64,000 nucleotides of DNA from Elusimicrobiota bacterium. GTDB lineage: Bacteria; Elusimicrobiota; UBA8919. The notes beneath the pieces were generated by a model. It was not told the DNA's origin and searched no databases. It saw nothing but the letters and a program-made list of their open reading frames with translations. Numbering within the stretch: position 1 is the first letter of the stretch; each line of letters begins with the position of its first letter. The DNA is taken from NCBI GenBank assembly GCA_028718185.1, contig JAQUMH010000003.1:148811-212810 (forward strand), written 5' to 3'. This document shows, piece after piece, positions 1-64,000 of the stretch. Position numbers and translations under genes: made by a program.

Positions 1-48
1 AAGGGTAAGGGGAATATTTAGCGGACTCCGATAAATATTTAAATTAAA

Positions 49-1020
49 ATGAACCCTATATTTGAAGTTCCTCAGGAACTGAAATTAAATTTACCTTTAA
101 TAGAAAAGCTTTACGATGTCGCAATCATCGGGGCAGGACCTGCCGGTATGACAGCCACTGTTTATTGTTCCAGGAAAAAATTAGATACGTTGCTAATCAC
201 TAAGGACATAGGCGGTCAGGTGCTGGTTACCAGCGGAATTGAAAATTATATGGGCTATCAGCACATAACCGGCAGAGAACTTTCGGAAAAGTTTTATAAC
301 CAGATATCACAGTTCCCTATATCTCTATTGAAGGATGTAAAAATAAGTAATTTGGAGCTATCCAAAGATAAATTTGTTCTTAGTTGCGAGGGGAAAAAGT
401 ATTTTTCAAAAACTGTGATTATAACATCCGGCAAAAGGGCTAAAGAGTTAGATGTTCCTGGCGAGAAAGAATTTTTAGGCAAAGGTGTTGCTTTTTGTTC
501 GACCTGCGACGCGCCTCTTTTCAAAGATAAGGTAACTGCCGTTATCGGAGGCGGGAATTCTGCCTTGTCAGCTGTAATAGACTTGCTTTCATATTCGCCC
601 AAAGTCTATTTAATAAATATTGCAAGTACAATACAAGGTGACCCGGTACTTATTGAAAAAATAAAAAATTCAGGCAAAGTAGAGATAATATTAAATACAG
701 AAGTTGTTGAAATAAAAGGCGAAAAAAGGGTTGAATCTGTTGTGGTTAGAAATAGTGATACAAATCAAATACGACAGATTGATGTTTCGGGGGTTTTTAT
801 AGAGGTGGGACTTACACCAAATACCGAGTTTGTAAAGAACGTCCTGAGCCTTAACAATAACAAGGAAATAATTATTGATTGTAATAGCAGAACATCTGTT
901 CCTGGGATTTTTGCTGCAGGTGATGTTACCAGTACCACCGGTAAGCAAATAATCATTGCTGCAGGTGAGGGTGCAAAAGCCGCACTTTCAGTTTATAAGT
1001 ATCTGTTGGAGACAAAGTGA
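49..1020 (+). CDS. Thioredoxin reductase-like flavoprotein with atypical cofactor site
   Basis: This is an FAD-dependent pyridine-nucleotide-disulfide oxidoreductase of thioredoxin reductase size (323 aa). The FAD Rossmann motif GAGPAG is at residues 28-33, the redox pair CSTC is at 150-153, a second Rossmann motif GGGNSA follows near 167, and a GIFAAGDV FAD motif lies near the C terminus. The HRRxxxR stretch that grips the NADPH phosphate in classical TrxB is absent; INIAST stands there. The donor may therefore be NADH or ferredoxin (inference). A short N-terminal extension of about 20 residues precedes the Rossmann fold. No strong ribosome site is seen, but the next methionine lies beyond the FAD motif, so this start is forced. 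The PDO gene follows with overlapping stop and start. Confidence 0.9.
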   Translation: MNPIFEVPQELKLNLPLIEKLYDVAIIGAGPAGMTATVYCSRKKLDTLLITKDIGGQVLVTSGIENYMGYQHITGRELSEKFYNQISQFPISLLKDVKISNLELSKDKFVLSCEGKKYFSKTVIITSGKRAKELDVPGEKEFLGKGVAFCSTCDAPLFKDKVTAVIGGGNSALSAVIDLLSYSPKVYLINIASTIQGDPVLIEKIKNSGKVEIILNTEVVEIKGEKRVESVVVRNSDTNQIRQIDVSGVFIEVGLTPNTEFVKNVLSLNNNKEIIIDCNSRTSVPGIFAAGDVTSTTGKQIIIAAGEGAKAALSVYKYLLETK

Positions 1021-1652
1021 ATTTTATGGACGATAAAGCAAAAGATACGATAAAAAAAGATTTATCGGTTCTAACAAAAAAAGTCAAACTCATTGTTTTT
1101 ACTAAAGAAACAGAGTGTTCTTCATGTAAAGATAGCATTTTAAGTATTGAAGAAGTTGTCTCACTTTCAGATAATATTTTAATGGAAAAATATGATTTTA
1201 CGAAAGATAAAGAGAAAGCAGAGCAATATAATATTGATAAAACTCCGGCAATAGCAGTAGTTAGCGATAAAGATTTTGGTATAAGGTTCTACGGTTTTCC
1301 TGATGGTTTGGAGTTTTTATCGCTGCTTGATGCAATAAAATTGGTATCTTCCGGAGAATCAAATTTGACTTTGGAGACAAGAGAAATGACTTCAAAAATC
1401 ACAAAACCTGTCGTTATAAAAGTTTTCACAACAGTAAGTTGTCCATACTGTCCGGCAGTAGTTAAACTTGCAAATAGGTTTGCTGTTGAAAGTGATTTAA
1501 TAGGTTCACATTCCATAATCGCAAATGAATTTCCGGAACTCGTTGAAAAATATAGTATTTTTTCTGTACCTAAAGTTATGATAAATGAAACGGCGGAATT
1601 TGAAGGTGTTCCTTCTGAAAAGGAATTTTTAGAAAATATATTAAGAGCATGA
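1017..1652 (+). CDS. Glutaredoxin-like protein disulfide oxidoreductase (PDO), two thioredoxin folds
   Basis: The protein has two tandem thioredoxin-fold units: CSSC at residues 34-37 followed by a TP turn, and CPYC at 142-145 followed by a VP turn. This two-domain layout and 211-aa length match the PDO family known from thermophiles, which pairs with a thioredoxin reductase. A GTG start at 1017 overlaps the TGA of the reductase gene and has GGAG five bases upstream. An ATG nine bases later is the alternative but sits 14 bases from that site. The pair is clearly one transcription unit, and the reductase is the likely electron donor. Confidence 0.88.
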   Translation: MNFMDDKAKDTIKKDLSVLTKKVKLIVFTKETECSSCKDSILSIEEVVSLSDNILMEKYDFTKDKEKAEQYNIDKTPAIAVVSDKDFGIRFYGFPDGLEFLSLLDAIKLVSSGESNLTLETREMTSKITKPVVIKVFTTVSCPYCPAVVKLANRFAVESDLIGSHSIIANEFPELVEKYSIFSVPKVMINETAEFEGVPSEKEFLENILRA

Positions 1653-1783
1653 GAAACTTTAAGACAGCATTTTTAATGATTAGAATTTTTTAATTTATTT
1701 TTAATGTTAGTTTAATACCGTTTATTATATACTTGCCCCGTAAAATGACAATGTCCGTAAAATAACAATGTCGCAATGTAGTC

Positions 1784-1808
1784 GCCCGCCATCGATTCAG
1801 TGGCGGGC
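1784..1808. repeat. Palindromic repeat (GCCCGCC...GGCGGGC type)
   Basis: A 7-bp stem GCCCGCC/GGCGGGC encloses an 11-base loop and is preceded by GTAG. The same hairpin with a nearly identical loop recurs at about 2776, 9814 and 25330, and in a decayed form inside the aminotransferase gene near 54326. It is a dispersed palindromic element rather than a terminator, because no T tract follows. Confidence 0.75.
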
Positions 1809-1845
1809 TGATGTTGTGCAAGGGGTGAAACTAAAGGAGGTGAAG

Positions 1846-2025
1846 ATGAGCTGGTTGTCAATTTTATTACAAGGAATCGAGCAACTCGTAAGCTGGAATA
1901 ATTACAAGAGCATATACGAGGAATATGATATGTTTTGGTATCAGAAGTTATTTGTTTTACTTGTTTTGTTTTTGTTCTTTTCCGAAGGAAACCAATTGAT
2001 TGCCAAAAGGACGAATATTAAATAA
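1846..2025 (+). CDS. Small membrane protein, unknown function
   Basis: This is a 59-aa ORF beginning MSWLSILLQG. It has a very strong ribosome-binding site (AAAGGAGGTGAAG) directly upstream of the ATG at 1846, which decides this start over longer in-frame options. A hydrophobic stretch of about 14 residues (LFVLLVLFLFF and neighbours) near residues 36-50 suggests one membrane segment. The protein ends in a short basic tail. I recognise no family. It stands alone among repeats between the PDO gene and the ferritin-like gene. Confidence 0.55.
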   Translation: MSWLSILLQGIEQLVSWNNYKSIYEEYDMFWYQKLFVLLVLFLFFSEGNQLIAKRTNIK

Positions 2026-2071
2026 GTGACTGAGTATTTCAAAGGTTAAGCAGTAAGAGATGCCAACCTTG

Positions 2072-2166
2072 ATGTATAGGAGAATTTCAATGTCTGGCAG
2101 AGCTGACGCTCTGCGGTTACAACATCAGCTGTTTTGTAGCTGCAAAGCAAAGCTTTGCTTAACTTG
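2072..2166. repeat. Dispersed ~95-bp repeat, copy 1
   Basis: The block starts GATGTATAGG, contains AATTTCAATG, a CAGAGC...GCTCTG stem and the GCAAAGC.AAGCTTTGC stem, and ends TAACTTG. A close copy lies at 9061-9153 and a partial one at 34595-34665. No coding potential is seen, and the repeat fills most of the gap between the small membrane protein and the ferritin-like gene. Confidence 0.75.
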
Positions 2167-2238
2167 GTTATAGAAATTTCAATGTTTGTAGTTGTCGTAG
2201 ATTCTTGGCGTGCCTAACTTGGGGGGGGATATAGTATT

Positions 2239-2682
2239 ATGAAAGACATAAAAGAAGAGTTGATTTCCATGTTAAATAAAGCGTTAGAATTAGAACATGC
2301 AGCAAGGATTCAATATCTATCGCATGCTGAACTTGTTAAAGGTGAGGATGCCGAGAAAATAATAGAGAGGATTAAAGAGATTGCTTCAGATGAAAGTAAG
2401 CACGAAGATATTTACCGGAACTTGATAGGAAATTATTTATGTGGAGAACCCAGTATGGGTATTGCAGGAACATATCATGCGCATCTGAGAAAAGAAATAT
2501 TTGAAATTAATCTAAAAGGTGAAAAAGAAGCCATTGATTTCTATAAACAGATTTATCAAAAAGTTATAGATAATAAAAAAGATTTACAGTATGAATATGA
2601 AAAATTAGAACACGATATTCGTCACGTTATAATAGACGAACAAGAACACGTATCAGAACTTTTACAACTTCTTGGTATATAA
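2239..2682 (+). CDS. Ferritin-like diiron protein (bacterioferritin/Dps-type fold)
   Basis: This 147-aa all-helical protein carries two Glu/His metal-ligand helices: LEHAARIQY near residue 18 with DESKHED near 52, and a C-terminal DEQEHVSELL near residue 134. This is the pattern of the ferritin-like diiron superfamily, acting in iron storage or peroxide removal in the cytoplasm. A run of eight G bases lies 10-17 bases upstream of the ATG and may serve as the ribosome site. The superoxide reductase gene downstream supports an anaerobe's oxidative-stress role. The exact subfamily is not clear. Confidence 0.78.
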   Translation: MKDIKEELISMLNKALELEHAARIQYLSHAELVKGEDAEKIIERIKEIASDESKHEDIYRNLIGNYLCGEPSMGIAGTYHAHLRKEIFEINLKGEKEAIDFYKQIYQKVIDNKKDLQYEYEKLEHDIRHVIIDEQEHVSELLQLLGI

Positions 2683-2735
2683 CGGGATTACATTGTTTGT
2701 TATGTATAGTTTATATGTTTTTGTCCATATCCCTG

Positions 2736-2972
2736 TAGTAGCTTGCCCTCGGCAAGCAGGTTGTATTAAGTAGTTGCCCGCCAACGGTTCAGTGGCGGGC
2801 TAATATTGTCTTCATGTTTAAGTAGTAGTCCCGCCTTGCGGGATTCCAAGTAGCGGTGAGATTGCCATCTCACGGTAGTTATGTAGTAGCTTGCCCTCGG
2901 CAAGCAAGTTGTTTTGTGTAGTAGCAAACCTTGGTTTGCTGATGTTATGTAGCCGCAAAGCGATAGCTTTGC
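2736..2972. repeat. Array of seven different hairpins, each preceded by GTAG
   Basis: This 312-base gap before the superoxide reductase gene contains seven successive perfect or near-perfect hairpins at about 2741, 2776, 2829, 2856, 2889, 2923 and 2955. The stems include GCTTGCC/GGCAAGC (twice), GCCCGCC/GGCGGGC, CCCGC/GCGGG, GTGAGAT/ATCTCAC, AGCAAACC/GGTTTGCT and GCAAAGC/GCTTTGC. Each stem is introduced by GTAG or GTAGTAG, while the spacer lengths are irregular. No T tracts follow, so these are not intrinsic terminators. Confidence 0.8.
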
Positions 2973-2994
2973 ATAAGTATTACAGGAGGGAAAA

Positions 2995-3438
2995 ATGAAA
3001 GGTTATGTATGTAATGTATGTGGTTTTATCTCTATTGATGGAACGGCTCCCGAGTCTTGTCCTGTATGCGGAGCACCGAAAAAAGCATTCCAGGAAAAAG
3101 ACGCGATAAATTTACCGCAAGACACGAAAAATCTTACGGAACTTGAAAAAAAACATATTCCTGTGATAAAAATTGTTAAAAAATGCGGGTTAATCCCGGA
3201 TACCGGTTGTATAGATGCCCATGTGCGGATTGGTGAAATACTTCATCCTTCTCTTCCGGAGCACTTTATAGTCCGTATAGATTTTTATTTAGATAAAAAA
3301 TATATATCAAGGATGATGCTTAATCCCGAAAAAATCAATCCGGCGGCTTGTGTACATCTTAGAGTAAAAAGCGGTAAACTTACAGTTATTGACTTCTGTA
3401 ACCAGCACGGCAACTGGATAAGTGAGGTTGATTTATAG
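2995..3438 (+). CDS. Rubredoxin-like domain fused to superoxide reductase (desulfoferrodoxin family)
   Basis: Residues 1-30 form a rubredoxin-like zinc or iron site (CNVC at 6-9 and CPVC at 22-25). Residues 47-147 form a neelaredoxin/superoxide reductase domain whose iron ligands are visible: His54, His84, His90, Cys135 and His138. It reduces superoxide to peroxide using electrons from rubredoxin-type donors, a hallmark of anaerobes. The position two residues before His54 is Lys rather than the Glu found in the EKHVP motif of classical enzymes; some natural SORs also lack that Glu. AGGAGGG precedes the ATG at good spacing. Confidence 0.92.
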   Translation: MKGYVCNVCGFISIDGTAPESCPVCGAPKKAFQEKDAINLPQDTKNLTELEKKHIPVIKIVKKCGLIPDTGCIDAHVRIGEILHPSLPEHFIVRIDFYLDKKYISRMMLNPEKINPAACVHLRVKSGKLTVIDFCNQHGNWISEVDL

Positions 3439-3492
3439 AAAATCTCATTTCTTTCTTCTCCCAATTGAGAGATTGCTGAAAAAGTCCCCATG

Positions 3493-3585
3493 TGTCATTG
3501 CGAGGAGTCACGCTATAAGCGGGACGACGAAGCAATCTCGTAGGAAAAAGAGATTACCACGCTCCCGTCGGTTGCTCGCAATGAC
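3493..3585. repeat. Inverted-repeat element with TGTCATTGCGAG ends, copy 1
   Basis: The element begins TGTCATTGCGAG and ends CTCGCAATGAC, so the ends form an inverted repeat of about 11 bases. Inside are AGCAATCTCG and GATTACCACG-type segments. Copies lie at 9803-9901, 12633-12725 and 45059-45151. It looks like a non-autonomous MITE-like palindromic element. A spurious 71-codon ORF runs through it. Confidence 0.75.
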
Positions 3586-3633
3586 CAACAAAGAGGGTTT
3601 TAATGTTAGGGGGGAATTGGCAGGTCAAAAAAA

Positions 3634-3912
3634 ATGAAAAAAATTCATAATGAAGGAAAGAAAGTCGGTGACATAATCCTGTATGCTCTTAGTACATGTA
3701 TCTGGTGCAAAAAAACAAAACAGCTGCTGAAAGACTTGGGCATAGATTTCTATTATGTTGATGTGGATTTACTTGATAAAAAGGATATGAAAGCTGCTGA
3801 AAAAGAAATTATGAAGTGGAATCCCGACCGGTCATTTCCAACTCTTGTTAAAGATAACAAGTTTTGTATAACCGGATATAAACCGGATGAAATTAAAGAA
3901 AAAGTTTTGTAG
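3634..3912 (+). CDS. Glutaredoxin-family thiol oxidoreductase
   Basis: This 92-aa single thioredoxin fold has a CIWC active site at residues 22-25 and the cis-proline SFPT near residue 69. The family reduces disulfides or passes electrons between thiols in the cytoplasm. Its gene lies 8 bases before the ferredoxin:thioredoxin reductase-like gene, which is the probable electron source. The same pairing of a glutaredoxin-like protein with an FTR catalytic subunit is known in anaerobic bacteria and archaea. Confidence 0.87.
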
Positions 3913-3920
3913 GGGAAAAA

Positions 3921-4430
3921 ATGGAAGAAAAAAATAAAGTAACTTCCGAACAGATTAATCAATTATACCGGAAACTCAAAGAAGAAGCCGAAAATTCCGG
4001 ATATCATTTGAATTTTGATAAAAAATTTACGAAAGAACTTATTGAAGGGCTTCTTGTTAATGAAATAAGGTACGGTTATTATTCATGCCCGTGCCGGCTT
4101 TCTTCCGGTAATAAGCAGGATGATATGGATATTATATGTCCTTGTGATTATAGAGATGCAGATTTAAATGATTATGACACTTGTTACTGCGGGCTTTATG
4201 TTTCAAATAAGATATTAAGCGGTGAAAAAGAACTGAAATCTATACCTGAAAGGAGACCTTCTTTGGAAAAAAGAAAAGGCAAAAAGCCAGATACGGCAAA
4301 TCCTATTTTTTCAGTTCCTTTGCCGGTGTGGCGATGCAAGGTATGCGGATATCTTTGTGCCAGGAACGAACCACCGGAGATATGTCCTATATGTAAGGTA
4401 AAAAAAGAAAGGTTTGAAAGATTTATATAG
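3921..4430 (+). CDS. Ferredoxin:thioredoxin reductase catalytic subunit fused to rubredoxin-like domain
   Basis: Residues 1-105 match the FTR beta (catalytic) subunit: the three Cys pairs CPC at 56-58, CPC at 73-75 and CYC at 88-90 hold the [4Fe-4S] cluster and the redox disulfide. A charged linker leads to a C-terminal rubredoxin-like domain (CKVC at 139-142, CPIC at 155-158). No variable FTR subunit is nearby. The fusion with a rubredoxin-like domain suggests a ferredoxin or rubredoxin electron input to the adjacent glutaredoxin. A GGGG site lies upstream of the ATG. Confidence 0.88.
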
Positions 4431-4471
4431 ATTGTTTAAACCTCTCAATTATTTATTCTCCCCACTTATTC

Positions 4472-4526
4472 CTTTCCTCTCCCCTGTGGGGAGAGGAAAA
4501 AAGGTGAGGGGGAAATTATGAGATTT
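4472..4526. repeat. CCTCTCCCC...GGGGAGAGG repeat, copy 1
   Basis: A 9-bp stem CCTCTCCCC/GGGGAGAGG at 4476-4496 is followed by AAAGGTGAGGGGGAAATTAT and a tail resembling AGACTTTTAGCGGA. Copies lie near 10440, 15386, 17294 and 23276, with variants at 34515 and 35857. It fills the gap before korA. The first bases of the window look like the tail of another copy. Confidence 0.7.
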
Positions 4527-4559
4527 TTAACGGAATGATTTAATTTAAAAAAAACAAAA

Positions 4560-6290
4560 ATGGCAAAAACTTCAATTATTATTTGCGGTCAGGCAGGGCA
4601 GGGAATACAGACTGTTTGTAATATTCTGGCAAAGGCAATTTTACGTTCAGGGTATTATGTTTTTGCCTGGCAGGATTTCCAGTCAAGGATTCGCGGCGGA
4701 GAATCTTCTTCCCGTCTTGTCCTGAGTGATATGCCGGTTGAATCTCTGCCGGAGAAATATGATATTTTAGTGTCACTGGACAAATCCAATACTTCCGTAT
4801 ATTTGCCGTTCCTTAAAAAGGATGGTATTGCAGTAGCTGAAGATGAAACCGGTGAAAATATTTTAGCGGTACCTTTTCAAAAAACTGCTGTTGAAATCGG
4901 GGGCAACAAAATTTATGCAAACGCTTCCGCTATAGGAACGATAGCAGGAATTATTAATCTGGGTTTTGAAAGAATAGAAACTGTTTTAAGAGAGGAATTT
5001 ACAAGAAAAAGCAATGAGATTGCTGATAAAAATGTTTTAGTCGCAAAATATTCTTATGATTGGGCTGTTAAAAATAGTAAAAAATATCCAACTGAAACAA
5101 AAGGACTGAAAAACCTGAATATGAAAGTTATGACCGGGAACGAATCGCTGGCTCTCGGTGCTATTGCTGGTGGCTGTAAATTTATGTCTGCATATCCAAT
5201 GACACCTTCAACGGGCATAATAACTTATCTTTCCGAAACATCTCATAAAACAGGTATTTTAACAGAACAAGCGGAAGATGAGATATCAGCTATTAATATG
5301 GTGATAGGGGCGAGTTATGCCGGTGTCAGGTCTTTAACTGCAACCAGCGGCGGTGGATTTTGCCTTATGGTAGAAGGACTTTCGCTTGCAGCAATGACAG
5401 AAACGCCTGTTGTTATTGTTTTAGGCCAGCGTCCCGGACCTGCAACTGGGCTTCCAACGAGAACCGAACAGGGTGAATTAAATTTTGCGTTGAATGCTGC
5501 ACATGGCGAATTTCCTAGATTTATTTTTGCTCCTTCAAATGCTTATGATGCTTTCAATATAATGATAAAAGCTTTTGAGATGAGCCAGAAATACAGGGTA
5601 CCGGTTATAATTCTTACTGACCAGTATCTTGCCGATTCATATTGGACGGTTAAAAATTTTAATATTGATAAAGTTGAAATAAAAGATTATTTTTCTAACC
5701 CCAATGACATAGCAGGTGAATTTAAAAAATATTCTATAACTGACGACGGTCTTTCTCCTCGGCTTAAACCCGGCGAAAGTGAGAATCTTGTAGTTGATGA
5801 TTCGGATGAGCATGACCAGTATGGTCATATAACCGAGAATAACACAATAAGAAAACTGATGGTTGAAAAAAGATGGAATAAAAACTGTTTAATGGCAGAA
5901 GAGATGAATGTATCTGTTCCGGATGGTATTGAAGATTCGGAACTTGTTCTTGTGTCCTGGGGTTCTAACGGAGGGATAGTTTCATATGCAGTTGATGTTT
6001 TGTTAGAAAAGGGAATCAGAGCAAAAAATATAAACTATACAGAAATCTGGCCTTTAAAAATCCCAAAGGAATTTCTGGATAAAAACAGAAAATTTAAAAT
6101 AGTAGTTATTGAGAATAATTTTACCGGGCAATTTGCCAGACTCCTTGAGAGCGAGGGTGTTAAGATTTACGGAAAAATACTCAAATATGACGGATTGCCT
6201 TTTACGGAAGACGAAGTTATCGAAGAGGTTTTAAAATATACAAGTGTCCATCCCCTAAACTCTTCCTTCACACCTATAGATGGAAGATAA
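4560..6290 (+). CDS. korA: 2-oxoacid:ferredoxin oxidoreductase, fused gamma-alpha subunit
   Basis: Residues 1-185 are the gamma domain (GQAGQGIQT at the start, FQSRIRGGESSSR near residue 40). The rest is the alpha pyrimidine-binding transketolase domain (AYPMTPSTGI, LTEQAEDEISA, TATSGGG). The 576-aa length fits the fused gamma-alpha subunit of two-subunit enzymes. With the beta subunit downstream it oxidises a 2-oxoacid, most likely 2-oxoglutarate or a branched-chain 2-oxoacid, and reduces ferredoxin. The exact substrate cannot be read from sequence. No separate ferredoxin subunit gene is adjacent. The ribosome site is weak. Confidence 0.88.
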   Translation: MAKTSIIICGQAGQGIQTVCNILAKAILRSGYYVFAWQDFQSRIRGGESSSRLVLSDMPVESLPEKYDILVSLDKSNTSVYLPFLKKDGIAVAEDETGENILAVPFQKTAVEIGGNKIYANASAIGTIAGIINLGFERIETVLREEFTRKSNEIADKNVLVAKYSYDWAVKNSKKYPTETKGLKNLNMKVMTGNESLALGAIAGGCKFMSAYPMTPSTGIITYLSETSHKTGILTEQAEDEISAINMVIGASYAGVRSLTATSGGGFCLMVEGLSLAAMTETPVVIVLGQRPGPATGLPTRTEQGELNFALNAAHGEFPRFIFAPSNAYDAFNIMIKAFEMSQKYRVPVIILTDQYLADSYWTVKNFNIDKVEIKDYFSNPNDIAGEFKKYSITDDGLSPRLKPGESENLVVDDSDEHDQYGHITENNTIRKLMVEKRWNKNCLMAEEMNVSVPDGIEDSELVLVSWGSNGGIVSYAVDVLLEKGIRAKNINYTEIWPLKIPKEFLDKNRKFKIVVIENNFTGQFARLLESEGVKIYGKILKYDGLPFTEDEVIEEVLKYTSVHPLNSSFTPIDGR

Positions 6291-6322
6291 AGGGGAAAGC
6301 GAGCAGGTTTGTTTAAAATATT

Positions 6323-7162
6323 ATGTTAAAAATAGACGATTTTAAAAATAATGTAAAATCCGCTTGGTGTCCCGGGTGCAGCAATTTTGGGATATTGAAC
6401 GCTGTAAAAAATTCATTTGTAAAACTTGATGCTAAACCGCAGGATATTGTTATTGTTTCCGGCATAGGTCAGGCACCAAAGTTGCCCCATTACTTAAACT
6501 GTAATGTTTTTAACGGTCTGCATGGACGGGCATTGCCTGTTGCTACCGGTATAAAAGCTGTCAATCCGGAATTAACCGTTTTAACTGTCTGCGGAGATGG
6601 TGATTTCTATGGTGAAGGCGGTAATCATCTTTTACATGCTTTTCGCAGGAATCCTGATATAACTTCTCTTATACATAATAATCAGGTATATGCTTTGACA
6701 AAAGGTCAGGCATCGCCTACTACGGATATTGGAGTGAAAACAAAGTTACAGTTTGACGGTGTTAAAGAGGAACCGCTTAATCCGCTGGCATTAGCAATAA
6801 TAATGAATTGTTCATTTGTTGCAAGAGGTTATGCCGGTGATTTGGAATTTCTGTCTGAAATTATAGTTGCAGGAATACAACATAAAGGATTTGCCCTGAT
6901 AGATATAATTCAACCTTGTATAACCTTTGGGTATCATCAGGGTCCGTGGTATAAGGACAAGATTTATCATTTAGAGAAAGATTATAATCCTTACGATAAA
7001 GAATCGGCATTAAAAAAAGCAAGTGAAACAGGAGATAAAATACCAACGGGTATTTTTTACATAAATAAAAAGCCGGTATTTCCTGAAAACGAATCAAACC
7101 TTACAAAAATTGCAAAAATTGATAAAGATATTATTTATGGGTTGTTGAAGTTGTTTGAGTAG
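6323..7162 (+). CDS. korB: 2-oxoacid:ferredoxin oxidoreductase, beta subunit
   Basis: This 279-aa ThDP-binding subunit has the CPGC cluster ligands at residues 17-20, the GDGDFYGEGGNH ThDP/Mg motif near residue 91 and the NNQVYALTKGQ segment typical of the family. It forms the catalytic partner of the fused gamma-alpha protein encoded 32 bases upstream. Together they link central carbon metabolism to reduced ferredoxin. The beta subunit ends without an extra ferredoxin domain. Confidence 0.9.
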   Translation: MLKIDDFKNNVKSAWCPGCSNFGILNAVKNSFVKLDAKPQDIVIVSGIGQAPKLPHYLNCNVFNGLHGRALPVATGIKAVNPELTVLTVCGDGDFYGEGGNHLLHAFRRNPDITSLIHNNQVYALTKGQASPTTDIGVKTKLQFDGVKEEPLNPLALAIIMNCSFVARGYAGDLEFLSEIIVAGIQHKGFALIDIIQPCITFGYHQGPWYKDKIYHLEKDYNPYDKESALKKASETGDKIPTGIFYINKKPVFPENESNLTKIAKIDKDIIYGLLKLFE

Positions 7163-7173
7163 AGGAGAAAACA

Positions 7174-7794
7174 ATGGATTTAAAAAACATTTTCGAAAAA
7201 AGACGTTCTGTTAATTTTTTTGATACTAAAGAGAATATTAATGAAACGTTACTTGAAAAAATTTATAACATAGCCAGGCTGGTCCCGTCATCGTTTAACC
7301 TCCAGCCATGGAAGATGCTGCTTGTGAAAAATCAGGAGGACAAGAGAAAACTAAGAAAAGCTGCGTTCAATCAGGAAAAAATAGAAGATGCATCTGTCGT
7401 GATTGTATTGCTTGCAGATATGGAAGGATATAAAAATACAGATAAACTTTTAAATGATATGATAGCAAAAGGATATATTAAACAGGAAGAAAAAGAAAAA
7501 CATAGCAAAATGCCGGAAACTCTTTACGGGAATCCTTTTGCCGGTCGCGGTTTTGCTTTAAGAAACGTCGGTCTTTTTGCTATGGGATTTATGCTTGCTG
7601 CAAAAGATTTGGGAGTGGATACGCATCCTATGGACGGGTTTGAGCCGGAAAAAGTAAAAGAAGCGTTTAAAATCCCCGATAGATATGAAGTGGCAATGCT
7701 TATAGCGGTTGGTTATCATGATAAGTCTAAAAATTTATTACAGCGCCTGAACAGAAAAGAGTACGAAGAAGTTGTTGTCCGGGGAAGTTTCTGA
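7174..7794 (+). CDS. Nitroreductase-family FMN protein
   Basis: This 206-aa protein has the nitroreductase N-terminal pattern EKRRSVNFF and the FMN-binding segment RLVPSSFNLQPWKMLLVKN. GVDTHPMDGFEPEKVKEAF near the C terminus is typical of the family. It probably catalyses a flavin-dependent two-electron reduction, with unknown substrate. AGAGGAG precedes the ATG. It lies 11 bases behind korB and four bases before the desulfurase start, so it may belong to the same transcript. Confidence 0.85.
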   Translation: MDLKNIFEKRRSVNFFDTKENINETLLEKIYNIARLVPSSFNLQPWKMLLVKNQEDKRKLRKAAFNQEKIEDASVVIVLLADMEGYKNTDKLLNDMIAKGYIKQEEKEKHSKMPETLYGNPFAGRGFALRNVGLFAMGFMLAAKDLGVDTHPMDGFEPEKVKEAFKIPDRYEVAMLIAVGYHDKSKNLLQRLNRKEYEEVVVRGSF

Positions 7795-7798
7795 ATTT

Positions 7799-9040
7799 AT
7801 GGAACAAATATATCTGGAAAATCAGTCAAATACGAAAGTTGACGAGCGTGTTTTTAACGAAATGCTCCCGTTTTTAAAAGAAAATTACGGTAACGCCCAA
7901 AGCATGCATTCATTGGGTGCGGTATCAAAAGATGCAGTAGAAAAAGCCCGTGGTCAGGCAGCTGATTTGATTAATTCAAAGCCTGATGAAATATATTTTA
8001 CATCCTGTGCTTCGGAATCAAATAATTTGGCTGTAAAAGGTGTTGCAGAAGCATATAAGCAAAAAGGGAAACATATAATAGTTTCCGATATTGAACACTT
8101 TTCTGTTTTATATTCTGCGAAGCGTTTAGGTCAGAATAATTTTGAGGTTACATATTTACCCGTTGATAGAAACGGTTTTGTGTTTCCGGAAAATGTTGAA
8201 AAAGCGATTCGTGAAGATACAATACTTGTTTCAATACAGCATGCAAACCCGGAAATCGGTACAATTCAGCATATAGAAAAAATTTCAAATATTTGCCGTG
8301 CAAAAGGTGTTCTATTCCATACTGATGCTGTTTGCAGTGTTGGTACAATCCCTGTTGATGTTGACAAGATAGGTGCTGATTTATTAACTTTCTCCGGAAG
8401 CCAGTTTTACGGTCCCAAAGGAGCTGCCGCTCTGTATTTAAAGAAAGGTATAAAAATAATTTCGCAGATTGACGGCGGCATACAGGAAAATGGGCGTCGT
8501 GCAGGAACTGAAAACGTTCCGGCGATTGTCGGTTTTGGAAAAGCGTGCGAAATCATAAAAAGTGAGATGGCAGAAAATAACAGAAGAATTACTGCTTTAA
8601 GAGATAAATTGATTTTTGAATTACCCCAAAAAATAGAATATATTTATTTAAACGGACCGGTTGAAAATCGTTTACCCAATAATGTTAATTTTTCAGTTGA
8701 GTTTATTGAAGGCGAAGGGATGTTTTTATTATTGGACCAAAAAGGTATTTATGTGTCAAGCGGTTCTGCCTGTGCATCTAAATCGTTGAAAATGTCACAC
8801 GTTTTAACATCTATAAAAGTTGACACTGCAATAGGACAAGGCTCCATTTTAATGACCCTTTCAAAAGATAACAGTTATGAGCAAATCGAGTATGTTATGT
8901 CGGAATTTCCGGCAGTAGTAAAAAAATTACGTGACATGTCTCCATTATACAGTTATTTTCTAAAAACAGGTACTAGACATCAGGCAGGTCCCGGTACCGA
9001 CTACGAGCATGAATCCGAGCACGATGTAAATAAAGAATAA
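7799..9040 (+). CDS. Cysteine desulfurase homologue (IscS/NifS fold) lacking the PLP lysine
   Basis: The 413-aa protein aligns with IscS/NifS along its length. The ATG at 7799, with GGGGAAG upstream, gives the classic MEQIYL start; a TTG at 7772 is less likely. The catalytic cysteine loop SSGSAC (Cys325) is intact, as are His100 and Asp176. However, the segment that normally reads SxHKFYGPKG is SGSQFYGPKG, so the Schiff-base lysine is Gln202 and the preceding His is Ser201. The Gln that contacts PLP is Cys179, and the substrate-binding Arg of SIRFSLG is lost (SILMTL). It probably cannot do normal PLP chemistry. It lies upstream of iscU, matching a scaffold-partner role like that described for a lysine-less Archaeoglobus IscS. 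Confidence 0.85.
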   Translation: MEQIYLENQSNTKVDERVFNEMLPFLKENYGNAQSMHSLGAVSKDAVEKARGQAADLINSKPDEIYFTSCASESNNLAVKGVAEAYKQKGKHIIVSDIEHFSVLYSAKRLGQNNFEVTYLPVDRNGFVFPENVEKAIREDTILVSIQHANPEIGTIQHIEKISNICRAKGVLFHTDAVCSVGTIPVDVDKIGADLLTFSGSQFYGPKGAAALYLKKGIKIISQIDGGIQENGRRAGTENVPAIVGFGKACEIIKSEMAENNRRITALRDKLIFELPQKIEYIYLNGPVENRLPNNVNFSVEFIEGEGMFLLLDQKGIYVSSGSACASKSLKMSHVLTSIKVDTAIGQGSILMTLSKDNSYEQIEYVMSEFPAVVKKLRDMSPLYSYFLKTGTRHQAGPGTDYEHESEHDVNKE

Positions 9041-9060
9041 TGGTCGAAAAGTGTATTTTA

Positions 9061-9153
9061 ATGTATAGGAATTTCAATGTTTAGCAGATCTGACACTCTG
9101 CGGCTAAACATCAGCTGTTTTGTAGCTGCAAAGCAAAGCTTTGCTTAACTTGA
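9061..9153. repeat. Dispersed ~95-bp repeat, copy 2
   Basis: This copy closely matches 2072-2166: ATGTATAGG and AATTTCAATG, a CTCTGCGG segment, CATCAGCTGTTTTGTAGCTG, then the GCAAAGCAAAGCTTTGC stem and TAACTTG. It occupies the gap between the desulfurase homologue and iscU. Confidence 0.75.
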
Positions 9154-9224
9154 ATCTGTTGTTTTAGTTATTCATTACACATCACACATTACTCATTGCA
9201 CGGTTTTTAATAGGGGATAACGTT

Positions 9225-9602
9225 ATGCCGTTTTATTCAGAAAAAGTGATGGACCATTTTCAAAATCCGAGAAATGTAGGTGAGATAAATGACGCTGACG
9301 GAGTCGGAGAAGTCGGTAATCCTGTCTGCGGCGATATGATGACTTTTTATATAAAAGTAAAAGACAACAAGCTTGAAGATGTAAAATTTAAAACTTTTGG
9401 ATGCGGCGCGGCAATAGCGGTTTCGTCAATGGTAAGTGAAATGGCTAAGGGAAAAACAATTGATGAAGCTCTCAAGATTACCAACGCTTCTGTTGCACAG
9501 GAATTAGGCGGTCTTCCGCCGAACAAAATGCACTGTTCCAACTTAGGTGCCAGTGCACTGCATAAAGCTATAGAAGATTATAAGAAAAAAACAGGTAAAT
9601 AA
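9225..9602 (+). CDS. iscU: Fe-S cluster scaffold protein IscU/NifU-N family
   Basis: This 125-aa scaffold has all three cluster cysteines (Cys35 in NPVCGD, Cys60 in FGCGAA, Cys104 in MHCSNLG) and the conserved Asp37. The chaperone-recognition motif LPPVK reads LPPNK. It assembles [2Fe-2S] or [4Fe-4S] clusters on sulfur delivered by a desulfurase. Its stop codon abuts the start of a zinc-ribbon mini-protein. The upstream partner is the lysine-less desulfurase homologue, so the true sulfur donor may be another protein. Confidence 0.93.
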   Translation: MPFYSEKVMDHFQNPRNVGEINDADGVGEVGNPVCGDMMTFYIKVKDNKLEDVKFKTFGCGAAIAVSSMVSEMAKGKTIDEALKITNASVAQELGGLPPNKMHCSNLGASALHKAIEDYKKKTGK

Positions 9603-9767
9603 ATGAAAAAAAAGTGTAAATGTAATTTTTGTGAAAGTGAGTTAAAAGAAGGTTGTTTCGAACCGGTTTTTTGTAAACCTTGCAGTGTAAAACTGGTAGA
9701 ATGTAAAACTTGCGGGCATTTATATAAATCAGATTTAAAAAAATGCCCAAAGTGCAGTAATTTGTGA
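9603..9767 (+). CDS. Cys-rich zinc-ribbon mini-protein, unknown function
   Basis: This 54-aa ORF starts with ATG immediately after the iscU stop (TAA then ATG). It contains nine cysteines, including the CxxC-type pairs CNFC, CKPC, CKTC and CPKC, arranged like a double zinc ribbon. The end reads KCPKCSNL. There is no own ribosome site, so it probably depends on translational coupling with iscU. It could be a metal-binding helper or regulator of cluster assembly (inference). The family is not recognised. Confidence 0.65.
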   Translation: MKKKCKCNFCESELKEGCFEPVFCKPCSVKLVECKTCGHLYKSDLKKCPKCSNL

Positions 9768-9802
9768 TGGTGTAATGTCACCGATACTTCTTGACATTTG
9801 GT

Positions 9803-9901
9803 TGTCATTGCGAGCCCGCCAACGGTTCAGTGGCGGGCGTGGCAATCTCGTCTTCGACGAAATACATTTTATAAGATTGCTTCACTTTGTTCGCAATGAC
9901 A
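9803..9901. repeat. TGTCATTGCGAG inverted-repeat element, copy 2, with nested palindrome
   Basis: The element begins TGTCATTGCGAG and ends CGCAATGAC. Just inside its left end sits a complete GCCCGCC...GGCGGGC palindrome (about 9814-9838), the same hairpin family as at 1784. One repeat family has therefore been inserted into, or recombined with, another. Confidence 0.75.
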
Positions 9902-9929
9902 AATTTAAAGGGACTTATGAGATAGTCTT

Positions 9930-10400
9930 ATGAAAGAAAAAATGACAATCATTATGTTTTCCGGTGAGTTAGATAAAGCAATCGCTGCCTTTACTCTTGC
10001 AACTACAGCTGCTGCCAGCGGTATGGACGTTTCGATATTTTTCACTTTTTGGGGATTAAATATTATTAAAAAATCAGTATTTTCCATGTCAAAATCACAA
10101 AATATGTTGCAAAGAATGTTTAACTTTATGAGTACGACAAGACTTCCGATATCAAAATTAAATATGTTGGGTATTGGTCCCTGGATGATGAAAAAATTGA
10201 TGAAAAAAACAGGGATGGCGTCACTGGACGACCTTATGAAGCTTGCCCGGGAACTAAACGTTAAATATATTGCATGTACTACAAGTTGCGGTGTTTTAGG
10301 TTTGACAAAAGAGAACCTTGCTAATACTGTAGATGAATTTGCCGGTGCCTCAACTTATCTTGCAGAAGCAAGAAATTCTAAAATAAATCTGTTTATTTGA
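9930..10400 (+). CDS. DsrE-family protein
   Basis: This 156-aa protein belongs to the DsrE/DsrF-like (peroxiredoxin-like) group: KMTIIMFSGELDKAIAAFTLATTAAASGMDVSIFFTFWG is the family N terminus. Cysteines occur in YIACTTSCGVLG near residue 113-118, a plausible sulfur-handling site. Such proteins often travel with TusA-like carriers and rhodaneses. Here the TusA-like gene is 113 bases downstream, pointing to a persulfide relay in the cytoplasm. Confidence 0.82.
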   Translation: MKEKMTIIMFSGELDKAIAAFTLATTAAASGMDVSIFFTFWGLNIIKKSVFSMSKSQNMLQRMFNFMSTTRLPISKLNMLGIGPWMMKKLMKKTGMASLDDLMKLARELNVKYIACTTSCGVLGLTKENLANTVDEFAGASTYLAEARNSKINLFI

Positions 10401-10439
10401 CCTCAATTTTTTCTTCTACTCAAGGAGGAGGATTTTTCA

Positions 10440-10502
10440 TTTCTTTCCTCTCCCCTTCGGGGAGAGGATAAAAGGTGAGGGGAAAATTATAAGACTTTTA
10501 GC
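10440..10502. repeat. CCTCTCCCC...GGGGAGAGG repeat, copy 2
   Basis: The hairpin at 10447-10467 (stem CCTCTCCCC/GGGGAGAGG with a TTC loop) is followed by ATAAAAGGTGAGGGG and ATTATAAGACTTTTAGCGG. It matches the copies at 4472, 15386 and 17294. It separates the DsrE-like and TusA-like genes. Confidence 0.7.
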
Positions 10503-10513
10503 GGATAGCTTTA

Positions 10514-10741
10514 ATGAAAATTGATAAAACACTTGATTGTTCCGGGCTTTTTTGCCCGATGCCTATTGTAAAAACTAAACTTGAACTTGAAAAAATGAAA
10601 CCGGGCGAAGTTATTGAAATCATCGCTGATGACCCGGGATTTGAAAAGGATTTGCCTGCGTGGTGCCAGATGACAGGTGAAAAATTACTGGAAGTAAAAA
10701 AAGAGGGAAATATTATTAAAGGTTATGTGGTGAAAAAATGA
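10514..10741 (+). CDS. TusA-family sulfur carrier
   Basis: This 75-aa SirA/TusA-like protein has the signature LDCSGLFCPMPIVKTK, in which the Cys of CPMP (Cys15) would carry the persulfide. DDPGFEKDLPAWC is the second conserved block. TusA-type proteins pass sulfur from desulfurases or rhodaneses to acceptors. A four-base ATGA overlap with the next gene shows coupling. Confidence 0.9.
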   Translation: MKIDKTLDCSGLFCPMPIVKTKLELEKMKPGEVIEIIADDPGFEKDLPAWCQMTGEKLLEVKKEGNIIKGYVVKK

Positions 10742-10965
10742 ATGAAATTGAAAAACGGGAATTAGAAAAACTATTGAAAGTTTTTAAATTTGCTGTTAAG
10801 GAAGAACAAAAAGCGCAGAAAATGTACAGGAAATTCCAGAATATGTTTTATTATGACAACAAATGTCTAAGGATATTCAATTGGTTTATTGGTGAAGAAG
10901 TTGAGCATGAAAGAATATTACGTAAAAAATATATTGTTTTTAAAAGAATGTTTAAAATAAAGTAA
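10738..10965 (+). CDS. Small ferritin/rubrerythrin-like protein
   Basis: This 75-aa helical protein begins inside the TusA-like stop (ATGA overlap). EEQKAQKMY near residue 21 and EEVEHERIL near residue 53 place Glu and His residues in the spacing of a rubrerythrin-like diiron half-domain. The length is about half a normal domain, so it may act as a dimer. Its coupling to a TusA-like carrier is unusual. The function is otherwise unknown. Confidence 0.65.
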   Translation: MNEIEKRELEKLLKVFKFAVKEEQKAQKMYRKFQNMFYYDNKCLRIFNWFIGEEVEHERILRKKYIVFKRMFKIK

Positions 10966-10994
10966 ACAAAATGAAAAAGCACTGTTTCAATATT

Positions 10995-11065
10995 GTAGTT
11001 GCAGAGCTTGCTCTGCCTGCATTTTAAAATTTCACCGTAGCCGCAAAGCGCCAGCTTTGCTTAAG
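10995..11065. repeat. Two GTAG-introduced hairpins
   Basis: GTAG precedes a GCAGAGC/GCTCTGC stem at about 11000-11018, and another GTAG precedes a GCAAAGC/GCTTTGC stem at about 11043-11060. They belong to the same hairpin family as the array at 2736-2972. Confidence 0.65.
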
Positions 11066-11081
11066 TAAAGGAGGAGTTTTT

Positions 11082-12575
11082 ATGTCTGAGTCACATTCTG
11101 CAAGAAGAAATTTATTCTGGACAGTAGCCGTTTTTGCAGTACTAATCTTAGTGTTTTTTATTGGTAAATCGCAAAAAAGATTGGATACCTCTTTAGGAAT
11201 TCAGACGGCTGTTTCTCAGGATATTTTAAATCTACAAGAGGCATTTGTGGGTGTTTCTGAGCAGACAAAACCGGCGGTAGTTTCTATTTACACCGAACAA
11301 GTGGTAAAAGAAGCGATGCCTTTTGATTTCTTTTTTTCTGACCCATTTAATGATTTTTTTAATGATTTGCCTAACAAAAGAACTCCAAAAGGGAAAAATT
11401 ATCAGCAGAGAAAGATTGAGGGTGCCGGCAGCGGTGTTATTATTGACAAAGACGGTTATATTCTTACAAATTATCATGTTGTAAAAGATGCAGAGAAAAT
11501 TACTGTAAAACTTGCCGGTGACAAAGAATATTCGGGAAAGGTAATAGGTAAAGATGCGAGAACAGATTTGGCAGTAGTAAAAATAAAACCGCATGGGATT
11601 CTTCCTGTTGTGAAATTAGGTGATTCGGATAAAATACGTGTCGGTGACTGGGCGATTGCCATAGGTTCTCCTTTTGGATTAGAACAAACGGTTACTGTCG
11701 GAATAATATCCGCAAAAAGGCAAAACATTAATGTAGAAGGGAATAATTACAGGGATTTTATACAGACAGATGCTTCAATTAACAGGGGAAATTCCGGAGG
11801 TCCTCTTGTAAATATTAACGGTGAAGTTATAGGGATTAATACTGCTATTTTTAGTCAGTCAGGCGGATCGGTAGGAGTAGGATTCGCAATTCCGATAAAT
11901 CTCGCAAAAAGTATATTGGTTCCGCTTATGACAAAAGGTAAAGTTGAGAGAGGATTTTTAGGCGTGTCTATTGAGAAAGTTGACGAGGTAATTGCTAAGC
12001 AATCAGGACTGAAAGAAATTACCGGTGTTATAGTCGGGAGTGTTTCTAATAATACAGCAGCTTCCAGAGCTGGAATTAAAAGAGGGGATATTATCCTTGA
12101 ATTTGATAATCAAAAGATAGATTCACCCGAAAAACTTCAGGATATTGTTGCCGCTACTCCTCCTAATAAAAAAATAAATGTTGTCATCCTGCAGGAAAAT
12201 GTTAAAAAAACAGTTTCTGTTATTCTTGGTGAAATGACTGAGGAAGCTGTTGCGAATCAATCAGAGCCGCAGAAAAGCGAAAAAACAGCAGAGTGGCTGG
12301 GTATAAAAGTAAAGCAGTTTACCAGGGATATGGCGGAAGAACTAAATGTTTCACCGGATGAACAGGGAGTTGTAATTGTTGAAATAGGAAATGGTTCAAA
12401 AGCGGAAGAGATGGGGCTTAACGTTGGTGATGTAATAAGAGCAATCAATAATAAAAAAACGACAAATATTGCAGAATTTGAATCTGCAACAAAAAAGATA
12501 TCGCTTTCCGAAGGTGTTTTATTCGATATAAACAGGGGTGGAAACCTGATTTATAGAACATATGCAGAAAATTAA
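11082..12575 (+). CDS. degP: HtrA/DegP-type periplasmic serine protease with two PDZ domains
   Basis: A 497-aa protein with an N-terminal membrane anchor or signal segment (residues about 10-28). The trypsin-like domain carries His132 (NYHVV), Asp162 (ARTDLAV) and Ser238 (GNSGGPL). Two PDZ domains follow at roughly 285-385 and 400-490. Members degrade or refold damaged envelope proteins. AAAGGAGGAG lies seven bases before the ATG. It is probably monocistronic, framed by repeats on both sides. Confidence 0.95.
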   Translation: MSESHSARRNLFWTVAVFAVLILVFFIGKSQKRLDTSLGIQTAVSQDILNLQEAFVGVSEQTKPAVVSIYTEQVVKEAMPFDFFFSDPFNDFFNDLPNKRTPKGKNYQQRKIEGAGSGVIIDKDGYILTNYHVVKDAEKITVKLAGDKEYSGKVIGKDARTDLAVVKIKPHGILPVVKLGDSDKIRVGDWAIAIGSPFGLEQTVTVGIISAKRQNINVEGNNYRDFIQTDASINRGNSGGPLVNINGEVIGINTAIFSQSGGSVGVGFAIPINLAKSILVPLMTKGKVERGFLGVSIEKVDEVIAKQSGLKEITGVIVGSVSNNTAASRAGIKRGDIILEFDNQKIDSPEKLQDIVAATPPNKKINVVILQENVKKTVSVILGEMTEEAVANQSEPQKSEKTAEWLGIKVKQFTRDMAEELNVSPDEQGVVIVEIGNGSKAEEMGLNVGDVIRAINNKKTTNIAEFESATKKISLSEGVLFDINRGGNLIYRTYAEN

Positions 12576-12632
12576 AGAAATATAATCTCAATTTTTCTTC
12601 TGTTCTTAGGGAGACCTATGAAAAAGTCGCGG

Positions 12633-12725
12633 TGTCATTGCGAGGAGTCACGCTATAAGCGGGACGACGAAGCAATCTCGTATGAAGAAAGAATTGCCGC
12701 ACTCCCGTTGGTCGCTCGCAATGAC
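12633..12725. repeat. TGTCATTGCGAG inverted-repeat element, copy 3
   Basis: This is nearly identical to copy 1 (3493-3585), including GAGTCACGCTATAAGCGGGA and the right end GCTCGCAATGACC. It fills much of the 249-base gap between the protease gene and the zinc-ribbon mini-protein. Confidence 0.75.
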
Positions 12726-12824
12726 CAGCAAGGGTGGTTTTTCGGCTAACTTTCTAAAAGAAGGAGACGAAAAATTAGAGAGATAATTATAATATTTTAA
12801 ACTGATAAAAGGAGGTGAACAAAA

Positions 12825-13001
12825 ATGAAAAAAAGTTCAATAAAATATTTTAAACCGGATGAAGTAGTAAAAGAAGAAGGCAATTACTACTGTCATGTTT
12901 GTGGAACTGAGAGCGGTACTGAAGAACAAGCATTAAAGAAGGGTAAAAAATTTAGCGAATGTCAGAATTGTGGCAAATCAACCCTTTGGATTAAGAAATA
13001 A
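12825..13001 (+). CDS. Zinc-ribbon mini-protein (58 aa), unknown function
   Basis: An ideal ribosome site (AAAGGAGGTG) lies eight bases before the ATG. The 58-aa product has CHVC at residues 23-26 and CQNC at 46-49, forming one zinc ribbon. The charged ends carry no signal peptide. The N-terminal segment KYFKPDEVVKEEGNYY may bind a partner. No family is recognised. The gene lies in repeat-rich sequence upstream of the cupin gene. Confidence 0.7.
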   Translation: MKKSSIKYFKPDEVVKEEGNYYCHVCGTESGTEEQALKKGKKFSECQNCGKSTLWIKK

Positions 13002-13016
13002 GTTTTTTTAATAAGA

Positions 13017-13107
13017 ATTTCAATGTTATCACGCCGAGGGCGTGAAACTACAATTTAATTATAGGTTTGTAGTTGTCGCCAGACCCTTGGCAAGCCTAAC
13101 TCGAAGT
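13017..13107. repeat. Dispersed repeat with ATCACGCC...GGGCGTGA and GTAG-hairpin
   Basis: GAATTTCAATGTTATCACGCC, GGGCGTGAAACTACAAT, then GTAGTTGTCGCCAGACCCTTGG and GCAAGCCTAAC. The same order of segments recurs at 34650-34750. Smaller pieces occur near 2190 and 46197. Confidence 0.65.
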
Positions 13108-13139
13108 AGAAAGCTAATATTAAAGGAGGAAGAACAATT

Positions 13140-13721
13140 ATGTGCAAAAAAAGTTTGTTTATTGGTGTAGCATTGTTTGTAGCAGTTGCTGCAAGTTATG
13201 TCTTTGGAGTAGAACCGGAAAAAGCCGGTAGTAAATTGCAGACAGTAAAGATTGATGAAATTAAAGAATTTAGTGCCGATAAGTTTTTAAAGAAGGAGCC
13301 GCTTAACACGGACAAAATAATTTTCAATACTTTTTGTTTTAAAGCCCGTCAGATTTTGCCGTTTCATAAACATCCTACGACAGATGAACTTTTTTATATT
13401 GTCAGCGGAGTCGGCGAATTTACTGTCGGGAAAGAGAGCGTTATTGTAGGTCCGACATCAACTGTTTATGGTCCCGCTAACATTTTTCACGGTCTCATAA
13501 ATTCCGGCAATGAAGACATGGTAGTAATTTCCGTACAAGCCCCAAAACCTCTTAAGACTGTTTATGCCGAAAATGCAACAATAATATGTCCTGTTTGTAA
13601 GCAGGAGATAATATTAAAAGATGGCGTAAAAGAGGGAGACATATATGTCTGTCCGCGTTGTCATGCAAAGTTAAAAATCATTAAAAATAAAGACGGCAAA
13701 TTAGAAGCAGTACATATATAA
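13140..13721 (+). CDS. Exported cupin protein with C-terminal zinc ribbon
   Basis: The 193-aa protein starts with a signal-peptide-like segment (KKSLFIGVALFVAVAASYVFG). The single cupin barrel has metal ligands His76, His78, Glu83 and His117. Residues 145-180 form a zinc ribbon (CPVC at 150-153, CPRC at 171-174). The enzymatic activity, if any, is unknown. The combination of a secreted cupin and a zinc ribbon is unusual. AAAGGAGGA gives a clear start. Confidence 0.75.
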   Translation: MCKKSLFIGVALFVAVAASYVFGVEPEKAGSKLQTVKIDEIKEFSADKFLKKEPLNTDKIIFNTFCFKARQILPFHKHPTTDELFYIVSGVGEFTVGKESVIVGPTSTVYGPANIFHGLINSGNEDMVVISVQAPKPLKTVYAENATIICPVCKQEIILKDGVKEGDIYVCPRCHAKLKIIKNKDGKLEAVHI

Positions 13722-13880
13722 TTGTCCGTTACAATTTATAGCTGGACTGATGTTATGCAGCAGTGAATGTAAATTCACATAATATATTGTAGCCGCACCG
13801 CCTTGCGGTGCTTATGTTATGTAGCTGCAGAGCGAAGCTCTGCTTCCGTTAGTCTTGGATTTTCTTGTCTTTGAGCAAGT
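13722..13880. repeat. Intergenic hairpin cluster before the ANTAR gene promoter
   Basis: This part of the 373-base gap holds hairpins with stems GTGAAT/ATTCAC, GCACCG/CGGTGC (after GTAGCC) and GCAGAGC/GCTCTGC (after GTAGCT). They belong to the GTAG hairpin family. No ORF is supported here. The remainder of the gap is promoter and RNA leader. Confidence 0.6.
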
Positions 13881-13913
13881 TATTATAAAAAAAATCAAGG
13901 ATACATTTTTTAC

Positions 13914-13942
13914 TTGACAAATATTTTATTTTTAATTATAAT
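13914..13942 (+). promoter_or_regulatory. Consensus sigma-70 promoter of the ANTAR gene
   Basis: TTGACA at 13914-13919 and TATAAT at 13937-13942 are separated by exactly 17 bases, a perfect match to the housekeeping consensus. Transcription would start near 13949, at the first base of the P1 hairpin. Confidence 0.85.
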
Positions 13943-13948
13943 TATACT

Positions 13949-14023
13949 AAAGCACATTGAAAGTGTTTTAAAAAAACAAAGGCAAAGATGTCTTTTGACA
14001 ATAAGCGTCAGAAGGCATTTTTT
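13949..14023 (+). promoter_or_regulatory. ANTAR-type antitermination leader (P1, P2 and overlapping terminator)
   Basis: P1 (13949-13969) is a 7-bp stem AAAGCAC/GTGTTTT with loop ATTGAAA, having A at 1 and G at 4. P2 (13983-13997) is a weak stem around loop GATGTC. The intrinsic terminator (stem 13989-13999 with 14007-14017, 11 bp, then six T) uses the right side of P2, so P2 and the terminator exclude each other. This is the layout of ANTAR-protein RNA targets. The gene downstream encodes an ANTAR protein, suggesting autoregulation. The 7-base P1 loop departs from the canonical hexaloop. Confidence 0.65.
13989..14023 (+). terminator. Intrinsic terminator within the ANTAR gene leader
   Basis: Stem TGTCTTTTGAC/GTCAGAAGGCA with loop AATAAGC (two G-T pairs), followed by TTTTTT and ATT. 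It lies inside the leader and would stop transcripts unless P2 is stabilised. Confidence 0.75.
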
Positions 14024-14087
14024 ATTATCCTTGCCGAACGGCAAGGATAATCCCCCCGTTTAGATTTACTTTAGTAAATCTGGGGGG
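14024..14087 (+). promoter_or_regulatory. Two consecutive strong hairpins in the ANTAR leader
   Basis: First hairpin: perfect 12-bp stem ATTATCCTTGCC/GGCAAGGATAAT with GAAC loop (14024-14051). Second: CCCCCC at 14052-14057 and GGGGGG at 14082-14087 flank an inner stem ATTTAC/GTAAAT with a TTTA loop and a bulged GTTTAG. A related second hairpin lies at 18079-18114. The G run would be the only ribosome site for the TTG start at 14095, so folding may limit translation. Confidence 0.6.
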
Positions 14088-14094
14088 ATCAAAT

Positions 14095-15339
14095 TTGGGT
14101 GAGTGCTTCAGAATCTTCAATAAAATGAATATAAGATTAAAACCGGAAAAAGAAAACCAGATATTGAGAAAAATCACTCAAACTATAAGTTGTAACTTGA
14201 ATTTGGAAGAAGTATTGAAACAAATAGTAGAAATGGTTATACAAGTTACAAAAGGAGATGCTTGCCTGTTATATCTTCTTAATGACAAAAAGGAAGAATT
14301 AACTTTGCGTGCATCTAAAAATCCACATCCGAAAATATTAGGTAAAATAAAAATCAAAGTAGGGGAAGGGATAACTGGTTGGGTGGCAAAAGAGAGGAAA
14401 CCCGTAGCAATATCCAAAAATGCAAGTGATGACCCGAGGTTTAAGTTTTTTCATAATCTTCCGGAAGATAAATATGATTCTTTTCTTTCCGTGCCTATTA
14501 TAAGCAGGAATGTAATAATCGGTGTAATTAATGTACAACATAAGCGTTCTCATACACATAGTTCGAATGAGATTGCACTTCTTTCTACTGTAGCCCAGCA
14601 GGTAGGCTTTGCTATAGAGAATGCAAGATTATATGAAGAGACTAAAAAAATAACCGTACAGATAGAAACTTTAGCAGAAGTCAGCAAGGCTATTGTTTCT
14701 AACCGGTACCTGAAAGAGATACTTCATTTGGTAGTTACAATGACAGCTGAAATGATGAATTCAAAGATATGTTCGATAATGTTACTTGATGAGAAGAAGC
14801 AAGAGTTGACTATTGAAGCGACACAAAGTAATATTGAGGAATATATTAAAAAAGCTCCCTTGAAAGTTTCTGAAAGTATCAGTGGTAAAGCGGTGAGAGA
14901 GAAAAAACCAATCACTGTTTTAGATGTCACTAAAGAACCCGGGTATAAATATCAGCAATTGGCAAAGAAAGAAGGTATATGTTCAATGCTAGTTTTGCCG
15001 ATGATGGTTAAAGAAAAAGCTATTGGCGTAATAAATATTTATACTGCTGTTGAACATAGGTTTACTGAAGATGAGATAAAAATATTACAATCTGTGGCTA
15101 ATCAGGCTGCGGTAGCCATTGAGAACACAAAATTGATGGAAGAAACTTTAGCTGCCAAAGAAGCGTTGGAGATACGTAAATTAGTTGAACGGGCTAAAGG
15201 TATATTAATGAAAGAAACGGGAATGGACGAAGATAAGGCATACAGGATAATTCATAAGAAAAGCATGGATAGTTGTAAGCCGATGAAAGAAATTGCCGAA
15301 GCAATTATTTTGAGTTCAGAAATAAAGACCAAAATCTAA
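14095..15339 (+). CDS. GAF-GAF-ANTAR RNA-binding antiterminator
   Basis: This 414-aa protein has two GAF sensor domains (about residues 33-178 and 203-346) and a C-terminal ANTAR domain (357-409) with the RKLVERAKGILMKETGMDE signature. ANTAR domains bind twin small hairpins in nascent RNA and prevent termination. GAF domains may sense a small nitrogen metabolite. The gene has its own consensus promoter and its own ANTAR-like leader. The start is uncertain: a TTG at 14095 has GGGGGG upstream, while an ATG at 14125 lacks a ribosome site. Nearby nadE and amt leaders carry matching RNA elements. Confidence 0.92.
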   Translation: MGECFRIFNKMNIRLKPEKENQILRKITQTISCNLNLEEVLKQIVEMVIQVTKGDACLLYLLNDKKEELTLRASKNPHPKILGKIKIKVGEGITGWVAKERKPVAISKNASDDPRFKFFHNLPEDKYDSFLSVPIISRNVIIGVINVQHKRSHTHSSNEIALLSTVAQQVGFAIENARLYEETKKITVQIETLAEVSKAIVSNRYLKEILHLVVTMTAEMMNSKICSIMLLDEKKQELTIEATQSNIEEYIKKAPLKVSESISGKAVREKKPITVLDVTKEPGYKYQQLAKKEGICSMLVLPMMVKEKAIGVINIYTAVEHRFTEDEIKILQSVANQAAVAIENTKLMEETLAAKEALEIRKLVERAKGILMKETGMDEDKAYRIIHKKSMDSCKPMKEIAEAIILSSEIKTKI

Positions 15340-15385
15340 AAACCCTTCTCAACTCTTTTTTCTCCTTAAGGGAGAAGATTTCTCA

Positions 15386-15450
15386 TTTCTTTCCTCTCCC
15401 CCGATGGGGAGAGGATAAAAGGTGAGGGGGTAAATTATAAGACTTTTAGC
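15386..15450. repeat. CCTCTCCCC...GGGGAGAGG repeat, copy 3
   Basis: The hairpin at about 15393-15414 is followed by ATAAAAGGTGAGGGGGTAA and ATTATAAGACTTTTAGCG, closely matching copies at 4472, 10440 and 17294. It lies just upstream of the nadE leader hairpins. Confidence 0.7.
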
Positions 15451-15489
15451 GTACAAGTCTAAAAAAATTACATATAGAGTTAAGTTGAT

Positions 15490-15538
15490 GGGCATTGATG
15501 TCCTTGGGTTCCTCTGATTTGGAACAAAGGGCATTTTT
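15490..15538 (+). promoter_or_regulatory. ANTAR-type hairpin overlapping a terminator in the nadE leader
   Basis: A small hairpin GGGC/GTCC (15490-15503) presents the hexaloop ATTGAT, with A1 and G4 as in ANTAR targets. Its right arm is also the left arm of a terminator whose stem pairs 15498-15512 with 15521-15534 and is followed by TTTTTATTT. The first hairpin of the expected pair is less clear; AGACTT/AAGTCT at 15440-15460 with a 9-base loop containing AGCGTA is the only candidate. Confidence 0.55.
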
Positions 15539-15540
15539 AT
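15498..15540 (+). terminator. Intrinsic terminator before nadE
   Basis: The left arm ATGTCCTT-GGG-TTCC and right arm GGAAC-AAAGGGCAT pair around an 8-base loop with one small internal loop, then a T run. It lies 12-18 bases before the nadE start, so it acts in the leader, not behind the ANTAR gene alone. Confidence 0.65.
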
Positions 15541-15552
15541 TTGGAGTATGAT

Positions 15553-17232
15553 ATGGAAAATAATTTACGTTTAGCTTGTGTCCAGTTAAATTGCATAGTT
15601 GGTGATTTGGAGGGTAATTGTAAAAAAATAATTGGATATATCCAAAAGGCAAAAGAATCAGGGGTTGATATAATCTCTTTCCCGGAGTTGGCTATTACCG
15701 GATATCCTCCTGAAGATTTATTGTTCAATCCTAAATTCATTAAAGATAATTTAAAAAAGTTAAAAGAGATATCTAAATCAACAAATAATATTGTGGCATT
15801 AGTTGGTTTTGTAGACAGAAGAGTAAAAGACATTTATAATGCCGGTGCTGTAATTCATAATAGCGAAATAAAGGGAATATATCACAAAATGTTTTTACCA
15901 AACTATGGTGTTTTTGATGAAGAACGTTATTTTATTTCAGGGAACGAACCATTGGTTTTTAAATTCAACAAATTAGTTTTTGGTGTAAATATTTGTGAAG
16001 ATATATGGCATATAGATGAACCGACAAAATCGCAAGTTTTATCTGGTGCAGGTTTGGTTCTTAACATTAATGCTTCACCATATAATATGGGTAAACTTAG
16101 AGAAAGAGAAAAAATTATTCAAAAACAAGCAAAAGATAATCATGTCTGGATTGCTTATACTAACTTGGTGGGTGGTCAAGATGAGCTAATTTTTGATGGG
16201 CAGAGTATGATTGTTGATAATAATGGTAAAATAATTGCCAAAGCAGAAGCATTTAAGGAAGATATGCTAATAGTAGATTTAAATATTTTACCATGTAAGA
16301 ACATACCATCAAAAAGTGTAATTGTGGTTACAGACAAGCTATTGCATAAAAATAAGCCTTCATTATTAAAAAGAGAAACTAAGCCGTTGGAACCTGTTGC
16401 AGAAGTATATCAGGCTTTAGTACTGGGACTAAAAGATTATGTATCTAAAAATGGTTTTCAAAAAGTTGTTATTGGTTTAAGTGGTGGAATTGATTCCTCT
16501 TTGGTTGCATCTTTAGCGGTCGACGCTTTAGGAAAAGATGATGTAGTTGGAATATTTATGCCTTCACGTTATTCTTCTCAAGAATCAAAAATTGATGCGG
16601 AACAATTGGCACAAAATTTAGATATAAAATTAATAAAAATATCAATTGAACAGATATATAAAATTTACTTAAATATTTTTAAACCGCATTTTTCAGGATT
16701 GGGAAAAAATATAACAGAAGAGAACTTGCAGGCACGAATTAGGGGCAACATTTTAATGGCATTCTCCAATAAATGTGATTGGCTTGTCTTAACTACCGGA
16801 AATAAATCTGAGATGAGTGTAGGATATGCTACTCTTTATGGAGACATGGCAGGAGGCTTTGCAGTAATTAAAGATGTTCCTAAAACATTGGTTTATAAGT
16901 TAGTTCAATATAGGAATTCTCTTGGTTTGGTTATTCCTGAACGTGTACTAATAAAGGAACCTACAGCTGAACTTAGACCAAACCAAAAGGATACAGATAC
17001 ATTACCCCCATATAATACGTTAGATACGATTCTGAAAGCATACATTGAGGAAGATAAAGATTTGGATGAGATTATCTCTTTAGGATTTGACAAAGATATC
17101 GTATTTAAAGTATTGACTATGGTTAATAAAAGTGAGTATAAACGCAGACAGTCACCTCCGGGAATTAAAATTACACCCAAAGCATTTGGTAAAGACCGGA
17201 GGATACCGATTACAAATAGATATAAAATGTAA
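15553..17232 (+). CDS. nadE: Glutamine-dependent NAD+ synthetase
   Basis: The N-terminal nitrilase-fold glutaminase has the triad Glu45 (FPELA), Lys112 (YHKMFLP) and Cys148 (NICEDIW). The C-terminal synthetase domain has the ATP pyrophosphatase P-loop LSGGIDSS near 309-316. It amidates nicotinate adenine dinucleotide with glutamine nitrogen. ATG at 15553 has GGAG six bases upstream; a TTG at 15541 gives four extra residues and is less likely. Placement behind an ANTAR-type leader ties it to nitrogen status. Confidence 0.95.
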   Translation: MENNLRLACVQLNCIVGDLEGNCKKIIGYIQKAKESGVDIISFPELAITGYPPEDLLFNPKFIKDNLKKLKEISKSTNNIVALVGFVDRRVKDIYNAGAVIHNSEIKGIYHKMFLPNYGVFDEERYFISGNEPLVFKFNKLVFGVNICEDIWHIDEPTKSQVLSGAGLVLNINASPYNMGKLREREKIIQKQAKDNHVWIAYTNLVGGQDELIFDGQSMIVDNNGKIIAKAEAFKEDMLIVDLNILPCKNIPSKSVIVVTDKLLHKNKPSLLKRETKPLEPVAEVYQALVLGLKDYVSKNGFQKVVIGLSGGIDSSLVASLAVDALGKDDVVGIFMPSRYSSQESKIDAEQLAQNLDIKLIKISIEQIYKIYLNIFKPHFSGLGKNITEENLQARIRGNILMAFSNKCDWLVLTTGNKSEMSVGYATLYGDMAGGFAVIKDVPKTLVYKLVQYRNSLGLVIPERVLIKEPTAELRPNQKDTDTLPPYNTLDTILKAYIEEDKDLDEIISLGFDKDIVFKVLTMVNKSEYKRRQSPPGIKITPKAFGKDRRIPITNRYKM

Positions 17233-17293
17233 CAGGTGTCTGCTTATATAGACCCCTCAACTCTTTTTTCTTCTTAAGGGAGAAGATTTCTTG

Positions 17294-17360
17294 TTTCTTT
17301 CCTCTCCCCGATGGGGAGAGGATTAAAGGTGAGGGGGTAAGTTATAAGACTTTTAGCAGA
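17294..17360. repeat. CCTCTCCCC...GGGGAGAGG repeat, copy 4
   Basis: The hairpin at 17301-17321 is followed by ATTAAAGGTGAGGGGGTAAG and TTATAAGACTTTTAGC. Its tail extends into a palindrome CTTTTAG-CAGA-CTAAAAG (17348-17365) just before the sigma-factor gene. Confidence 0.7.
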
Positions 17361-17394
17361 CTAAAAGATGTTAAAACTTTGGAGGTGATGGAGA

Positions 17395-17904
17395 ATGGAA
17401 TTTAAAAAAGTATTGGAAGAGTTTTATCCTAAACTTAGGGGAATAGCTAGGAAGTTTAACGGATATTTGCAATTTGTTGATGAAGACGATTTATTACAAG
17501 AAATGTCTATTTACTTGTTGGAAAAGTGGGAACAAGATAAATTCAAGGGAAAGACTGAAAGTTACCTGATGCAGGGCTGCTGGTTTCATATTAAGAATTA
17601 TTTAAGAACGGTTAATGATAAGGTAAATATTGTAAGTATTGATGAACCGATTAATAGTGATGGGACAACACTTAATGAAATAATACCGGATAATTCTCAA
17701 CTTCTTTCTGAAATAATTGCATATAAAATATATATCAAAATAGTTAAAGCAAACGGTCTCACAAAAAGAGAGAAAGAAGTACTTGTTTTTTGTTTAAACG
17801 GGTACACGTTGAGAGAGATTGGCAATAAATTAAAAATTTCCTTCGTAAGAGTAGCCAGAATCCGTAAGAATATTTGTAAAAAATGGAGTAGTAAAATGAA
17901 TTAG
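17395..17904 (+). CDS. Sigma-70 family RNA polymerase sigma factor (ECF-like)
   Basis: This 169-aa protein carries a region 2 helix (DEDDLLQEMSIYLLEKW, about residues 29-45) and a region 4 helix-turn-helix (LTKREKEVLVFCLNGYTLREIGNKL, about 121-145). No anti-sigma factor gene is adjacent. TTTGGAGGTGATGG precedes the ATG. Its position between nadE and the amidotransferase-amt operon suggests a role in nitrogen control (inference), though it could also be an unrelated regulator. Confidence 0.82.
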   Translation: MEFKKVLEEFYPKLRGIARKFNGYLQFVDEDDLLQEMSIYLLEKWEQDKFKGKTESYLMQGCWFHIKNYLRTVNDKVNIVSIDEPINSDGTTLNEIIPDNSQLLSEIIAYKIYIKIVKANGLTKREKEVLVFCLNGYTLREIGNKLKISFVRVARIRKNICKKWSSKMN

Positions 17905-17959
17905 GGGGTTTACAAAATCACCATTTTTTTACTTGTATAAGTAGAAAGAGAAGTTAATC

Positions 17960-18004
17960 GGACCTATTGACGGGTCTATGAAGTAAAGAGAACGTAGACG
18001 TTCT
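17960..18004 (+). promoter_or_regulatory. ANTAR-type twin hairpins in the amidotransferase-amt leader
   Basis: P1 (17960-17977) is GGACCT/GGGTCT with the hexaloop ATTGAC, showing A1 and G4. P2 (17989-18004) is a perfect AGAAC/GTTCT stem with the hexaloop GTAGAC, showing G4 but G instead of A at 1. The linker is 11 bases. P2 shares 17999-18004 with the terminator that follows, so forming P2 would release transcription. This is the clearest of the three leaders. Confidence 0.72.
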
Positions 18005-18040
18005 ATCAACCAGTGGTGGATAGAGCGTTTTTTATTTTTT
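17999..18040 (+). terminator. Intrinsic terminator in the amidotransferase-amt leader
   Basis: Stem 17999-18011 (CGTTCTATCAACC) pairs with 18015-18027 (one G-T pair, one A-G mismatch), loop AGT, followed by TTTTTTATTTTTT. Its left arm overlaps P2 of the ANTAR-type element. Confidence 0.85.
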
Positions 18041-18078
18041 CGCAGAAAAAAATACCCCCCTGCCAGTTTTGCGTCAGT

Positions 18079-18114
18079 CCCCCAGTTTAGTTCCGATTTA
18101 TCGGAACTGGGGGG
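18079..18114 (+). promoter_or_regulatory. C-run/G-run hairpin related to that of the ANTAR leader
   Basis: CCCCCAG and CTGGGGG flank a bulge TTTAG and an inner stem TTCCGA/TCGGAA with loop TTTA. The copy at 14052-14087 keeps the bulge, the loop and the outer runs but has inner stem ATTTAC/GTAAAT, so the pairing is kept while the bases differ. Confidence 0.6.
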
Positions 18115-18162
18115 ATAAAAACTAGGGGGGTGCTTAATAGTGTGTCCTAAGGAGGTAAAACA

Positions 18163-18933
18163 ATGTGTAGAATGTTAGGGGTTATTTCAACAAATAAAAT
18201 TTCACCGTTATGGCTTGAGAGTTTTCAGGAACTTGCAGTTAGAGGTAGAATAAAAAATACAATGTCCGAAGGTCATTATGATGGCTGGGGAGTTGCAGGT
18301 TATCTTGGTAAATGGGCGGTTCATTTTGGTAGAAGTGAAAAAAGTGCTATTAGTGATTCTGATAATTTTCTTATTGCAACTGAAAAAGCAATGATGTCAA
18401 GCACAAAAATTTTAATAGCACACTTAAGAAAAGCATCAGAAGGGGATAAAATAATTGAAAACACCCATCCTTTTATCAAGGATGATTGGATTTTTTGTCA
18501 TAACGGGACGATTTATAACTCGGAAAGATTATTAATGCCCGGGTGTAAATATGAAGGGACAACTGATAGTGAAAGATTTTTTAAATTCTTAATTGATAGA
18601 CTTGATAAGAAAAGTGTAAAAGATTATAAGGAAACAATTAGAGACGTTATCAGTGAAATTGAAAGTAAATGTAAATTTACATCTCTTACATTCCTTTTAA
18701 GTGACGGTAAAAATATGTATTGTTATAGAGGTTTTGCGGAAGATGAGAATTATTACACCCTTAATTATTCATTTTATAAAGGTCTGTTTTTGGTTTGTTC
18801 GGAAGAACTTCGTGGTTTTGAATGGAAAGAAATGAAAAATGGTGAAATAGTAGTAGTTAATAAATACGGACTTATTGAAAATGAATCTGAAGAGGTTTGT
18901 AAAAAAATATTTTTATGTTCATTTAAGTATTAA
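18163..18933 (+). CDS. Class II glutamine amidotransferase (YafJ-like)
   Basis: This 256-aa protein starts MCRMLG, placing the N-terminal nucleophile cysteine at residue 2 after Met removal. The Ntn glutaminase motifs HLRKAS and FCHNGTIYN follow. There is no synthetase domain, so the acceptor for the released ammonia is unknown. It is the first gene behind the ANTAR-type leader and leads an operon with ammonium transporters. AAGGAGGT gives a firm start. Confidence 0.88.
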   Translation: MCRMLGVISTNKISPLWLESFQELAVRGRIKNTMSEGHYDGWGVAGYLGKWAVHFGRSEKSAISDSDNFLIATEKAMMSSTKILIAHLRKASEGDKIIENTHPFIKDDWIFCHNGTIYNSERLLMPGCKYEGTTDSERFFKFLIDRLDKKSVKDYKETIRDVISEIESKCKFTSLTFLLSDGKNMYCYRGFAEDENYYTLNYSFYKGLFLVCSEELRGFEWKEMKNGEIVVVNKYGLIENESEEVCKKIFLCSFKY

Positions 18934-18950
18934 CGTTGGAGAATAATATA

Positions 18951-19673
18951 ATGAGAAAAAAATTATTTATTTTGGTTCTACTAATTACTAATTATTATTC
19001 GGTATTTACTGCTTTATTTGCTACACCTTCAACCGTTTTTTGGACTCCGTGTACACCGTATTTCCAGCCTTATATGAAAGGGCATATTACATATGATACA
19101 TATGTTAGAACTAAAAGTGCCATGCCGGTAGATTATGGTTTCACAACGGGAGTTTTACCATTTAAAAAAATACAGATGGAAATCGGATATGATGCTTTTT
19201 TACCGGTTCCTACTCCAGAAGAGCAACATTATCTAAATGCCAAAATTGGTTCACCGGAAGGTGAATTGTTACCGGTAGGTTTTTCTTTAGGTATGTTCTC
19301 AAAAGGAGTCAGAAGCGGAGTAACCGATTATGATATATGGCATTTAGATATAGGTAAGACCTTTAAATCTGGAAGTTTTTCTGCAGGTTATTATTCAGGG
19401 AATAAAAGCCTTCTCGTAGATGAAAAAGGAAAAACAGATAACACTGGTTTTATGTTGGGTTATCTTTCCCCGCAGTATAAGAAATTTATTTTTGCTTTTG
19501 ATTATATGAGCGGCAAAAATTCCTTTTCAGCAACAGGTTTTGGATTATATACCTATTTTGCTGATAATGTGACTTTACTCACTGGTCCGGTGTTCCCTTT
19601 AGCAAAGACATTTTACGGTGGTGATAAAATGACATGGACGCTTCAGCTTGACATTGATTTTGATATAAAGTAA
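18951..19673 (+). CDS. Exported protein, probable outer-membrane beta-barrel
   Basis: The ATG at 18951 (GGAG upstream) begins a signal peptide MRKKLFILVLLITNYYSVFTALFA. The mature part of about 215 residues alternates polar and hydrophobic residues with many Gly/Tyr/Phe turns and ends in IDFDIK, as in barrel strands. No catalytic motif is seen. Lying between the amidotransferase and Amt genes, it may be an outer-membrane pore for a nitrogen compound (inference). I do not recognise the family. Confidence 0.7.
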   Translation: MRKKLFILVLLITNYYSVFTALFATPSTVFWTPCTPYFQPYMKGHITYDTYVRTKSAMPVDYGFTTGVLPFKKIQMEIGYDAFLPVPTPEEQHYLNAKIGSPEGELLPVGFSLGMFSKGVRSGVTDYDIWHLDIGKTFKSGSFSAGYYSGNKSLLVDEKGKTDNTGFMLGYLSPQYKKFIFAFDYMSGKNSFSATGFGLYTYFADNVTLLTGPVFPLAKTFYGGDKMTWTLQLDIDFDIK

Positions 19674-19684
19674 CGGAGGTTTAT

Positions 19685-21244
19685 ATGAAATTTAAAATTT
19701 CTATTTTTCTATTTGGTTTAATTATAATTGGTTGTTCGTTCTTACCTATGTTGATGGCTGCTTCAAATCCTGATTCTGCGGGTTCAAATACTGGCGGAAT
19801 TATGGATGTCTCTGCTTCAGTTGTCGGTAAGCCGACAATAGAAGAAGTAGCTCAGGTTGCAGGACATAATAGGGTGGCAATTAACTTTGTTTGGGTGCTT
19901 GTCGCCGGGTTTCTTGTTATGTTCATGCAGCCGGGATTTGCAATGGTTGAGACGGGTCTGACTCGCGCAAAAAATGTTGCTCACACTATGGGGATGAATT
20001 TCCTGATTTACCCGTTGGGTATGTTAGGATTCTACGTCTGTGGGTTTGCCCTGATGTTTGGAGGTATGGGTGCTATCGGAACATTAGGAGGATACGCCGG
20101 GTTAAATCATGAAGTTACCATTAGCTTATTCGGGAAATCATTTGGTTTATTTGGAGCAAAGGGATTTCTCTTGACAGGTTCATCTTATGATGTAGCGATA
20201 TTTACACTTTTTCTCTTTCAAATGGTATTTATGGATACTACTGCTACAATTCCAACCGGTGCGCTTGCCGAGAGATGGAAATTTATTGCATTTTGTATTT
20301 ATGGTGTTTTTGTCGGGACCATAATCTATCCGATTTTCGGTAACTGGGTATGGGGTGGTGGTTGGCTGGCTATGTTAGGCCAGAATTTTCATCTGGGTCA
20401 TGGGCATGTAGATTTTGCCGGTTCATCCGTAGTACATATGTGCGGAGGAGTGATTGCTTTGGTAGGAGCATGGATTGTGGGCCCTCGTTTAGGTAAATTT
20501 AACCGTGATGGAAGCGTTAATGCAATTCCCGGCCATAATATACCTATGGCTGTTGTTGGAACATTTATTCTTGCTTTTGGGTGGTTTGGTTTTAATGCCG
20601 GTTCCACATTGGCTGGAACAGATTTGCGTATTGGGGTCATTGCAGTTAATACTATGCTTGCATCGGCAACGGGAGCAGTGGCTTCAACATTGTGGATGTG
20701 GATTGTCCGCACTAAGAAACCGGACCCCAGTATGATGTGCAATGGTATGTTGGCAGGGTTGGTAGCAATTACCGCTCCCTGTGCATTTGTCAATTCTGTT
20801 AGTGCATGTATTATAGGTTTTATCGCAGGAATATTGGTTGTGGAGTCAGTTTTCTTCGTTGACAGTAAACTAAAAATTGACGATCCGGTGGGTGCTATAT
20901 CAGTTCACGGTGTAAACGGTGCATGGGGTTGTTTCGCTCTAGGACTTTTTGCCGATGGTTCCTATGGTGACGGATGGAACGGTGTCGCCGGAACGGTTAA
21001 AGGATTATTTTACGGTGATGCTTCACAGTTTATAGCTCAGAGTATAGGAGTAATTTCTAACATCATTTATGTAGGATTAGTTTCATTGATTATTTTCAAG
21101 CTTATTGAATTTTTTGTTGGCAATCGTGTGGAACCGGAAAAAGAAATATCAGGATTGGATGTCCCGGAAATGGGAGTTCCCGGATATTCCGGAGTAAAAC
21201 TTGACAAGCATTCGGAAACACCTATTGCTATACAGAAATTTTAG
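19685..21244 (+). CDS. amt: Ammonium transporter, Amt family
   Basis: This 519-aa protein has an N-terminal signal-like segment followed by a loop and about 11 membrane helices. Amt landmarks are visible: FAMVETGLTRAKN, DTTATIPTGALAERWKF, the pore His in SSVVHMCGG and the second in ISVHGVNGAWG. It conducts ammonium across the inner membrane. A PII gene follows 26 bases later, the usual amtB-glnK pairing, so PII probably blocks it under nitrogen sufficiency. Members with this N-terminal extension are common. Confidence 0.95.
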   Translation: MKFKISIFLFGLIIIGCSFLPMLMAASNPDSAGSNTGGIMDVSASVVGKPTIEEVAQVAGHNRVAINFVWVLVAGFLVMFMQPGFAMVETGLTRAKNVAHTMGMNFLIYPLGMLGFYVCGFALMFGGMGAIGTLGGYAGLNHEVTISLFGKSFGLFGAKGFLLTGSSYDVAIFTLFLFQMVFMDTTATIPTGALAERWKFIAFCIYGVFVGTIIYPIFGNWVWGGGWLAMLGQNFHLGHGHVDFAGSSVVHMCGGVIALVGAWIVGPRLGKFNRDGSVNAIPGHNIPMAVVGTFILAFGWFGFNAGSTLAGTDLRIGVIAVNTMLASATGAVASTLWMWIVRTKKPDPSMMCNGMLAGLVAITAPCAFVNSVSACIIGFIAGILVVESVFFVDSKLKIDDPVGAISVHGVNGAWGCFALGLFADGSYGDGWNGVAGTVKGLFYGDASQFIAQSIGVISNIIYVGLVSLIIFKLIEFFVGNRVEPEKEISGLDVPEMGVPGYSGVKLDKHSETPIAIQKF

Positions 21245-21270
21245 TTTAAAACTTGATGGAGGTATAAATT

Positions 21271-21609
21271 ATGAAGAAAATAGAAGCTATAGTGCGTCCT
21301 GCAAAATTAGAATCCATTAGACAATCTTTGGAGGAAAGCGGTTTTCCGGGTTTAATGGTTACGGAAATAGAGGGTTGTGGTAAACAAAAAGGGATAGACC
21401 AGCAGTGGCGTGGTAAAAAATACAAAGTAGAACTTTTGCCGAAAATAAAAATAGAGATAGTAGCTAAAGACCAAGATGTAGAACGTATTGTCAAGGTTAT
21501 AAGTGAAACTGCAAAAACCGGTGCAATCGGGGATGGTAAGATATTTATATACAACATAGAAAATGCAATAAGGATTAGGACTGGTGAAAAAGGAGACATA
21601 ACAATTTAA
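21271..21609 (+). CDS. glnK: PII nitrogen regulatory protein, paralogue 1
   Basis: This 112-aa PII protein has a classical T-loop with RGKKYKVELLPK; Tyr51, the usual uridylylation site, is present. GAIGDGKIFIYNIENAIRIRTGE is the C-terminal signature. It senses ATP/ADP and 2-oxoglutarate and should regulate the Amt encoded just upstream. The start has TGGAGG seven bases before the ATG. Confidence 0.95.
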   Translation: MKKIEAIVRPAKLESIRQSLEESGFPGLMVTEIEGCGKQKGIDQQWRGKKYKVELLPKIKIEIVAKDQDVERIVKVISETAKTGAIGDGKIFIYNIENAIRIRTGEKGDITI

Positions 21610-21613
21610 TTAA

Positions 21614-21793
21614 ATGATAGATAAAGAATTGATTGAAAAAATTATTAGAGTAAAACAGGAAAGAGGTTATACATTATTTGACTTGTCTAAAAAACTTGAT
21701 ATATCTATTTCTACAATAGAAAGATGGTTTAAAACAAGCCATATAAATAAAGTATATGCACATTTAGTTAAAGAAATATTAGAGATAGAATAA
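21614..21793 (+). CDS. Small helix-turn-helix protein
   Basis: This 59-aa ORF begins four bases after the glnK stop. YTLFDLSKKLDISISTIERWFKT (residues 19-41) is a clear helix-turn-helix of the Xre/MerR-like type. There is no other domain. It could be a local repressor for the amt genes, and it sits between the two amt-glnK pairs. Translation may be coupled to glnK because there is no strong ribosome site of its own. Confidence 0.68.
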   Translation: MIDKELIEKIIRVKQERGYTLFDLSKKLDISISTIERWFKTSHINKVYAHLVKEILEIE

Positions 21794-21891
21794 TCAATGA
21801 AGAAAAATAAACAAATAAAAGAAAGGATTTTTATATTTAATATTTATTCAATTGCATAAACAATTGTTTGATTTTAATAGGAGAAAATACA

Positions 21892-23259
21892 ATGAAAAAG
21901 TTGTACGGTTTATTTTTTGCGGGTTTAGTATTTTTGTTTTCTGGAATTGTTTTTGCGGAAAATGTAAAATTATTGCCGACTCAAATAACTGTGGAAAAAA
22001 GTGCACAAGCAGTTTCATCTGTGCTAGTTACAAAAGTTGATAGCGGCGATACGGCGTGGGTTCTTATCTCAACTGCACTTGTCATGCTCATGACTTTGCC
22101 CGGACTTGCTTTTTTCTACGGCGGGCTTGTCAGAAAAAAAAATGTTTTAAGTATTTTAATGCAATGTGCTGTAATGCTTTGTGTGATAAGTTTACAATGG
22201 GTTTTGTTCGGATATAGCCTTTCTTTCGGTCCTGACAAAGGTTTCTGGGGTGGTTTTAAATGGTTTGGTTTAAGCGGGGTCGGTCTTGAGCTGTATCCAG
22301 GATACTCAAGTACTATTCCACATCAGTTATTTATGATATTTCAAATGATGTTTGCGGTTATAACACCGGCGCTTATCATAGGCGCTTTTGCGGAAAGAAT
22401 GAAGTTTTCTGCTTTCCTTCTATTCAGTATTTTATGGACCACGTTTGTATATGACCCCATGGCTCACTGGGTTTGGGGTTTGGGTGGTTGGTTAAGAAAT
22501 ATGGGAGCTTTAGATTTTGCAGGTGGAACAGTTGTTCATATTAATGCCGGTATAGCGGCTATAGTTACCGCTTTAGTAATAGGTAAAAGGAAAGATTATT
22601 CCACACCTATACCCCCGCATAACTTACCGTTTACGTTACTTGGTGCCGGACTTTTATGGTTTGGCTGGTTTGGTTTTAATGCGGGAAGCGCTTTAGGTGC
22701 AAATGGGTCAGCAGTTAATGCTTTTGTTGTGACAAATACTTCAGCTGCAGCGGCAGGATTAACATGGGCTGTTCTGGAATGGTTATTCAATGACAGACCG
22801 ACTACTTTGGGTGTTGCAACCGGAGCTGTTGCAGGGTTGGTTGCTATAACACCGGCATCGGGCTTTGTGAGTGCGACCTCCGCTATTGCAATAGGGTTTT
22901 TTGTCAGCATATTCTGTTTTATAATGGTTGCAGTTGTAAAACCTAAATTCGGATATGATGATTCACTGGATGCTTTTGGTGTTCATGGAATTGGCGGAAT
23001 TTGGGGTGCCCTTGCGACAGGACTTTTTGCTTCAAAAGCAATCAATTCTTCCGGTGCTGATGGATTGTTTTATGGTAATCCTGCCCAGTTCATTATTCAG
23101 TTGAAAACCGTATTGGTGACGATAATTTACAGTTTTATTGTTACATTGATAATATACAAGCTTGTTGATGTCTTAATCGGTGTTCGGGCTAAAGATAAAG
23201 AAGAAGTAATCGGGCTTGACCTTACCGAGCATCATGAAAGTGCCTATACAGTACTATAA
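21892..23259 (+). CDS. amt: Ammonium transporter, Amt family, paralogue 2
   Basis: The ATG at 21892 has AGGAG upstream; an earlier TTG adds eight residues. The 455-aa product has a cleavable signal peptide (FFAGLVFLFSGIVFA) and the Amt helices: LPGLAFFYGGLVRKKN, TPALIIGAFAERMKFS, GTVVHINAG and the pore His of FGVHGIGGIWGALATGLFA. It differs from paralogue 1 in the periplasmic loop and the N terminus. It is followed by a second PII gene. Confidence 0.95.
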   Translation: MKKLYGLFFAGLVFLFSGIVFAENVKLLPTQITVEKSAQAVSSVLVTKVDSGDTAWVLISTALVMLMTLPGLAFFYGGLVRKKNVLSILMQCAVMLCVISLQWVLFGYSLSFGPDKGFWGGFKWFGLSGVGLELYPGYSSTIPHQLFMIFQMMFAVITPALIIGAFAERMKFSAFLLFSILWTTFVYDPMAHWVWGLGGWLRNMGALDFAGGTVVHINAGIAAIVTALVIGKRKDYSTPIPPHNLPFTLLGAGLLWFGWFGFNAGSALGANGSAVNAFVVTNTSAAAAGLTWAVLEWLFNDRPTTLGVATGAVAGLVAITPASGFVSATSAIAIGFFVSIFCFIMVAVVKPKFGYDDSLDAFGVHGIGGIWGALATGLFASKAINSSGADGLFYGNPAQFIIQLKTVLVTIIYSFIVTLIIYKLVDVLIGVRAKDKEEVIGLDLTEHHESAYTVL

Positions 23260-23275
23260 TCTCTCGCACTTCATT

Positions 23276-23312
23276 CCTCTCCCCTATGGGGAGAGGACGA
23301 AAGGTGAGGGGT
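23276..23312. repeat. CCTCTCCCC...GGGGAGAGG repeat, short copy
   Basis: The hairpin at 23276-23296 with loop TAT is followed by ACGAAAGGTGAGGGG. It lacks the TTATAAGACTTTTAGC tail of the other copies. It sits between amt paralogue 2 and its PII gene. Confidence 0.65.
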
Positions 23313-23383
23313 ATGTAGCTGTAATGTAGACACAGAAGAGACTTAATCTCTAAACTATTTACAGACTCTAAGGAGGTAAAACC

Positions 23384-23725
23384 ATGAAACTGGTAATAGC
23401 AATAATTCAACCAGACAGACTTGAAGAAGTAAAAAAAGAGCTTTATAAAAAGGAGGTTAATCTTATTACAGTCAATGAGGTTTTAGGACACGGCAAGCAG
23501 ATGGGTGTAACAGAAGTATATCGCGGTGTTAAAGAAAGCGGTAATTTACTGAGAAAAGTAAGGCTTGAAATCGCCGTAAACGAAATGTTTGTCCAACCCA
23601 CAATTGACGCAATCATCGCCGGCGCGAGAACAGGCAATGTCGGCGACGGCAAAATATTTGTTTTGGATTTAAAGGAATGCATCCGGATAAGGACAGGTGA
23701 AAAAGGAGGTGAAGCAATCGGATAA
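23384..23725 (+). CDS. PII nitrogen regulatory protein, paralogue 2 (no Tyr51)
   Basis: This 113-aa PII protein has the usual GNVGDGKIFVLDLKECIRIRTGEKG end, but the T-loop reads YRGVKESGNLLRKV, so residue 51 is Glu rather than Tyr. It cannot be uridylylated at the usual site. Its T-loop resembles the variant common next to Amt or GS genes in anaerobes. AAGGAGGT precedes the ATG. It probably controls amt paralogue 2 or glutamine synthetase, whose gene follows. Confidence 0.93.
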   Translation: MKLVIAIIQPDRLEEVKKELYKKEVNLITVNEVLGHGKQMGVTEVYRGVKESGNLLRKVRLEIAVNEMFVQPTIDAIIAGARTGNVGDGKIFVLDLKECIRIRTGEKGGEAIG

Positions 23726-23730
23726 AAAAT

Positions 23731-23759
23731 TTGACATTATAAAAAATATTTTATACAAT
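23731..23759 (+). promoter_or_regulatory. Sigma-70 promoter of glnA
   Basis: TTGACA at 23731-23736 and TACAAT at 23754-23759 are separated by 17 bases. The start of transcription would fall near 23766, about 67 bases before the glnA ATG. Confidence 0.8.
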
Positions 23760-23779
23760 AAAATCTTTAAGAAATAACA

Positions 23780-23811
23780 ATCGCACTATCGTACTATCGC
23801 ACCATCGCACT
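23780..23811. repeat. Four tandem 8-base repeats in the glnA leader
   Basis: ATCGCACT, ATCGTACT, ATCGCACC and ATCGCACT follow each other without gaps in the untranslated leader of glnA. They could be a protein-binding or slippage-derived tract. No function is assignable. Confidence 0.7.
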
Positions 23812-23832
23812 ATTTTAATAGGGGGTTTGTTT

Positions 23833-25155
23833 ATGAAGACGAAAAATGATGTTTTGGCAATTGTAAAGAAGGAGAATGTAAAGTTTATCAAGTTGTGGTT
23901 TGTGGATATTCTTGGACAGTTGAAATCATTCACAATTACACCGAGAGAACTTGAAGGCGCTCTTTCGGAAGGTATGGGATTTGATGGTTCGTCCATTGAA
24001 GGTTTTGCGAGAATTTTCGAATCGGATTTAATTGCTAAGGCGAATCCGGAAACATTTGAAATATTACCATGGAGACCTCAAGATGAAAAAGTTGCCCGTA
24101 TGTTCTGTGACATATTGAATCCTGATGGTACGCCGTATGACGGGGATACAAGATATATTTTAAAGAAGAACCTGGAAGAAGTAAAGAAACTTGGGTTTAC
24201 ATTTAATGTAGGACCGGAATTAGAATACTTTTATTTTAAATCTGATAAATCGCCGGAAATTATTGATGAAGGCGGATATTTTGATTATGTGCCTTTGGAT
24301 GAAGCGCATGATTTAAGAAGAGATACGGTACTCTATCTTGAAAAAATGGGGATAAAAGTTGAATATTCGCATCACGAAGTTGCACCTTCACAGCATGAGA
24401 TAGATTTGCGTTATAATGATGCGATTACCATGGCAGATAATGTTATGACATATAAAGTAGTTGTTAAACAGGTTGCCTATTCCAAAGGGCTTTATGCTAC
24501 TTTTATGCCGAAACCTTTGTTTGGAAAGAACGGTTCCGGTATGCATGTTCATCAATCATTGTTTAAAGGGAATAAAAATGCTTTTTTTGATGCAAAAGAT
24601 AAATATCTTTTATCTCCGCTTGCAAAACATTATATAGCAGGCGTATTAAAGCACGTTCCTGAAATATGTGCAATAACTAACCAGTGGGTCAATTCTTATA
24701 AGCGTTTAGTCCCAGGTTACGAAGCACCGGTTTATATATCATGGGCAAGAAGGAACCGCTCGGCGCTTGTCAGAGTTCCGATGTATAAGCCCGGTAAAGA
24801 AGTTGCAACCAGAATTGAGTTGCGTTTTCCTGACCCGGCTTGCAACCCGTATCTTGCATTTTCTGTAATGCTTGCAGCAGGTCTTGATGGGATTAAGAAC
24901 AAATATCCTTTGACCGAACCAATCGAGAAAGATATATTTCATATGAATGAAACGGAACGTAGAAAAGAAAAAATATTTTCACTTCCCGGTTCTTTGATTG
25001 AAGCTATAGAACTTGCTGAGAAGAGCGAACTTTTAAAAAAAGCACTTGGTCAACATGTGTTTGAGAAATTTATAGAGAACAAAAAAATAGAATGGGATAT
25101 GTATCGTACCCAGATAACAGGTTACGAAATAGAGAAGTATTTACCTGTTCTGTAA
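23833..25155 (+). CDS. glnA: Glutamine synthetase type I (GSI-alpha-like)
   Basis: The ATG at 23833 has GGGGG seven bases upstream; a TTG adds only two residues. The 440-aa product has the beta-grasp motif GFDGSSIEGF, the ATP/Glu loops NGSGMHVHQS and RRNRSALVRVP, and RIELRFPDPACNPYLAF. The length and the end MYRTQITGYEIEKYLPVL fit the GSI-alpha group, which is usually feedback-regulated and not adenylylated. It fixes ammonium imported by the two Amt proteins. Confidence 0.96.
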   Translation: MKTKNDVLAIVKKENVKFIKLWFVDILGQLKSFTITPRELEGALSEGMGFDGSSIEGFARIFESDLIAKANPETFEILPWRPQDEKVARMFCDILNPDGTPYDGDTRYILKKNLEEVKKLGFTFNVGPELEYFYFKSDKSPEIIDEGGYFDYVPLDEAHDLRRDTVLYLEKMGIKVEYSHHEVAPSQHEIDLRYNDAITMADNVMTYKVVVKQVAYSKGLYATFMPKPLFGKNGSGMHVHQSLFKGNKNAFFDAKDKYLLSPLAKHYIAGVLKHVPEICAITNQWVNSYKRLVPGYEAPVYISWARRNRSALVRVPMYKPGKEVATRIELRFPDPACNPYLAFSVMLAAGLDGIKNKYPLTEPIEKDIFHMNETERRKEKIFSLPGSLIEAIELAEKSELLKKALGQHVFEKFIENKKIEWDMYRTQITGYEIEKYLPVL

Positions 25156-25178
25156 AATAATTTCAGGAACTAGAAAAT

Positions 25179-25216
25179 AAAAAAGTGTGAATTTTAAATA
25201 TTTTCACACTTTTTTA
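25179..25216 (+). terminator. Intrinsic terminator behind glnA
   Basis: AAAAAGTGTGAA and TTCACACTTTTT form a stem around an AT-rich loop and end in a T-rich tract, 24 bases after the glnA stop. Confidence 0.85.
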
Positions 25217-25217
25217 T

Positions 25218-25245
25218 TTGCAAAATTTTATATTTTTTATATAAT
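25218..25245 (+). promoter_or_regulatory. Possible promoter upstream of serA
   Basis: TTGCAA at 25218-25223 and TATAAT at 25240-25245 are spaced by 16 bases. The leader to serA (25380) would contain two GTAG-type hairpins. Confidence 0.5.
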
Positions 25246-25265
25246 TTAATGTATAGGGATTTTGA

Positions 25266-25354
25266 TGTTTGTAGCTGCACCGCCTTGCGGTGCCTAATTT
25301 GACGTATAGGAATTTCAATGTTTGTAGTTGCCCGCCAACGGTTCAGTGGCGGGC
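25266..25354. repeat. GTAG hairpin pair with ATAGGAATTTCAATG spacer
   Basis: GTAGCTGCACCGCC...GGCGGTGC-type hairpin (stem GCACCG/CGGTGC), then GACGTATAGGAATTTCAATG, then GTAGTT with the GCCCGCC/GGCGGGC palindrome. It combines three repeat modules seen separately elsewhere in the window. Confidence 0.7.
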
Positions 25355-25379
25355 CTAATTTGCGGAGGTAATTATAGTC

Positions 25380-26966
25380 ATGAAAAAAGTTCTTATTAGC
25401 GATCCACTAGCAAAGGAAGGGATTGAAGTTCTTAAAAACAATCCTGAATTTTCTGTTACTGTGAAAACCGGACTCAAACCTGAGGAGCTCTTAAAAATTA
25501 TCGGCGAGTTTGACGGACTTTTAGTCAGAAGTGAAACGAAAGTTACAAAGGAAATTTTAGCTGCAGCTCAAAATTTAAAAGTCATAGGTCGTGCAGGGAC
25601 CGGTGTTGATAACATAGATGTCAAAGAGGCGTCAAAAAAAGGGATTGTTGTTATGAACGTTCCCGGAGGGAATACCATTTCTGCTGCGGAACACACTGTT
25701 TCTATGCTGCTTTCACTTTCAAGAAATATTCCGCAGGCAAATGCGTCGCTTAAAAAAGGCGAGTGGAAAAAGAAAGAATTTGTCGGTGTTGAAGTATTGG
25801 GAAAAACTGTGGGAGTTGTCGGTTTCGGAAAAATCGGGATTGAAGTTGCAAAACGGCTCCTGTCCTTTGGAATGAAAGTGCTTGTTTTCGACCCGTTTAT
25901 TTCAAAAGAAAGAGCGGTTCAATTAGGAGTTGAATCCGTTTCATTGGATGAACTTTTTAAAGAATCGGATTATATAACGATTCACACACCTAAAACAGAA
26001 GCGACAAAAAACCTTATTAATGCTGAAACAATCAAGAAAATGAAAGATGGAGTCCGTATAGTTAACTGTGCCAGAGGAGGACTTATTGATGAACAGGCAC
26101 TGGCTTCGGCGTTAAAATCCGGCAAAGTTAAAGGTGCTGCTCTTGATGTTTTTGAAAAAGAACCTTTAGTCGAGTCGCCTTTTTTTGAAATTAACAGTGT
26201 TATAATGACACCGCACTTAGGTGCATCAACAGAAGAAGCCCAGACAAACGTTTCTGTTGAAGTAGCTAAGCAGGTTGTTGAATATTTTTCTATAGGTACA
26301 ATAAGAAATGCGGTAAATTTTCCGTTTATACCTTCTGAAATGCTTCAGAAAATGCAGCCTTATATCAACCTTTCCGAAAAATTAGGTTTATTTGCTTCAC
26401 AATTTGCTGACGGCAGAATTTCATCGATTGAAATTAATTATTCGGGTGAAGTTACAAAATATGATTTAGCGTCTCTGACAATTGCTGCTGTTAAAGGTGT
26501 TCTTGAAAATATGAGCGAAGAAGGGGTCGTTAATTTTATTAATGCCCTGATAGTCGCGCAGGAAAAAGGCATAAAGGTTTCAGAATCAAGAATTTCTGAA
26601 ACAACCGATTTTACTAATCTGGTAGTTGTAAAGTTGAAAACTGAGGTTGGCGAGAGTATTATTGCCGGGACAGTTTTTGGCAAAAAGGATTTTCGCATTG
26701 TAAGGATTAACGACTATTATGTAGATGTGGAACCTGATAAAAATATTCTTGTTTTTTCCAACACAGATAAACCGGGTGTTGTCGGTAAAATAGGAATGAT
26801 TCTTGGAAAAAATTCTGTGAATATCGCTTCAATGGAAGTCGGCAGAAAAACAGTTGGCGGTGAAGCGATTACAATTATAAATGTTGATGATGTAATAGCA
26901 GAAAATGTTTTAAAGGAAATAAAAAATCAGCCCGAAATAAAAAATGTAAAGATGATAGTCCTATAA
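25380..26966 (+). CDS. serA: D-3-phosphoglycerate dehydrogenase, long form
   Basis: This 528-aa protein has the D-2-hydroxyacid dehydrogenase core: VVGFGKIGIEVAKRL NAD motif near residue 141, the catalytic Arg in NCARGGLIDE, a Glu in FEKEP and His in TPHLGASTEEAQ. The C-terminal part contains the intervening ASB domain and an ACT domain (VFSNTDKPGVVGKIG, about residues 455-528) for serine feedback. It commits 3-phosphoglycerate to serine synthesis. GCGGAGG precedes the ATG. Confidence 0.95.
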   Translation: MKKVLISDPLAKEGIEVLKNNPEFSVTVKTGLKPEELLKIIGEFDGLLVRSETKVTKEILAAAQNLKVIGRAGTGVDNIDVKEASKKGIVVMNVPGGNTISAAEHTVSMLLSLSRNIPQANASLKKGEWKKKEFVGVEVLGKTVGVVGFGKIGIEVAKRLLSFGMKVLVFDPFISKERAVQLGVESVSLDELFKESDYITIHTPKTEATKNLINAETIKKMKDGVRIVNCARGGLIDEQALASALKSGKVKGAALDVFEKEPLVESPFFEINSVIMTPHLGASTEEAQTNVSVEVAKQVVEYFSIGTIRNAVNFPFIPSEMLQKMQPYINLSEKLGLFASQFADGRISSIEINYSGEVTKYDLASLTIAAVKGVLENMSEEGVVNFINALIVAQEKGIKVSESRISETTDFTNLVVVKLKTEVGESIIAGTVFGKKDFRIVRINDYYVDVEPDKNILVFSNTDKPGVVGKIGMILGKNSVNIASMEVGRKTVGGEAITIINVDDVIAENVLKEIKNQPEIKNVKMIVL

Positions 26967-26973
26967 AAAGCGT

Positions 26974-27068
26974 TATAGAGTTCATAGAGTTTGTAGAGTT
27001 ATAGAGTTCATAGAGTTTAAAAACCCTAAACCCTAAAACTCTAAAACCCTATAACCCTATAACTCTCT
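26974..27068. repeat. Telomere-like TATAGAGTT / AACCCTAAA repeats forming an inverted repeat
   Basis: Repeated GTTATAGAGTTCATAGAGTTT units on the left and AACCCTAAA, AACTCTAAAACCCTATAAC units on the right are roughly complementary, so the segment can fold on itself. It fills the 107 bases between serA and the aconitase gene. Confidence 0.7.
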
Positions 27069-27073
27069 TATTT

Positions 27074-28972
27074 ATGAAACAAAACATTGTTCAAAAAATT
27101 ATTGAAAAACATTTGTTGGAAGGTAGTATAAAAGCCGGTGAGGAAATTGGTATAAGAATCGACCAGACTCTTACCCAGGACGCGACAGGTACGCTTGCTT
27201 ATCTTGAATTTGAGGCTATGGGTGTTAAAAAAATAAAAACAAAACGGTCGGTATCATATATTGACCATAACACGCTCCAGACCGGTTTTGAAAATGCCGA
27301 TGACCACAAGTACTTGCAATCAATAGCGGAAAAATATGGTCTTTATTTTTCCCCCAGCGGTAACGGTGTCTGTCATCAGCTCCATTTAGAAAGGTTTGCT
27401 GTTCCGTCTGAAACCCTGATTGGGTCTGATTCCCATACACCGACTTCGGGTGCATTGGGAATGCTTGCCATAGGTGTTGGTGGGTTAGATATTGCATATG
27501 CGCTGGCTACCGGTAAATTTTATTTTAAAGTGCCAAAAATTGTTAATATTCAGCTTTCAGGAAAACTAACCGGATGGGCGTCCGCAAAAGACGTTATTTT
27601 GGAACTTTTGCGCAGGTTGACTGTCAAAGGCGGAGTCGGTAAGATTTTTGAATACAGCGGTGAAGGAGTCCGGACTCTTTCCGTTTATGAGCGGGCGACC
27701 ATTACAAATATGGGCGCTGAGTTAGGATTGACGACATCAATCTTTCCTTCAGATGAACAAACCAAAAAATTTCTGAAATTACAAAAAAGAGAGAATGAAT
27801 GGCAGGAGATTTGTGCTGATGAATATGCTTTATATGACGAGACCATAAAAATTGATTTAGGGGAAATTGTCCCTCTTGTCGCCTGCCCGCATTCACCTGA
27901 TAATGTAAAGAAGGTTAAGGATATTGGAAAAGTAAAATTAGACCAGGTAATTATTGGTTCCTGTACTAATTCTTCGCTGGTAGATTTAATGCTGGTTGCT
28001 AAAATAGTAAAAGGTAAAAAAGTGAAAGTATCTACAATAGTTTCTCCGGGCTCGAAGCAGGTTCTTATGAATTTGGTAAAGACAGGTGCTTTATACGATA
28101 TGATTGATTCCGGTATAAGGGTGCTTGAACCTGCTTGCGGTCCCTGTATAGGAATGGGTTGTGCACCTAATGCAGGGGGTGTTTCTTTAAGGACCTTTAA
28201 TAGAAATTTTGAGGGAAGGAGTGGAACAGCCGATGCTCAAATGTACATCTCCGGACCTGTTGTCGCCGCGTTTTCTGCGATTGAAGGCAATATTACAGAA
28301 CCATCGGGAAAAATACCAAAAATAAAATTACCTAAAAATATTATATTGGGTGATGATTTAATAGTCGCTCCTCAGCAGGGAAAGTCAGATGTCCGGATAT
28401 ATAAAGGTGAAAATATAAAACCAATGGAAGATATTGTTGAATTGGAAGATGTTATTATCGGTGAGGTAATACTTAAACTTAAAGATAATATAACTACGGA
28501 TGACATTATCCCGGCCGGTGCGAAGATATTGCCTTTGCGTTCAAATATTCCCGCAATTTCCCAATACGTATTTAATAAAATCGACCCTGAATTTGTTGAA
28601 AAGGTAAAAAATAAAAGTGGCAGTATTATTGTTGCAGGTATAAATTATGGGCAGGGCTCGTCACGCGAACATGCAGCTTTATGTCTTAGGTATCTTGGTG
28701 TAAAAGTGATTCTTGCAAAATCATATGCAAGAATACACAAATCAAACCTTGTTAATTTTGGAATTGCACCTTTAGCTTTTGAAAATCCGGCAGATTACGA
28801 AAAGATTGATATTTTCGATAAACTTGAAATTAAGGATGTTAAAGATGATATTTCTAAATGCAAACTTACCATTAAAAATATCACAAAAGATACTTCCTTT
28901 ACGGTTACCCACGATTTAACCCAAAGACAGCTAAAAATTCTCTTAGCTGGCGGGCTGTTGAACTACAGGTGA
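27074..28972 (+). CDS. Aconitate hydratase
   Basis: This 632-aa aconitase family protein carries the cluster ligands in IIGSCTNSS (Cys near 304) and ACGPCIGMGCAPNAG (near residues 356-363), the LIGSDSHTPTSG motif, and the swivel-domain signature NYGQGSSREHAALCLRYLG. The length fits the shorter bacterial type described as the Aquifex-type aconitase. It interconverts citrate and isocitrate and would feed 2-oxoglutarate formation next to KorAB and GlnA. No clear ribosome site is seen, although TATTTATG lies directly at the start. Confidence 0.93.
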   Translation: MKQNIVQKIIEKHLLEGSIKAGEEIGIRIDQTLTQDATGTLAYLEFEAMGVKKIKTKRSVSYIDHNTLQTGFENADDHKYLQSIAEKYGLYFSPSGNGVCHQLHLERFAVPSETLIGSDSHTPTSGALGMLAIGVGGLDIAYALATGKFYFKVPKIVNIQLSGKLTGWASAKDVILELLRRLTVKGGVGKIFEYSGEGVRTLSVYERATITNMGAELGLTTSIFPSDEQTKKFLKLQKRENEWQEICADEYALYDETIKIDLGEIVPLVACPHSPDNVKKVKDIGKVKLDQVIIGSCTNSSLVDLMLVAKIVKGKKVKVSTIVSPGSKQVLMNLVKTGALYDMIDSGIRVLEPACGPCIGMGCAPNAGGVSLRTFNRNFEGRSGTADAQMYISGPVVAAFSAIEGNITEPSGKIPKIKLPKNIILGDDLIVAPQQGKSDVRIYKGENIKPMEDIVELEDVIIGEVILKLKDNITTDDIIPAGAKILPLRSNIPAISQYVFNKIDPEFVEKVKNKSGSIIVAGINYGQGSSREHAALCLRYLGVKVILAKSYARIHKSNLVNFGIAPLAFENPADYEKIDIFDKLEIKDVKDDISKCKLTIKNITKDTSFTVTHDLTQRQLKILLAGGLLNYR

Positions 28973-29086
28973 TTTTACCGCTGATTTTTCCTGCTGAGAT
29001 TTCAACAGAGCTTTCTTGTTCTTCAACCTTCTTAAATACCTTTGTCTGATTTGATGCCTTCTTGTTTCCTGCTTAATTTTACTCAT
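28943..29086 (-). CDS. Small highly basic protein, convergent overlap with aconitase gene
   Basis: On the minus strand AAAAGGAGGAAT precedes an ATG at 29086 at ideal spacing. The 47-aa product begins MSKIKQETRRHQIRQRY and is rich in Lys, Arg and Gln (ending VVQQPAS). It could bind nucleic acid or the ribosome. Its 3' end overlaps the last 30 bases of the aconitase gene. It is supported by its ribosome site and composition only, with no family recognised. Confidence 0.5.
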   Translation of the reverse strand: MSKIKQETRRHQIRQRYLRRLKNKKALLKSQQEKSAVKSPVVQQPAS

Positions 29087-29157
29087 ATTCCTCCTTTTCT
29101 ATTTTCTTGTGCCCTTTCTAAAATTCAATTTATCTGTAATTATATCAAATTTATAAA

Positions 29158-29673
29158 TTAATGCCATTCCGAATATATCTCACTGTCTTCTTTGAAAGGG
29201 TGATTTTCAATATATTTTGCCTTTTCATTGAAATCCTGTTCATTGCGAATTATATGGTCATAATAAGATCGCTGCCATATCATGTCCGCCTGTTTTTTCT
29301 TATAATGAAAACCAATCATGTCCGCGTAGGGGCGGGCTTGCCCGCCCATTGTTTGGTCGCATTCTTTGCGAACCATTTGGGTTATTTTTACCTTTGATAT
29401 GCCGATATATTGTGATAAATTTACTTTTCTTTCTTCCGGTAAAGTTACAAGTCCATGAATATGGTCTATCGTAATCACAATTACATGTATTGTTACATCT
29501 TTTATCGTTGAAAGATTCTTAAAAATATCAATTGTTTTATTGCGAATAAATTCAGCATTGAATATTACTGCCCGTTTAAACGTACAAATTGTAAAAAAAT
29601 ATGAACCCGGTAAAAAATAATCCCAGGTTTTAAGGCGTAAAGAATTTTTACGATAATTTTCAGATAAATTCAT
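29158..29673 (-). CDS. REP-associated tyrosine (Y1) transposase, RAYT
   Basis: This 171-aa IS200-like Y1 transposase has the HUH motif in DHIHGLV (residues 70-76 approximately) and the catalytic Tyr in WQRSYYDHIIRNE near residue 136-143. RAYTs are single-copy domesticated transposases linked to palindromic REP sequences. Between the HUH and Tyr motifs the protein contains an unusual segment, TMGGQARPYADM, encoded by the palindrome GGGCGGGC-TT-GCCCGCCC. Further palindromes of this type lie just upstream of the start and near the end of the neighbouring gene. The protein is probably intact. Confidence 0.9.
   Translation of the reverse strand: MNLSENYRKNSLRLKTWDYFLPGSYFFTICTFKRAVIFNAEFIRNKTIDIFKNLSTIKDVTIHVIVITIDHIHGLVTLPEERKVNLSQYIGISKVKITQMVRKECDQTMGGQARPYADMIGFHYKKKQADMIWQRSYYDHIIRNEQDFNEKAKYIENHPFKEDSEIYSEWH
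29330..29347. repeat. REP-like palindrome inside the RAYT gene
   Basis: GGGCGGGC-TT-GCCCGCCC preceded by CGCGTAG, the same as 29746-29763. It encodes part of an extra loop of the transposase in frame. Confidence 0.8.
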
Positions 29674-29683
29674 TTATATTTTT

Positions 29684-29701
29684 GGGTGAGCAAGCTCACC
29701 C
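29684..29701. repeat. REP-like palindrome upstream of RAYT
   Basis: GGGTGAGC-AA-GCTCACCC followed by CTACGTG. It has the same architecture as the GGGCGGGC copies but a different stem, and lies 11 bases upstream of the transposase start. Confidence 0.75.
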
Positions 29702-29745
29702 CTACGTGTAATTTTGCGTAACTTCTATATATTATATCCGCGTAG

Positions 29746-29763
29746 GGGCGGGCTTGCCCGCCC
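29746..29763. repeat. REP-like palindrome between RAYT and Memo-AMMECR1 genes
   Basis: GGGCGGGC-TT-GCCCGCCC preceded by CGCGTAGG, identical in its core to the copy inside the transposase gene. Related palindromes with stem GGGCAGGC/GCCTGCCC lie at 34562-34579 and 41083-41100. Confidence 0.8.
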
Positions 29764-29771
29764 TTTAATTC

Positions 29772-31307
29772 CTATTTTTCCTTAAATGCGAAAACAGTAA
29801 ATATATATATGTCGACATCACCTTTTTTCCAGGCGTCAGGTTCAAGTCCAGCTTTTTGATAGCATAATTCGGATAAAAATGCATCTTTTTTACAAAGTTC
29901 AGGATGTTCCCAGACTTGCGGTAAAAATAATCCGGAACGCAACCCTTTTTTTATAACAACGCCGTGTTTGCCTTCAATAATTTCATCAACTGATGCTACT
30001 TTTGTAAGTGGTGACAGAACAGAAATTTCTATTGTTATATCTTTCAGTTCATTTTTTGATACCGGTGGAAATCTATGGTCTTCAACAGCAGCAGCAATAG
30101 CAAGCTGTGTTACCGCTTCATATAAAGGCATTCTTGCTTCCGTTGTCCCTATACATCCCCGTAAATCATGGCTTTTCTCAAGCGTAACAAATACAGCACC
30201 ATTATTTAATAATTCCTGATTTTTAGTAGAAAATTTGGGAATTTTCCCGTTAGTTAAATACCCCTCGATAGAACTTCGAGCAATATTCAGTAATTCCTTC
30301 TGTGATTCTTTGGTTATTGAAAATTCCTTTTTCTCTGACTTTGAACTTTTGACCTCGGACCTCGGACCTCGGACCTCGGACTTATTTCCCGTTCTCACAA
30401 ATGCCACCGCCCCATACCCCACAACCCTGTTTTCATCACCATAAGTTGATTCAGCAGAATTGGAATAATGGATTGTTACCGCTTTGTCAGCTCCCAAAAT
30501 TTTTGAAGCAGCCATAACAGTCAATACGGCAGGAAGCCCGCATAATGTACAGTGAAGTTCAGTAATTCCTTTTGACAACCAATTTTCATCAGTTTCTATT
30601 AGTTTCTCCGGATTAAATTTTTCTATTGTATCAAGTGTATTTTTATCTATCATTTCTGCATCTTTTTTTACAGGATAATGAGTCATATCTGTTGATGCAA
30701 CAAGTAATATGGATTTATTGGAACCTTTAATTACTTTTGCAATTACCCCGGCAACTTCTTCATATTGCTGCATATCATTTATAAGTATAGCTACAATTTT
30801 AAAATTACTCAGCACCTTTTGTAAAAATGGAATTTGGACTTCTATTGAATGTTCCGGGATATGAACATCATTGTCTGCCTGAATAATTTTTGATGGGTCG
30901 TGCAAGAGTTCTTTTACAATTTCATCATCAATTTTAATATCCCCTATAGGGGTTGAAAAATTCCCGCCTGTCCATAAAGCAGCATTTTTTACCGGAAAGT
31001 TATGACTTGACCCTATCAAAATCACAGTGTCAATTTTTTCACCTTCAATCTGCTTATAAGCATAAGCAGCAGTCTGTCCTGAAAATACATATCCGGCATG
31101 TGGGGAAATAAGTCCTATTATTTTACCGTTAAGGTTTTGTCTTTTGGTCTTTGATAAAAAGCCATCAATCATTTTTGAAAGTTCATTTTTATCTGCAGGG
31201 TAAAATTGTCCTGCGACAGCAGGTTCCCGTTTCATTTTTACCTCCTCGGCATAACTGCTTGCAGCGGAAACAATAAATAATAGAAGAAACAAATTTGAAA
31301 ATTTCAT
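29772..31307 (-). CDS. Secreted Memo-AMMECR1 fusion (AmmeMemoRadiSam proteins B and A)
   Basis: This 511-aa protein has a signal peptide (KFSNLFLLLFIVSAASSYA), a Memo-like domain (about residues 27-300: REPAVAGQFYPAD, ISPHAGYVFSG, IGSSHN, STDMTHY) and an AMMECR1 domain (about 345-510: GCIGTTEARMPLYEAV). In most genomes these two domains belong to the AmmeMemoRadiSam system with a radical SAM protein; none is in this window. The linker contains VRGPRSEVK, made by a TCCGAGG tandem repeat. Export of these normally cytoplasmic domains is odd. The biochemical function is not established. Confidence 0.9.
   Translation of the reverse strand: MKFSNLFLLLFIVSAASSYAEEVKMKREPAVAGQFYPADKNELSKMIDGFLSKTKRQNLNGKIIGLISPHAGYVFSGQTAAYAYKQIEGEKIDTVILIGSSHNFPVKNAALWTGGNFSTPIGDIKIDDEIVKELLHDPSKIIQADNDVHIPEHSIEVQIPFLQKVLSNFKIVAILINDMQQYEEVAGVIAKVIKGSNKSILLVASTDMTHYPVKKDAEMIDKNTLDTIEKFNPEKLIETDENWLSKGITELHCTLCGLPAVLTVMAASKILGADKAVTIHYSNSAESTYGDENRVVGYGAVAFVRTGNKSEVRGPRSEVKSSKSEKKEFSITKESQKELLNIARSSIEGYLTNGKIPKFSTKNQELLNNGAVFVTLEKSHDLRGCIGTTEARMPLYEAVTQLAIAAAVEDHRFPPVSKNELKDITIEISVLSPLTKVASVDEIIEGKHGVVIKKGLRSGLFLPQVWEHPELCKKDAFLSELCYQKAGLEPDAWKKGDVDIYIFTVFAFKEK
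30350..30385. repeat. TCCGAGG tandem heptamer within Memo-AMMECR1 gene
   Basis: Four copies of the heptamer (ACCTCGG on the + strand) followed by TTCAAAAG-like bases encode the interdomain linker. A three-copy version sits in the rmlD gene near 45958-45985. Confidence 0.8.
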
Positions 31308-31336
31308 GTTAAGGCAATAACATCTTGTAATCGGGC

Positions 31337-31365
31337 ATTTTATTACTTTTTTATTACAATGTCAA
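31337..31365 (-). promoter_or_regulatory. Promoter of the Memo-AMMECR1 gene
   Basis: On the minus strand TTGACA (31360-31365) and TAAAAT (31337-31342) are separated by 17 bases. It diverges from the promoter at 31412-31440. Confidence 0.75.
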
Positions 31366-31411
31366 CTTTTCGAGTCGTTATCGCCGTGAAATGGAAAAAC
31401 AAACATTTGTA

Positions 31412-31440
31412 TTGACTTTTAAACAGGTATTATATAAAAT
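31412..31440 (+). promoter_or_regulatory. Promoter of the DUF1015 gene, possibly leaderless
   Basis: TTGACT (31412-31417) and TAAAAT (31435-31440) are spaced by 17 bases. The expected start of transcription is at or within a base of the ATG at 31447, and no ribosome site fits in between. Confidence 0.6.
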
Positions 31441-31446
31441 TAGAAC

Positions 31447-32523
31447 ATGCCTGAAATATTTTCGTTTTATGCAATTAGATACAATAGAAAAGATATCTCT
31501 GATTTAGTATGTCCGCCGTATGATGTAATATCTCCGCCAGAAAAAGAATTGTTTCTGAAAAAGAGTTCATATAATGCAGTGGCTATCGAATTGCCGGAAA
31601 GCCATAAATCAGCAAAAGAAAAATTTGAAAAGTGGAAAGAAGAAAGAGTATTGATAAAAGAAGAAAGCCCGTCATTTTATTTATATGAGCAGACCTTTTA
31701 TTCTAAAGATAAAAAATATGCGAGAATAGGTTTCTTTGCGCTTCTGAAGACAGAGAAATTCGGCAAAAACATTTTTCCTCATGAGAAAACGCTTTCAGCA
31801 CCCAAAGTAGACAGGTTAGAACTTCTTAAGGCAACCAAAATAAATACCAGCCCCATATTCTGCCTTTTTTCAGATACTAAAAACATATTCAAGGAAATAT
31901 CGCAAAGGATAAAAGCCAAAGAACCCAATATATTCGTAAGATTACCTAAAGTTTTTGAAAGAGTCTGGATTATAAATGATTTAAAAACAATAAATTCCTT
32001 AAAGAAACTTTTAAAAAACAATAAAATATTAATTGCTGATGGTCATCACAGGTATGAAACGTTTCATGAATTTACAAATGGCGGTAACATTTTATCGTTT
32101 TTATGTCCTTTTGAAGATAAGGGGTTATTAATTCTTCCTACCCATCGGCTGATTAAAAAGTGGAAAGTAAAAAGCACTAAAACATTAAGTAATTATTTTA
32201 AAATTACAAAAAATAACGGTGATTTTAAGTTTTACATGAATAATAAGTTTATAAATGTAAAAGTTAAAAAGAAACGCAATGGCTTGCCAATAGAATATTT
32301 GCATTCAACAATATTGAAAGATGCTGAGTTCAGTTATACAAAGGATGAGGAAGAAGCAATTAAAAGAGTTGATAGCGGTGAATTTTCCGCTGCGGTTATT
32401 TTAAATCCGTTAACAATAAAAGATTTGAAATTTATTGTGAGAAAAAAAATGATTTTACCTCAAAAATCCACATATTTCTATCCTAAAGTATCAACAGGAA
32501 TTGTTTTCAATGAACTTGGTTGA
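31447..32523 (+). CDS. DUF1015 family protein
   Basis: This 358-aa protein matches the DUF1015 family from its N terminus (YNRKDISDLVCPPYDVISP) through FPHEKTLSAPKVDRLELLKATK and IADGHHRYET. Relatives include proteins proposed to act on serine or phosphate compounds, but the role here is unknown. Its gene overlaps the CvpA gene by 14 bases and may start a short operon with cvpA and the PabB-like gene. Confidence 0.85.
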   Translation: MPEIFSFYAIRYNRKDISDLVCPPYDVISPPEKELFLKKSSYNAVAIELPESHKSAKEKFEKWKEERVLIKEESPSFYLYEQTFYSKDKKYARIGFFALLKTEKFGKNIFPHEKTLSAPKVDRLELLKATKINTSPIFCLFSDTKNIFKEISQRIKAKEPNIFVRLPKVFERVWIINDLKTINSLKKLLKNNKILIADGHHRYETFHEFTNGGNILSFLCPFEDKGLLILPTHRLIKKWKVKSTKTLSNYFKITKNNGDFKFYMNNKFINVKVKKKRNGLPIEYLHSTILKDAEFSYTKDEEEAIKRVDSGEFSAAVILNPLTIKDLKFIVRKKMILPQKSTYFYPKVSTGIVFNELG

Positions 32524-33049
32524 TATTTCTATTTTTTTATTAATAATAATTCTCGCCTGGTTTGGTTCTTGGATAGGAATACTTACAACCGTTTCATATG
32601 TTATTTCCGGGCTAATAGGTTCTGTTCTTGCAAATTTACTTTATGTAAAATTTGCAGTTTTTTTTTCGCCTAAACCATCTGGTTTAATAATAAGTTATCT
32701 GATAATATTCGTATCCGTAACTGCTGTTGCATTTTATCTGTGTACTATAATTTCAAAGCTGCTGAATATCTTATTTTTGGGACTGGTTGACAGGTTTTTT
32801 GGTGCATTACTGGGAGTTGTTTTAGGTGTTATTTTTTGTGGTGCAATTTTGAATATTATGGTAATAGTTCCTTTATCCAGCAATATAGAATATTACGTAG
32901 AAAATTCCACATTTACGCCTTTAATAATTAATAACATAATAATCCCTGTAATGAAACCATTTTCAAAGAATGATTACAAGGTAGTTACAAAAGATATTCC
33001 TAAAGAAGTTGTTAAAAAAATTAAAAACCTGCCTTCCCCGCATAAATGA
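32510..33049 (+). CDS. CvpA family membrane protein
   Basis: The ATG at 32510 lies inside the end of the DUF1015 gene. The 179-aa product has four hydrophobic segments (about residues 5-30, 35-65, 70-100, 105-130) and the conserved SKLLNILFLGLVDRFFGALLGVVLG block of CvpA. In E. coli CvpA is linked to colicin V production and envelope stress. Its stop overlaps the next ATG (ATGA). Confidence 0.85.
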   Translation: MNLVDISIFLLIIILAWFGSWIGILTTVSYVISGLIGSVLANLLYVKFAVFFSPKPSGLIISYLIIFVSVTAVAFYLCTIISKLLNILFLGLVDRFFGALLGVVLGVIFCGAILNIMVIVPLSSNIEYYVENSTFTPLIINNIIIPVMKPFSKNDYKVVTKDIPKEVVKKIKNLPSPHK

Positions 33050-34446
33050 AAAAACCATTCTTATTTTGTCTTAATTCTATTTATAATCCAATAGACCTTT
33101 TTGAGAAAATTTCTACAGGAGAGCAGTATTCTTTTTTTCTTGATAGTGTAGAAAAAGGGAAAAATGCAGCGTATTCTCTGATAGGTTTCAATTGCGATAT
33201 GGTAGTTAAAAGCAAACATAATAAAATTAAGATAATCAAAAATGGAAAAATCGAAGTTGAAACCGGTAATCCTGTAGAATATTTAAGAAAAATATTTTAT
33301 AAAAAAGTAAAAGAGTTTAAGTGTAATGAAAAAATAATTAAGGGTAATCTGCCGCTAAACGTTGGCGGTGCAATAGGGTATTTTTCATATGATATCCGGC
33401 ATTTTTTTGAAAAATTGCCGGCATCCGCTATTGATGATATTAAATTACCAGACATGTATTTTGCTTTTTGCAGGAACTTTATAATTATCAATCAAAATAC
33501 AAACCAGGCAAAAATATTAATACTTGCTGATACTAAAACTAATGCCATAAGTGAATTAAACAGGATTTACAAAATATTAGAAAAAGAAAGTTCTTGCGAT
33601 TCTAAAAACAAAAAAAAGAAAATTAAAATTAAGTCAAATTTAACTAAAAAACAGTTCGAGAACATTGTCAAAAAAGCAAAAGATTACATTAAAGAAGGTG
33701 ATATTTTCCAGGCTAACCTTTCGCACAGGCTGGAATGTGTTTTTGACGGAAATCCGTTATTACTTTATAGAAATTTAAGGAAAGTAAATCCGTCGCCATT
33801 TTCCTGCTTCTTGAATTTTCCGGATTTGAAGATTTTCGGCTGCTCGCCGGAACGCCTTCTTAAAATAGAAAATGGTAAAGTGATAACAAGGCCTATTGCC
33901 GGAACAAGACCACGGGGTTTAAGTAAATTGAAAGATGAGCAACTTAAAAATGAGCTTTTAGTAGATGCCAAAGAAAAAGCTGAACATATAATGCTTGTTG
34001 ATTTGGAAAGGAATGACTTAGGACGAGTTTGTGAATACGGTAGCGTTAAAGTAAACGAAATGATGATAACTGAAAGTTATTCTCACGTTTCCCACATCGT
34101 ATCAAATGTTTGCGGTATTCTTAAGAAAAATAAAGACGTGTTTGATGTAATAGCGTCAATTTTCCCCGGAGGAACTATTACCGGTTGCCCGAAAATCAGA
34201 TGTATGGAAATTATAGATGAACTTGAACCGACAGCCCGTGGACCTTATACCGGGAGTTGCGGTTGGATAGGATACAACGGCGATTGTGACCTTAACATAA
34301 TAATAAGAACCTTTATTTTAAAAGACAAAAAATTATATTTTCAAGTAGGTGCCGGAATTGTCGCCGATTCCGTCCCCGAAAGAGAATATCACGAAACACT
34401 TCACAAAGCCAAAGCATTAATCCAAGCTCTAAAAGAAACAAGGTAA
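33046..34446 (+). CDS. pabB: Chorismate-binding enzyme, PabB-like (aminodeoxychorismate or anthranilate synthase I)
   Basis: This 466-aa protein has the full chorismate-binding domain: DIFQANLSHRL, PIAGTRPRG, ELLVDAKEKAEHIMLVDLERNDLG and PGGTITGCPKIR. A class IV aminotransferase follows, which favours a PabB role in folate synthesis. However, the residue in PI-A-GT is Ala, as in TrpE, and not the Lys nucleophile known in E. coli PabB. TrpE activity is therefore not excluded. No glutaminase subunit gene is adjacent. The start overlaps the CvpA stop. Confidence 0.82.
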   Translation: MKKPFLFCLNSIYNPIDLFEKISTGEQYSFFLDSVEKGKNAAYSLIGFNCDMVVKSKHNKIKIIKNGKIEVETGNPVEYLRKIFYKKVKEFKCNEKIIKGNLPLNVGGAIGYFSYDIRHFFEKLPASAIDDIKLPDMYFAFCRNFIIINQNTNQAKILILADTKTNAISELNRIYKILEKESSCDSKNKKKKIKIKSNLTKKQFENIVKKAKDYIKEGDIFQANLSHRLECVFDGNPLLLYRNLRKVNPSPFSCFLNFPDLKIFGCSPERLLKIENGKVITRPIAGTRPRGLSKLKDEQLKNELLVDAKEKAEHIMLVDLERNDLGRVCEYGSVKVNEMMITESYSHVSHIVSNVCGILKKNKDVFDVIASIFPGGTITGCPKIRCMEIIDELEPTARGPYTGSCGWIGYNGDCDLNIIIRTFILKDKKLYFQVGAGIVADSVPEREYHETLHKAKALIQALKETR

Positions 34447-34851
34447 TGTATTAATGCAAGCCCTAAAAGAAACATGTTGATGTTCACGTTTTGTAAAATC
34501 CATAAGGTTATCCTCCTCTCCCTTGACGGGAGAGGATAGGGGGTTAGTTTTTCCCGCGTAGGGGCAGGCTTGCCTGCCCAATTGATACGCTGTGGTTACA
34601 ATATCAACTGATTAGTAGCTGCAAAGCGAAGCTTTGCTTAACTTGATGTATAGGAATTTCAATGATATCACGCCAAAGGGCGTGAAACTACAATATTTTT
34701 GTTGAAAACCTACTTGGTAGTTGTCGTAGACTCTTGGCGTGCTTAACTTGTTAAACATGAATATGAAAGAATATGCAAAGCAAGTTTTGCCACTGCAATG
34801 TTGCTGTAGTTGCCGACCTTGGTCGGCATAACTTGTCAGGAAATTACACAA
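34447..34851. repeat. Repeat-filled 405-base gap
   Basis: It holds a CCTCTCCC/GGGAGAGG hairpin (34515-34535), the palindrome GGGCAGGC-TT-GCCTGCCC (34562-34579), a partial copy of the 95-bp dispersed repeat (34595-34665), the ATCACGCC/GGGCGTGA block, the GTAGTTGTCGTAGACTCTTGG module (34719-34745) and a GTAGTTGCCGACC/GGTCGGC hairpin (34806-34829). I see no gene in it. The minus-strand ORF crossing it is an artefact of repeats. Confidence 0.75.
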
Positions 34852-35679
34852 ATGAAAATATTTATTAACGGTAGATTTTATTCTAAAAAAAACGCAAAAA
34901 TATCTGTATTTGACCATGGTTTTTTGTATGGTGACGGTATTTACGAAACAATGCGTTCCTATAATAATATTGTTTATAAAATAGACGAACATATAAGCCG
35001 GTTTTTTAAATCAGCCGGTTTGATTTCGCTAAAAATCCCATTTTCAAAGCAATATATAAAAAAATCAGTTTACCAAACACTTAAAATAAATAAATTAAAA
35101 GATGCATATATCAGAATGAGTTTATCAAGAGGTGAAGGCGAAATAGGGCTTGATCCTGCACTTTGTCCAAAACCCACATTTGTTATAATTGTTAAAAAAT
35201 TCAAACCATATCCAAGGGAATTTTGTGAAAAAGGTATTAAAATAATAATTGCTAAAACAAGAAGGAATCATCCTGCAGCACTTAACCCGGAAATAAAATC
35301 AACAAATTTTCTTAATAATATACTCGCTAAAATTGAAGCAAAGAACAAAAATGCCTTTGAAGCAATAATGCTGAATATTGAAGGCTTTGTTACGGAAGGC
35401 ACTATATCAAATATTTTTATAGTAAAAAACAACGTCCTGAAAACACCGTCTATTAAATGCGGTATTCTTGATGGTATAACAAGAAAATATATCCTTAAAA
35501 TTGCAAAAAGTCTAAGGATAAAAACCAAAGAATCATTTCTCAAACCAAAAGATTTATATACAGCAGATGAATGTTTTATCACCAACACCTCGCTCGAAAT
35601 TATGCCCGTAAGCTTAATTGACAATAAAAAGATAATGGTGGTTGGCAAAATTACAAAAGAACTGATTGGGAATTTTTAA
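34852..35679 (+). CDS. Class IV PLP aminotransferase (IlvE/PabC family)
   Basis: The ATG at 34852 begins MKIFINGRFYSKKNA, followed by VFDHGFLYGDGIYETMR, the class IV signature. The 275-aa length fits aminodeoxychorismate lyase, D-amino acid or branched-chain aminotransferases. The PLP lysine is expected in NPEIKSTNFLNN (near residue 148). VTEGTISNIFIV is the second motif. The neighbouring PabB-like gene suggests PabC, but branched-chain transamination remains possible. AGGA lies about 10 bases upstream. Confidence 0.85.
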   Translation: MKIFINGRFYSKKNAKISVFDHGFLYGDGIYETMRSYNNIVYKIDEHISRFFKSAGLISLKIPFSKQYIKKSVYQTLKINKLKDAYIRMSLSRGEGEIGLDPALCPKPTFVIIVKKFKPYPREFCEKGIKIIIAKTRRNHPAALNPEIKSTNFLNNILAKIEAKNKNAFEAIMLNIEGFVTEGTISNIFIVKNNVLKTPSIKCGILDGITRKYILKIAKSLRIKTKESFLKPKDLYTADECFITNTSLEIMPVSLIDNKKIMVVGKITKELIGNF

Positions 35680-35769
35680 GGCAAATATTTTTTTATTTAA
35701 TATTGCACACATTTATATGCTATTTTACCCTACCTAAAAATAAAAATATTTCAAAAGTCAAAAAATCAC

Positions 35770-35799
35770 TTGACATTTTTTTTTTTTTCAATATATAAT
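35770..35799 (+). promoter_or_regulatory. Sigma-70 promoter upstream of the glycosyltransferase-like gene
   Basis: TTGACA (35770-35775) and TATAAT (35794-35799) are spaced by 18 bases that are mostly T. The leader contains a CTTCTCCCC/GGGGAGAAG hairpin at 35857-35877. Confidence 0.75.
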
Positions 35800-35917
35800 T
35801 ATAGTAGATGGTTGCATAGAAAAAGTCTCAGTAGTGCCATTCCACTCAGTTCTTTCTTCTCCCCGCCGGGGAGAAGATGAAAGATGAGGGGGGACTAACT
35901 CCTTAACTAATATATTA

Positions 35918-36568
35918 ATGAAAAAAGTCATATTTTGTTTACCCGGCAACAATTTTTCAGGAAAGTTTTTAGATTGTTGGACAAATCTAATAAGTTATTG
36001 TATGGCAAATGGTATCCAATTTGCTGTTTCCCGTAAAGAGTCCAACAATATCTATTATGTCCGTAATATGTGTTTAGGTGCTGATATATCTCGCGGAGAA
36101 AACCAGAAACCCTTTGACGGCAAAATAGATTATGATTATTTAATGTGGATAGATTCTGACATTATATTTACTCCACAGCAATTTCAAAAGTTACTAAATC
36201 AGGATAAAGATATTGTTTCGGGAGTTTACTCAATGGAAGGTGGCGGACAATTTGCTTCGGTAAAAGATTGGGATGAAAAATTCTTTGAGAAGAATGGATA
36301 TTTTCAATTTCTTACACCGAAAGATATTGAAAAAAGTAATGATTTAATGGAAGTAAGTTATACCGGATTCGGGTTTATATTGATTAAGAAAGGCGTATTT
36401 GAAAGCATACTCTATCCATGGTTTAAACCATTAGAAAAAAGAATAGGCAACATGACAGATTTTACAATGGAAGATGTAGGCTTTTGCCTAAGAGCAAAAG
36501 AAAAAGGATTTAAAATCTGGATAGACCCGCAAATCCGGGTAGGTCACGAGAAGAAGATTATATATTGA
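35918..36568 (+). CDS. Glycosyltransferase-like (GT-A fold) protein
   Basis: This 216-aa protein has a DxD-type motif in MWIDSDIIFT (near residue 75), a YTGFGFILIKKGVFE segment and a C-terminal EDVGFCLRAKEKGFKIWIDPQIRVGHE, where Glu-Asp may be the catalytic pair. This pattern occurs in GT2-like proteins, including phage-encoded ones. There is no membrane segment. The target is unknown, perhaps the surface proteins encoded next. Confidence 0.72.
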   Translation: MKKVIFCLPGNNFSGKFLDCWTNLISYCMANGIQFAVSRKESNNIYYVRNMCLGADISRGENQKPFDGKIDYDYLMWIDSDIIFTPQQFQKLLNQDKDIVSGVYSMEGGGQFASVKDWDEKFFEKNGYFQFLTPKDIEKSNDLMEVSYTGFGFILIKKGVFESILYPWFKPLEKRIGNMTDFTMEDVGFCLRAKEKGFKIWIDPQIRVGHEKKIIY

Positions 36569-36716
36569 TTAAAATAAGGAAATAAAATATTTTTCATATT
36601 TAATGTAGCGGCAAAGCGGCAGCTTTGCTTAAGTGGAAGAATAAATCAAGATAATATTTGGTAAGAATAACAAGAAAGGGAAAGAGATAAATAAATAAAA
36701 TAGGAGGTATGGAAAA

Positions 36717-37919
36717 ATGACAGATGTAAATTTAGTATTGAAGGATGGTGGTTTCGGAGAATCAAATGTAAGAGAAATTAAAGATGCTGATGGTGGAATA
36801 ACTAATCATAGGATTTCATCTACAAAATTAGGTATAGATGTGAGTTGCAATCCTGCTAGTACGCTTACGGTTGGTGGAGGTGTTTCTATTGGTAGTGAAT
36901 CTGTAGTTGCACCAACTGATGGGCTTTATGTACATCAAAGAGTTGGTATAGGAGCAACTTCTCCATCTTCACAACTTCATATATATAAAGGTGATTTAGG
37001 GGATAATTATATAATTATAGATTATCAACAAAATTACTCGGCTGGTTTACAGTTTAATGAACTTGGTTCAGTAAGGGCATATATAATATGGAATGATGGT
37101 AGTAATAAAATGATATTTAAATTTGGAGGAAATGAAAGAGTTACTTTTCAGGAAGATGGCAAAGTAGGAATAGGGACAACAGTACCAACATATAAACTTG
37201 ATGTAAATGGTGATATTAATGTTCCTACAGGAAGTCAATATAAAATAAATGGAGTTGACCAAGCTTTTGACAAATGGACAGCGGGAACAGGAGACAATAT
37301 TTATCGGTCCAGTGGCAGTGTAGGTATAGGGACGACTTCACCTGCAGAGAAACTTCATATTTACAGTACAGCTAATGCTATAAATAAATTACTTTTACAG
37401 GGGACTACGGATTATGGAACAGAGATTAGACTAAAAGATTCTACGCAAGAATGGAGCATATCTGAAAATGTCTATGTTGGTTCAGCTCTTTGTATAAGAA
37501 GTATTACTGGTAGTGATACACTTATGACTTTTACTGCCTCAAGTAAGGTTGGTATTGGGACAACAAGTCCGTCAAGAAAATTATTTGTAAGTGGTGATGC
37601 AGGAGGAACAACTCAATGGTACAATGATTCTGATTCGTGTTTAAAGGAAAATATTAAAACTATCGAGAATGCTTTGGAAAAAGTGATAAAATTGAGAGGA
37701 ATAAATTTTGAATGGAAAGATAAGGAAAATAGACCCAAAGGTTTGCAAATGGGTTTAATAGCCCAAGAAGTAAAAGAGATAGTTCCTGAAATAGTGGATA
37801 AGAAAAACGAACACTATTCAATGGCGACTGCTAATTTAACTGCTCTTTTAGTAGAAGCAGTTAAACAATTGAATAGCAAAGTTAAAGAATTAGAAGAGCA
37901 ATTGAAAAATAAACAGTAA
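36717..37919 (+). CDS. Tail-fibre-like protein with S74 intramolecular chaperone domain
   Basis: The 400-aa protein has four repeats of the VGIGTTSPxxKLxIY type (about residues 78, 155, 200 and 280), typical of trimeric beta-helical fibres. The C-terminal 98 residues match the S74 auto-cleaving chaperone: NDSDSCLKENI with the Ser305-Lys310 dyad and GLIAQEVKEIVPEIV, ending in a coiled coil. Such domains occur in phage tail spikes and bacterial surface fibres. No other phage genes are visible here. AGGAGGT precedes the ATG. Confidence 0.88.
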   Translation: MTDVNLVLKDGGFGESNVREIKDADGGITNHRISSTKLGIDVSCNPASTLTVGGGVSIGSESVVAPTDGLYVHQRVGIGATSPSSQLHIYKGDLGDNYIIIDYQQNYSAGLQFNELGSVRAYIIWNDGSNKMIFKFGGNERVTFQEDGKVGIGTTVPTYKLDVNGDINVPTGSQYKINGVDQAFDKWTAGTGDNIYRSSGSVGIGTTSPAEKLHIYSTANAINKLLLQGTTDYGTEIRLKDSTQEWSISENVYVGSALCIRSITGSDTLMTFTASSKVGIGTTSPSRKLFVSGDAGGTTQWYNDSDSCLKENIKTIENALEKVIKLRGINFEWKDKENRPKGLQMGLIAQEVKEIVPEIVDKKNEHYSMATANLTALLVEAVKQLNSKVKELEEQLKNKQ

Positions 37920-37974
37920 AATTGTCATAGTTTAATTCTCGCTGAAATTACTGAAAATTAGCATGGGGGATAGA

Positions 37975-38670
37975 ATGAAAAAATATTTACTGTTAATAAT
38001 AGTTAGTTTTATTCTTGTAGGATGCGGTAAGAACGAGAAAAAGTCAGAACTTATATTAGGCAGTTCTCCAATATCTAATCTTGTTCCCATGGGTACAATT
38101 TCGTGTTATAGTGGTAAGTTAAATAGCTCTTCAACCATTTCATTTCGCCCAGTTAATAAACATGCAGATGGAATGAGTAAGGAATTCTATATTTACATAA
38201 AAAGCATTGAAATTTCTACGGCAGGTAATGAATGGATTAAAATTTTGGATAATTCTGGTAATCCTCTGGAAACAAAAGTGAAATATGGTGACATAATAAG
38301 GATAAATACTTCTTCTGTTTCTGTGCCATCAGACCAATACCATGGCGTTCGGTTAGTTATAGAACCAAAAATAAAAATTCTATCACTACATAAATGGGAA
38401 GATAGCAGCGATACTGTTGTCGATATAACCCTTAATAAGTTACCATCTAGAATAGGTATGCTTGTTGGTAGTACAGATACAAAAATTTCAGCAATAGATA
38501 CTATATCATTTACCTCTGCGAATGGATATTTAGTACCTTTTACTATTGAAACAGGGAAAGAAACTTTTCTTGTATTTGAATTTTCTGTAGCTTGGTTAGG
38601 CAGCAGTATTTCTGATATTACCGATTGGGAACTCAGTCTTGCTTGTCGTGCAACAAGATTTTTGTATTAA
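37975..38670 (+). CDS. Lipoprotein, tandem paralogue 1
   Basis: The ATG at 37975 with GGGGGAT upstream gives a lipoprotein signal ending in LVGC. The mature N terminus EKKSELILGSSPISNL, a central IKSIEISTAGNEWIKI block and the end LACRATRFLY are shared with the next two genes. It is 231 aa with mostly beta-strand character. No family is recognised. Function is probably at the outer membrane or periplasm. Confidence 0.72.
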   Translation: MKKYLLLIIVSFILVGCGKNEKKSELILGSSPISNLVPMGTISCYSGKLNSSSTISFRPVNKHADGMSKEFYIYIKSIEISTAGNEWIKILDNSGNPLETKVKYGDIIRINTSSVSVPSDQYHGVRLVIEPKIKILSLHKWEDSSDTVVDITLNKLPSRIGMLVGSTDTKISAIDTISFTSANGYLVPFTIETGKETFLVFEFSVAWLGSSISDITDWELSLACRATRFLY

Positions 38671-38681
38671 GGTGTGTTTAG

Positions 38682-39392
38682 ATGGGTAAGTTTATGAAAA
38701 AGAATCTATTGTTAGTATTAACGATTTTATTCATTTTGGGTTGTGGAAAAGATGAAAAAAAATCAAATCTTATATTAGATACTTCTCCAATATCCAATCT
38801 TTCGCCAGTTGGTACTATATCATGTTATAGCGGTAAGATAAATAATGGTTCATCGATGATTCCACATAGTTCAATTAGTGGGGTGCTAAACTATGGATTT
38901 GGGCTTGAATCAGACATTTATATAAAAAGTATTGAAATCTCTACTACTGGAACAGAATGGATTAAAGTAGTTGAAGGACCAATAGAAGTAAAAGTGAAAG
39001 ATGGAGAGATAGTAAAAATTGGTAGTTCAATAATTATTCCAGAAGGAAAATATGAGGGATTAAGGCTTATTTTAGAACCAGAAGTTAAGTTTCTAGAAAT
39101 TAAATGGGCTGAAGACAATTCAACTCATCAGAATGAAATATTACTTAATAAATTGCCATCATTAATAAGGTTAGGAGAAGGTGGAACTAAAAATTGGAGA
39201 GGATTGGCTACAGTATCAGATACCATATTATTTACATCTTCAAATGGTTATTTGATTCCATTTGATATAGAAAAAGGTAAAGAAACATTTTTGGTTTTTG
39301 ATATTAGCACATTCTGTGAGGGTGGTAATGTTACCGCCATTACAGATTGGCAAATTAATATTGTTACACGTGCCACTCGGTTTTTGTATTGA
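38682..39392 (+). CDS. Lipoprotein, tandem paralogue 2
   Basis: This 236-aa protein has the lipobox LFILGC, then DEKKSNLILDTSPISNLSPVGTISCYSGK. The shared block IKSIEISTTGTEWIKVVEGPIEVKVKDGE and the end RATRFLY show descent from the same ancestor as its neighbours. AAGGTG lies seven bases upstream of the start. The gene follows 11 bases after paralogue 1. Confidence 0.75.
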   Translation: MGKFMKKNLLLVLTILFILGCGKDEKKSNLILDTSPISNLSPVGTISCYSGKINNGSSMIPHSSISGVLNYGFGLESDIYIKSIEISTTGTEWIKVVEGPIEVKVKDGEIVKIGSSIIIPEGKYEGLRLILEPEVKFLEIKWAEDNSTHQNEILLNKLPSLIRLGEGGTKNWRGLATVSDTILFTSSNGYLIPFDIEKGKETFLVFDISTFCEGGNVTAITDWQINIVTRATRFLY

Positions 39393-39403
39393 GGTGTGTT
39401 TAA

Positions 39404-40102
39404 ATGAATAAGTTTATGAAAAAGAATCTATTGTTAATATTAACAGTATTACTTCTTCTTAGTTGTGGTAAAAATGAAAAGAAGACAGATTTAATATTGG
39501 GTACTTCCTCTTTGTCTAATCTTGCACCTATCGGTAAGATTTCATTTTATAGTGGTAAAGTAAGCAATGGTTCTGCAACTATACGATATAGTCAAAATGC
39601 TAAATATTCAACAAGTGGGCCAGCTATAGAGTCATATATTTATATTAAGAGTATAGAAATATCTACTACGGGAGAAGAATGGATTAAGATAGTTGAAGGA
39701 CCTATAGAAGTAAGAGTAAAAGATGGCGAAACAATAAGGATAAGCACTTCTACATCGATTCCAATTGGTGAGTATCATGGAGTTAGACTTATTATTAATC
39801 CAGAAATCAAATTTTCAGTGGTAAAATGGGAGGAAGCACCTAATCAACAAGTTACAGTAACGTTAAATAAACTTCCAACGATTATGCGGATAAATAGAGG
39901 TGGGTCATATAATAATATAGTTGTGACTGATACAATTATGCTTACTTCTGCAAATGGTTTTTTGGTACCATTTAACATAGAAGAAAACAAAGAAACATTC
40001 TTCATATTTGAGTTTAATGTTAACTGGGTTGGGGATAATATTGATAATATAAGTGATTGGGAACTTAATATTGCTGCCCGTGCCACTCGGTTTTTGTATT
40101 GA
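39404..40102 (+). CDS. Lipoprotein, tandem paralogue 3
   Basis: This 232-aa protein has the lipobox LLLLSC, then KNEKKTDLILGTSSLSNLAPIGKI, the IKSIEISTTGEEWIKIVEGPIEVRVKDGE block and the RATRFLY end. The spacer before it (GAGGTGTGTTTAAATG) is identical to the spacer after it, so duplication included the intergenic part. Confidence 0.75.
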   Translation: MNKFMKKNLLLILTVLLLLSCGKNEKKTDLILGTSSLSNLAPIGKISFYSGKVSNGSATIRYSQNAKYSTSGPAIESYIYIKSIEISTTGEEWIKIVEGPIEVRVKDGETIRISTSTSIPIGEYHGVRLIINPEIKFSVVKWEEAPNQQVTVTLNKLPTIMRINRGGSYNNIVVTDTIMLTSANGFLVPFNIEENKETFFIFEFNVNWVGDNIDNISDWELNIAARATRFLY

Positions 40103-40113
40103 GGTGTGTTTAA

Positions 40114-40986
40114 ATGAATAAGTTTATGAAAAAGTATTTTGTATTATTTTGGGTTTTAGTTTGTTTGGTGTCGTTAGGGTTTTCAGAACCAATTATGACA
40201 GAAGAATCTAAATGTTTAACTAAGAACAACCTTGAAGTTGGGTTGGGGTTAAGTTATGGAGTGGACTCTTGGGAATGGGTCGGAACCTGGACAGGGGATA
40301 ATAAAGTATCAGCAACTGTGGTTCAAATACCTGTTAGATACGGGTTGTCGGATAAATTACAGTTAAATTTGAGCATTCCATACAGGTCGTGGGCATCAGA
40401 AATAGAAGTTGGAAGTGCAAAAAGTAATACTAATGAATCAGGACTTGGGCAGATTAGCATTGGCGGTAAATATGGTGTTTCTGAAAATATAGCAGTAGGT
40501 CTTGATATCCAAACACCGACAGCAGATATAGACAAATCACTAGGAGAAGGAACAAATGTCGGATTGCTTTTAATAGCATCTACTAAATTTAAGACTTTGA
40601 ACATTTCAGGGAATGCCGAGTATCTGTTAAAGATGAAATATGAAGATGATAATGATACGAAGTATGATCCAGCAGACCTTATAATTGTAAGAGCAGCAGT
40701 AGAATATCCAATAAATGCACTTTCCCTTATAGGTGAAGTACAGGGACAATTCTTTGGGAAATCTAAAACTACCCTTGATGGTGGTACGGAAACAGATGTG
40801 GCTGATTCTAATGGTTCCACACTTGATTTTCTTGTTGGCAGTCAATACTTAAAAGACCCGTTAAAACTCAAACTTGGTGTTAAATTTGCAGTAGGAGATG
40901 AGTCCTTAAGAGGTGGTGTATATCCATTTTATGATTCCTGGGATTGGAAAGTTATTCTTTCCGGTTCTTATAAAATAGGGTTGTAA
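40114..40986 (+). CDS. Outer-membrane beta-barrel-like protein
   Basis: This 290-aa protein has a signal peptide (KYFVLFWVLVCLVSLGFS) and alternating strands such as VPVRYGLSDKLQLNLSIPYR and LKLKLGVKFAVGD, ending in SGSYKIGL as barrel proteins do. Its start (MNKFMKK and upstream spacer) is the same as in lipoprotein 3, although the rest is unrelated. It may be the pore partner of the lipoproteins (inference). Confidence 0.75.
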   Translation: MNKFMKKYFVLFWVLVCLVSLGFSEPIMTEESKCLTKNNLEVGLGLSYGVDSWEWVGTWTGDNKVSATVVQIPVRYGLSDKLQLNLSIPYRSWASEIEVGSAKSNTNESGLGQISIGGKYGVSENIAVGLDIQTPTADIDKSLGEGTNVGLLLIASTKFKTLNISGNAEYLLKMKYEDDNDTKYDPADLIIVRAAVEYPINALSLIGEVQGQFFGKSKTTLDGGTETDVADSNGSTLDFLVGSQYLKDPLKLKLGVKFAVGDESLRGGVYPFYDSWDWKVILSGSYKIGL

Positions 40987-41126
40987 TATGAGATTGTTAA
41001 AAACAAACAATCTCTGATTGCACAGATTATGAAATGCGATTACATAGATTCTATATAGAATCTTAATTGATGAAAAATAATAGGGCAGGCAAGCCTGCCC
41101 CTACATGTATTGTAAGGGTAATTATT

Positions 41127-41157
41127 AAAGCCAACATATAGTTGGTTTTATTTTTTT
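41127..41157 (+). terminator. Intrinsic terminator before the polysaccharide region
   Basis: AAAGCCAAC/GTTGGTTTT stem (one G-T pair) with loop ATATA, followed by ATTTTTTT. It separates the surface module from the nucleotide-sugar genes. Confidence 0.8.
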
Positions 41158-41177
41158 ATGAAAAGTAAAAATTTCAA

Positions 41178-41206
41178 TTGACTTTTACTCACTTGTTTTA
41201 TAAAAT
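41178..41206 (+). promoter_or_regulatory. Sigma-70 promoter of the polysaccharide region
   Basis: TTGACT (41178-41183) and TAAAAT (41201-41206) are spaced by 17 bases, the same pair of boxes as at 31412. It leaves a leader of about 150 bases. Confidence 0.72.
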
Positions 41207-41365
41207 AGCATTCTTATATATAGTTTAAGAAGTCCGTGGTTTGTGGATTAAACTATTAACAATGTCCGCCACTACTTTTTTGGCGGACCTGCCGATAAAT
41301 CAGTGGCAGGAACTATGAGCTTGTTTAGATATTAGAGTTTGTTTTAACAAGGGGGTTTTTAATCA

Positions 41366-42316
41366 ATGAGAGTTCTTATTACAGGTATTACTGGTTTTGC
41401 GGGAAGTCATCTGGCGGAATTTTTGCTTTCAAAAAACTATGAAGTTCATGGGATTGAAAGGTGGAGAAGTGATACGGCAAATATTGAATTATTTAAAAAT
41501 AAGGTTGTTCTTCATGAATGCGATATAAGGGATTTTCATTCAGTTAGTAGCGTAATGGAGAAGGTAAAACCGGAAAAAATATTTCATCTCGCTGCGCAAT
41601 CGTTCGTCCCGTCTTCATGGGGCGCACCTTCAGAAACGATATCAACAAATGTAATAGGAGAGTTGAATATTTTTGAAGCAGTAAGAGAGTTAAAAATTAA
41701 TCCATGGATTCAGATTGCGTGTTCTTCTGAAGAATACGGTATGGTTCATGAAAATGAAGTCCCTATAAAGGAAACTAATCCTCTCCGGCCGCTTTCCCCA
41801 TATGCAGTTTCAAAAGTGGCACAGGATTTGTTGGGTTACCAATACAATCAGAGCTATAAGCTCAATATAGTAAGAACTCGTGCATTCAATCACGAGGGTC
41901 CCCGTCGTGGAGAAGTTTTTGTAACCAGTAATTTTGCCAAGCAAATAGCAGATATAGAAAAGAAGAAAAACCCGCCGGTAATATATGTCGGTAATTTAGA
42001 GGCTCGCAGGGATTACACGGATGTCAGGGATACTGTCCGGGCATACTGGCTTGCAACAGAGAAATGTATTGCTGGTGAAGTTTATAATATTTGTTCCGGC
42101 AGGGACTGGAAAATAAAGGATATGCTTAGTTATTTATTAAGTTTATCAAAAGTTAAAGTCGAAATCAAACAGGATCCTGCAAGGATGAGACCGTCTGACG
42201 TTCAGATTTTGTTAGGTGATAACACGAAATTTGTAAAACAAACCGGCTGGAAGATAGAAATACCTTTTGAAAAAACACTGGAAGATTTACTTAATTACTG
42301 GCGGGAGAGGGTATAA
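41366..42316 (+). CDS. GDP-mannose 4,6-dehydratase/reductase-like SDR
   Basis: This 316-aa extended SDR has the GITGFAGSHL NAD motif, catalytic YAVSK (near residue 145) and RTRAFNHEGPRRGE, typical of the GDP-mannose dehydratase and GDP-6-deoxymannose reductase group. It probably acts on GDP-hexoses in O-antigen precursor synthesis. Dehydratase and reductase roles cannot be separated from sequence alone. Confidence 0.85.
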   Translation: MRVLITGITGFAGSHLAEFLLSKNYEVHGIERWRSDTANIELFKNKVVLHECDIRDFHSVSSVMEKVKPEKIFHLAAQSFVPSSWGAPSETISTNVIGELNIFEAVRELKINPWIQIACSSEEYGMVHENEVPIKETNPLRPLSPYAVSKVAQDLLGYQYNQSYKLNIVRTRAFNHEGPRRGEVFVTSNFAKQIADIEKKKNPPVIYVGNLEARRDYTDVRDTVRAYWLATEKCIAGEVYNICSGRDWKIKDMLSYLLSLSKVKVEIKQDPARMRPSDVQILLGDNTKFVKQTGWKIEIPFEKTLEDLLNYWRERV

Positions 42317-42412
42317 AGAACGCGAATAAACTCGAATTGAAATGCAACGCAAATATTCGCAAATATTCGCGAGTATCAGCGTTTGATTAGCGATAATTCG
42401 CGTGTGAGCGGA
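42317..42412. repeat. CGCGAAT/ATTCGCG-rich repeat block
   Basis: Repeated AACGCGAATAA, ATTCGCAAATATTCGCGAG, and GATAATTCGCGTG segments form partial inverted repeats. Related words occur at 50751-50868. It precedes the thymidylyltransferase gene. Confidence 0.6.
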
Positions 42413-42421
42413 GCGAACGAT

Positions 42422-43480
42422 ATGAAAGCATTAGTTTTAGCAGGTGGTAAGGGGACGCGATTAAGACCAATTACGCATACTTCGGCAAAACAGCTTGTTC
42501 CGGTGGCGAACAAGCCGATACTTTTCTATGGAATTGAAGCAATAGCAGAAAGCGGGATAAAAGAAGTAGGAATAATAGTTGGAGACACTAAAAATGAAAT
42601 AAAAACTGCTGTTGGTGATGGAAGCAAATTCGGAGTTAAGGTTACTTACATAGAACAGTCTGCCCCGCTTGGTCTTGCGCATGCGGTAAAAACTGCACAG
42701 GATTTTCTAAAAGAAGATGAGTTCGTAATGTATCTTGGTGATAATTTAATCAGGGACGGTATCAAAACGTTCGTTGATGAGTTTAAAAAGAAAAAACCGA
42801 ACTCGCAGATTTTACTTGCAAAGGTTCCTAATCCGCAACAGTTTGGTGTTGCAGAACTAAAGGATGGTAAAGTTGTAAATCTTGTTGAAAAACCGAAACA
42901 GCCGAAAAGCGATTTAGCGTTAGTCGGTGTTTATATGTTTGATAAAAATATTTTTGAGGCAGTTGATAACATAAAACCATCATGGAGAGGAGAATTGGAA
43001 ATTACTGACGCTATACAGTATCTCGTGTCAAAGAAATTTGTAGTTATACCGCACGTAATTAATGGCTGGTGGAAGGATACGGGAAAACTCGAAGATATGC
43101 TTGAAGCAAATCGGATTATTTTGGATACTCTTGAAGCATCAAATTTAGGTAAAATTGAAAATTCAAGAATTGAAGGTAAAGTTGTAATTCAAAAAGATGC
43201 GGAGGTTATAAATTCAACAGTAAGGGGACCGGTTATTATTGGTGAAAACTGTAAAATAATCAATTCTTACATAGGTCCTTTTACATCTGTTTATTTTAAT
43301 ACCGTTGTTGAAAATAGCGAAATTGAGCATTCAATAATTTTGGAAAATTCAAAAATAAAAGATGTGAAGAAGATAGAAGATTCTTTAATAGGTCAAAACG
43401 TAGAAATTTTGAAATCGGAAAAGAAACCAACCGCTTATAGGATTATGGTTGGTGATTCCTCAAGGGTTGAAATAATATGA
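42422..43480 (+). CDS. rmlA: Glucose-1-phosphate thymidylyltransferase, long form
   Basis: The ATG at 42422 (GGAG upstream) gives MKALVLAGGKGTRLRPITHTSAKQ, the nucleotidyltransferase signature. The 352-aa length includes a C-terminal left-handed beta-helix (residues about 245-345), as in the StrD-like long forms. It makes dTDP-glucose for the RmlB-C-D enzymes encoded downstream. Confidence 0.9.
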   Translation: MKALVLAGGKGTRLRPITHTSAKQLVPVANKPILFYGIEAIAESGIKEVGIIVGDTKNEIKTAVGDGSKFGVKVTYIEQSAPLGLAHAVKTAQDFLKEDEFVMYLGDNLIRDGIKTFVDEFKKKKPNSQILLAKVPNPQQFGVAELKDGKVVNLVEKPKQPKSDLALVGVYMFDKNIFEAVDNIKPSWRGELEITDAIQYLVSKKFVVIPHVINGWWKDTGKLEDMLEANRIILDTLEASNLGKIENSRIEGKVVIQKDAEVINSTVRGPVIIGENCKIINSYIGPFTSVYFNTVVENSEIEHSIILENSKIKDVKKIEDSLIGQNVEILKSEKKPTAYRIMVGDSSRVEII

Positions 43481-43923
43481 TAAAAAATGTTTTGCTGAAA
43501 GAATTAACAATTCACAAGGATGAACGTGGAGCACTTTTTGAAATACTTCGCAGTGATTGGCCGGATTTTAAAAAGTTCGGGCAGGCATATATTACTGTAT
43601 GTAAAACTGGCTGGGTTAAAGGATGGCATTATCATAAAATCCAAACAGATAATTTTTGTGTTGTAAAAGGCAAGGCTAGAATTGTTCTAATTGACTCTAA
43701 AAAAAAGGAATTTATGGAATTTGAGCTTTCAGAAAAGAAACCGGCGTTATTAACAATCCCGCCAAAGGTCATTCACGGGTTTGAATGCATTTCAAAAGGT
43801 GAGAGTTGGATTATGAATATTCCAACCGAAATTTATAGATATAAAAAGCCGGATGAATACCGTATTCAGTTGGATGATCCGACAATACCGTATAATCCGT
43901 GGAAAAAGAAAAAAGGCTGGTAG
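43477..43923 (+). CDS. rmlC: dTDP-4-dehydrorhamnose 3,5-epimerase-like cupin
   Basis: This 148-aa RmlC-like cupin begins in the rmlA stop (ATGA overlap). Catalytic and substrate features are HKDERGALFEI, WHYHK near residue 51 and IPPKVIHGFE. It is shorter than classical RmlC (about 180 aa), so it may be a mono-epimerase or have relaxed specificity. The rml neighbours support the dTDP-rhamnose assignment. Confidence 0.8.
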   Translation: MIKNVLLKELTIHKDERGALFEILRSDWPDFKKFGQAYITVCKTGWVKGWHYHKIQTDNFCVVKGKARIVLIDSKKKEFMEFELSEKKPALLTIPPKVIHGFECISKGESWIMNIPTEIYRYKKPDEYRIQLDDPTIPYNPWKKKKGW

Positions 43924-44004
43924 GGAAAACAGGTAAAGATAAGTAGTAAGTAAATTACTCCAAAATCTTGAATCTTGAATCTTAGATCTTAATTTGGTAT
44001 TTAT

Positions 44005-44997
44005 ATGAAAATTTTAGTTACAGGCGGAGCCGGTTTTATAGGCAGCAATTTTATATTATATATTTTGAAAAAATATAAAAATTATAAAATTGTAAATTTA
44101 GATAAACTGACATATGCGGGTAATATAAAAAATCTTGCTTCTGTTGCAAATAACACAAGGTATAAATTTATAAAAGGAGATATTTGTAATAAGAAACTGG
44201 TAAATTCAGTAATGAAAGATGTTGACGCAGTGGTGCACTTTGCTGCTGAAAGTCATGTTGACAGGAGTATCCTGCATGCAGATGATTTTATAAAAACAAA
44301 TGTTGTTGGGACACAGATTTTGCTGGATTCTGCATTAAGAAACGGTAACAAAAGGTTTCATTATGTTTCAACTGATGAGGTTTTTGGAGAACTGGGTAAG
44401 ACAGGAAAATTCAACGAAAATACTTCTTATAGTCCTCGTTCTCCTTACTCTGCATCAAAGGCTGCAGCTGACCATATTGTTCGTGCTTATTTTTATACTT
44501 TCGGACTTCCTGTAACAATATCCAATTGTTCAAACAACTATGGTCCGTATCAGTTTCCTGAAAAGCTTATTCCTTTGTTTATTACAAATTTGATTGAAGG
44601 TAAAAAAGTTCCTGTATATGGTAAAGGTATGAATATCCGTGATTGGATTCATGTTGAAGACCACAATGAAGGTGTGGATTTAATTTTACATAAAGGGAAA
44701 ATCGGTGAAACTTATTGTCTTGGCGGAAATGCGGAAATTAAAAATATCGACATAACAAAAATGATTTTGAAAGAGTTTGGCAAAGGTTCTGAAATGATGG
44801 AATTTGTTGTTGACAGGAAAGGTCACGATTTCAGATATGCAATCGATTTTGCAAAAATAAAAAAAGAACTTGGTTGGTATCCCAGACATACATTTGAAAA
44901 AGGTTTAAAAGAAACAATAAAATGGTACAAAGATAATAAGAATTGGTGGCGCCCGTTAAAGAAAAAAATTATTAAAAATATTACTAAAAAACAATAG
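44005..44997 (+). CDS. rmlB: dTDP-glucose 4,6-dehydratase
   Basis: This 330-aa SDR has [10 protein letters not shown], the RmlB motif STDEVFGELG, catalytic YSASKAAADH and HVEDHNEGVDLIL. It converts dTDP-glucose to dTDP-4-keto-6-deoxyglucose. It belongs to the split rmlA-C-B-D group. Confidence 0.95.
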   Translation: MKILVTGGAGFIGSNFILYILKKYKNYKIVNLDKLTYAGNIKNLASVANNTRYKFIKGDICNKKLVNSVMKDVDAVVHFAAESHVDRSILHADDFIKTNVVGTQILLDSALRNGNKRFHYVSTDEVFGELGKTGKFNENTSYSPRSPYSASKAAADHIVRAYFYTFGLPVTISNCSNNYGPYQFPEKLIPLFITNLIEGKKVPVYGKGMNIRDWIHVEDHNEGVDLILHKGKIGETYCLGGNAEIKNIDITKMILKEFGKGSEMMEFVVDRKGHDFRYAIDFAKIKKELGWYPRHTFEKGLKETIKWYKDNKNWWRPLKKKIIKNITKKQ

Positions 44998-45058
44998 AAG
45001 TTTTTAATCTGTGAAATTGCAGTAAAAATATATAGATAGTACAAAGGATGTGTCGCGA

Positions 45059-45151
45059 TGTCATTGCGAGTGTAAGCGAAGCAATCTCAAGAAATGTAGT
45101 CTGTCGAAGACGGAATTGCCACGAGCCAATAAATTGGCTCTCGCAATGACA
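45059..45151. repeat. TGTCATTGCGAG inverted-repeat element, copy 4
   Basis: Left end TGTCATTGCGAG and right end CTCGCAATGACA are perfect inverted repeats. The interior differs from copies 1 and 3 (GTAAGCGAAGCAATCTC, GAATTGCCACGAG, and CCAATAAATTGG, itself a palindrome). It lies between rmlB and rmlD. Confidence 0.75.
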
Positions 45152-45235
45152 AATTGTGGGTTATGACACAATCTCTAAACTATTACAGAAATCTGTTCAG
45201 TTCTGTGTCAGTTCAGTGTGTTTGCGGAGCAAACA

Positions 45236-46135
45236 ATGAAGATTATAATTACCGGTTGTGGAATGCTTGGTTATGATTTATGTAGAATTTTTAACGAAGA
45301 TGAACTCTTTGCTATTGACATAAAAGAACCTAATTTCCAATTTCCAGTTTCCAGTTTCCATCTCTGTGACATTACCGATTTTGAAAAAACATATAATACC
45401 ATAACAAAAATAAATCCTGATATTGTAATTCATACCGCTGCTTGGACTGATGTTGATGGTGCAGAAAGCAAGCCGGATGCAGCTTACAGGTTAAATGTAT
45501 TAGGGACAAGGAATATTGCGCTTGCCTGCCAAAGATTTGATACTGCAATGGTTTATATATCTACTGATTATGTTTTTGATGGCGAAAAAAAAGAACCATA
45601 TATTGAGTTTGACAAAACTAATCCTTTATCTATATATGGTAAATCAAAATATTTTGGTGAGGTTATCATTCAGCAGCTGCTGAATAAATATTTTATTGTT
45701 CGTTCTTCATGGCTTTTCGGAAAAAACGGCAAGAATTTTGTAAAAACAGTTTTAAATTTAGCTAAAGAGAAAAAAGAAATAAAAATTGTGAATGATCAAA
45801 TTGGCTCCCCGACATATACAAAAGATTTAGCAGAATCTATTAAACAGCTTATAACTATGAACTATGAACGCTCAACTGGCCTTTATGGGACATACCATAT
45901 TACAAATTCCGAAAGCTGCAGTTGGTATGATTTTGCTAAGGAGATAATAAGACAGTCCGGGGTCCGAGGTCCGAGGTCCGAAGTCAAAATAAAACCTATA
46001 ACGACTGAGGAATTAAATCGTCCTGCTAAAAGACCTAAGGCATCAATACTTAAAAATTTTATGTGGGAACTAAATGGTTTTGAGCCTGTAAGAAGTTGGA
46101 AAGAAGCGTTAAAAAGCTATTTGGAAGAAATATAA
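45236..46135 (+). CDS. rmlD: dTDP-4-dehydrorhamnose reductase
   Basis: The ATG at 45236 (GGAG upstream) is preferred over a GTG at 45218. The 299-aa SDR has GCGMLGYDL, the RmlD motifs HTAAWTDVDGAE, STDYVFDG and YGKSKYFGE. It completes dTDP-L-rhamnose synthesis. Two repeat-derived insertions are visible: a TTTCCAG tandem tract (near 45334-45362) encoding FQFPVSSF, and a TCCGAGG tract (45958-45985) encoding VRGPRSEVK. Confidence 0.93.
   Translation: MKIIITGCGMLGYDLCRIFNEDELFAIDIKEPNFQFPVSSFHLCDITDFEKTYNTITKINPDIVIHTAAWTDVDGAESKPDAAYRLNVLGTRNIALACQRFDTAMVYISTDYVFDGEKKEPYIEFDKTNPLSIYGKSKYFGEVIIQQLLNKYFIVRSSWLFGKNGKNFVKTVLNLAKEKKEIKIVNDQIGSPTYTKDLAESIKQLITMNYERSTGLYGTYHITNSESCSWYDFAKEIIRQSGVRGPRSEVKIKPITTEELNRPAKRPKASILKNFMWELNGFEPVRSWKEALKSYLEEI
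45958..45985. repeat. TCCGAGG tandem heptamer within rmlD
   Basis: Three TCCGAGG/TCCGAAG heptamers lie in frame near the C-terminal third of RmlD. The peptide VRGPRSEVK is the same as in the Memo-AMMECR1 linker at 30350-30385. Confidence 0.8.
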
Positions 46136-46260
46136 ATTTGTGTAATAGAAAATCCAATCAATAATATAACTTCTATCTTTGTAGATTATGTCATTATTGT
46201 AGTTGTCGTAGACCCTTGGCGTGCTATATGTTAGTTGAGGTGAATGGAGCGAATAAAAAT

Positions 46261-47550
46261 ATGAAATTAGCGGTAATTGGAACTGGTTATGTTGGACTTA
46301 CGACCGGTGTGTGTTTTGCAGAGATCGGACATACCGTGATATGTGTTGATAATGATAAAAATAAAATATCATCACTGAAGAAAAACAAAATTCCTATTTT
46401 TGAACCGGGACTTGAAGAGATTTTAAAGAAAAATATAAAAAATAAAAAAATATCGTTCACAACAAACATTAGGGATGCGGTGAGAAAATCGGAGGCAATA
46501 TTCATTTGCGTGGGAACACCGTCCCGTGAAGACGGTTCTGCTGATTTATCATATATAGAGGATGTCGCATCTGAAATAGCCAGAAATATGGATAGCTATA
46601 AACTTATAGTTGAAAAATCTACAGTACCGGTTGAAACAGGCGAAAAAGTTGAGATGACCATAAAAAGAAATCTTAAAAAGAACGTTTCATTTGACGTTGC
46701 TTCAAATCCGGAATTTTTAAGAGAAGGTTCTGCTGTGCATGATACCTTTAATCCGGACAGGGTAGTTATAGGAGTATCGTCAAAGAAGGCAGAAAATATA
46801 TTAAAAGAAATTTATAAACCGCTGAATGCAAAAATTTTGGTTACTGATATAAAAAGTGCTGAAATTATTAAACATGCATCTAATTCATTTCTTGCAACAA
46901 AAATATCTTTTATAAATGCGGTTGCAAATGTTTGTGAAAGATGCGGTGCGGATATAGAAAAAGTTGCTGAAGGAATGGGGTTAGATAAAAGAATCGGCAA
47001 ATCATTTTTAAATGCAGGAACCGGTTTTGGCGGATTTTGTTTTCCGAAAGACCTTGAAGCATTCTTTTGGATTTCCAAAAAACTTGGATATGATTTTGAA
47101 TTATTAAAAAATGTTAAAGTAATAAATGAGAAACAAAAACAAAATTTGATTAAAAAAATAGAGGATGCTTTGTGGGTTATTAAAGGTAAAACAATCGGTA
47201 TTTTGGGTCTCGCATTTAAGCCAAATACAGATGATATGCGTTTTGCTCCGTCAATTGATATAATAAATATGCTTCAGAACGAAGGTGCAAAAATTAAAGC
47301 ATATGACCCGCAGGCAGGAGAAAAAGCAAAAGAAGTTCTAAAAAATGTTATATATTGTAAAAACCCGTATGATGTTGCAAAAAACTCCGACTGTCTTGTA
47401 ATTATGACAGAATGGGATGAGATAAGAAATGTTGATTTAGAAAAAATAAAGAAACTCTTGAAACACCCTATAATTATTGATGGAAGAAATGTTTTTGAAC
47501 CGGAAACAATGAGAAAATTAGGTTTTATATATAAAAGTATTGGGAGATAG
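46261..47550 (+). CDS. ugd: UDP-glucose 6-dehydrogenase
   Basis: The ATG at 46261 gives MKLAVIGTGYVGLTTG, the standard start, after GGAGCG. The 429-aa protein has GTPSREDGSADLSY, EKSTVPVETG and the catalytic Cys in GTGFGGFCFPKD. It oxidises UDP-glucose to UDP-glucuronate, used by the UDP-xylose synthase encoded next. Confidence 0.94.
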   Translation: MKLAVIGTGYVGLTTGVCFAEIGHTVICVDNDKNKISSLKKNKIPIFEPGLEEILKKNIKNKKISFTTNIRDAVRKSEAIFICVGTPSREDGSADLSYIEDVASEIARNMDSYKLIVEKSTVPVETGEKVEMTIKRNLKKNVSFDVASNPEFLREGSAVHDTFNPDRVVIGVSSKKAENILKEIYKPLNAKILVTDIKSAEIIKHASNSFLATKISFINAVANVCERCGADIEKVAEGMGLDKRIGKSFLNAGTGFGGFCFPKDLEAFFWISKKLGYDFELLKNVKVINEKQKQNLIKKIEDALWVIKGKTIGILGLAFKPNTDDMRFAPSIDIINMLQNEGAKIKAYDPQAGEKAKEVLKNVIYCKNPYDVAKNSDCLVIMTEWDEIRNVDLEKIKKLLKHPIIIDGRNVFEPETMRKLGFIYKSIGR

Positions 47551-47600
47551 ATTTAAAATTAAAATATTGAAAGATTAAAAGATTGAAGAGTTACATTCAT

Positions 47601-48530
47601 ATGAAAATTTTAATTACTGGCGGATCTGGTTTTGTAGGAAGTCACTTATGCGACAGATTTATAAATGATGGACATCATGTTGTCTGCATAGACAACCTTT
47701 TAACTGGTTCTCTGAAAAATATAGCACATCTTAGGAAGACAAAAAAATTTAAATTTGTGAAACACGATGTAACTAAATTTATAAAAATTAATGGTTCAAT
47801 AGATGCTATCCTTCACTTTGCATCTCCGGCAAGCCCAATCGATTACGAAAAGCTTCCAATACAGACACTAAAAGTCGGTTCTCTAGGTACTCATAATGTA
47901 TTAGGACTTGCAAGAGAAAAAAAAGCAAAATTTTTACTTGCTTCAACTTCTGAAGTTTATGGTGATCCGCTTGTTCATCCTCAGAGAGAAGATTATTGGG
48001 GAAATGTTAATCCAATAGGTCCGCGTGGTGTTTATGATGAGGCAAAGAGGTTTGCTGAAGCAATTACAATGGCATACCACAGAGTTCATAAGATTGATAC
48101 AAAAATTATTAGAATTTTTAATACCTTTGGCGAAAGAATGCGACTAAATGATGGAAGAGTTGTACCTAATTTCATATCAGAAGCGTTGAGGGGAAAACCT
48201 TTAACGATTTACGGGACTGGCGAACAAACGAGAAGCTTTTGCTATGTATCCGATATGGTTGAGGGTATATGCAGGTTATTAAATTCATCGCAAAATGAAC
48301 CGGTAAATATTGGTAACCCTGATGAATATTCAATTTTAGAATTTGCAAAAATTATATTAAAACTAACAGGTTCAAAAAGCAAAATAGTTTTTAGAAAACT
48401 TCCGATTGATGATCCTAAGGTTAGACAACCTAATATTTCAAAAGCAAAAAAAATATTAAAATGGTATCCAAAAGTATTTTTGGAAGAAGGGCTTGAAAGG
48501 ACAATAAAATGGTTTCAAAAAAAAGTTTAG
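47601..48530 (+). CDS. UDP-glucuronate decarboxylase (UDP-xylose synthase)
   Basis: This 309-aa SDR starts at ATG 47601. HLICDR-like [58 protein letters not shown] and [19 protein letters not shown] are diagnostic of UXS. It converts UDP-glucuronate to UDP-xylose. The next gene overlaps by 22 bases. Confidence 0.93.
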
Positions 48531-49468
48531 TTTTAGTTACCGGAGGGGCTGGTTTTATCGGTTCGCATATTGTTGACGAGCTTTTAGTGAGAGATTATAA
48601 GGTTCGTATAATTGACAATTTTTGTACAGGTCGTTTAGAAAATATAAAACATATATTTAATAAAATTGAACTTATTAAAGGAGATATCAGGGACGAAAAG
48701 ATAGTTAGAAAAGCAATGAAAGGCATTGATTTCGTTTTTCACGAAGCTGCTTTGCGTTCAGTCCCGCGTTCTATTGATGATCCTGTTTCAACTAATGATG
48801 TAAATATTGCAGGAACACTTAATCTGTTGGTTGCAGCGAAAAATGAAAAGGTTAAGAGATTTATTTATGCATCTTCGTCGTCGGCCTATGGGGATACAAA
48901 AGAACTTCCGAAAAGAGAAACTCAGAAACCTCAGCCGGTCTCCCCATATGCCGTCTCAAAATTAACCGGTGAGTATTATTGTCAGGTTTTTTCAAAAATA
49001 TTCGGGCTTGAAACTGTTTCATTACGTTATTTCAATGTATTTGGTCCCCGCCAGGACCCGGAATCAAAATATGCGGTTGTAGTCCCGTTATTTATTTATT
49101 GCGGACTTAAAAATAAGCCGTTTGAAATTCATAGTGATGGGAAACAATCGCGGGATTTTACATATATTGATAATGTTGTTAACGCAAATATATTATCAAT
49201 GACTGCTAAGAACATATCAGGATCCGGGGGAGTTTTTAATATTGCCTGTAATAGTAAACATTCAATCTTAGAAATTGCCAATACCATATCAAAAATTACA
49301 AGAATAAAACCAAAGTTTATTTTTAAACCAAAACGGGTAGGTGATGTGAGGCATACACTTGCTGATATATCATTGGCAAAAAAGTATTTGGGTTATAAAC
49401 CGTCCGTAAATTTTGAAGAAGGTATGGAAAAAACAATAGATTATTTTCGGGAGTTTTATGGATATTAA
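48509..49468 (+). CDS. UDP-GlcNAc/GlcA 4-epimerase-like SDR (WbpP family)
   Basis: This 319-aa SDR has [49 protein letters not shown] and [11 protein letters not shown]. These match the WbpP/TviC UDP-N-acetylhexosamine 4-epimerases. The next gene encodes a matching dehydrogenase, so the pair probably makes UDP-N-acetylgalactosaminuronate (inference). Confidence 0.88.
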
Positions 49469-50750
49469 AGAGAAAATAAAAAAAAGAAAAGCTATTGTAT
49501 CTGTTATAGGATTAGGATATGTCGGGCTTCCGCTTGCAATTGAGTTTGCTAAGGAAGGTTTTCGTACAATCGGGCTCGATGTCGATAAAAGAAAGGTGGC
49601 GTTATTGAAAAATAAAAAGAGTTACATAAAACATATCCCGTCAGAAACAATAAAAAGTATAAAAGATTTTGAATCATCTACAGATTTTTCAAAATTGAAA
49701 GTTTGTGATTGCATTATTATATGTGTACCTACCCCGTTAACAGTTATGAAGGAACCGGACATGAGTTTTATCGTTAACACGACAGAAGTAATTTCAAAAT
49801 ATTTAAAGAAAGGACAGCTGATTGTTCTTGAAAGCACAACATATCCGGGTACCACAGATGAAGTTGTAAAGCCGATATTAGAAAAAGATGGACTTAAAGC
49901 TGGCAAAGATTTTCATCTTGCATTTTCTCCTGAAAGAGAGGATCCCGGTAACAAAAAATATACAACAAAAACAATTCCAAAAGTTGTTGGTGGCATAAAT
50001 GTAATATCAACCGAAATTGCGTCACTTTTGTATGGCAGTGTGATAAATAAAGTCATACCTGTCTCCTCTACAAAAGTGGCTGAATCAACGAAAATGTTGG
50101 AAAATACCTTTAGGGCTGTTAACATTGCTCTGATAAATGAACTTAAAATTTTATTTGATAAAATGGGTTTTGATGTTTGGGAAGTAATAAAAGCATCAGA
50201 GACTAAACCGTTTGGTTTTATGCCTTTTTATCCGGGACCTGGTTGGGGTGGGCATTGTATTCCAATTGACCCTTTTTATCTTTCCTGGAAGGCAAAACAA
50301 TATAATTTTCAGGCAAAGTTTATTGAACTTGCCGGAGAAGTCAATACTAAAATGCCGGAATATGTCATTGAAAAATTGCAAGATGCCTTAAACGAAAAAG
50401 GTATTGCTTTGAAAAATTCAAAAATACTGATATTAGGTATGGCGTATAAAAAAGACTCAGATGATATACGAGAATCGCCTTCACTAGAACTTACTGAAAT
50501 TTTAGAGAAAAAAGGTGTAATAGTTTCTTATAACGACCCGTACATTAACAAAATACCAAAAATGCGTCACCACAAAATTGAAAAAGCATCTGTTAAGCTA
50601 ACAGCTGAAAATATTAAAAAATATGACGCTGTTTTGATTGCAACCGATCATTCCTGTTATGACCACGATTTTATATTGAAAAATTCCAAATTGATTATTG
50701 ATACGAGAAATGCGATAAAACAAAAAAATAAAAAAGTTATTAAAGCATAA
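49458..50750 (+). CDS. Nucleotide-sugar dehydrogenase (WbpO/WecC type)
   Basis: This 430-aa dehydrogenase has VIGLGYVGLPLAIEFAKEG, a PTPL motif, AFSPEREDPGN and the catalytic Cys in GWGGHCIPIDPFYL. The sequence belongs to the UDP-N-acetylhexosamine dehydrogenases. It overlaps the epimerase gene by 11 bases. Confidence 0.9.
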   Translation: MDIKEKIKKRKAIVSVIGLGYVGLPLAIEFAKEGFRTIGLDVDKRKVALLKNKKSYIKHIPSETIKSIKDFESSTDFSKLKVCDCIIICVPTPLTVMKEPDMSFIVNTTEVISKYLKKGQLIVLESTTYPGTTDEVVKPILEKDGLKAGKDFHLAFSPEREDPGNKKYTTKTIPKVVGGINVISTEIASLLYGSVINKVIPVSSTKVAESTKMLENTFRAVNIALINELKILFDKMGFDVWEVIKASETKPFGFMPFYPGPGWGGHCIPIDPFYLSWKAKQYNFQAKFIELAGEVNTKMPEYVIEKLQDALNEKGIALKNSKILILGMAYKKDSDDIRESPSLELTEILEKKGVIVSYNDPYINKIPKMRHHKIEKASVKLTAENIKKYDAVLIATDHSCYDHDFILKNSKLIIDTRNAIKQKNKKVIKA

Positions 50751-50868
50751 TAAACGCGAATTATCACGAATTTTGTAACATCTCACGAATTATAGCACGA
50801 ATAATCTAACTTGATTTATTCGTGTAGTATTTGTGATATTTGTCGTTATTCGTGTGCATTCGTGTATT
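50751..50868. repeat. CGAATT/ATTCGTG-rich inverted-repeat block
   Basis: AACGCGAATTATCACGAATT, ATAGCACGAATAATC, and ATTCGTGTAGTATTTGTG, GTTATTCGTGTGCATTCGTG make an imperfect long inverted repeat. It fills the gap between the dehydrogenase and comF genes. Confidence 0.65.
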
Positions 50869-51576
50869 ATGAACATATCAAAAATAAGTGAAACAGTTAT
50901 TAATTTTTTCTTTCCAAATATTTGTGTTGTTTGTGGAGAAGATGCAAATAAAGTGAATCCATTCGTTTGTCAAACCTGCCTTGATAAAATTGAATATATA
51001 AAATTCCCATATTGTTTAACCTGTTTTCAACCTCTTCCCGATGGTGGTGCTCACTGTTGGCAGTGCCGTAAAACAAAATATCATTTTGATAAAATAATTA
51101 CTGTTGGTAAATATTGCAGTATATTAAGAGAACTAATATTAAAATTTAAAGAAAAAGATTTTTTAAAAGTAGTATTAGGGAATCTGCTGTTAGATACAAT
51201 AAAAAAGAACATAGATGTAAATCTGATTGATTATTTTATTTCTGTTCCGTTGAGCACAAAAAGAGAGTTTGAGCGTGGTTACAATCAATCACAGCTTCTG
51301 GTAGAGTTTATTTCGAATAAATTAAACAAAGAAGTTATTAAGAAAAATTTAATAAGAATAAAAGATACAAAACCTCAGTTTGAACTTTCCCGTGCAGAAC
51401 GGCTCGTCAACTTAAAAGATGTATTTATCGTGAAAGAACCGGCATTGTTAAAAGAAAAGAATATAGTACTTGTTGATGATATTGTAACCACGTGTTCCAC
51501 TTTTGAAGAATGTTCAAAGGTTTTAAAACGTACAGGGGTAAGAAAAGTTTACGGTTTAGCCCTAGCCCGTGACTGA
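50869..51576 (+). CDS. comF: ComF family phosphoribosyltransferase-like protein
   Basis: The ATG at 50869 gives MNISKISETVINFFFPNICVVCGE. An N-terminal zinc site (CVVC and CQTC, CWQC) is followed by a type I phosphoribosyltransferase fold with the PRPP motif VDDIVTTCSTFEE near residue 204. ComF proteins assist DNA uptake in competent bacteria. The 235-aa length is normal. Confidence 0.88.
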   Translation: MNISKISETVINFFFPNICVVCGEDANKVNPFVCQTCLDKIEYIKFPYCLTCFQPLPDGGAHCWQCRKTKYHFDKIITVGKYCSILRELILKFKEKDFLKVVLGNLLLDTIKKNIDVNLIDYFISVPLSTKREFERGYNQSQLLVEFISNKLNKEVIKKNLIRIKDTKPQFELSRAERLVNLKDVFIVKEPALLKEKNIVLVDDIVTTCSTFEECSKVLKRTGVRKVYGLALARD

Positions 51577-51693
51577 ATCTACAAATATTTATAATTTCAC
51601 CCGCCAGCAGTCATTCTGACCCCGACGTTTCTTCGGGGGAAGAATCTCGCCTTTAAAGTCACAAAAATATTTTTCATAAAAGTAGAAAAAGGC

Positions 51694-51721
51694 TTGACAT
51701 TTACATTCATTTTTATATAAT
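51694..51721 (+). promoter_or_regulatory. Promoter of the winged-helix regulator gene
   Basis: TTGACA (51694-51699) and TATAAT (51716-51721) are spaced by 16 bases and lie 28 bases before the ATG at 51749. Confidence 0.78.
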
Positions 51722-51748
51722 GTTCATAAATTGAACAAAGAGGTAAAA

Positions 51749-52282
51749 ATGGGTGCCGCTATATCGGAAAAAGAGTTCGCTGTAATTTCAGAACTTTCAA
51801 ATAATCATTCACCGAACCAAAGGATAATTGCCTGGAAACTGGGCATATCGCTTGGACTTACCAATCTTATAATTAACCGGTTAGCAAGAACAGGTTATAT
51901 CAAAATAAAACAGCTTAATCATCGCAACATACAATATTTTTTAACACCAAAGGGATTTTCAGAAAAAGCAAAGAAATCATATAACTATACGCTTAAAACC
52001 ATCAGTGTTTTGAAACTTATCCGTGAAAAAATCCAAAGCTTAGTTATGGAAAGATATAAGTCCGGGGCTAAAAACTTTTTAATAGTAGGTGATAACGAAT
52101 TAGCAGATTTAACAGAAATAGCCATAAAAAAACTTTCTATACCGGATGTTAAATATTCCCGTGCAGTTAAAATTGAGAAGATTGCTAATAATACAGTTAT
52201 ATTTTACACAGTAAAAAATAAAACTACAGAAAACTCTGTAGATTTGATTTCACATCTTGCTAATTCGGGATTAAATGTTTAA
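51749..52282 (+). CDS. MarR-like winged-helix protein
   Basis: The ATG at 51749 has AGAGGT upstream. The first 75 residues form a winged helix-turn-helix (FAVISELSNNHSPNQRIIAWKLGISLGLTNLIINRLARTGYIKIKQ). The C-terminal half (RYKSGAKNFLIVGDNELADLTEIAI) resembles a small nucleotide-fold that may sense a ligand. Similar two-domain regulators occur in polysaccharide clusters. The regulated genes are unknown. Confidence 0.78.
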   Translation: MGAAISEKEFAVISELSNNHSPNQRIIAWKLGISLGLTNLIINRLARTGYIKIKQLNHRNIQYFLTPKGFSEKAKKSYNYTLKTISVLKLIREKIQSLVMERYKSGAKNFLIVGDNELADLTEIAIKKLSIPDVKYSRAVKIEKIANNTVIFYTVKNKTTENSVDLISHLANSGLNV

Positions 52283-52365
52283 ATCCGACGTTTCTTGAAT
52301 TTTATAAATGTGGAATATTCAGCGTTTATCTGCGTAGTAATCAGCGTAAATCAGCGAGGTTTTTA

Positions 52366-53331
52366 ATGAATATATTAAGAAATGTCAGAGAAGTCATAAA
52401 AAGTGAAATAGATACTTTAAAAAGTGTAAAAATCGGGGTTAACGATTCATATAAAAAAGCAATAAGAATGATTTTTACTTGTAAGGGAAAAATTATCGTG
52501 ACCGGTGTTGGAAAATCTGGAAATATAGCTCAAAAAATTGCTGCTACACTGGTTTCAACAGGTACCCCGGCTATATATTTACATCCTACTGAAGGGATGC
52601 ATGGGAGTTTGGGGGTTATTCATAAAAATGATATAATTTTAGCGATTGGGAAATCGGGGGAGAGCGAAGAACTTTTAGGCATACTTCCGTCCATTAAAAA
52701 AATAGGAGCAAAAATAATTTCTATAACAGCTAATCTTGAATCTACACTTGCAGAAAATTCTGATTTAATTTTATTTACGAAAATAAATCAGGAGGCCTGC
52801 CCTTTAAATCTGATACCGACAAATTCCACTACTGCCGCTTTGGTTATTGGTGATGCAATTGCGATAACATTAATGAAAATGAGAAAATTTAAATCAGAGG
52901 ATTTCGGGTTACTTCATCCCGGTGGTATAATAGGTAAACGGCTTCTTTTAACAATTGGCGATATTATGAGGTCCGGTACAGATAACCCGTTGATTAAAAT
53001 TGATGATTCAATAAGTAAAATGTTTTTAGAAATTACAAAAAAGAGATGCGGTGCGGTTTCTGTGATAGGTAAAAGCCAGAAATTATTAGGTTTTATAACT
53101 GATTACGATATAAGAAAAGTTTTAGAGAAAAGAGAAGATATATTTTCAAAAAAAATAAAAGATATTATGAATCCAAGACCGGTGTTTGCATATTCAGATA
53201 TGAAAGCAACAGATGTATTAGCAGTTATGCAGAACAGGGAAAAAGCAATTGTTGTTTTACCTGTCCTAAATAGGAATAAAAAAGTTGTTGGTATAATCCA
53301 CATGCAGGATATTTTAGCGAGAGGTCTATAA
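52366..53331 (+). CDS. kdsD: Arabinose-5-phosphate isomerase
   Basis: This 321-aa protein has a SIS domain (VTGVGKSGNIAQKIAATLVSTGTPAIYLHPTEGMHGSLG) and two CBS domains (about residues 205-260 and 268-321). It interconverts ribulose-5-phosphate and arabinose-5-phosphate for Kdo synthesis, indicating an outer membrane with LPS or a Kdo-containing capsule. Confidence 0.93.
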   Translation: MNILRNVREVIKSEIDTLKSVKIGVNDSYKKAIRMIFTCKGKIIVTGVGKSGNIAQKIAATLVSTGTPAIYLHPTEGMHGSLGVIHKNDIILAIGKSGESEELLGILPSIKKIGAKIISITANLESTLAENSDLILFTKINQEACPLNLIPTNSTTAALVIGDAIAITLMKMRKFKSEDFGLLHPGGIIGKRLLLTIGDIMRSGTDNPLIKIDDSISKMFLEITKKRCGAVSVIGKSQKLLGFITDYDIRKVLEKREDIFSKKIKDIMNPRPVFAYSDMKATDVLAVMQNREKAIVVLPVLNRNKKVVGIIHMQDILARGL

Positions 53332-53360
53332 AGGAACGCGGAACAGAAATAGGACTAGAC

Positions 53361-53798
53361 ACCGAACTGACACGGAAATATGAGTAAGCTTTTATATGAA
53401 CATGAGTCTTATATTATTCGTGGTATAGCATTTGATATTTATAAGAAATTTAGAAATAGGCATAAGGAAAAAATATATCAAAATGCTTGTTATAATGGCA
53501 TTATAAATAAAAAGTTGATTGTAGAAAAGGAAAAGAGAGTTTCTGTATATTTTGATGGTAAGAAAGTTGGGACATATGTTCCGGATTTAGTTGTTGAAGA
53601 CAAAATTATGATAGAATTAAAAGTAAAGCCAGTGATAACACAAGAAGATATTAAACAATTTTGGTACTATCTTAAATGTTCAAATTATAAACTTGGATTT
53701 TTAATAAACTTTGGTGCTTCCAATGGAATACAAATACTTCGTAGGGTTTATTGAAAATTCTGTGTCTGTTCTGTGTTTTAGTTCCGTGTCAGTTCAGG
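53361..53798. repeat. Inverted repeats flanking the GxxExxY gene
   Basis: CCGAACTGACACGGAA on the left (about 53362-53377) is matched by TTCCGTGTCAGTTCAGG on the right (53782-53798). Further words (GAACAGAAAT left, TCTGTTCTGTG right) extend the similarity. A related solo copy, TCTGTGTCAGTTCAGTG, lies at about 45202-45218. Confidence 0.65.
53380..53754 (+). CDS. GxxExxY family protein
   Basis: This 124-aa protein matches the GxxExxY family: the N-terminal motif is degenerate (HKEKIYQNA), followed by VYFDGKKVGTYVPDLVVEDKIMIELKV, where D and ELK recall PD-(D/E)XK nucleases. The end FLINFGASNGIQILRRVY is typical. The biochemical role is unknown. The gene is framed by inverted repeats. Confidence 0.85.
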   Translation: MSKLLYEHESYIIRGIAFDIYKKFRNRHKEKIYQNACYNGIINKKLIVEKEKRVSVYFDGKKVGTYVPDLVVEDKIMIELKVKPVITQEDIKQFWYYLKCSNYKLGFLINFGASNGIQILRRVY

Positions 53799-53807
53799 GG
53801 TATTTAT

Positions 53808-54953
53808 ATGAAGATACAAATGGTTGATTTAAAAGTAAATTATTTAAGCATCAAAGACGAAATTGATAGTGCGATAAAAAATATTCTGGATAAAACAAAC
53901 TTTATTTTAGGTGAAGAAGTGAAAAGATTTGAAGGTGAATTCGCAAAATATTGCGGTGTAAAGTATGCAGCAGGTGTAGCCAATGGGACGGACGCGTTAA
54001 AAATTGCGGTACTTGCCTGTGGTATAAATAAAGGTGATGAAATAATTACAACACCATTTACATTTATAGCAACCAGTGAGGCAATTGTTCAGGCAGGCGG
54101 AATACCTGTTTTTGCTGATATTGATTTAGAAACTTATACTATTAATCCGAAAGAAATAGAAAAGAAAATAACAAAAAAGACAAAAGCAATTTTACCTGTT
54201 CATTTGTACGGGCATCCGTGCAATATGGAAGAAATTTTAAAAATTGCAAAAAAATATAATTTGAAAGTTATAGAAGATTGCGCTCAATCATTTTCAGCAA
54301 AATCTACACTTCCCACTTCCCACTTGCCCGCCAAGGGTTTAGTGGAGGGCTTCCCACTTGCTGGTTCTCAAGGTGATGCCGGTTGTTTCAGTTTTTTTCC
54401 AGCTAAGAATTTAGGATGTTTTGGGGATGGTGGTATGGTTATTACAAATAACGAAAAAATCTACACAAATATATTAATGCTAAGAAATCATGGCCAGCGT
54501 GAAAAATATTTAACTGAAATTAATGGGTTTAATTCACGTCTCGATACAATCCAGGCGGCAATTCTCTCGGTTAAGCTAAAATATATTGAAAAATGGACAG
54601 AAATGAGGAATGAAATCGCTCAAAAATATAATAATGCACTTAAAGAAGTAGCAATTGTGCCAATGGTATCTAAAAATTGCAGGCATTCGTTTAATTATTA
54701 TAATATACGTTTTAAAGATAAAGCAACAAGAGATAAAGTAAAAAAGCATTTGTCAGAAAACGAAGTAGCTTGCCAGATTTATTATCCCCAATCACTTCAC
54801 TTGCAGGAAGTATATAAAAACCTAGGATATAAAAAAGGCGATTTCCCTATATCAGAAAAAGCACAGGATGAAACTCTTTCGCTCCCAATGTATCCTGAAT
54901 TAGATGATGAAAAGATTAATTACATAGTTACTAAAATAAAAGAAAAAGTTTAA
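53808..54953 (+). CDS. DegT/DnrJ/EryC1 sugar aminotransferase (WbpE-like)
   Basis: The ATG at 53808 (CAGGGG upstream) gives MKIQMVDLKVNYLSIKDEI. The 381-aa protein has GTDALKIA, DCAQSF and the PLP lysine in FFPAKNLGCFGDGG. Between DCAQSFSA and GDAGCF there is an extra loop of about 20 residues (STLPTSHLPAKGLVEGFPLAG) encoded by a decayed GCCCGCC-type palindrome. It transfers an amino group to a keto-sugar nucleotide. Confidence 0.92.
   Translation: MKIQMVDLKVNYLSIKDEIDSAIKNILDKTNFILGEEVKRFEGEFAKYCGVKYAAGVANGTDALKIAVLACGINKGDEIITTPFTFIATSEAIVQAGGIPVFADIDLETYTINPKEIEKKITKKTKAILPVHLYGHPCNMEEILKIAKKYNLKVIEDCAQSFSAKSTLPTSHLPAKGLVEGFPLAGSQGDAGCFSFFPAKNLGCFGDGGMVITNNEKIYTNILMLRNHGQREKYLTEINGFNSRLDTIQAAILSVKLKYIEKWTEMRNEIAQKYNNALKEVAIVPMVSKNCRHSFNYYNIRFKDKATRDKVKKHLSENEVACQIYYPQSLHLQEVYKNLGYKKGDFPISEKAQDETLSLPMYPELDDEKINYIVTKIKEKV
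54302..54363. repeat. Palindrome-derived insertion inside the aminotransferase gene
   Basis: CTTCCCACTTCCCACTTG precedes GCCCGCCAAGGGTTTAGTGGAGGGC (split here: GCCCGCCAAGG then GTTTAGTGGAGGGC), 3 mismatches from the intergenic palindrome consensus. It remains in frame. Confidence 0.75.
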
Positions 54954-55004
54954 ACAAAGTAGTCGCTTGCCCTTGGCAAGCCAGTTAAAAGATTGGATTA
55001 ATCA

Positions 55005-55622
55005 ATGATAAATAAAATAAATAAAAAATCCATTATTTATCCCAAAGTAAAATTAGGAAAGGACTGCATTGTAGAAGAATTCGCAATAATTGGAGTACCG
55101 CCAAAGGGTTTTAAAACAGGTGAATTAGAAACAGTTATTGGTGATAATGCAGTAATCCGGTCACACACTGTTATTTATGCCGGTAATAAAATTGGAAACA
55201 ATTTCCAGACAGGGAATAAAGCTAACATAAGAGAACTAAATAAAATAGGCGATAACGTGAGTATAGGTACTTTATCTGTAATTGAACATCATATCCAAAT
55301 TGGAAGTGGAGTAAGAATTCACACTCAAGTATTTATACCTGAATTTACAGTGCTTGAAGACGAATGTTGGATAGGACCGAACGTAGTTTTCACTAATGCC
55401 AAATATCCAAAATCTCCAAATGTTAAAAAAGAATTGAAAGGAGCATATATTAAAAAACATGCGATAGTTGGTGCAAATAGCACCTTACTTCCCGGTATAA
55501 TTGTCGGTGCACATACTCTTATTGGTGCAGGAAGTGTTGTAACTAAAAATGTACCAGACGGTGTGGTCGTGGCAGGCAATCCGGCTAAACATATTAATAA
55601 AATAGAAAATTTACCATATTAA
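55005..55622 (+). CDS. Left-handed beta-helix acetyltransferase (WbpD-like)
   Basis: This 205-aa protein has hexapeptide repeats (VIGDNAVIRSHTVIYAGNKIGNNFQTG, VSIGTLSVIEHHIQIGSG) and ends VVAGNPAKHINKI. It probably N-acetylates the amino-sugar made by the upstream aminotransferase. The exact substrate is not fixed by sequence. Confidence 0.85.
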   Translation: MINKINKKSIIYPKVKLGKDCIVEEFAIIGVPPKGFKTGELETVIGDNAVIRSHTVIYAGNKIGNNFQTGNKANIRELNKIGDNVSIGTLSVIEHHIQIGSGVRIHTQVFIPEFTVLEDECWIGPNVVFTNAKYPKSPNVKKELKGAYIKKHAIVGANSTLLPGIIVGAHTLIGAGSVVTKNVPDGVVVAGNPAKHINKIENLPY

Positions 55623-55674
55623 AATGTAAAGATTTTGCCCTTGGCAAGCAAAGATTTTCAAAGGGGATGAAATT

Positions 55675-56481
55675 ATGGAAGAGCAAGAAATTGATTTTAG
55701 GCATTATTTAAGAATATTAAAAAAGAGGTGGAAACTGATTGTATATATTACTGTTACTGGTATTATGCTTTCTGTGTTATATGTGTTAATCACCCCAAAA
55801 ATTTATGAAACAGTTGCCTTAATTGAACCGGCAAAGATTCAAAAAGTACCTGTTGAAACTGCAGATTCCTTAGAATTGTTATTGAAAAATCCATTAAATC
55901 CATATCTAAAAGATATCGCGGCAAAAATGGATATACAAGAGAAAAAAGCATATAATCTCGCTAATCGGTTTTTTATAAAAAATAAATTGGATTATATATC
56001 AGTAGAAGCTAAAGGCAATACACCGGAAAATGCAAAAAAATTAGCTGATTTGATTTGTTCGTTGATTTTGAAAAGGCAGGATGATTTAATGAAGGATGCC
56101 CTGAAAATTATTAATGAAGAAATAAACAATTTAAATGAACAAAATATATTTATTAAAAATGATCTTGAACAATTGAATAAAAAAATATTAAGAAAAGAAA
56201 TGACAGATGTTCTGGCACAATCATATATATATCAAGCATTGATTCAGTCAAAGGAAAGTGCTTTAACAAGGCAAACACAATTGTATGAAAGATTAAGGCA
56301 AAAAGAAATGGAATTGAAATACTATACAAAATCTGCAACTATAGTAGCAGAAGCATCTCTCCCAAGAATAAGTGTTTCATCAGAAAAAACAAGAACAATT
56401 TATGTTATAACAAGTCTATTCTTTATATTTTCTATTTTTATTGTATTCGCAATTGAATATTTTGAAAAAGAGCCGCTATAA
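55675..56481 (+). CDS. Wzz-type polysaccharide chain-length protein, paralogue 1
   Basis: This 268-aa protein has two membrane segments (about residues 20-40 and 240-262) around a periplasmic helical domain, and the N-terminal EIDFRHYLRILKKRWKLI signature of chain-length determinants. AAAGGGG lies upstream of the ATG. A related protein is encoded two genes later. Confidence 0.88.
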   Translation: MEEQEIDFRHYLRILKKRWKLIVYITVTGIMLSVLYVLITPKIYETVALIEPAKIQKVPVETADSLELLLKNPLNPYLKDIAAKMDIQEKKAYNLANRFFIKNKLDYISVEAKGNTPENAKKLADLICSLILKRQDDLMKDALKIINEEINNLNEQNIFIKNDLEQLNKKILRKEMTDVLAQSYIYQALIQSKESALTRQTQLYERLRQKEMELKYYTKSATIVAEASLPRISVSSEKTRTIYVITSLFFIFSIFIVFAIEYFEKEPL

Positions 56482-56495
56482 GTGATAAATGTTAT

Positions 56496-57248
56496 ATGAA
56501 TAATAATAAAAGGAAATATGGGTGGATACCTGATATTCCTGATAATAGAGATTTTCTTTATTCAAGGGTAATGAAAGTTCCAAAAACATTACCAGTCAAA
56601 GTTGACTTAAGAAAAAAATGTTCTTCTATTGAAGACCAGGGACAATTAGGAAGTTGTACTGCAAATGCTTTGGTAGGTAATTTGGAATTTTTAGATGTGC
56701 GAGACGGGAATGGTTATATTGACCAGAGCAGATTATTTATTTACTATAATGAAAGATTATTACGAGATACAGTTAATGAAGATTCAGGTGCTATGTTAAG
56801 AGATGGAATAAAATCGTTGGTAAAATGGGGTTCTTGTTCTGAAACTACATGGCCTTACAAAATAAATAATTTTACAAAAAAACCTTCTCTTAAAACATAT
56901 CAGTCGGCTAAAAAACATTGTATAACTTCATATCACAGAATGAATACTATAGATGAGATGAAAGTATGTTTAGCAGACGGTTTTCCTTTTGTTTTTGGAT
57001 TTGCCGTATATGAGAGTTTTCAGACACAAGAGGTCGTTCGCACGGGTATTGCAAATTTACCTGATGGAAAAGAACATATGTTAGGAGGGCATGCTGTTGT
57101 GTCGGTGGGATACGATGAAAAATTAAAAAGATTCATAGTCAGGAATTCGTGGGGTATTGAGTGGGGTATAAAAGGTTATTTTACAATGCCGTATCAATAT
57201 TTGGAATCCCGTGATTTATCTGACGATTTCTGGACAATAAGAAAATAA
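56496..57248 (+). CDS. Papain-like (C1) cysteine protease
   Basis: This 250-aa protein has the papain triad: Cys54 in DQGQLGSCTANA, His199 in GGHAVV and Asn217 in VRNSWGIEWG. No signal peptide is visible, yet C1 proteases of bacteria are often exported or act on surface proteins. It lies between two Wzz-like genes, 14 bases behind the first. Its link to polysaccharide assembly is unexplained. Confidence 0.9.
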   Translation: MNNNKRKYGWIPDIPDNRDFLYSRVMKVPKTLPVKVDLRKKCSSIEDQGQLGSCTANALVGNLEFLDVRDGNGYIDQSRLFIYYNERLLRDTVNEDSGAMLRDGIKSLVKWGSCSETTWPYKINNFTKKPSLKTYQSAKKHCITSYHRMNTIDEMKVCLADGFPFVFGFAVYESFQTQEVVRTGIANLPDGKEHMLGGHAVVSVGYDEKLKRFIVRNSWGIEWGIKGYFTMPYQYLESRDLSDDFWTIRK

Positions 57249-57286
57249 AGAATATGAAAGAATAGATGGATAGAAAAGGAGGAGTA

Positions 57287-58108
57287 ATGGAAGAGAAGGA
57301 AATTGATTTTATAAAGATATTTATTGACTGTCTAAAGATAATTAAGAAAAGATTTAGATTGGTTGTAGGATTTACTGCGGTATGTGCAGTTATTGCTATA
57401 ATATACTCCTTTACTTTTCTGCCTGTTACATACGAGTCAACTGCAATTATTGAGCCGGCAAAAATCAACAATGTGGCAGTAGAAACCGTACAAATCGCAG
57501 AATTCTTTTTCAAGAATCCGTTAAATCCATATTTAAAAGAGATTGCATCTGAGCTTGGTATGAAAGAAAAAGAAGCATATGCCCTTTCTTTTAGATTCAA
57601 GATTATGGACAAATTGGGTTATATGCAGATAATAGGTAAAGGAAGTACACCTGAAGAAGCAAAAAAATTAACAGATATTCTTATCTCAATGATATTAAAA
57701 AGACAAGAAAAGTTAGCAAAAAACGCGTTGGAAATTTCTGAAAATGAAATGACTAACTTGAAAGAACAATTTTTATCGGTTAAAGCTGAACTTGAAAAAA
57801 TTGACAAAACACTTTATCAAAAAGAGAGTGCGAGTACACAAGGGCAGGGATATGTGTTCCAGGGTTTGATTCAATTGAAGGAAAATGCGTTAAAAAGGCA
57901 GTTGGACCTTGAAGCAAGAATAAAATCAAAAGAGATGGATATGAAATATTTTACAAAGACTGCTTCAGTTGTTGCTGAGCCTACTTTACCGATTTTAAAA
58001 AGTGGTCCCTCAAAATTAATTACAGCTATTAATTATACTTTTTCTGGATTATTTTTAGCCTTAGTTTTAGCGTTTATTATTGAATTTTTCAAAAAATATC
58101 CAATATAA
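57287..58108 (+). CDS. Wzz-type polysaccharide chain-length protein, paralogue 2
   Basis: The ATG at 57287 with AAAGGAGGAG upstream beats a start 21 bases earlier. The 273-aa protein shares IEPAKINNVAVETVQ, FKNPLNPYLKEIASELGM and the end-of-protein membrane helix with paralogue 1 (about residues 247-268). Gene duplication around the protease gene is likely. Confidence 0.88.
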   Translation: MEEKEIDFIKIFIDCLKIIKKRFRLVVGFTAVCAVIAIIYSFTFLPVTYESTAIIEPAKINNVAVETVQIAEFFFKNPLNPYLKEIASELGMKEKEAYALSFRFKIMDKLGYMQIIGKGSTPEEAKKLTDILISMILKRQEKLAKNALEISENEMTNLKEQFLSVKAELEKIDKTLYQKESASTQGQGYVFQGLIQLKENALKRQLDLEARIKSKEMDMKYFTKTASVVAEPTLPILKSGPSKLITAINYTFSGLFLALVLAFIIEFFKKYPI

Positions 58109-58228
58109 AAATATTGATAATAAGTTACTGCATAAAAAATTAACTTATTAATCGTGACAGGAATTGTTAGTTGAAAAATATAAGTTATTGGATTTTATTA
58201 ATATTTCTCAAAATTAGGAAGGTGATTT

Positions 58229-58816
58229 ATGGAGCGATTTATAGAAAAGTATTACAATGAACTTTCAGTATTATTTGATTCTGTTAGAGTTACAAATAGT
58301 AGAAGAAATAAATTAGGCTTTTTTAAGGGTATCGAAGTTGTCTGTAATGTCATTAAAAGACAATCTGATAAAGGCGGTAAGTTGTTTTTTATCGGTAACG
58401 GTGCAAGTGCTTCCATCTCAAGTCATATGTCTACTGATTTCTGGAAAAATGGCGGAATTCAATCGCTTGCTTTTAATGATAGTTCTCTATTAACTTGTGT
58501 TAGTAATGATTTTGGTTATAGATATGTATTTGAAAAACCGATAGAGATGTTTGCGGATAAAGGGGATGTTTTATTTGCGATTAGTAGTTCCGGTAAATCT
58601 GAGAATATAATTAGAGGAGTGAAAATGGCGTGTTCAAAAAAACTCAATATAATTACATTATCGGGATTTAATAAAAAAAATCCCCTCTGTTCTTTAGGGG
58701 ATATAAATTTTTATGTGCCTTCTCCTTCATATGGTTACGTAGAAATTATACATCAGGCTATATGCCATAGTATACTTGATATGATTCTCTTGGAACGTAA
58801 ATATAAAAGGAAATAA
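58229..58816 (+). CDS. SIS-domain sugar isomerase (GmhA-like)
   Basis: This 195-aa SIS protein has FFIGNGASASISSHMSTDFWKNGG, FAISSSGKSENIIRGV and the C-terminal HQAICHSILDMI. This is the layout of sedoheptulose-7-phosphate isomerase. AGGAAGGTG precedes the ATG. A heptose kinase/nucleotidyltransferase-like enzyme is encoded two genes downstream. Confidence 0.85.
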   Translation: MERFIEKYYNELSVLFDSVRVTNSRRNKLGFFKGIEVVCNVIKRQSDKGGKLFFIGNGASASISSHMSTDFWKNGGIQSLAFNDSSLLTCVSNDFGYRYVFEKPIEMFADKGDVLFAISSSGKSENIIRGVKMACSKKLNIITLSGFNKKNPLCSLGDINFYVPSPSYGYVEIIHQAICHSILDMILLERKYKRK

Positions 58817-58884
58817 ATTTAAAGTAAGTATTTATATATTGAATAGCACAATAGATGAATTAATAGGTATTGGGAGTTAGAGTG

Positions 58885-59886
58885 ATGGCTGAAAAAATTG
58901 TTGTAATTGGTAGTAATTCTTTTTCCGGATCAAGTTTTATAGCACACTGTATATCCAAGGGACTTCAGGTATTAGGTATTAGCCGGTCAAAAGAACTAAT
59001 CTATGCATTTTTACCATATAAATGGAATAATGTTGATAAACTTAACGACGCATTTAAATTTAAACAACTTGATATTAATCGTGATACTGATGCCATAACT
59101 GAAACTGTTCGTCAGTTTCGTCCGGATTACATTATAAATTTTGCTGCGCAGAGTATGGTTGCCCAGAGTTGGGAACATCCGGAACATTGGTATCAGACAA
59201 ATGTAGTAGGAAATGTTAAATTACATGATAAGATAAGACATTTTGATTTTATAAAGAAATATGTCCATGTTTCTACACCGGAAGTATATGGTAGTTGCAG
59301 TGGTAAGGTAACCGAGTCAAATCCTTTTAATCCCAGTACGCCGTATGCAGCATCAAGGGCTGCCTGTGATTTACATCTTAACACTTTTTTCAAACAATAT
59401 GAATTTCCAGTAGTTTTTACTCGTGCTGCAAATGTTTATGGTCCCGGACAACAACTTTATAGGATTATCCCGCGTGCGATTCTTTATATAAAGCTTAAAA
59501 AGAAAATTCCTCTTCATGGCGGGGGACATTCAGTGCGATCATTTATCCACATTAGGGATGTCGCAGATGCTACTCTTAGGATTGCTCGAAAAGGAATTTT
59601 AGGAGACAGTTATCATATATCAACTGATGTTCATATATCAATCCGGCAATTAGTTGAAATGATATGTAAAATGATGAGTGTTAAATTTAATGATATTGTT
59701 GATGTTGTTGATGAGCGGCCGGGTAAAGATGCTGCATATATTTTAGATAGTACTAAATTACATCAGGAACTGGGATGGAAAGATTGTATCAGTTTAGAAG
59801 ATGGCATATGTGAAACTATAGATTGGGTAGATAATAATTATAAAGAGTTAAAAAAACAACCGTTAGAATATATTCATAAAGAATAA
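58885..59886 (+). CDS. Extended SDR, sugar-nucleotide dehydratase/epimerase
   Basis: The ATG at 58885 gives MAEKIVVIGSNSFSGSSFIAH. The 333-aa protein has NFAAQSMVAQSWEHP, STPEVYGS, YAASRAACDLHLN and RAANVYGPGQQLYRIIPR, resembling GDP-mannose or dTDP-glucose 4,6-dehydratases. It belongs to the heptose-like cluster. The substrate is unknown. Confidence 0.85.
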   Translation: MAEKIVVIGSNSFSGSSFIAHCISKGLQVLGISRSKELIYAFLPYKWNNVDKLNDAFKFKQLDINRDTDAITETVRQFRPDYIINFAAQSMVAQSWEHPEHWYQTNVVGNVKLHDKIRHFDFIKKYVHVSTPEVYGSCSGKVTESNPFNPSTPYAASRAACDLHLNTFFKQYEFPVVFTRAANVYGPGQQLYRIIPRAILYIKLKKKIPLHGGGHSVRSFIHIRDVADATLRIARKGILGDSYHISTDVHISIRQLVEMICKMMSVKFNDIVDVVDERPGKDAAYILDSTKLHQELGWKDCISLEDGICETIDWVDNNYKELKKQPLEYIHKE

Positions 59887-59924
59887 TAATTATTTAAAGT
59901 TGCAGCAATTTAAGGGAGTAAATT

Positions 59925-61466
59925 ATGCTTACAGGTAAGAAAAACATTCCGTTTAGCAATGCCGGGCGTATTTTTGCTAAACTTAAAAGCGAAGGTAAGA
60001 AAATTGTCCAATGTCACGGAACATTTGATCTTCTTCACCCGGGTCATATTATTCATTTTGAAGAAGCTAAAGCTTTGGGTGATATATTAGTAGTAACTGT
60101 TACTGCAGCAAAAAATGTGAATAAGGGTCCGGGCCGTCCATATTTCAATGATGAACTCAGGGTCAAATATCTGTCATCTTTAGAATGTGTTGATTATGTA
60201 GTGGTAGTTCCTTTTCCTACCGCTTGTGAAGCGATAGAATGTGTCCAGCCGCATATATATTGTAAAGGTAAAGAATATGAAAATCCAAAAATTGATGTAA
60301 CCGGAAATATCTACGATGACATTAAAATGGTAGAACGATTGGGTGGACGGGTGCATTATGTGGGTTCAGTTGTATTTAGTTCGACAAAATTGCTGAATAG
60401 TCATTTTGAAGTTCACCCGCCTAAAATGAAAGAATTTTGTAAGAAGTTGGCTGCAAAATACACGCCGAACAAATTCAGGGAAATAGTAGAAAGTTTTAAG
60501 GATTTAAAAGTTTTAATTATCGGGGACGTAATATTTGACCGGTACTCTTCCGTTAAAGTGCAGGGTCTTACTTCAAAGAATCGCATTATTTCTGCAAGAT
60601 TTTTATCCGAAGAAACACAGGCGGGCGGTGCTTTGGCAGTTTTCCGCCATGTGAAACAATTTACGTCTAATATTAAGTTTATCAGCTTGGTTGGCACGGA
60701 GGAATGGGTAGAGCCGGCTTTAGCCAAATATATAAGTTATGATGAAGATGAAATAATCCGTAGTCCTGATTTTATTACTGTCGTAAAACAGCGTTTTGTT
60801 GAGCCGCTTTCTGAAGGGAAAGAATTATCCAAACTATTCGCTATTAATGTGATAAATGAACAGTATTTAAGCGAAAAAATTCAAGTTTTGATTTATAACC
60901 TGATCAATGGTTGTATAAAAGATTACGATTTGATTATGGTAATGGACTTTGGCCATGGGCTCATGCAGGAGCGTATCCGCGAACTCGTTCAGGAGAAGGC
61001 GCCTTTTCTTGCCCTTAATTGTCAGACAAATAGTTATAATCACGGGTTCAATATAATTGACAAGCAATATCGTCGTGCAGATTCTTTCTCTTTAGATGAG
61101 ACAGAGTTAACTTTGGCTTGTGGCCGGCGTAATATAAATTTTACTGAAGAATTAAAAAAGTTGCAGCATAAATTTTCTGCTAGTTATTGCTGGCTAACCC
61201 GCGGTGCCACAGATACGATTGGTATTAAGAAAGGGGAACCGGAATGTGAATGTATGCCTTTTGAGAAATCTATAGTTGATACCGTCGGCGCAGGAGATGC
61301 TTTTTGTTCCGTAGCCTCTTTGTCATCCGCAAAAGGTTTGTCAATAGACTTGGCTACTTTCATGGGGCAGATAGCAGGGGCACAAGCAGTTCGTATTATC
61401 GGCAATTCCGATTCAATAAAAAAGGATAAGTTTTTAAAAAGTGGGATGACTTTACTTAGTTTTTAA
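59925..61466 (+). CDS. HldE-like enzyme with reversed domain order (nucleotidyltransferase-kinase)
   Basis: Residues about 15-155 form a nucleotidyltransferase (CHGTFDLLHPGHIIHFEEAK, with the HxGH motif). Residues about 178-510 form a PfkB-type sugar kinase (IIGDVIFDRYS, GGALAV, DTVGAGDAFCSVA). Classical HldE has the kinase first. Next to a GmhA-like gene it may phosphorylate and nucleotidylate a heptose or related sugar. The 513-aa length is near that of HldE (about 475). Confidence 0.88.
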   Translation: MLTGKKNIPFSNAGRIFAKLKSEGKKIVQCHGTFDLLHPGHIIHFEEAKALGDILVVTVTAAKNVNKGPGRPYFNDELRVKYLSSLECVDYVVVVPFPTACEAIECVQPHIYCKGKEYENPKIDVTGNIYDDIKMVERLGGRVHYVGSVVFSSTKLLNSHFEVHPPKMKEFCKKLAAKYTPNKFREIVESFKDLKVLIIGDVIFDRYSSVKVQGLTSKNRIISARFLSEETQAGGALAVFRHVKQFTSNIKFISLVGTEEWVEPALAKYISYDEDEIIRSPDFITVVKQRFVEPLSEGKELSKLFAINVINEQYLSEKIQVLIYNLINGCIKDYDLIMVMDFGHGLMQERIRELVQEKAPFLALNCQTNSYNHGFNIIDKQYRRADSFSLDETELTLACGRRNINFTEELKKLQHKFSASYCWLTRGATDTIGIKKGEPECECMPFEKSIVDTVGAGDAFCSVASLSSAKGLSIDLATFMGQIAGAQAVRIIGNSDSIKKDKFLKSGMTLLSF

Positions 61467-61540
61467 TTGTTGTTAAAAGATATGATTATTTCATCACTCA
61501 TCACACAAAACACATTACACAATTTATACGGGAGAAATAT

Positions 61541-62482
61541 ATGAACATACTTCTATTGGGTGGTTGTGGTTATGTTGGAACAGTTCTTACAAAGACTCTT
61601 CTGGATGAAGGCCATCATATTACCGTAGTAGATATAATGTGGTTTGGCAACTATCTTAAAGAGCATAAAAATCTGAGGATCATTAAAGAAGATGTACGCA
61701 ATGTTGAAAAAATACCTATGAAAGGTATTGATGCTGTTATCCATTTAGCTAATGTAGCCAACGACCCCTGCAGTGAGTTGGATTCTAAACTTAGCTGGGA
61801 GGTAAATGTTTTGGCAACTATGCAACTGGTTGAGAGTGCTATTAATAATAAAGTAAAACAATTTATATATGCCAGCTCCGGAAGCGTTTATGGGGTCAAA
61901 GAAGAGCCGGAAGTGACAGAAGATCTTTCCCTGGTTCCGATTACCGATTATAATAAAACAAAAATGATTAGTGAAAGGGTGCTTATGAGTTATAAAGATA
62001 AAATTCTGGTCCAGTGTGTAAGACCTGCTACGGTTTGCGGTTATTCTCCGAGAATGAGATTAGACCTTTCTGTAAATATGCTGACTATCCAGGCTTTATC
62101 TAACGGTAAGATTACGGTTTTCGGGGGAAATCAGGTACGTCCAAATATACATATTAAAGATATGGTCGCCGTATATTTATATTTGCTCAAAATGGGAAAT
62201 AAAATAGAAGGTATCTATAACGCCGGTTTTGAAAACATATCTATTTTAGATATAGCGAAGAAAGTTGTTACCTACATACCCGCGGAAATTGTTGTTAGTG
62301 AATCAAATGACCCCCGGTCTTATAGGCTTTGTTCAAAGAAATTGCTTGATACGGGATTTAAGCAAAAACACAGCGTTGATGAAGCGATAAAAGAGATTGT
62401 CCAGGAATTTAAAGCAGGTAATCTTAAAAATGAAGACAGATGGTATAATATAAAAACGATGAAAAAATTAACTAATCTATAG
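61541..62482 (+). CDS. NAD-dependent sugar epimerase/dehydratase (SDR)
   Basis: This 313-aa SDR has LLGGCGYVGTVLTKTLLDEG, a YASSGSVYG motif, the catalytic YNKTK (near residue 145) and RPATVCGYSPRMRLD. The Tyr-Lys pair reads YNKTK as in UDP-glucose epimerase-like enzymes. The substrate cannot be named. It precedes the ThDP-dependent genes by 31 bases. Confidence 0.85.
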   Translation: MNILLLGGCGYVGTVLTKTLLDEGHHITVVDIMWFGNYLKEHKNLRIIKEDVRNVEKIPMKGIDAVIHLANVANDPCSELDSKLSWEVNVLATMQLVESAINNKVKQFIYASSGSVYGVKEEPEVTEDLSLVPITDYNKTKMISERVLMSYKDKILVQCVRPATVCGYSPRMRLDLSVNMLTIQALSNGKITVFGGNQVRPNIHIKDMVAVYLYLLKMGNKIEGIYNAGFENISILDIAKKVVTYIPAEIVVSESNDPRSYRLCSKKLLDTGFKQKHSVDEAIKEIVQEFKAGNLKNEDRWYNIKTMKKLTNL

Positions 62483-62513
62483 GACTTGACAAAATTATTT
62501 TGTCCTTAATATT

Positions 62514-63485
62514 ATGAAAGAAAATACACAGATACTTATAGAATTATTGCAGAAGATGAAGAGAATACGCGCGGTTGAAGAAACTATTGCAAGTCGTTAT
62601 TCCGAATGGAAGATGCGTTGTCCAACGCACCTTTGTTCGGGACAAGAAGCCGTAGCGGCAGCTGTCGGGCAGGTGTTGCGAAAAGACGATTTTGCCGTAA
62701 GTAGCCACAGGGCGCACGGTCATTATCTGGCAAAAGGTGGTGACCTGAACAGAATGATCGCTGAAATATACGGCAAGTCAGACGGTTGTTCATCCGGTAA
62801 GGGCGGCTCGATGCATTTGATAGATACTTCCGTAGGTTTTATGGGAAGCACAGCTATTGTAGGCGGAACAATACCGGTAGGTGTCGGGCTTGCACTTTCA
62901 ATAAAACTTAAAAAAACAAATCAGGTAAGTTGCGTATTTTTTGGTGATGGATCTATCGAAGAAGGCGTATTCTATGAATCTGTAAACTTTGCTGTTCTTA
63001 AAAATCTGCCGGTACTGTTCATCTGTGAGAATAATTTTTATTCCGTTTATTCGCCGTTAAAAGTAAGGCAGCCGGAGAACAGGGCAATATATAAAATGGT
63101 TAGTGGTATAGGGTGTCGGAGCGAACATGGTGATGGCAACAACGTAGTGGATGTTTATGATAAAGTAAATACTGCAGTTGTTTCTATAAGAGATGGCGGT
63201 GGCCCGATGTTTTTCGAGTTTAAGACATATCGTTGGCGGGAACACTGCGGGCATAATTTTGATAATGACCTTGGCTACAGGACACAGGAAGAATATCTTT
63301 CGTGGAAAGAGAAAGATCCTATTAGTGCAATGGAATCTTATATGTTTAAAGAAAAATATATTACACAAAATGAAATAGATGAAATGCAATCTGAAATACA
63401 AAAAGAAATTGAAAAGGCGTTTGAATTTGCGGAAAAATCGCCTTTCCCTAATCTGGAAAGTGCACTAACGGATATCTACGCTTAG
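62514..63485 (+). CDS. ThDP-dependent dehydrogenase E1 alpha subunit
   Basis: This 323-aa protein matches the pyruvate/acetoin dehydrogenase E1 alpha family: SSHRAHGHYLAKGGD, GKGGSMHL, and the ThDP motif GDGSIEEGVFYESVNFAVLKNLPVLFICENN. YRWREHCGHNFDND follows. In a surface-sugar cluster it may transfer a two-carbon unit from a 2-oxoacid to a keto-sugar (inference). No E2 or E3 genes are seen. Confidence 0.9.
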   Translation: MKENTQILIELLQKMKRIRAVEETIASRYSEWKMRCPTHLCSGQEAVAAAVGQVLRKDDFAVSSHRAHGHYLAKGGDLNRMIAEIYGKSDGCSSGKGGSMHLIDTSVGFMGSTAIVGGTIPVGVGLALSIKLKKTNQVSCVFFGDGSIEEGVFYESVNFAVLKNLPVLFICENNFYSVYSPLKVRQPENRAIYKMVSGIGCRSEHGDGNNVVDVYDKVNTAVVSIRDGGGPMFFEFKTYRWREHCGHNFDNDLGYRTQEEYLSWKEKDPISAMESYMFKEKYITQNEIDEMQSEIQKEIEKAFEFAEKSPFPNLESALTDIYA

Positions 63486-63492
63486 AAAAGAT

Positions 63493-64000
63493 ATGGCCAA
63501 TAAAATTACTTACGCGAAAGCGATAAATGAAGCGATGGTCCAGGCAATGGAGATGGATAAATCCGTGATATGTTACGGATTAGGAGTAGATGACCCTAAG
63601 GGAATATTCGGAACGACACTTGGTCTAAAGGAAAAATTTGGACCCGAAAGAGTTTTTGATATGCCAACCGCAGAAAATGCCATGACTGGGGTAGCTATTG
63701 GTGCGTCACTAAATGGTATAAGGCCGGTAATGACACACCAAAGACTTGATTTTTTTCTCCTTGCGATGGACCAGCTAGTAAACAACGCCGCCAAATGGCA
63801 TTATATGTTCGGAGGTAAACTGTCTATTCCTATAACGATAAGGCTTCTAGTAGGCAGAGGTTGGGGACAGGGTCCTACACATTCACAGAGTTTTCAATCG
63901 TGGTTTGCTCATATACCAGGGCTTAAAGTGGTTATGCCGGCTACCGCTGCAGATGCAAAAGGGTTGTTGTTATCAAGTATATTTGACAATAATCCTGTAA
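63493..64000 (+). CDS. ThDP-dependent dehydrogenase E1 beta subunit (cut by window end)
   Basis: This open frame begins MANKITYAKAINEAMVQAMEMD and continues to the last base, giving 169 codons. VFDMPTAENAMTGVAIGASLNG and the RLLVGRGWGQGPTHSQSFQSWF region are typical of E1 beta, including the THSQ segment that contacts the pyrophosphate half. It follows the alpha subunit by seven bases. The C-terminal half lies outside the window. Confidence 0.9.
   Translation, partial: MANKITYAKAINEAMVQAMEMDKSVICYGLGVDDPKGIFGTTLGLKEKFGPERVFDMPTAENAMTGVAIGASLNGIRPVMTHQRLDFFLLAMDQLVNNAAKWHYMFGGKLSIPITIRLLVGRGWGQGPTHSQSFQSWFAHIPGLKVVMPATAADAKGLLLSSIFDNNPV

Follow-up and report, generated by a model that had tools for sequence, protein, structure and literature searches.

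What controls an operon in which a stand-alone glutamine amidotransferase gene is followed by genes for ammonium transporters and PII proteins? Ahead of this operon, at 17960-18040 of the window (the whole 64-kb stretch of DNA analyzed here), lie two small hairpins, the second of which overlaps an intrinsic terminator. ANTAR-responsive dual-hairpin attenuators were described by Ramesh et al. 2012 (PMC3369931) for EutV/eut of Enterococcus faecalis, NasR/nasF and AmiR/amiE, and ANTAR control of nitrogen genes is already known from that work. We consider it highly probable that the 17960-18040 leader acts as an ANTAR-responsive transcription attenuator, in which default termination is relieved by a GAF-GAF-ANTAR protein, and that it belongs to a single nitrogen regulon.

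Anatomy and predicted stability of the leader

The leader comprises a putative recruitment hairpin (P1), a linker, and a putative antiterminator hairpin (P2) that excludes the terminator (Table 1). A preliminary description of this DNA had reported the two loop sequences, the 11-base linker, and a strong terminator with a 13-base stem and a T6AT6 tract; all of these can be read directly from the DNA. The 13 pairs of the terminator stem join 17998-18007 with 18019-18028, plus an inner ACC/GGT; the predicted folding energy of the hairpin (17998-18028) is -17.8 kcal/mol, and T6AT6 (18028-18040) lies 3' of the stem. The 5' arm of the terminator uses P2: 7 nt (17998-18004) are common to both structures, not six as first reported. 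When the 258-nt intergenic region (17905-18162) was shuffled 3000 times with its dinucleotides preserved, P2 with a terminator arose 27 times, and P1, P2 and terminator together only 5 times.

To call this a clear twin hairpin, as was done at first, is a slight overstatement: both hairpins are present, but the closure of P1 and the first position of the P2 loop are non-canonical. Both loops carry G at position 4, and the P1 loop begins with A, while the P2 loop begins with G. Folded alone, P2 slightly prefers a TAGA tetraloop (-5.0 vs -3.2 kcal/mol), since G1 can pair with C6 within the loop. An Rfam scan of the whole window at gathering thresholds returned no family match, and the element was therefore modelled anew in this analysis.

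Table 1. Leaders and genes of the nitrogen island (window positions; hairpin loops in square brackets)
Feature	Position	Strand	Remarks
ANTAR-gene leader	13948..14025	+	R2 model match 36.1 bits, E=1.6e-5
GAF-GAF-ANTAR regulator	14095..15339	+	only ANTAR protein encoded in the genome; real start probably ATG at 14125
nadE leader, hexaloop hairpin GGGC[ATTGAT]GTCC overlapping terminator	15488..15541	+	R2 model match 32.6 bits, E=8.3e-5
Glutamine-dependent NAD synthetase, nadE (CN_hydrolase + NAD_synthase)	15541..17232	+	
ECF-type sigma factor-like protein	17395..17904	+	separate ANTAR leader before the orthologue in relative G011
P1 (recruitment) hairpin GGACCT[ATTGAC]GGGTCT	17960..17977	+	6 bp, the closing pair being U-G; -6.5 kcal/mol alone
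Linker P1-P2	17978..17988	+	11 nt
P2 (antiterminator) hairpin AGAAC[GTAGAC]GTTCT	17989..18004	+	canonical AC/GU closure, G at loop position 4
Intrinsic terminator	17998..18040	+	excludes P2; R2 model match 30.0 bits, E=2.9e-4
Stand-alone class II glutamine amidotransferase (GATase_4)	18163..18933	+	first gene of the operon
Outer-membrane-like protein (OMP), family unknown	18948..19673	+	homologues behind ANTAR leaders in L134, L156
Ammonium transporter Amt1	19685..21244	+	
PII protein	21271..21609	+	
Ammonium transporter Amt2	21892..23259	+	
Second PII protein	23384..23725	+	
Glutamine synthetase GlnA	23827..25155	+	

Conserved features in related loci

Related GAF-GAF-ANTAR loci were selected on the similarity of their proteins, with RNA playing no part in the choice; ANTAR-bearing relatives were selected on the presence of the domain. 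Two of the related loci bear the label Elusimicrobia, so that the window's phylum is probably Elusimicrobiota. A simple scan was made for G4 hexaloop hairpins that overlap a terminator, and it yielded 75 matches, compared with 9 in shuffled DNA; when an upstream A1/G4 hexaloop was also required, 33 matches remained, compared with none. Loop position 4 is G in all 72 related P2 loops, and position 1 is G, as in the 17960-18040 leader, in 13/72. Of the 72 related terminator-overlapping hairpins, 63 are closed by AC/GU, whereas P1 of the present leader is closed by U-G. The terminator covaries at 10 of 12 pairs, and the P2 stem covaries independently of it: 92% of its cells are paired, as against 35-55% when the stem is slid, and there are 6 double changes.

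These features have a known counterpart: EutV requires both G4 and AC/GU closure, and its induction was reduced or abolished by changes in the closing pair or by deletion of P1 (PMC3369931). The conserved G4, the AC/GU closure, the overlap with the terminator and the compensatory changes match the EutV features, and default termination relieved by an ANTAR protein is therefore the best-supported reading.

The closest structural match to the 17960-18040 leader precedes glnA in G011, with P1 loop ATTGAA, P2 loop ATAGAC and a linker of about 11 nt. Genes 3' of matches in relatives include the ANTAR gene, orthologues of the window's amidotransferase, sigma factor, outer-membrane protein, nadE and amt; glutamate synthase (gltB), glutamine synthetases of types I and III (glnA among them), glutamate dehydrogenase (gdhA) and carA follow others, the glutamine synthetases and glutamate dehydrogenase being named by reading translations. 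The gene order ANTAR-nadE-(OMP)-amt-PII is found again in Nitrospirota, where a leader lies between ANTAR and nadE. Porin-like genes for outer-membrane proteins also have ANTAR leaders in genomes of the Nitrospira type (L034, L043, L063, L074).

Is the first hairpin required?

The non-canonical closure of P1 raises the possibility that the ANTAR protein acts here through the P2 hexaloop alone and that P1 is irrelevant in this leader. This is a sub-case of the main reading, its probability being contained in that of the main reading rather than added to it. The nadE leader, in which no recognisable P1 was found, points the same way, as do the many relatives without P1, and the structure of EutV has led to the minimal ANTAR motif being redefined as a single hexaloop (PMC8934654). 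On the other hand, P1 at 17960-17977 forms a hexaloop on a perfect 6-bp stem and is normally spaced, the glnA leader of G011 combines this layout with a canonical P1, and a canonical P1 is kept in 31/37 Nitrospirota leaders. We regard a dispensable P1 in this leader as possible but rather unlikely.

Across the window's phylum the balance is different: in contrast to Nitrospirota, only 5/32 leaders keep a canonical P1, or 8/32 if 7-nt loops are allowed. In 7/35 leaders (0.46 expected), the distance from the end of a promoter scoring at least 10/12 to the hexaloop element is 4-22 nt, leaving no room for P1. Leaders with a consensus promoter a few bases 5' of the hexaloop are L115, L103, L141, L113:7645 and L189 (G002 carA and gdhA), and some relatives' leaders carry another hexaloop-terminator unit, which lies 45-89 nt further downstream. 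These patterns suggest, with the odds about even, that part of the ANTAR regulon of this phylum works without P1: transcription would start at a single terminator-overlapping hexaloop, sometimes accompanied by a second hexaloop-terminator unit, and one hexaloop per terminator would suffice for antitermination in vivo. Because the promoters are predicted and not mapped starts, we infer this variant rather than observe it.

Recognition without the window, and co-occurrence with ANTAR

Could the element simply terminate the nadE-sigma factor unit, as a plain intrinsic terminator decorated by chance hairpins and free of ANTAR control? It does lie directly 3' of the sigma factor-like gene, and a promoter search found no clear sigma70 promoter directly 5' of the leader, which may therefore sit inside a longer transcript. 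The conservation of the 5' arm of P2, with compensatory changes, argues against a plain terminator, since this arm is dispensable for termination; so does the rarity of the full arrangement in shuffled sequence. The same is true of a covariance model (A2, R2) built from 18 non-window leaders, with no window sequence included: its top three matches in the window are the 17960-18040, ANTAR-gene and nadE leaders (E 1.6e-5 to 2.9e-4). The orthologous amidotransferase gene of G002 is also preceded by two ANTAR leaders.

The distribution of the RNA across genomes bears on the same question. In a survey of 199 genomes of the phylum, 61 encode an ANTAR domain and 25 have an RNA model match, and all 25 are among the 61 (25/61 ANTAR-positive vs 0/138 ANTAR-negative genomes; Fisher p = 2e-15, on a raw count that ignores shared ancestry). 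The model used for this comparison included the window leaders, and some of the surveyed genomes contributed training sequences; with eight training genomes set aside, the nesting of RNA-positive within ANTAR-positive genomes remained intact (p 8e-12). With the matches thus confined to ANTAR-bearing genomes, we find a plain terminator improbable. An attenuator governed by another factor (riboswitch, T-box or ribosome stalling) would explain attenuator-like architecture ahead of biosynthetic and transport genes, but it is less probable still, given the absence of an Rfam match in the window, conserved features that are those of ANTAR targets, and co-occurrence that tracks the ANTAR domain.

The regulator

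The ANTAR reading of the leader requires a cognate protein, and its gene ends 2.6 kb upstream of the leader, as the preliminary description had noted. The C-terminal ANTAR domain (PF03861) scores 71.0 bits against a curated cut-off of 27.3 and aligns by sequence with EutV, NasR and PdtaR. The methionine plug and one contact lysine, as described in PMC8934654, are retained. Aligned with the contact residues of EutV, the protein keeps K143 and M172 and has K147 replaced by R, R168 by H, N173 by D, R175 by C and R177 by P. These changed contacts, the U-G closure of P1, a nadE leader without a recognisable P1 and the failure to find a clear sigma70 promoter directly 5' of the 17960-18040 leader count against the ANTAR reading.

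The first GAF domain is most like the GAF domains of PtsP. A whole-protein fold search gave general tandem-GAF matches and identified no ligand; our leading guesses are that the GAF domains might sense 2-oxoglutarate, glutamine or a contact with PII.

A probable single regulon, in the island and beyond it

The leader of the ANTAR gene has a P1 with a seven-base loop, TAAAGCAC[ATTGAAA]GTGTTTTA, and a P2, AAGGC[AAAGAT]GTCTT, followed by a terminator; a perfect sigma70-type promoter (TTGACA-17-TATAAT, 13914-13942) lies 5' of it. ATTGA had been put forward as shared by the best loops of all three leaders of the island. It is indeed present in all three, but at different positions: in P1 of the ANTAR-gene and 17960-18040 leaders and, in the nadE leader, in the hairpin that overlaps the terminator. 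The idea that ATTGA alone is a common binding motif was rejected, since a loose pattern based on it is as frequent in the window as in shuffles; the informative features are G4 and AC/GU closure.

The preliminary description had also proposed that the three leaders form one regulon in the island, with a genome-wide covariance search for the ATTGA-loop twin hairpin and terminator as a check. Across the whole genome, the window-including model R1 found only the three window leaders and one other, ahead of carAB on another contig (G000:C1:255668-255714, minus strand, equivalent to L128 1500-1547). This match (E=0.05) was initially doubted but was later supported by the leave-window-out model; it also comes with a consensus promoter and a P1 whose loop is AAGGAA, two features outside the model, and in the same-family genome G002 carA likewise follows a leader (C14:107-160). 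These sequence features make the carAB leader a probable fourth ANTAR leader of this genome. The attenuator reading and a common regulon are both supported by the leave-window-out model, by the nesting in ANTAR-positive genomes and by the same RNA before orthologous genes in relatives, but the regulon is wider than the island. No attenuator was found upstream of the genome's own gltB, nor a separate leader for glnA.

The amidotransferase is distantly similar to EgtC, to GlmS N-terminal domains and to an uncharacterised solved protein; it retains catalytic-looking residues, and its linkage to amt is kept in a relative. The preliminary description had suggested that the operon may couple ammonium uptake with glutamine breakdown; such a role of the amidotransferase is possible. 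In several relatives, the amt cluster and the gene for the ECF-like sigma factor are linked.

Several repeats were observed in the same region. A direct repeat of ~105 nt (94-96% identical) occurs 5' of the nadE leader (15348-15450) and 5' of the sigma factor gene (17256-17357). A GC-rich palindrome with a variable core, CCCCC(A/C)GTTTAG..CTGGGGGG, lies directly 3' of two attenuators (14051-14108 and 18078-18135); it was rejected as part of the switch: the genome has four copies, and two of them, at argF-like and metK/ahcY-like sites, have no attenuator. A short single-gene IS200-like (Y1) transposase at 29158-29673 (minus strand) may be of the type that mobilizes palindromic repeats.

Proposed mechanism and relation to known systems

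We infer the following events of protein binding, antitermination and signalling. By default, the RNA would fold into the terminator, and RNA polymerase would halt before the GATase-OMP-Amt-PII(-Amt-PII-GlnA) operon. An active GAF-GAF-ANTAR dimer would bind first to the loop of P1 and afterwards to the hexaloop of P2; by holding P2 closed, it would prevent the terminator from forming and allow transcription to proceed. The same protein would act on its own leader, in positive autoregulation, and on the nadE and carAB leaders, tying these units into one nitrogen-assimilation regulon that is probably turned on under shortage of fixed nitrogen.

The leader resembles the EutV, NasR and AmiR attenuators (PMC3369931) in having two small hexaloop hairpins with G4 in both loops and A1 in that of P1, a linker within 5-12 nt, a P2 that overlaps an intrinsic terminator, a cognate ANTAR gene nearby and targets in nitrogen metabolism. 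It differs in the G that begins its P2 loop and in the U-G closure of P1; the regulator differs in having two GAF domains and no receiver domain, and the targets in including nadE, a stand-alone amidotransferase, an outer-membrane protein, a sigma factor and carAB. In many bacteria, genes for Amt, PII, glutamine synthetase and glutamate synthase have already been predicted to have ANTAR RNAs upstream, with nitrogen regulons in Desulfotomaculum, Pelobacter and others (PMC3369931); there, as here, one ANTAR system is placed over several nitrogen units (amt, PII, glnA, glutamate synthase), but in phyla other than that of the window. A passage of PMC4676874 mentions NitR, an antiterminator of ammonia assimilation in clostridia, and compares a clostridial receiver-ANTAR protein with it; judged from that passage, the present system is similar in placing ammonia-assimilation genes under antiterminator control and different in its GAF-GAF-ANTAR protein without a receiver domain and in its amt, PII and nadE targets.

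The phyla named as having ANTAR systems in a passage of the commentary PMC3369936 are Actinobacteria, Bacteroidetes, Firmicutes and Proteobacteria, and the relevant passages of PMC3369931 and PMC3369936 name neither the window's lineage nor Nitrospirota. What appears to be new, then, is the lineages, several of the targets, the carAB leader outside the island, and relatives apparently without the first hairpin. The results extend predicted ANTAR antitermination, as a form of nitrogen control, to the window's phylum, a lineage whose regulation is little studied, and to Nitrospirota, and they supply a concrete regulon: ANTAR, nadE, GATase-amt-PII and carAB, with glnA, gltB and gdhA in relatives. 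Further bioinformatic analysis of single-hexaloop motifs has been called for (PMC8934654); the leaders of relatives that lack P1 offer natural test cases for how far ANTAR function through a single hexaloop may reach.
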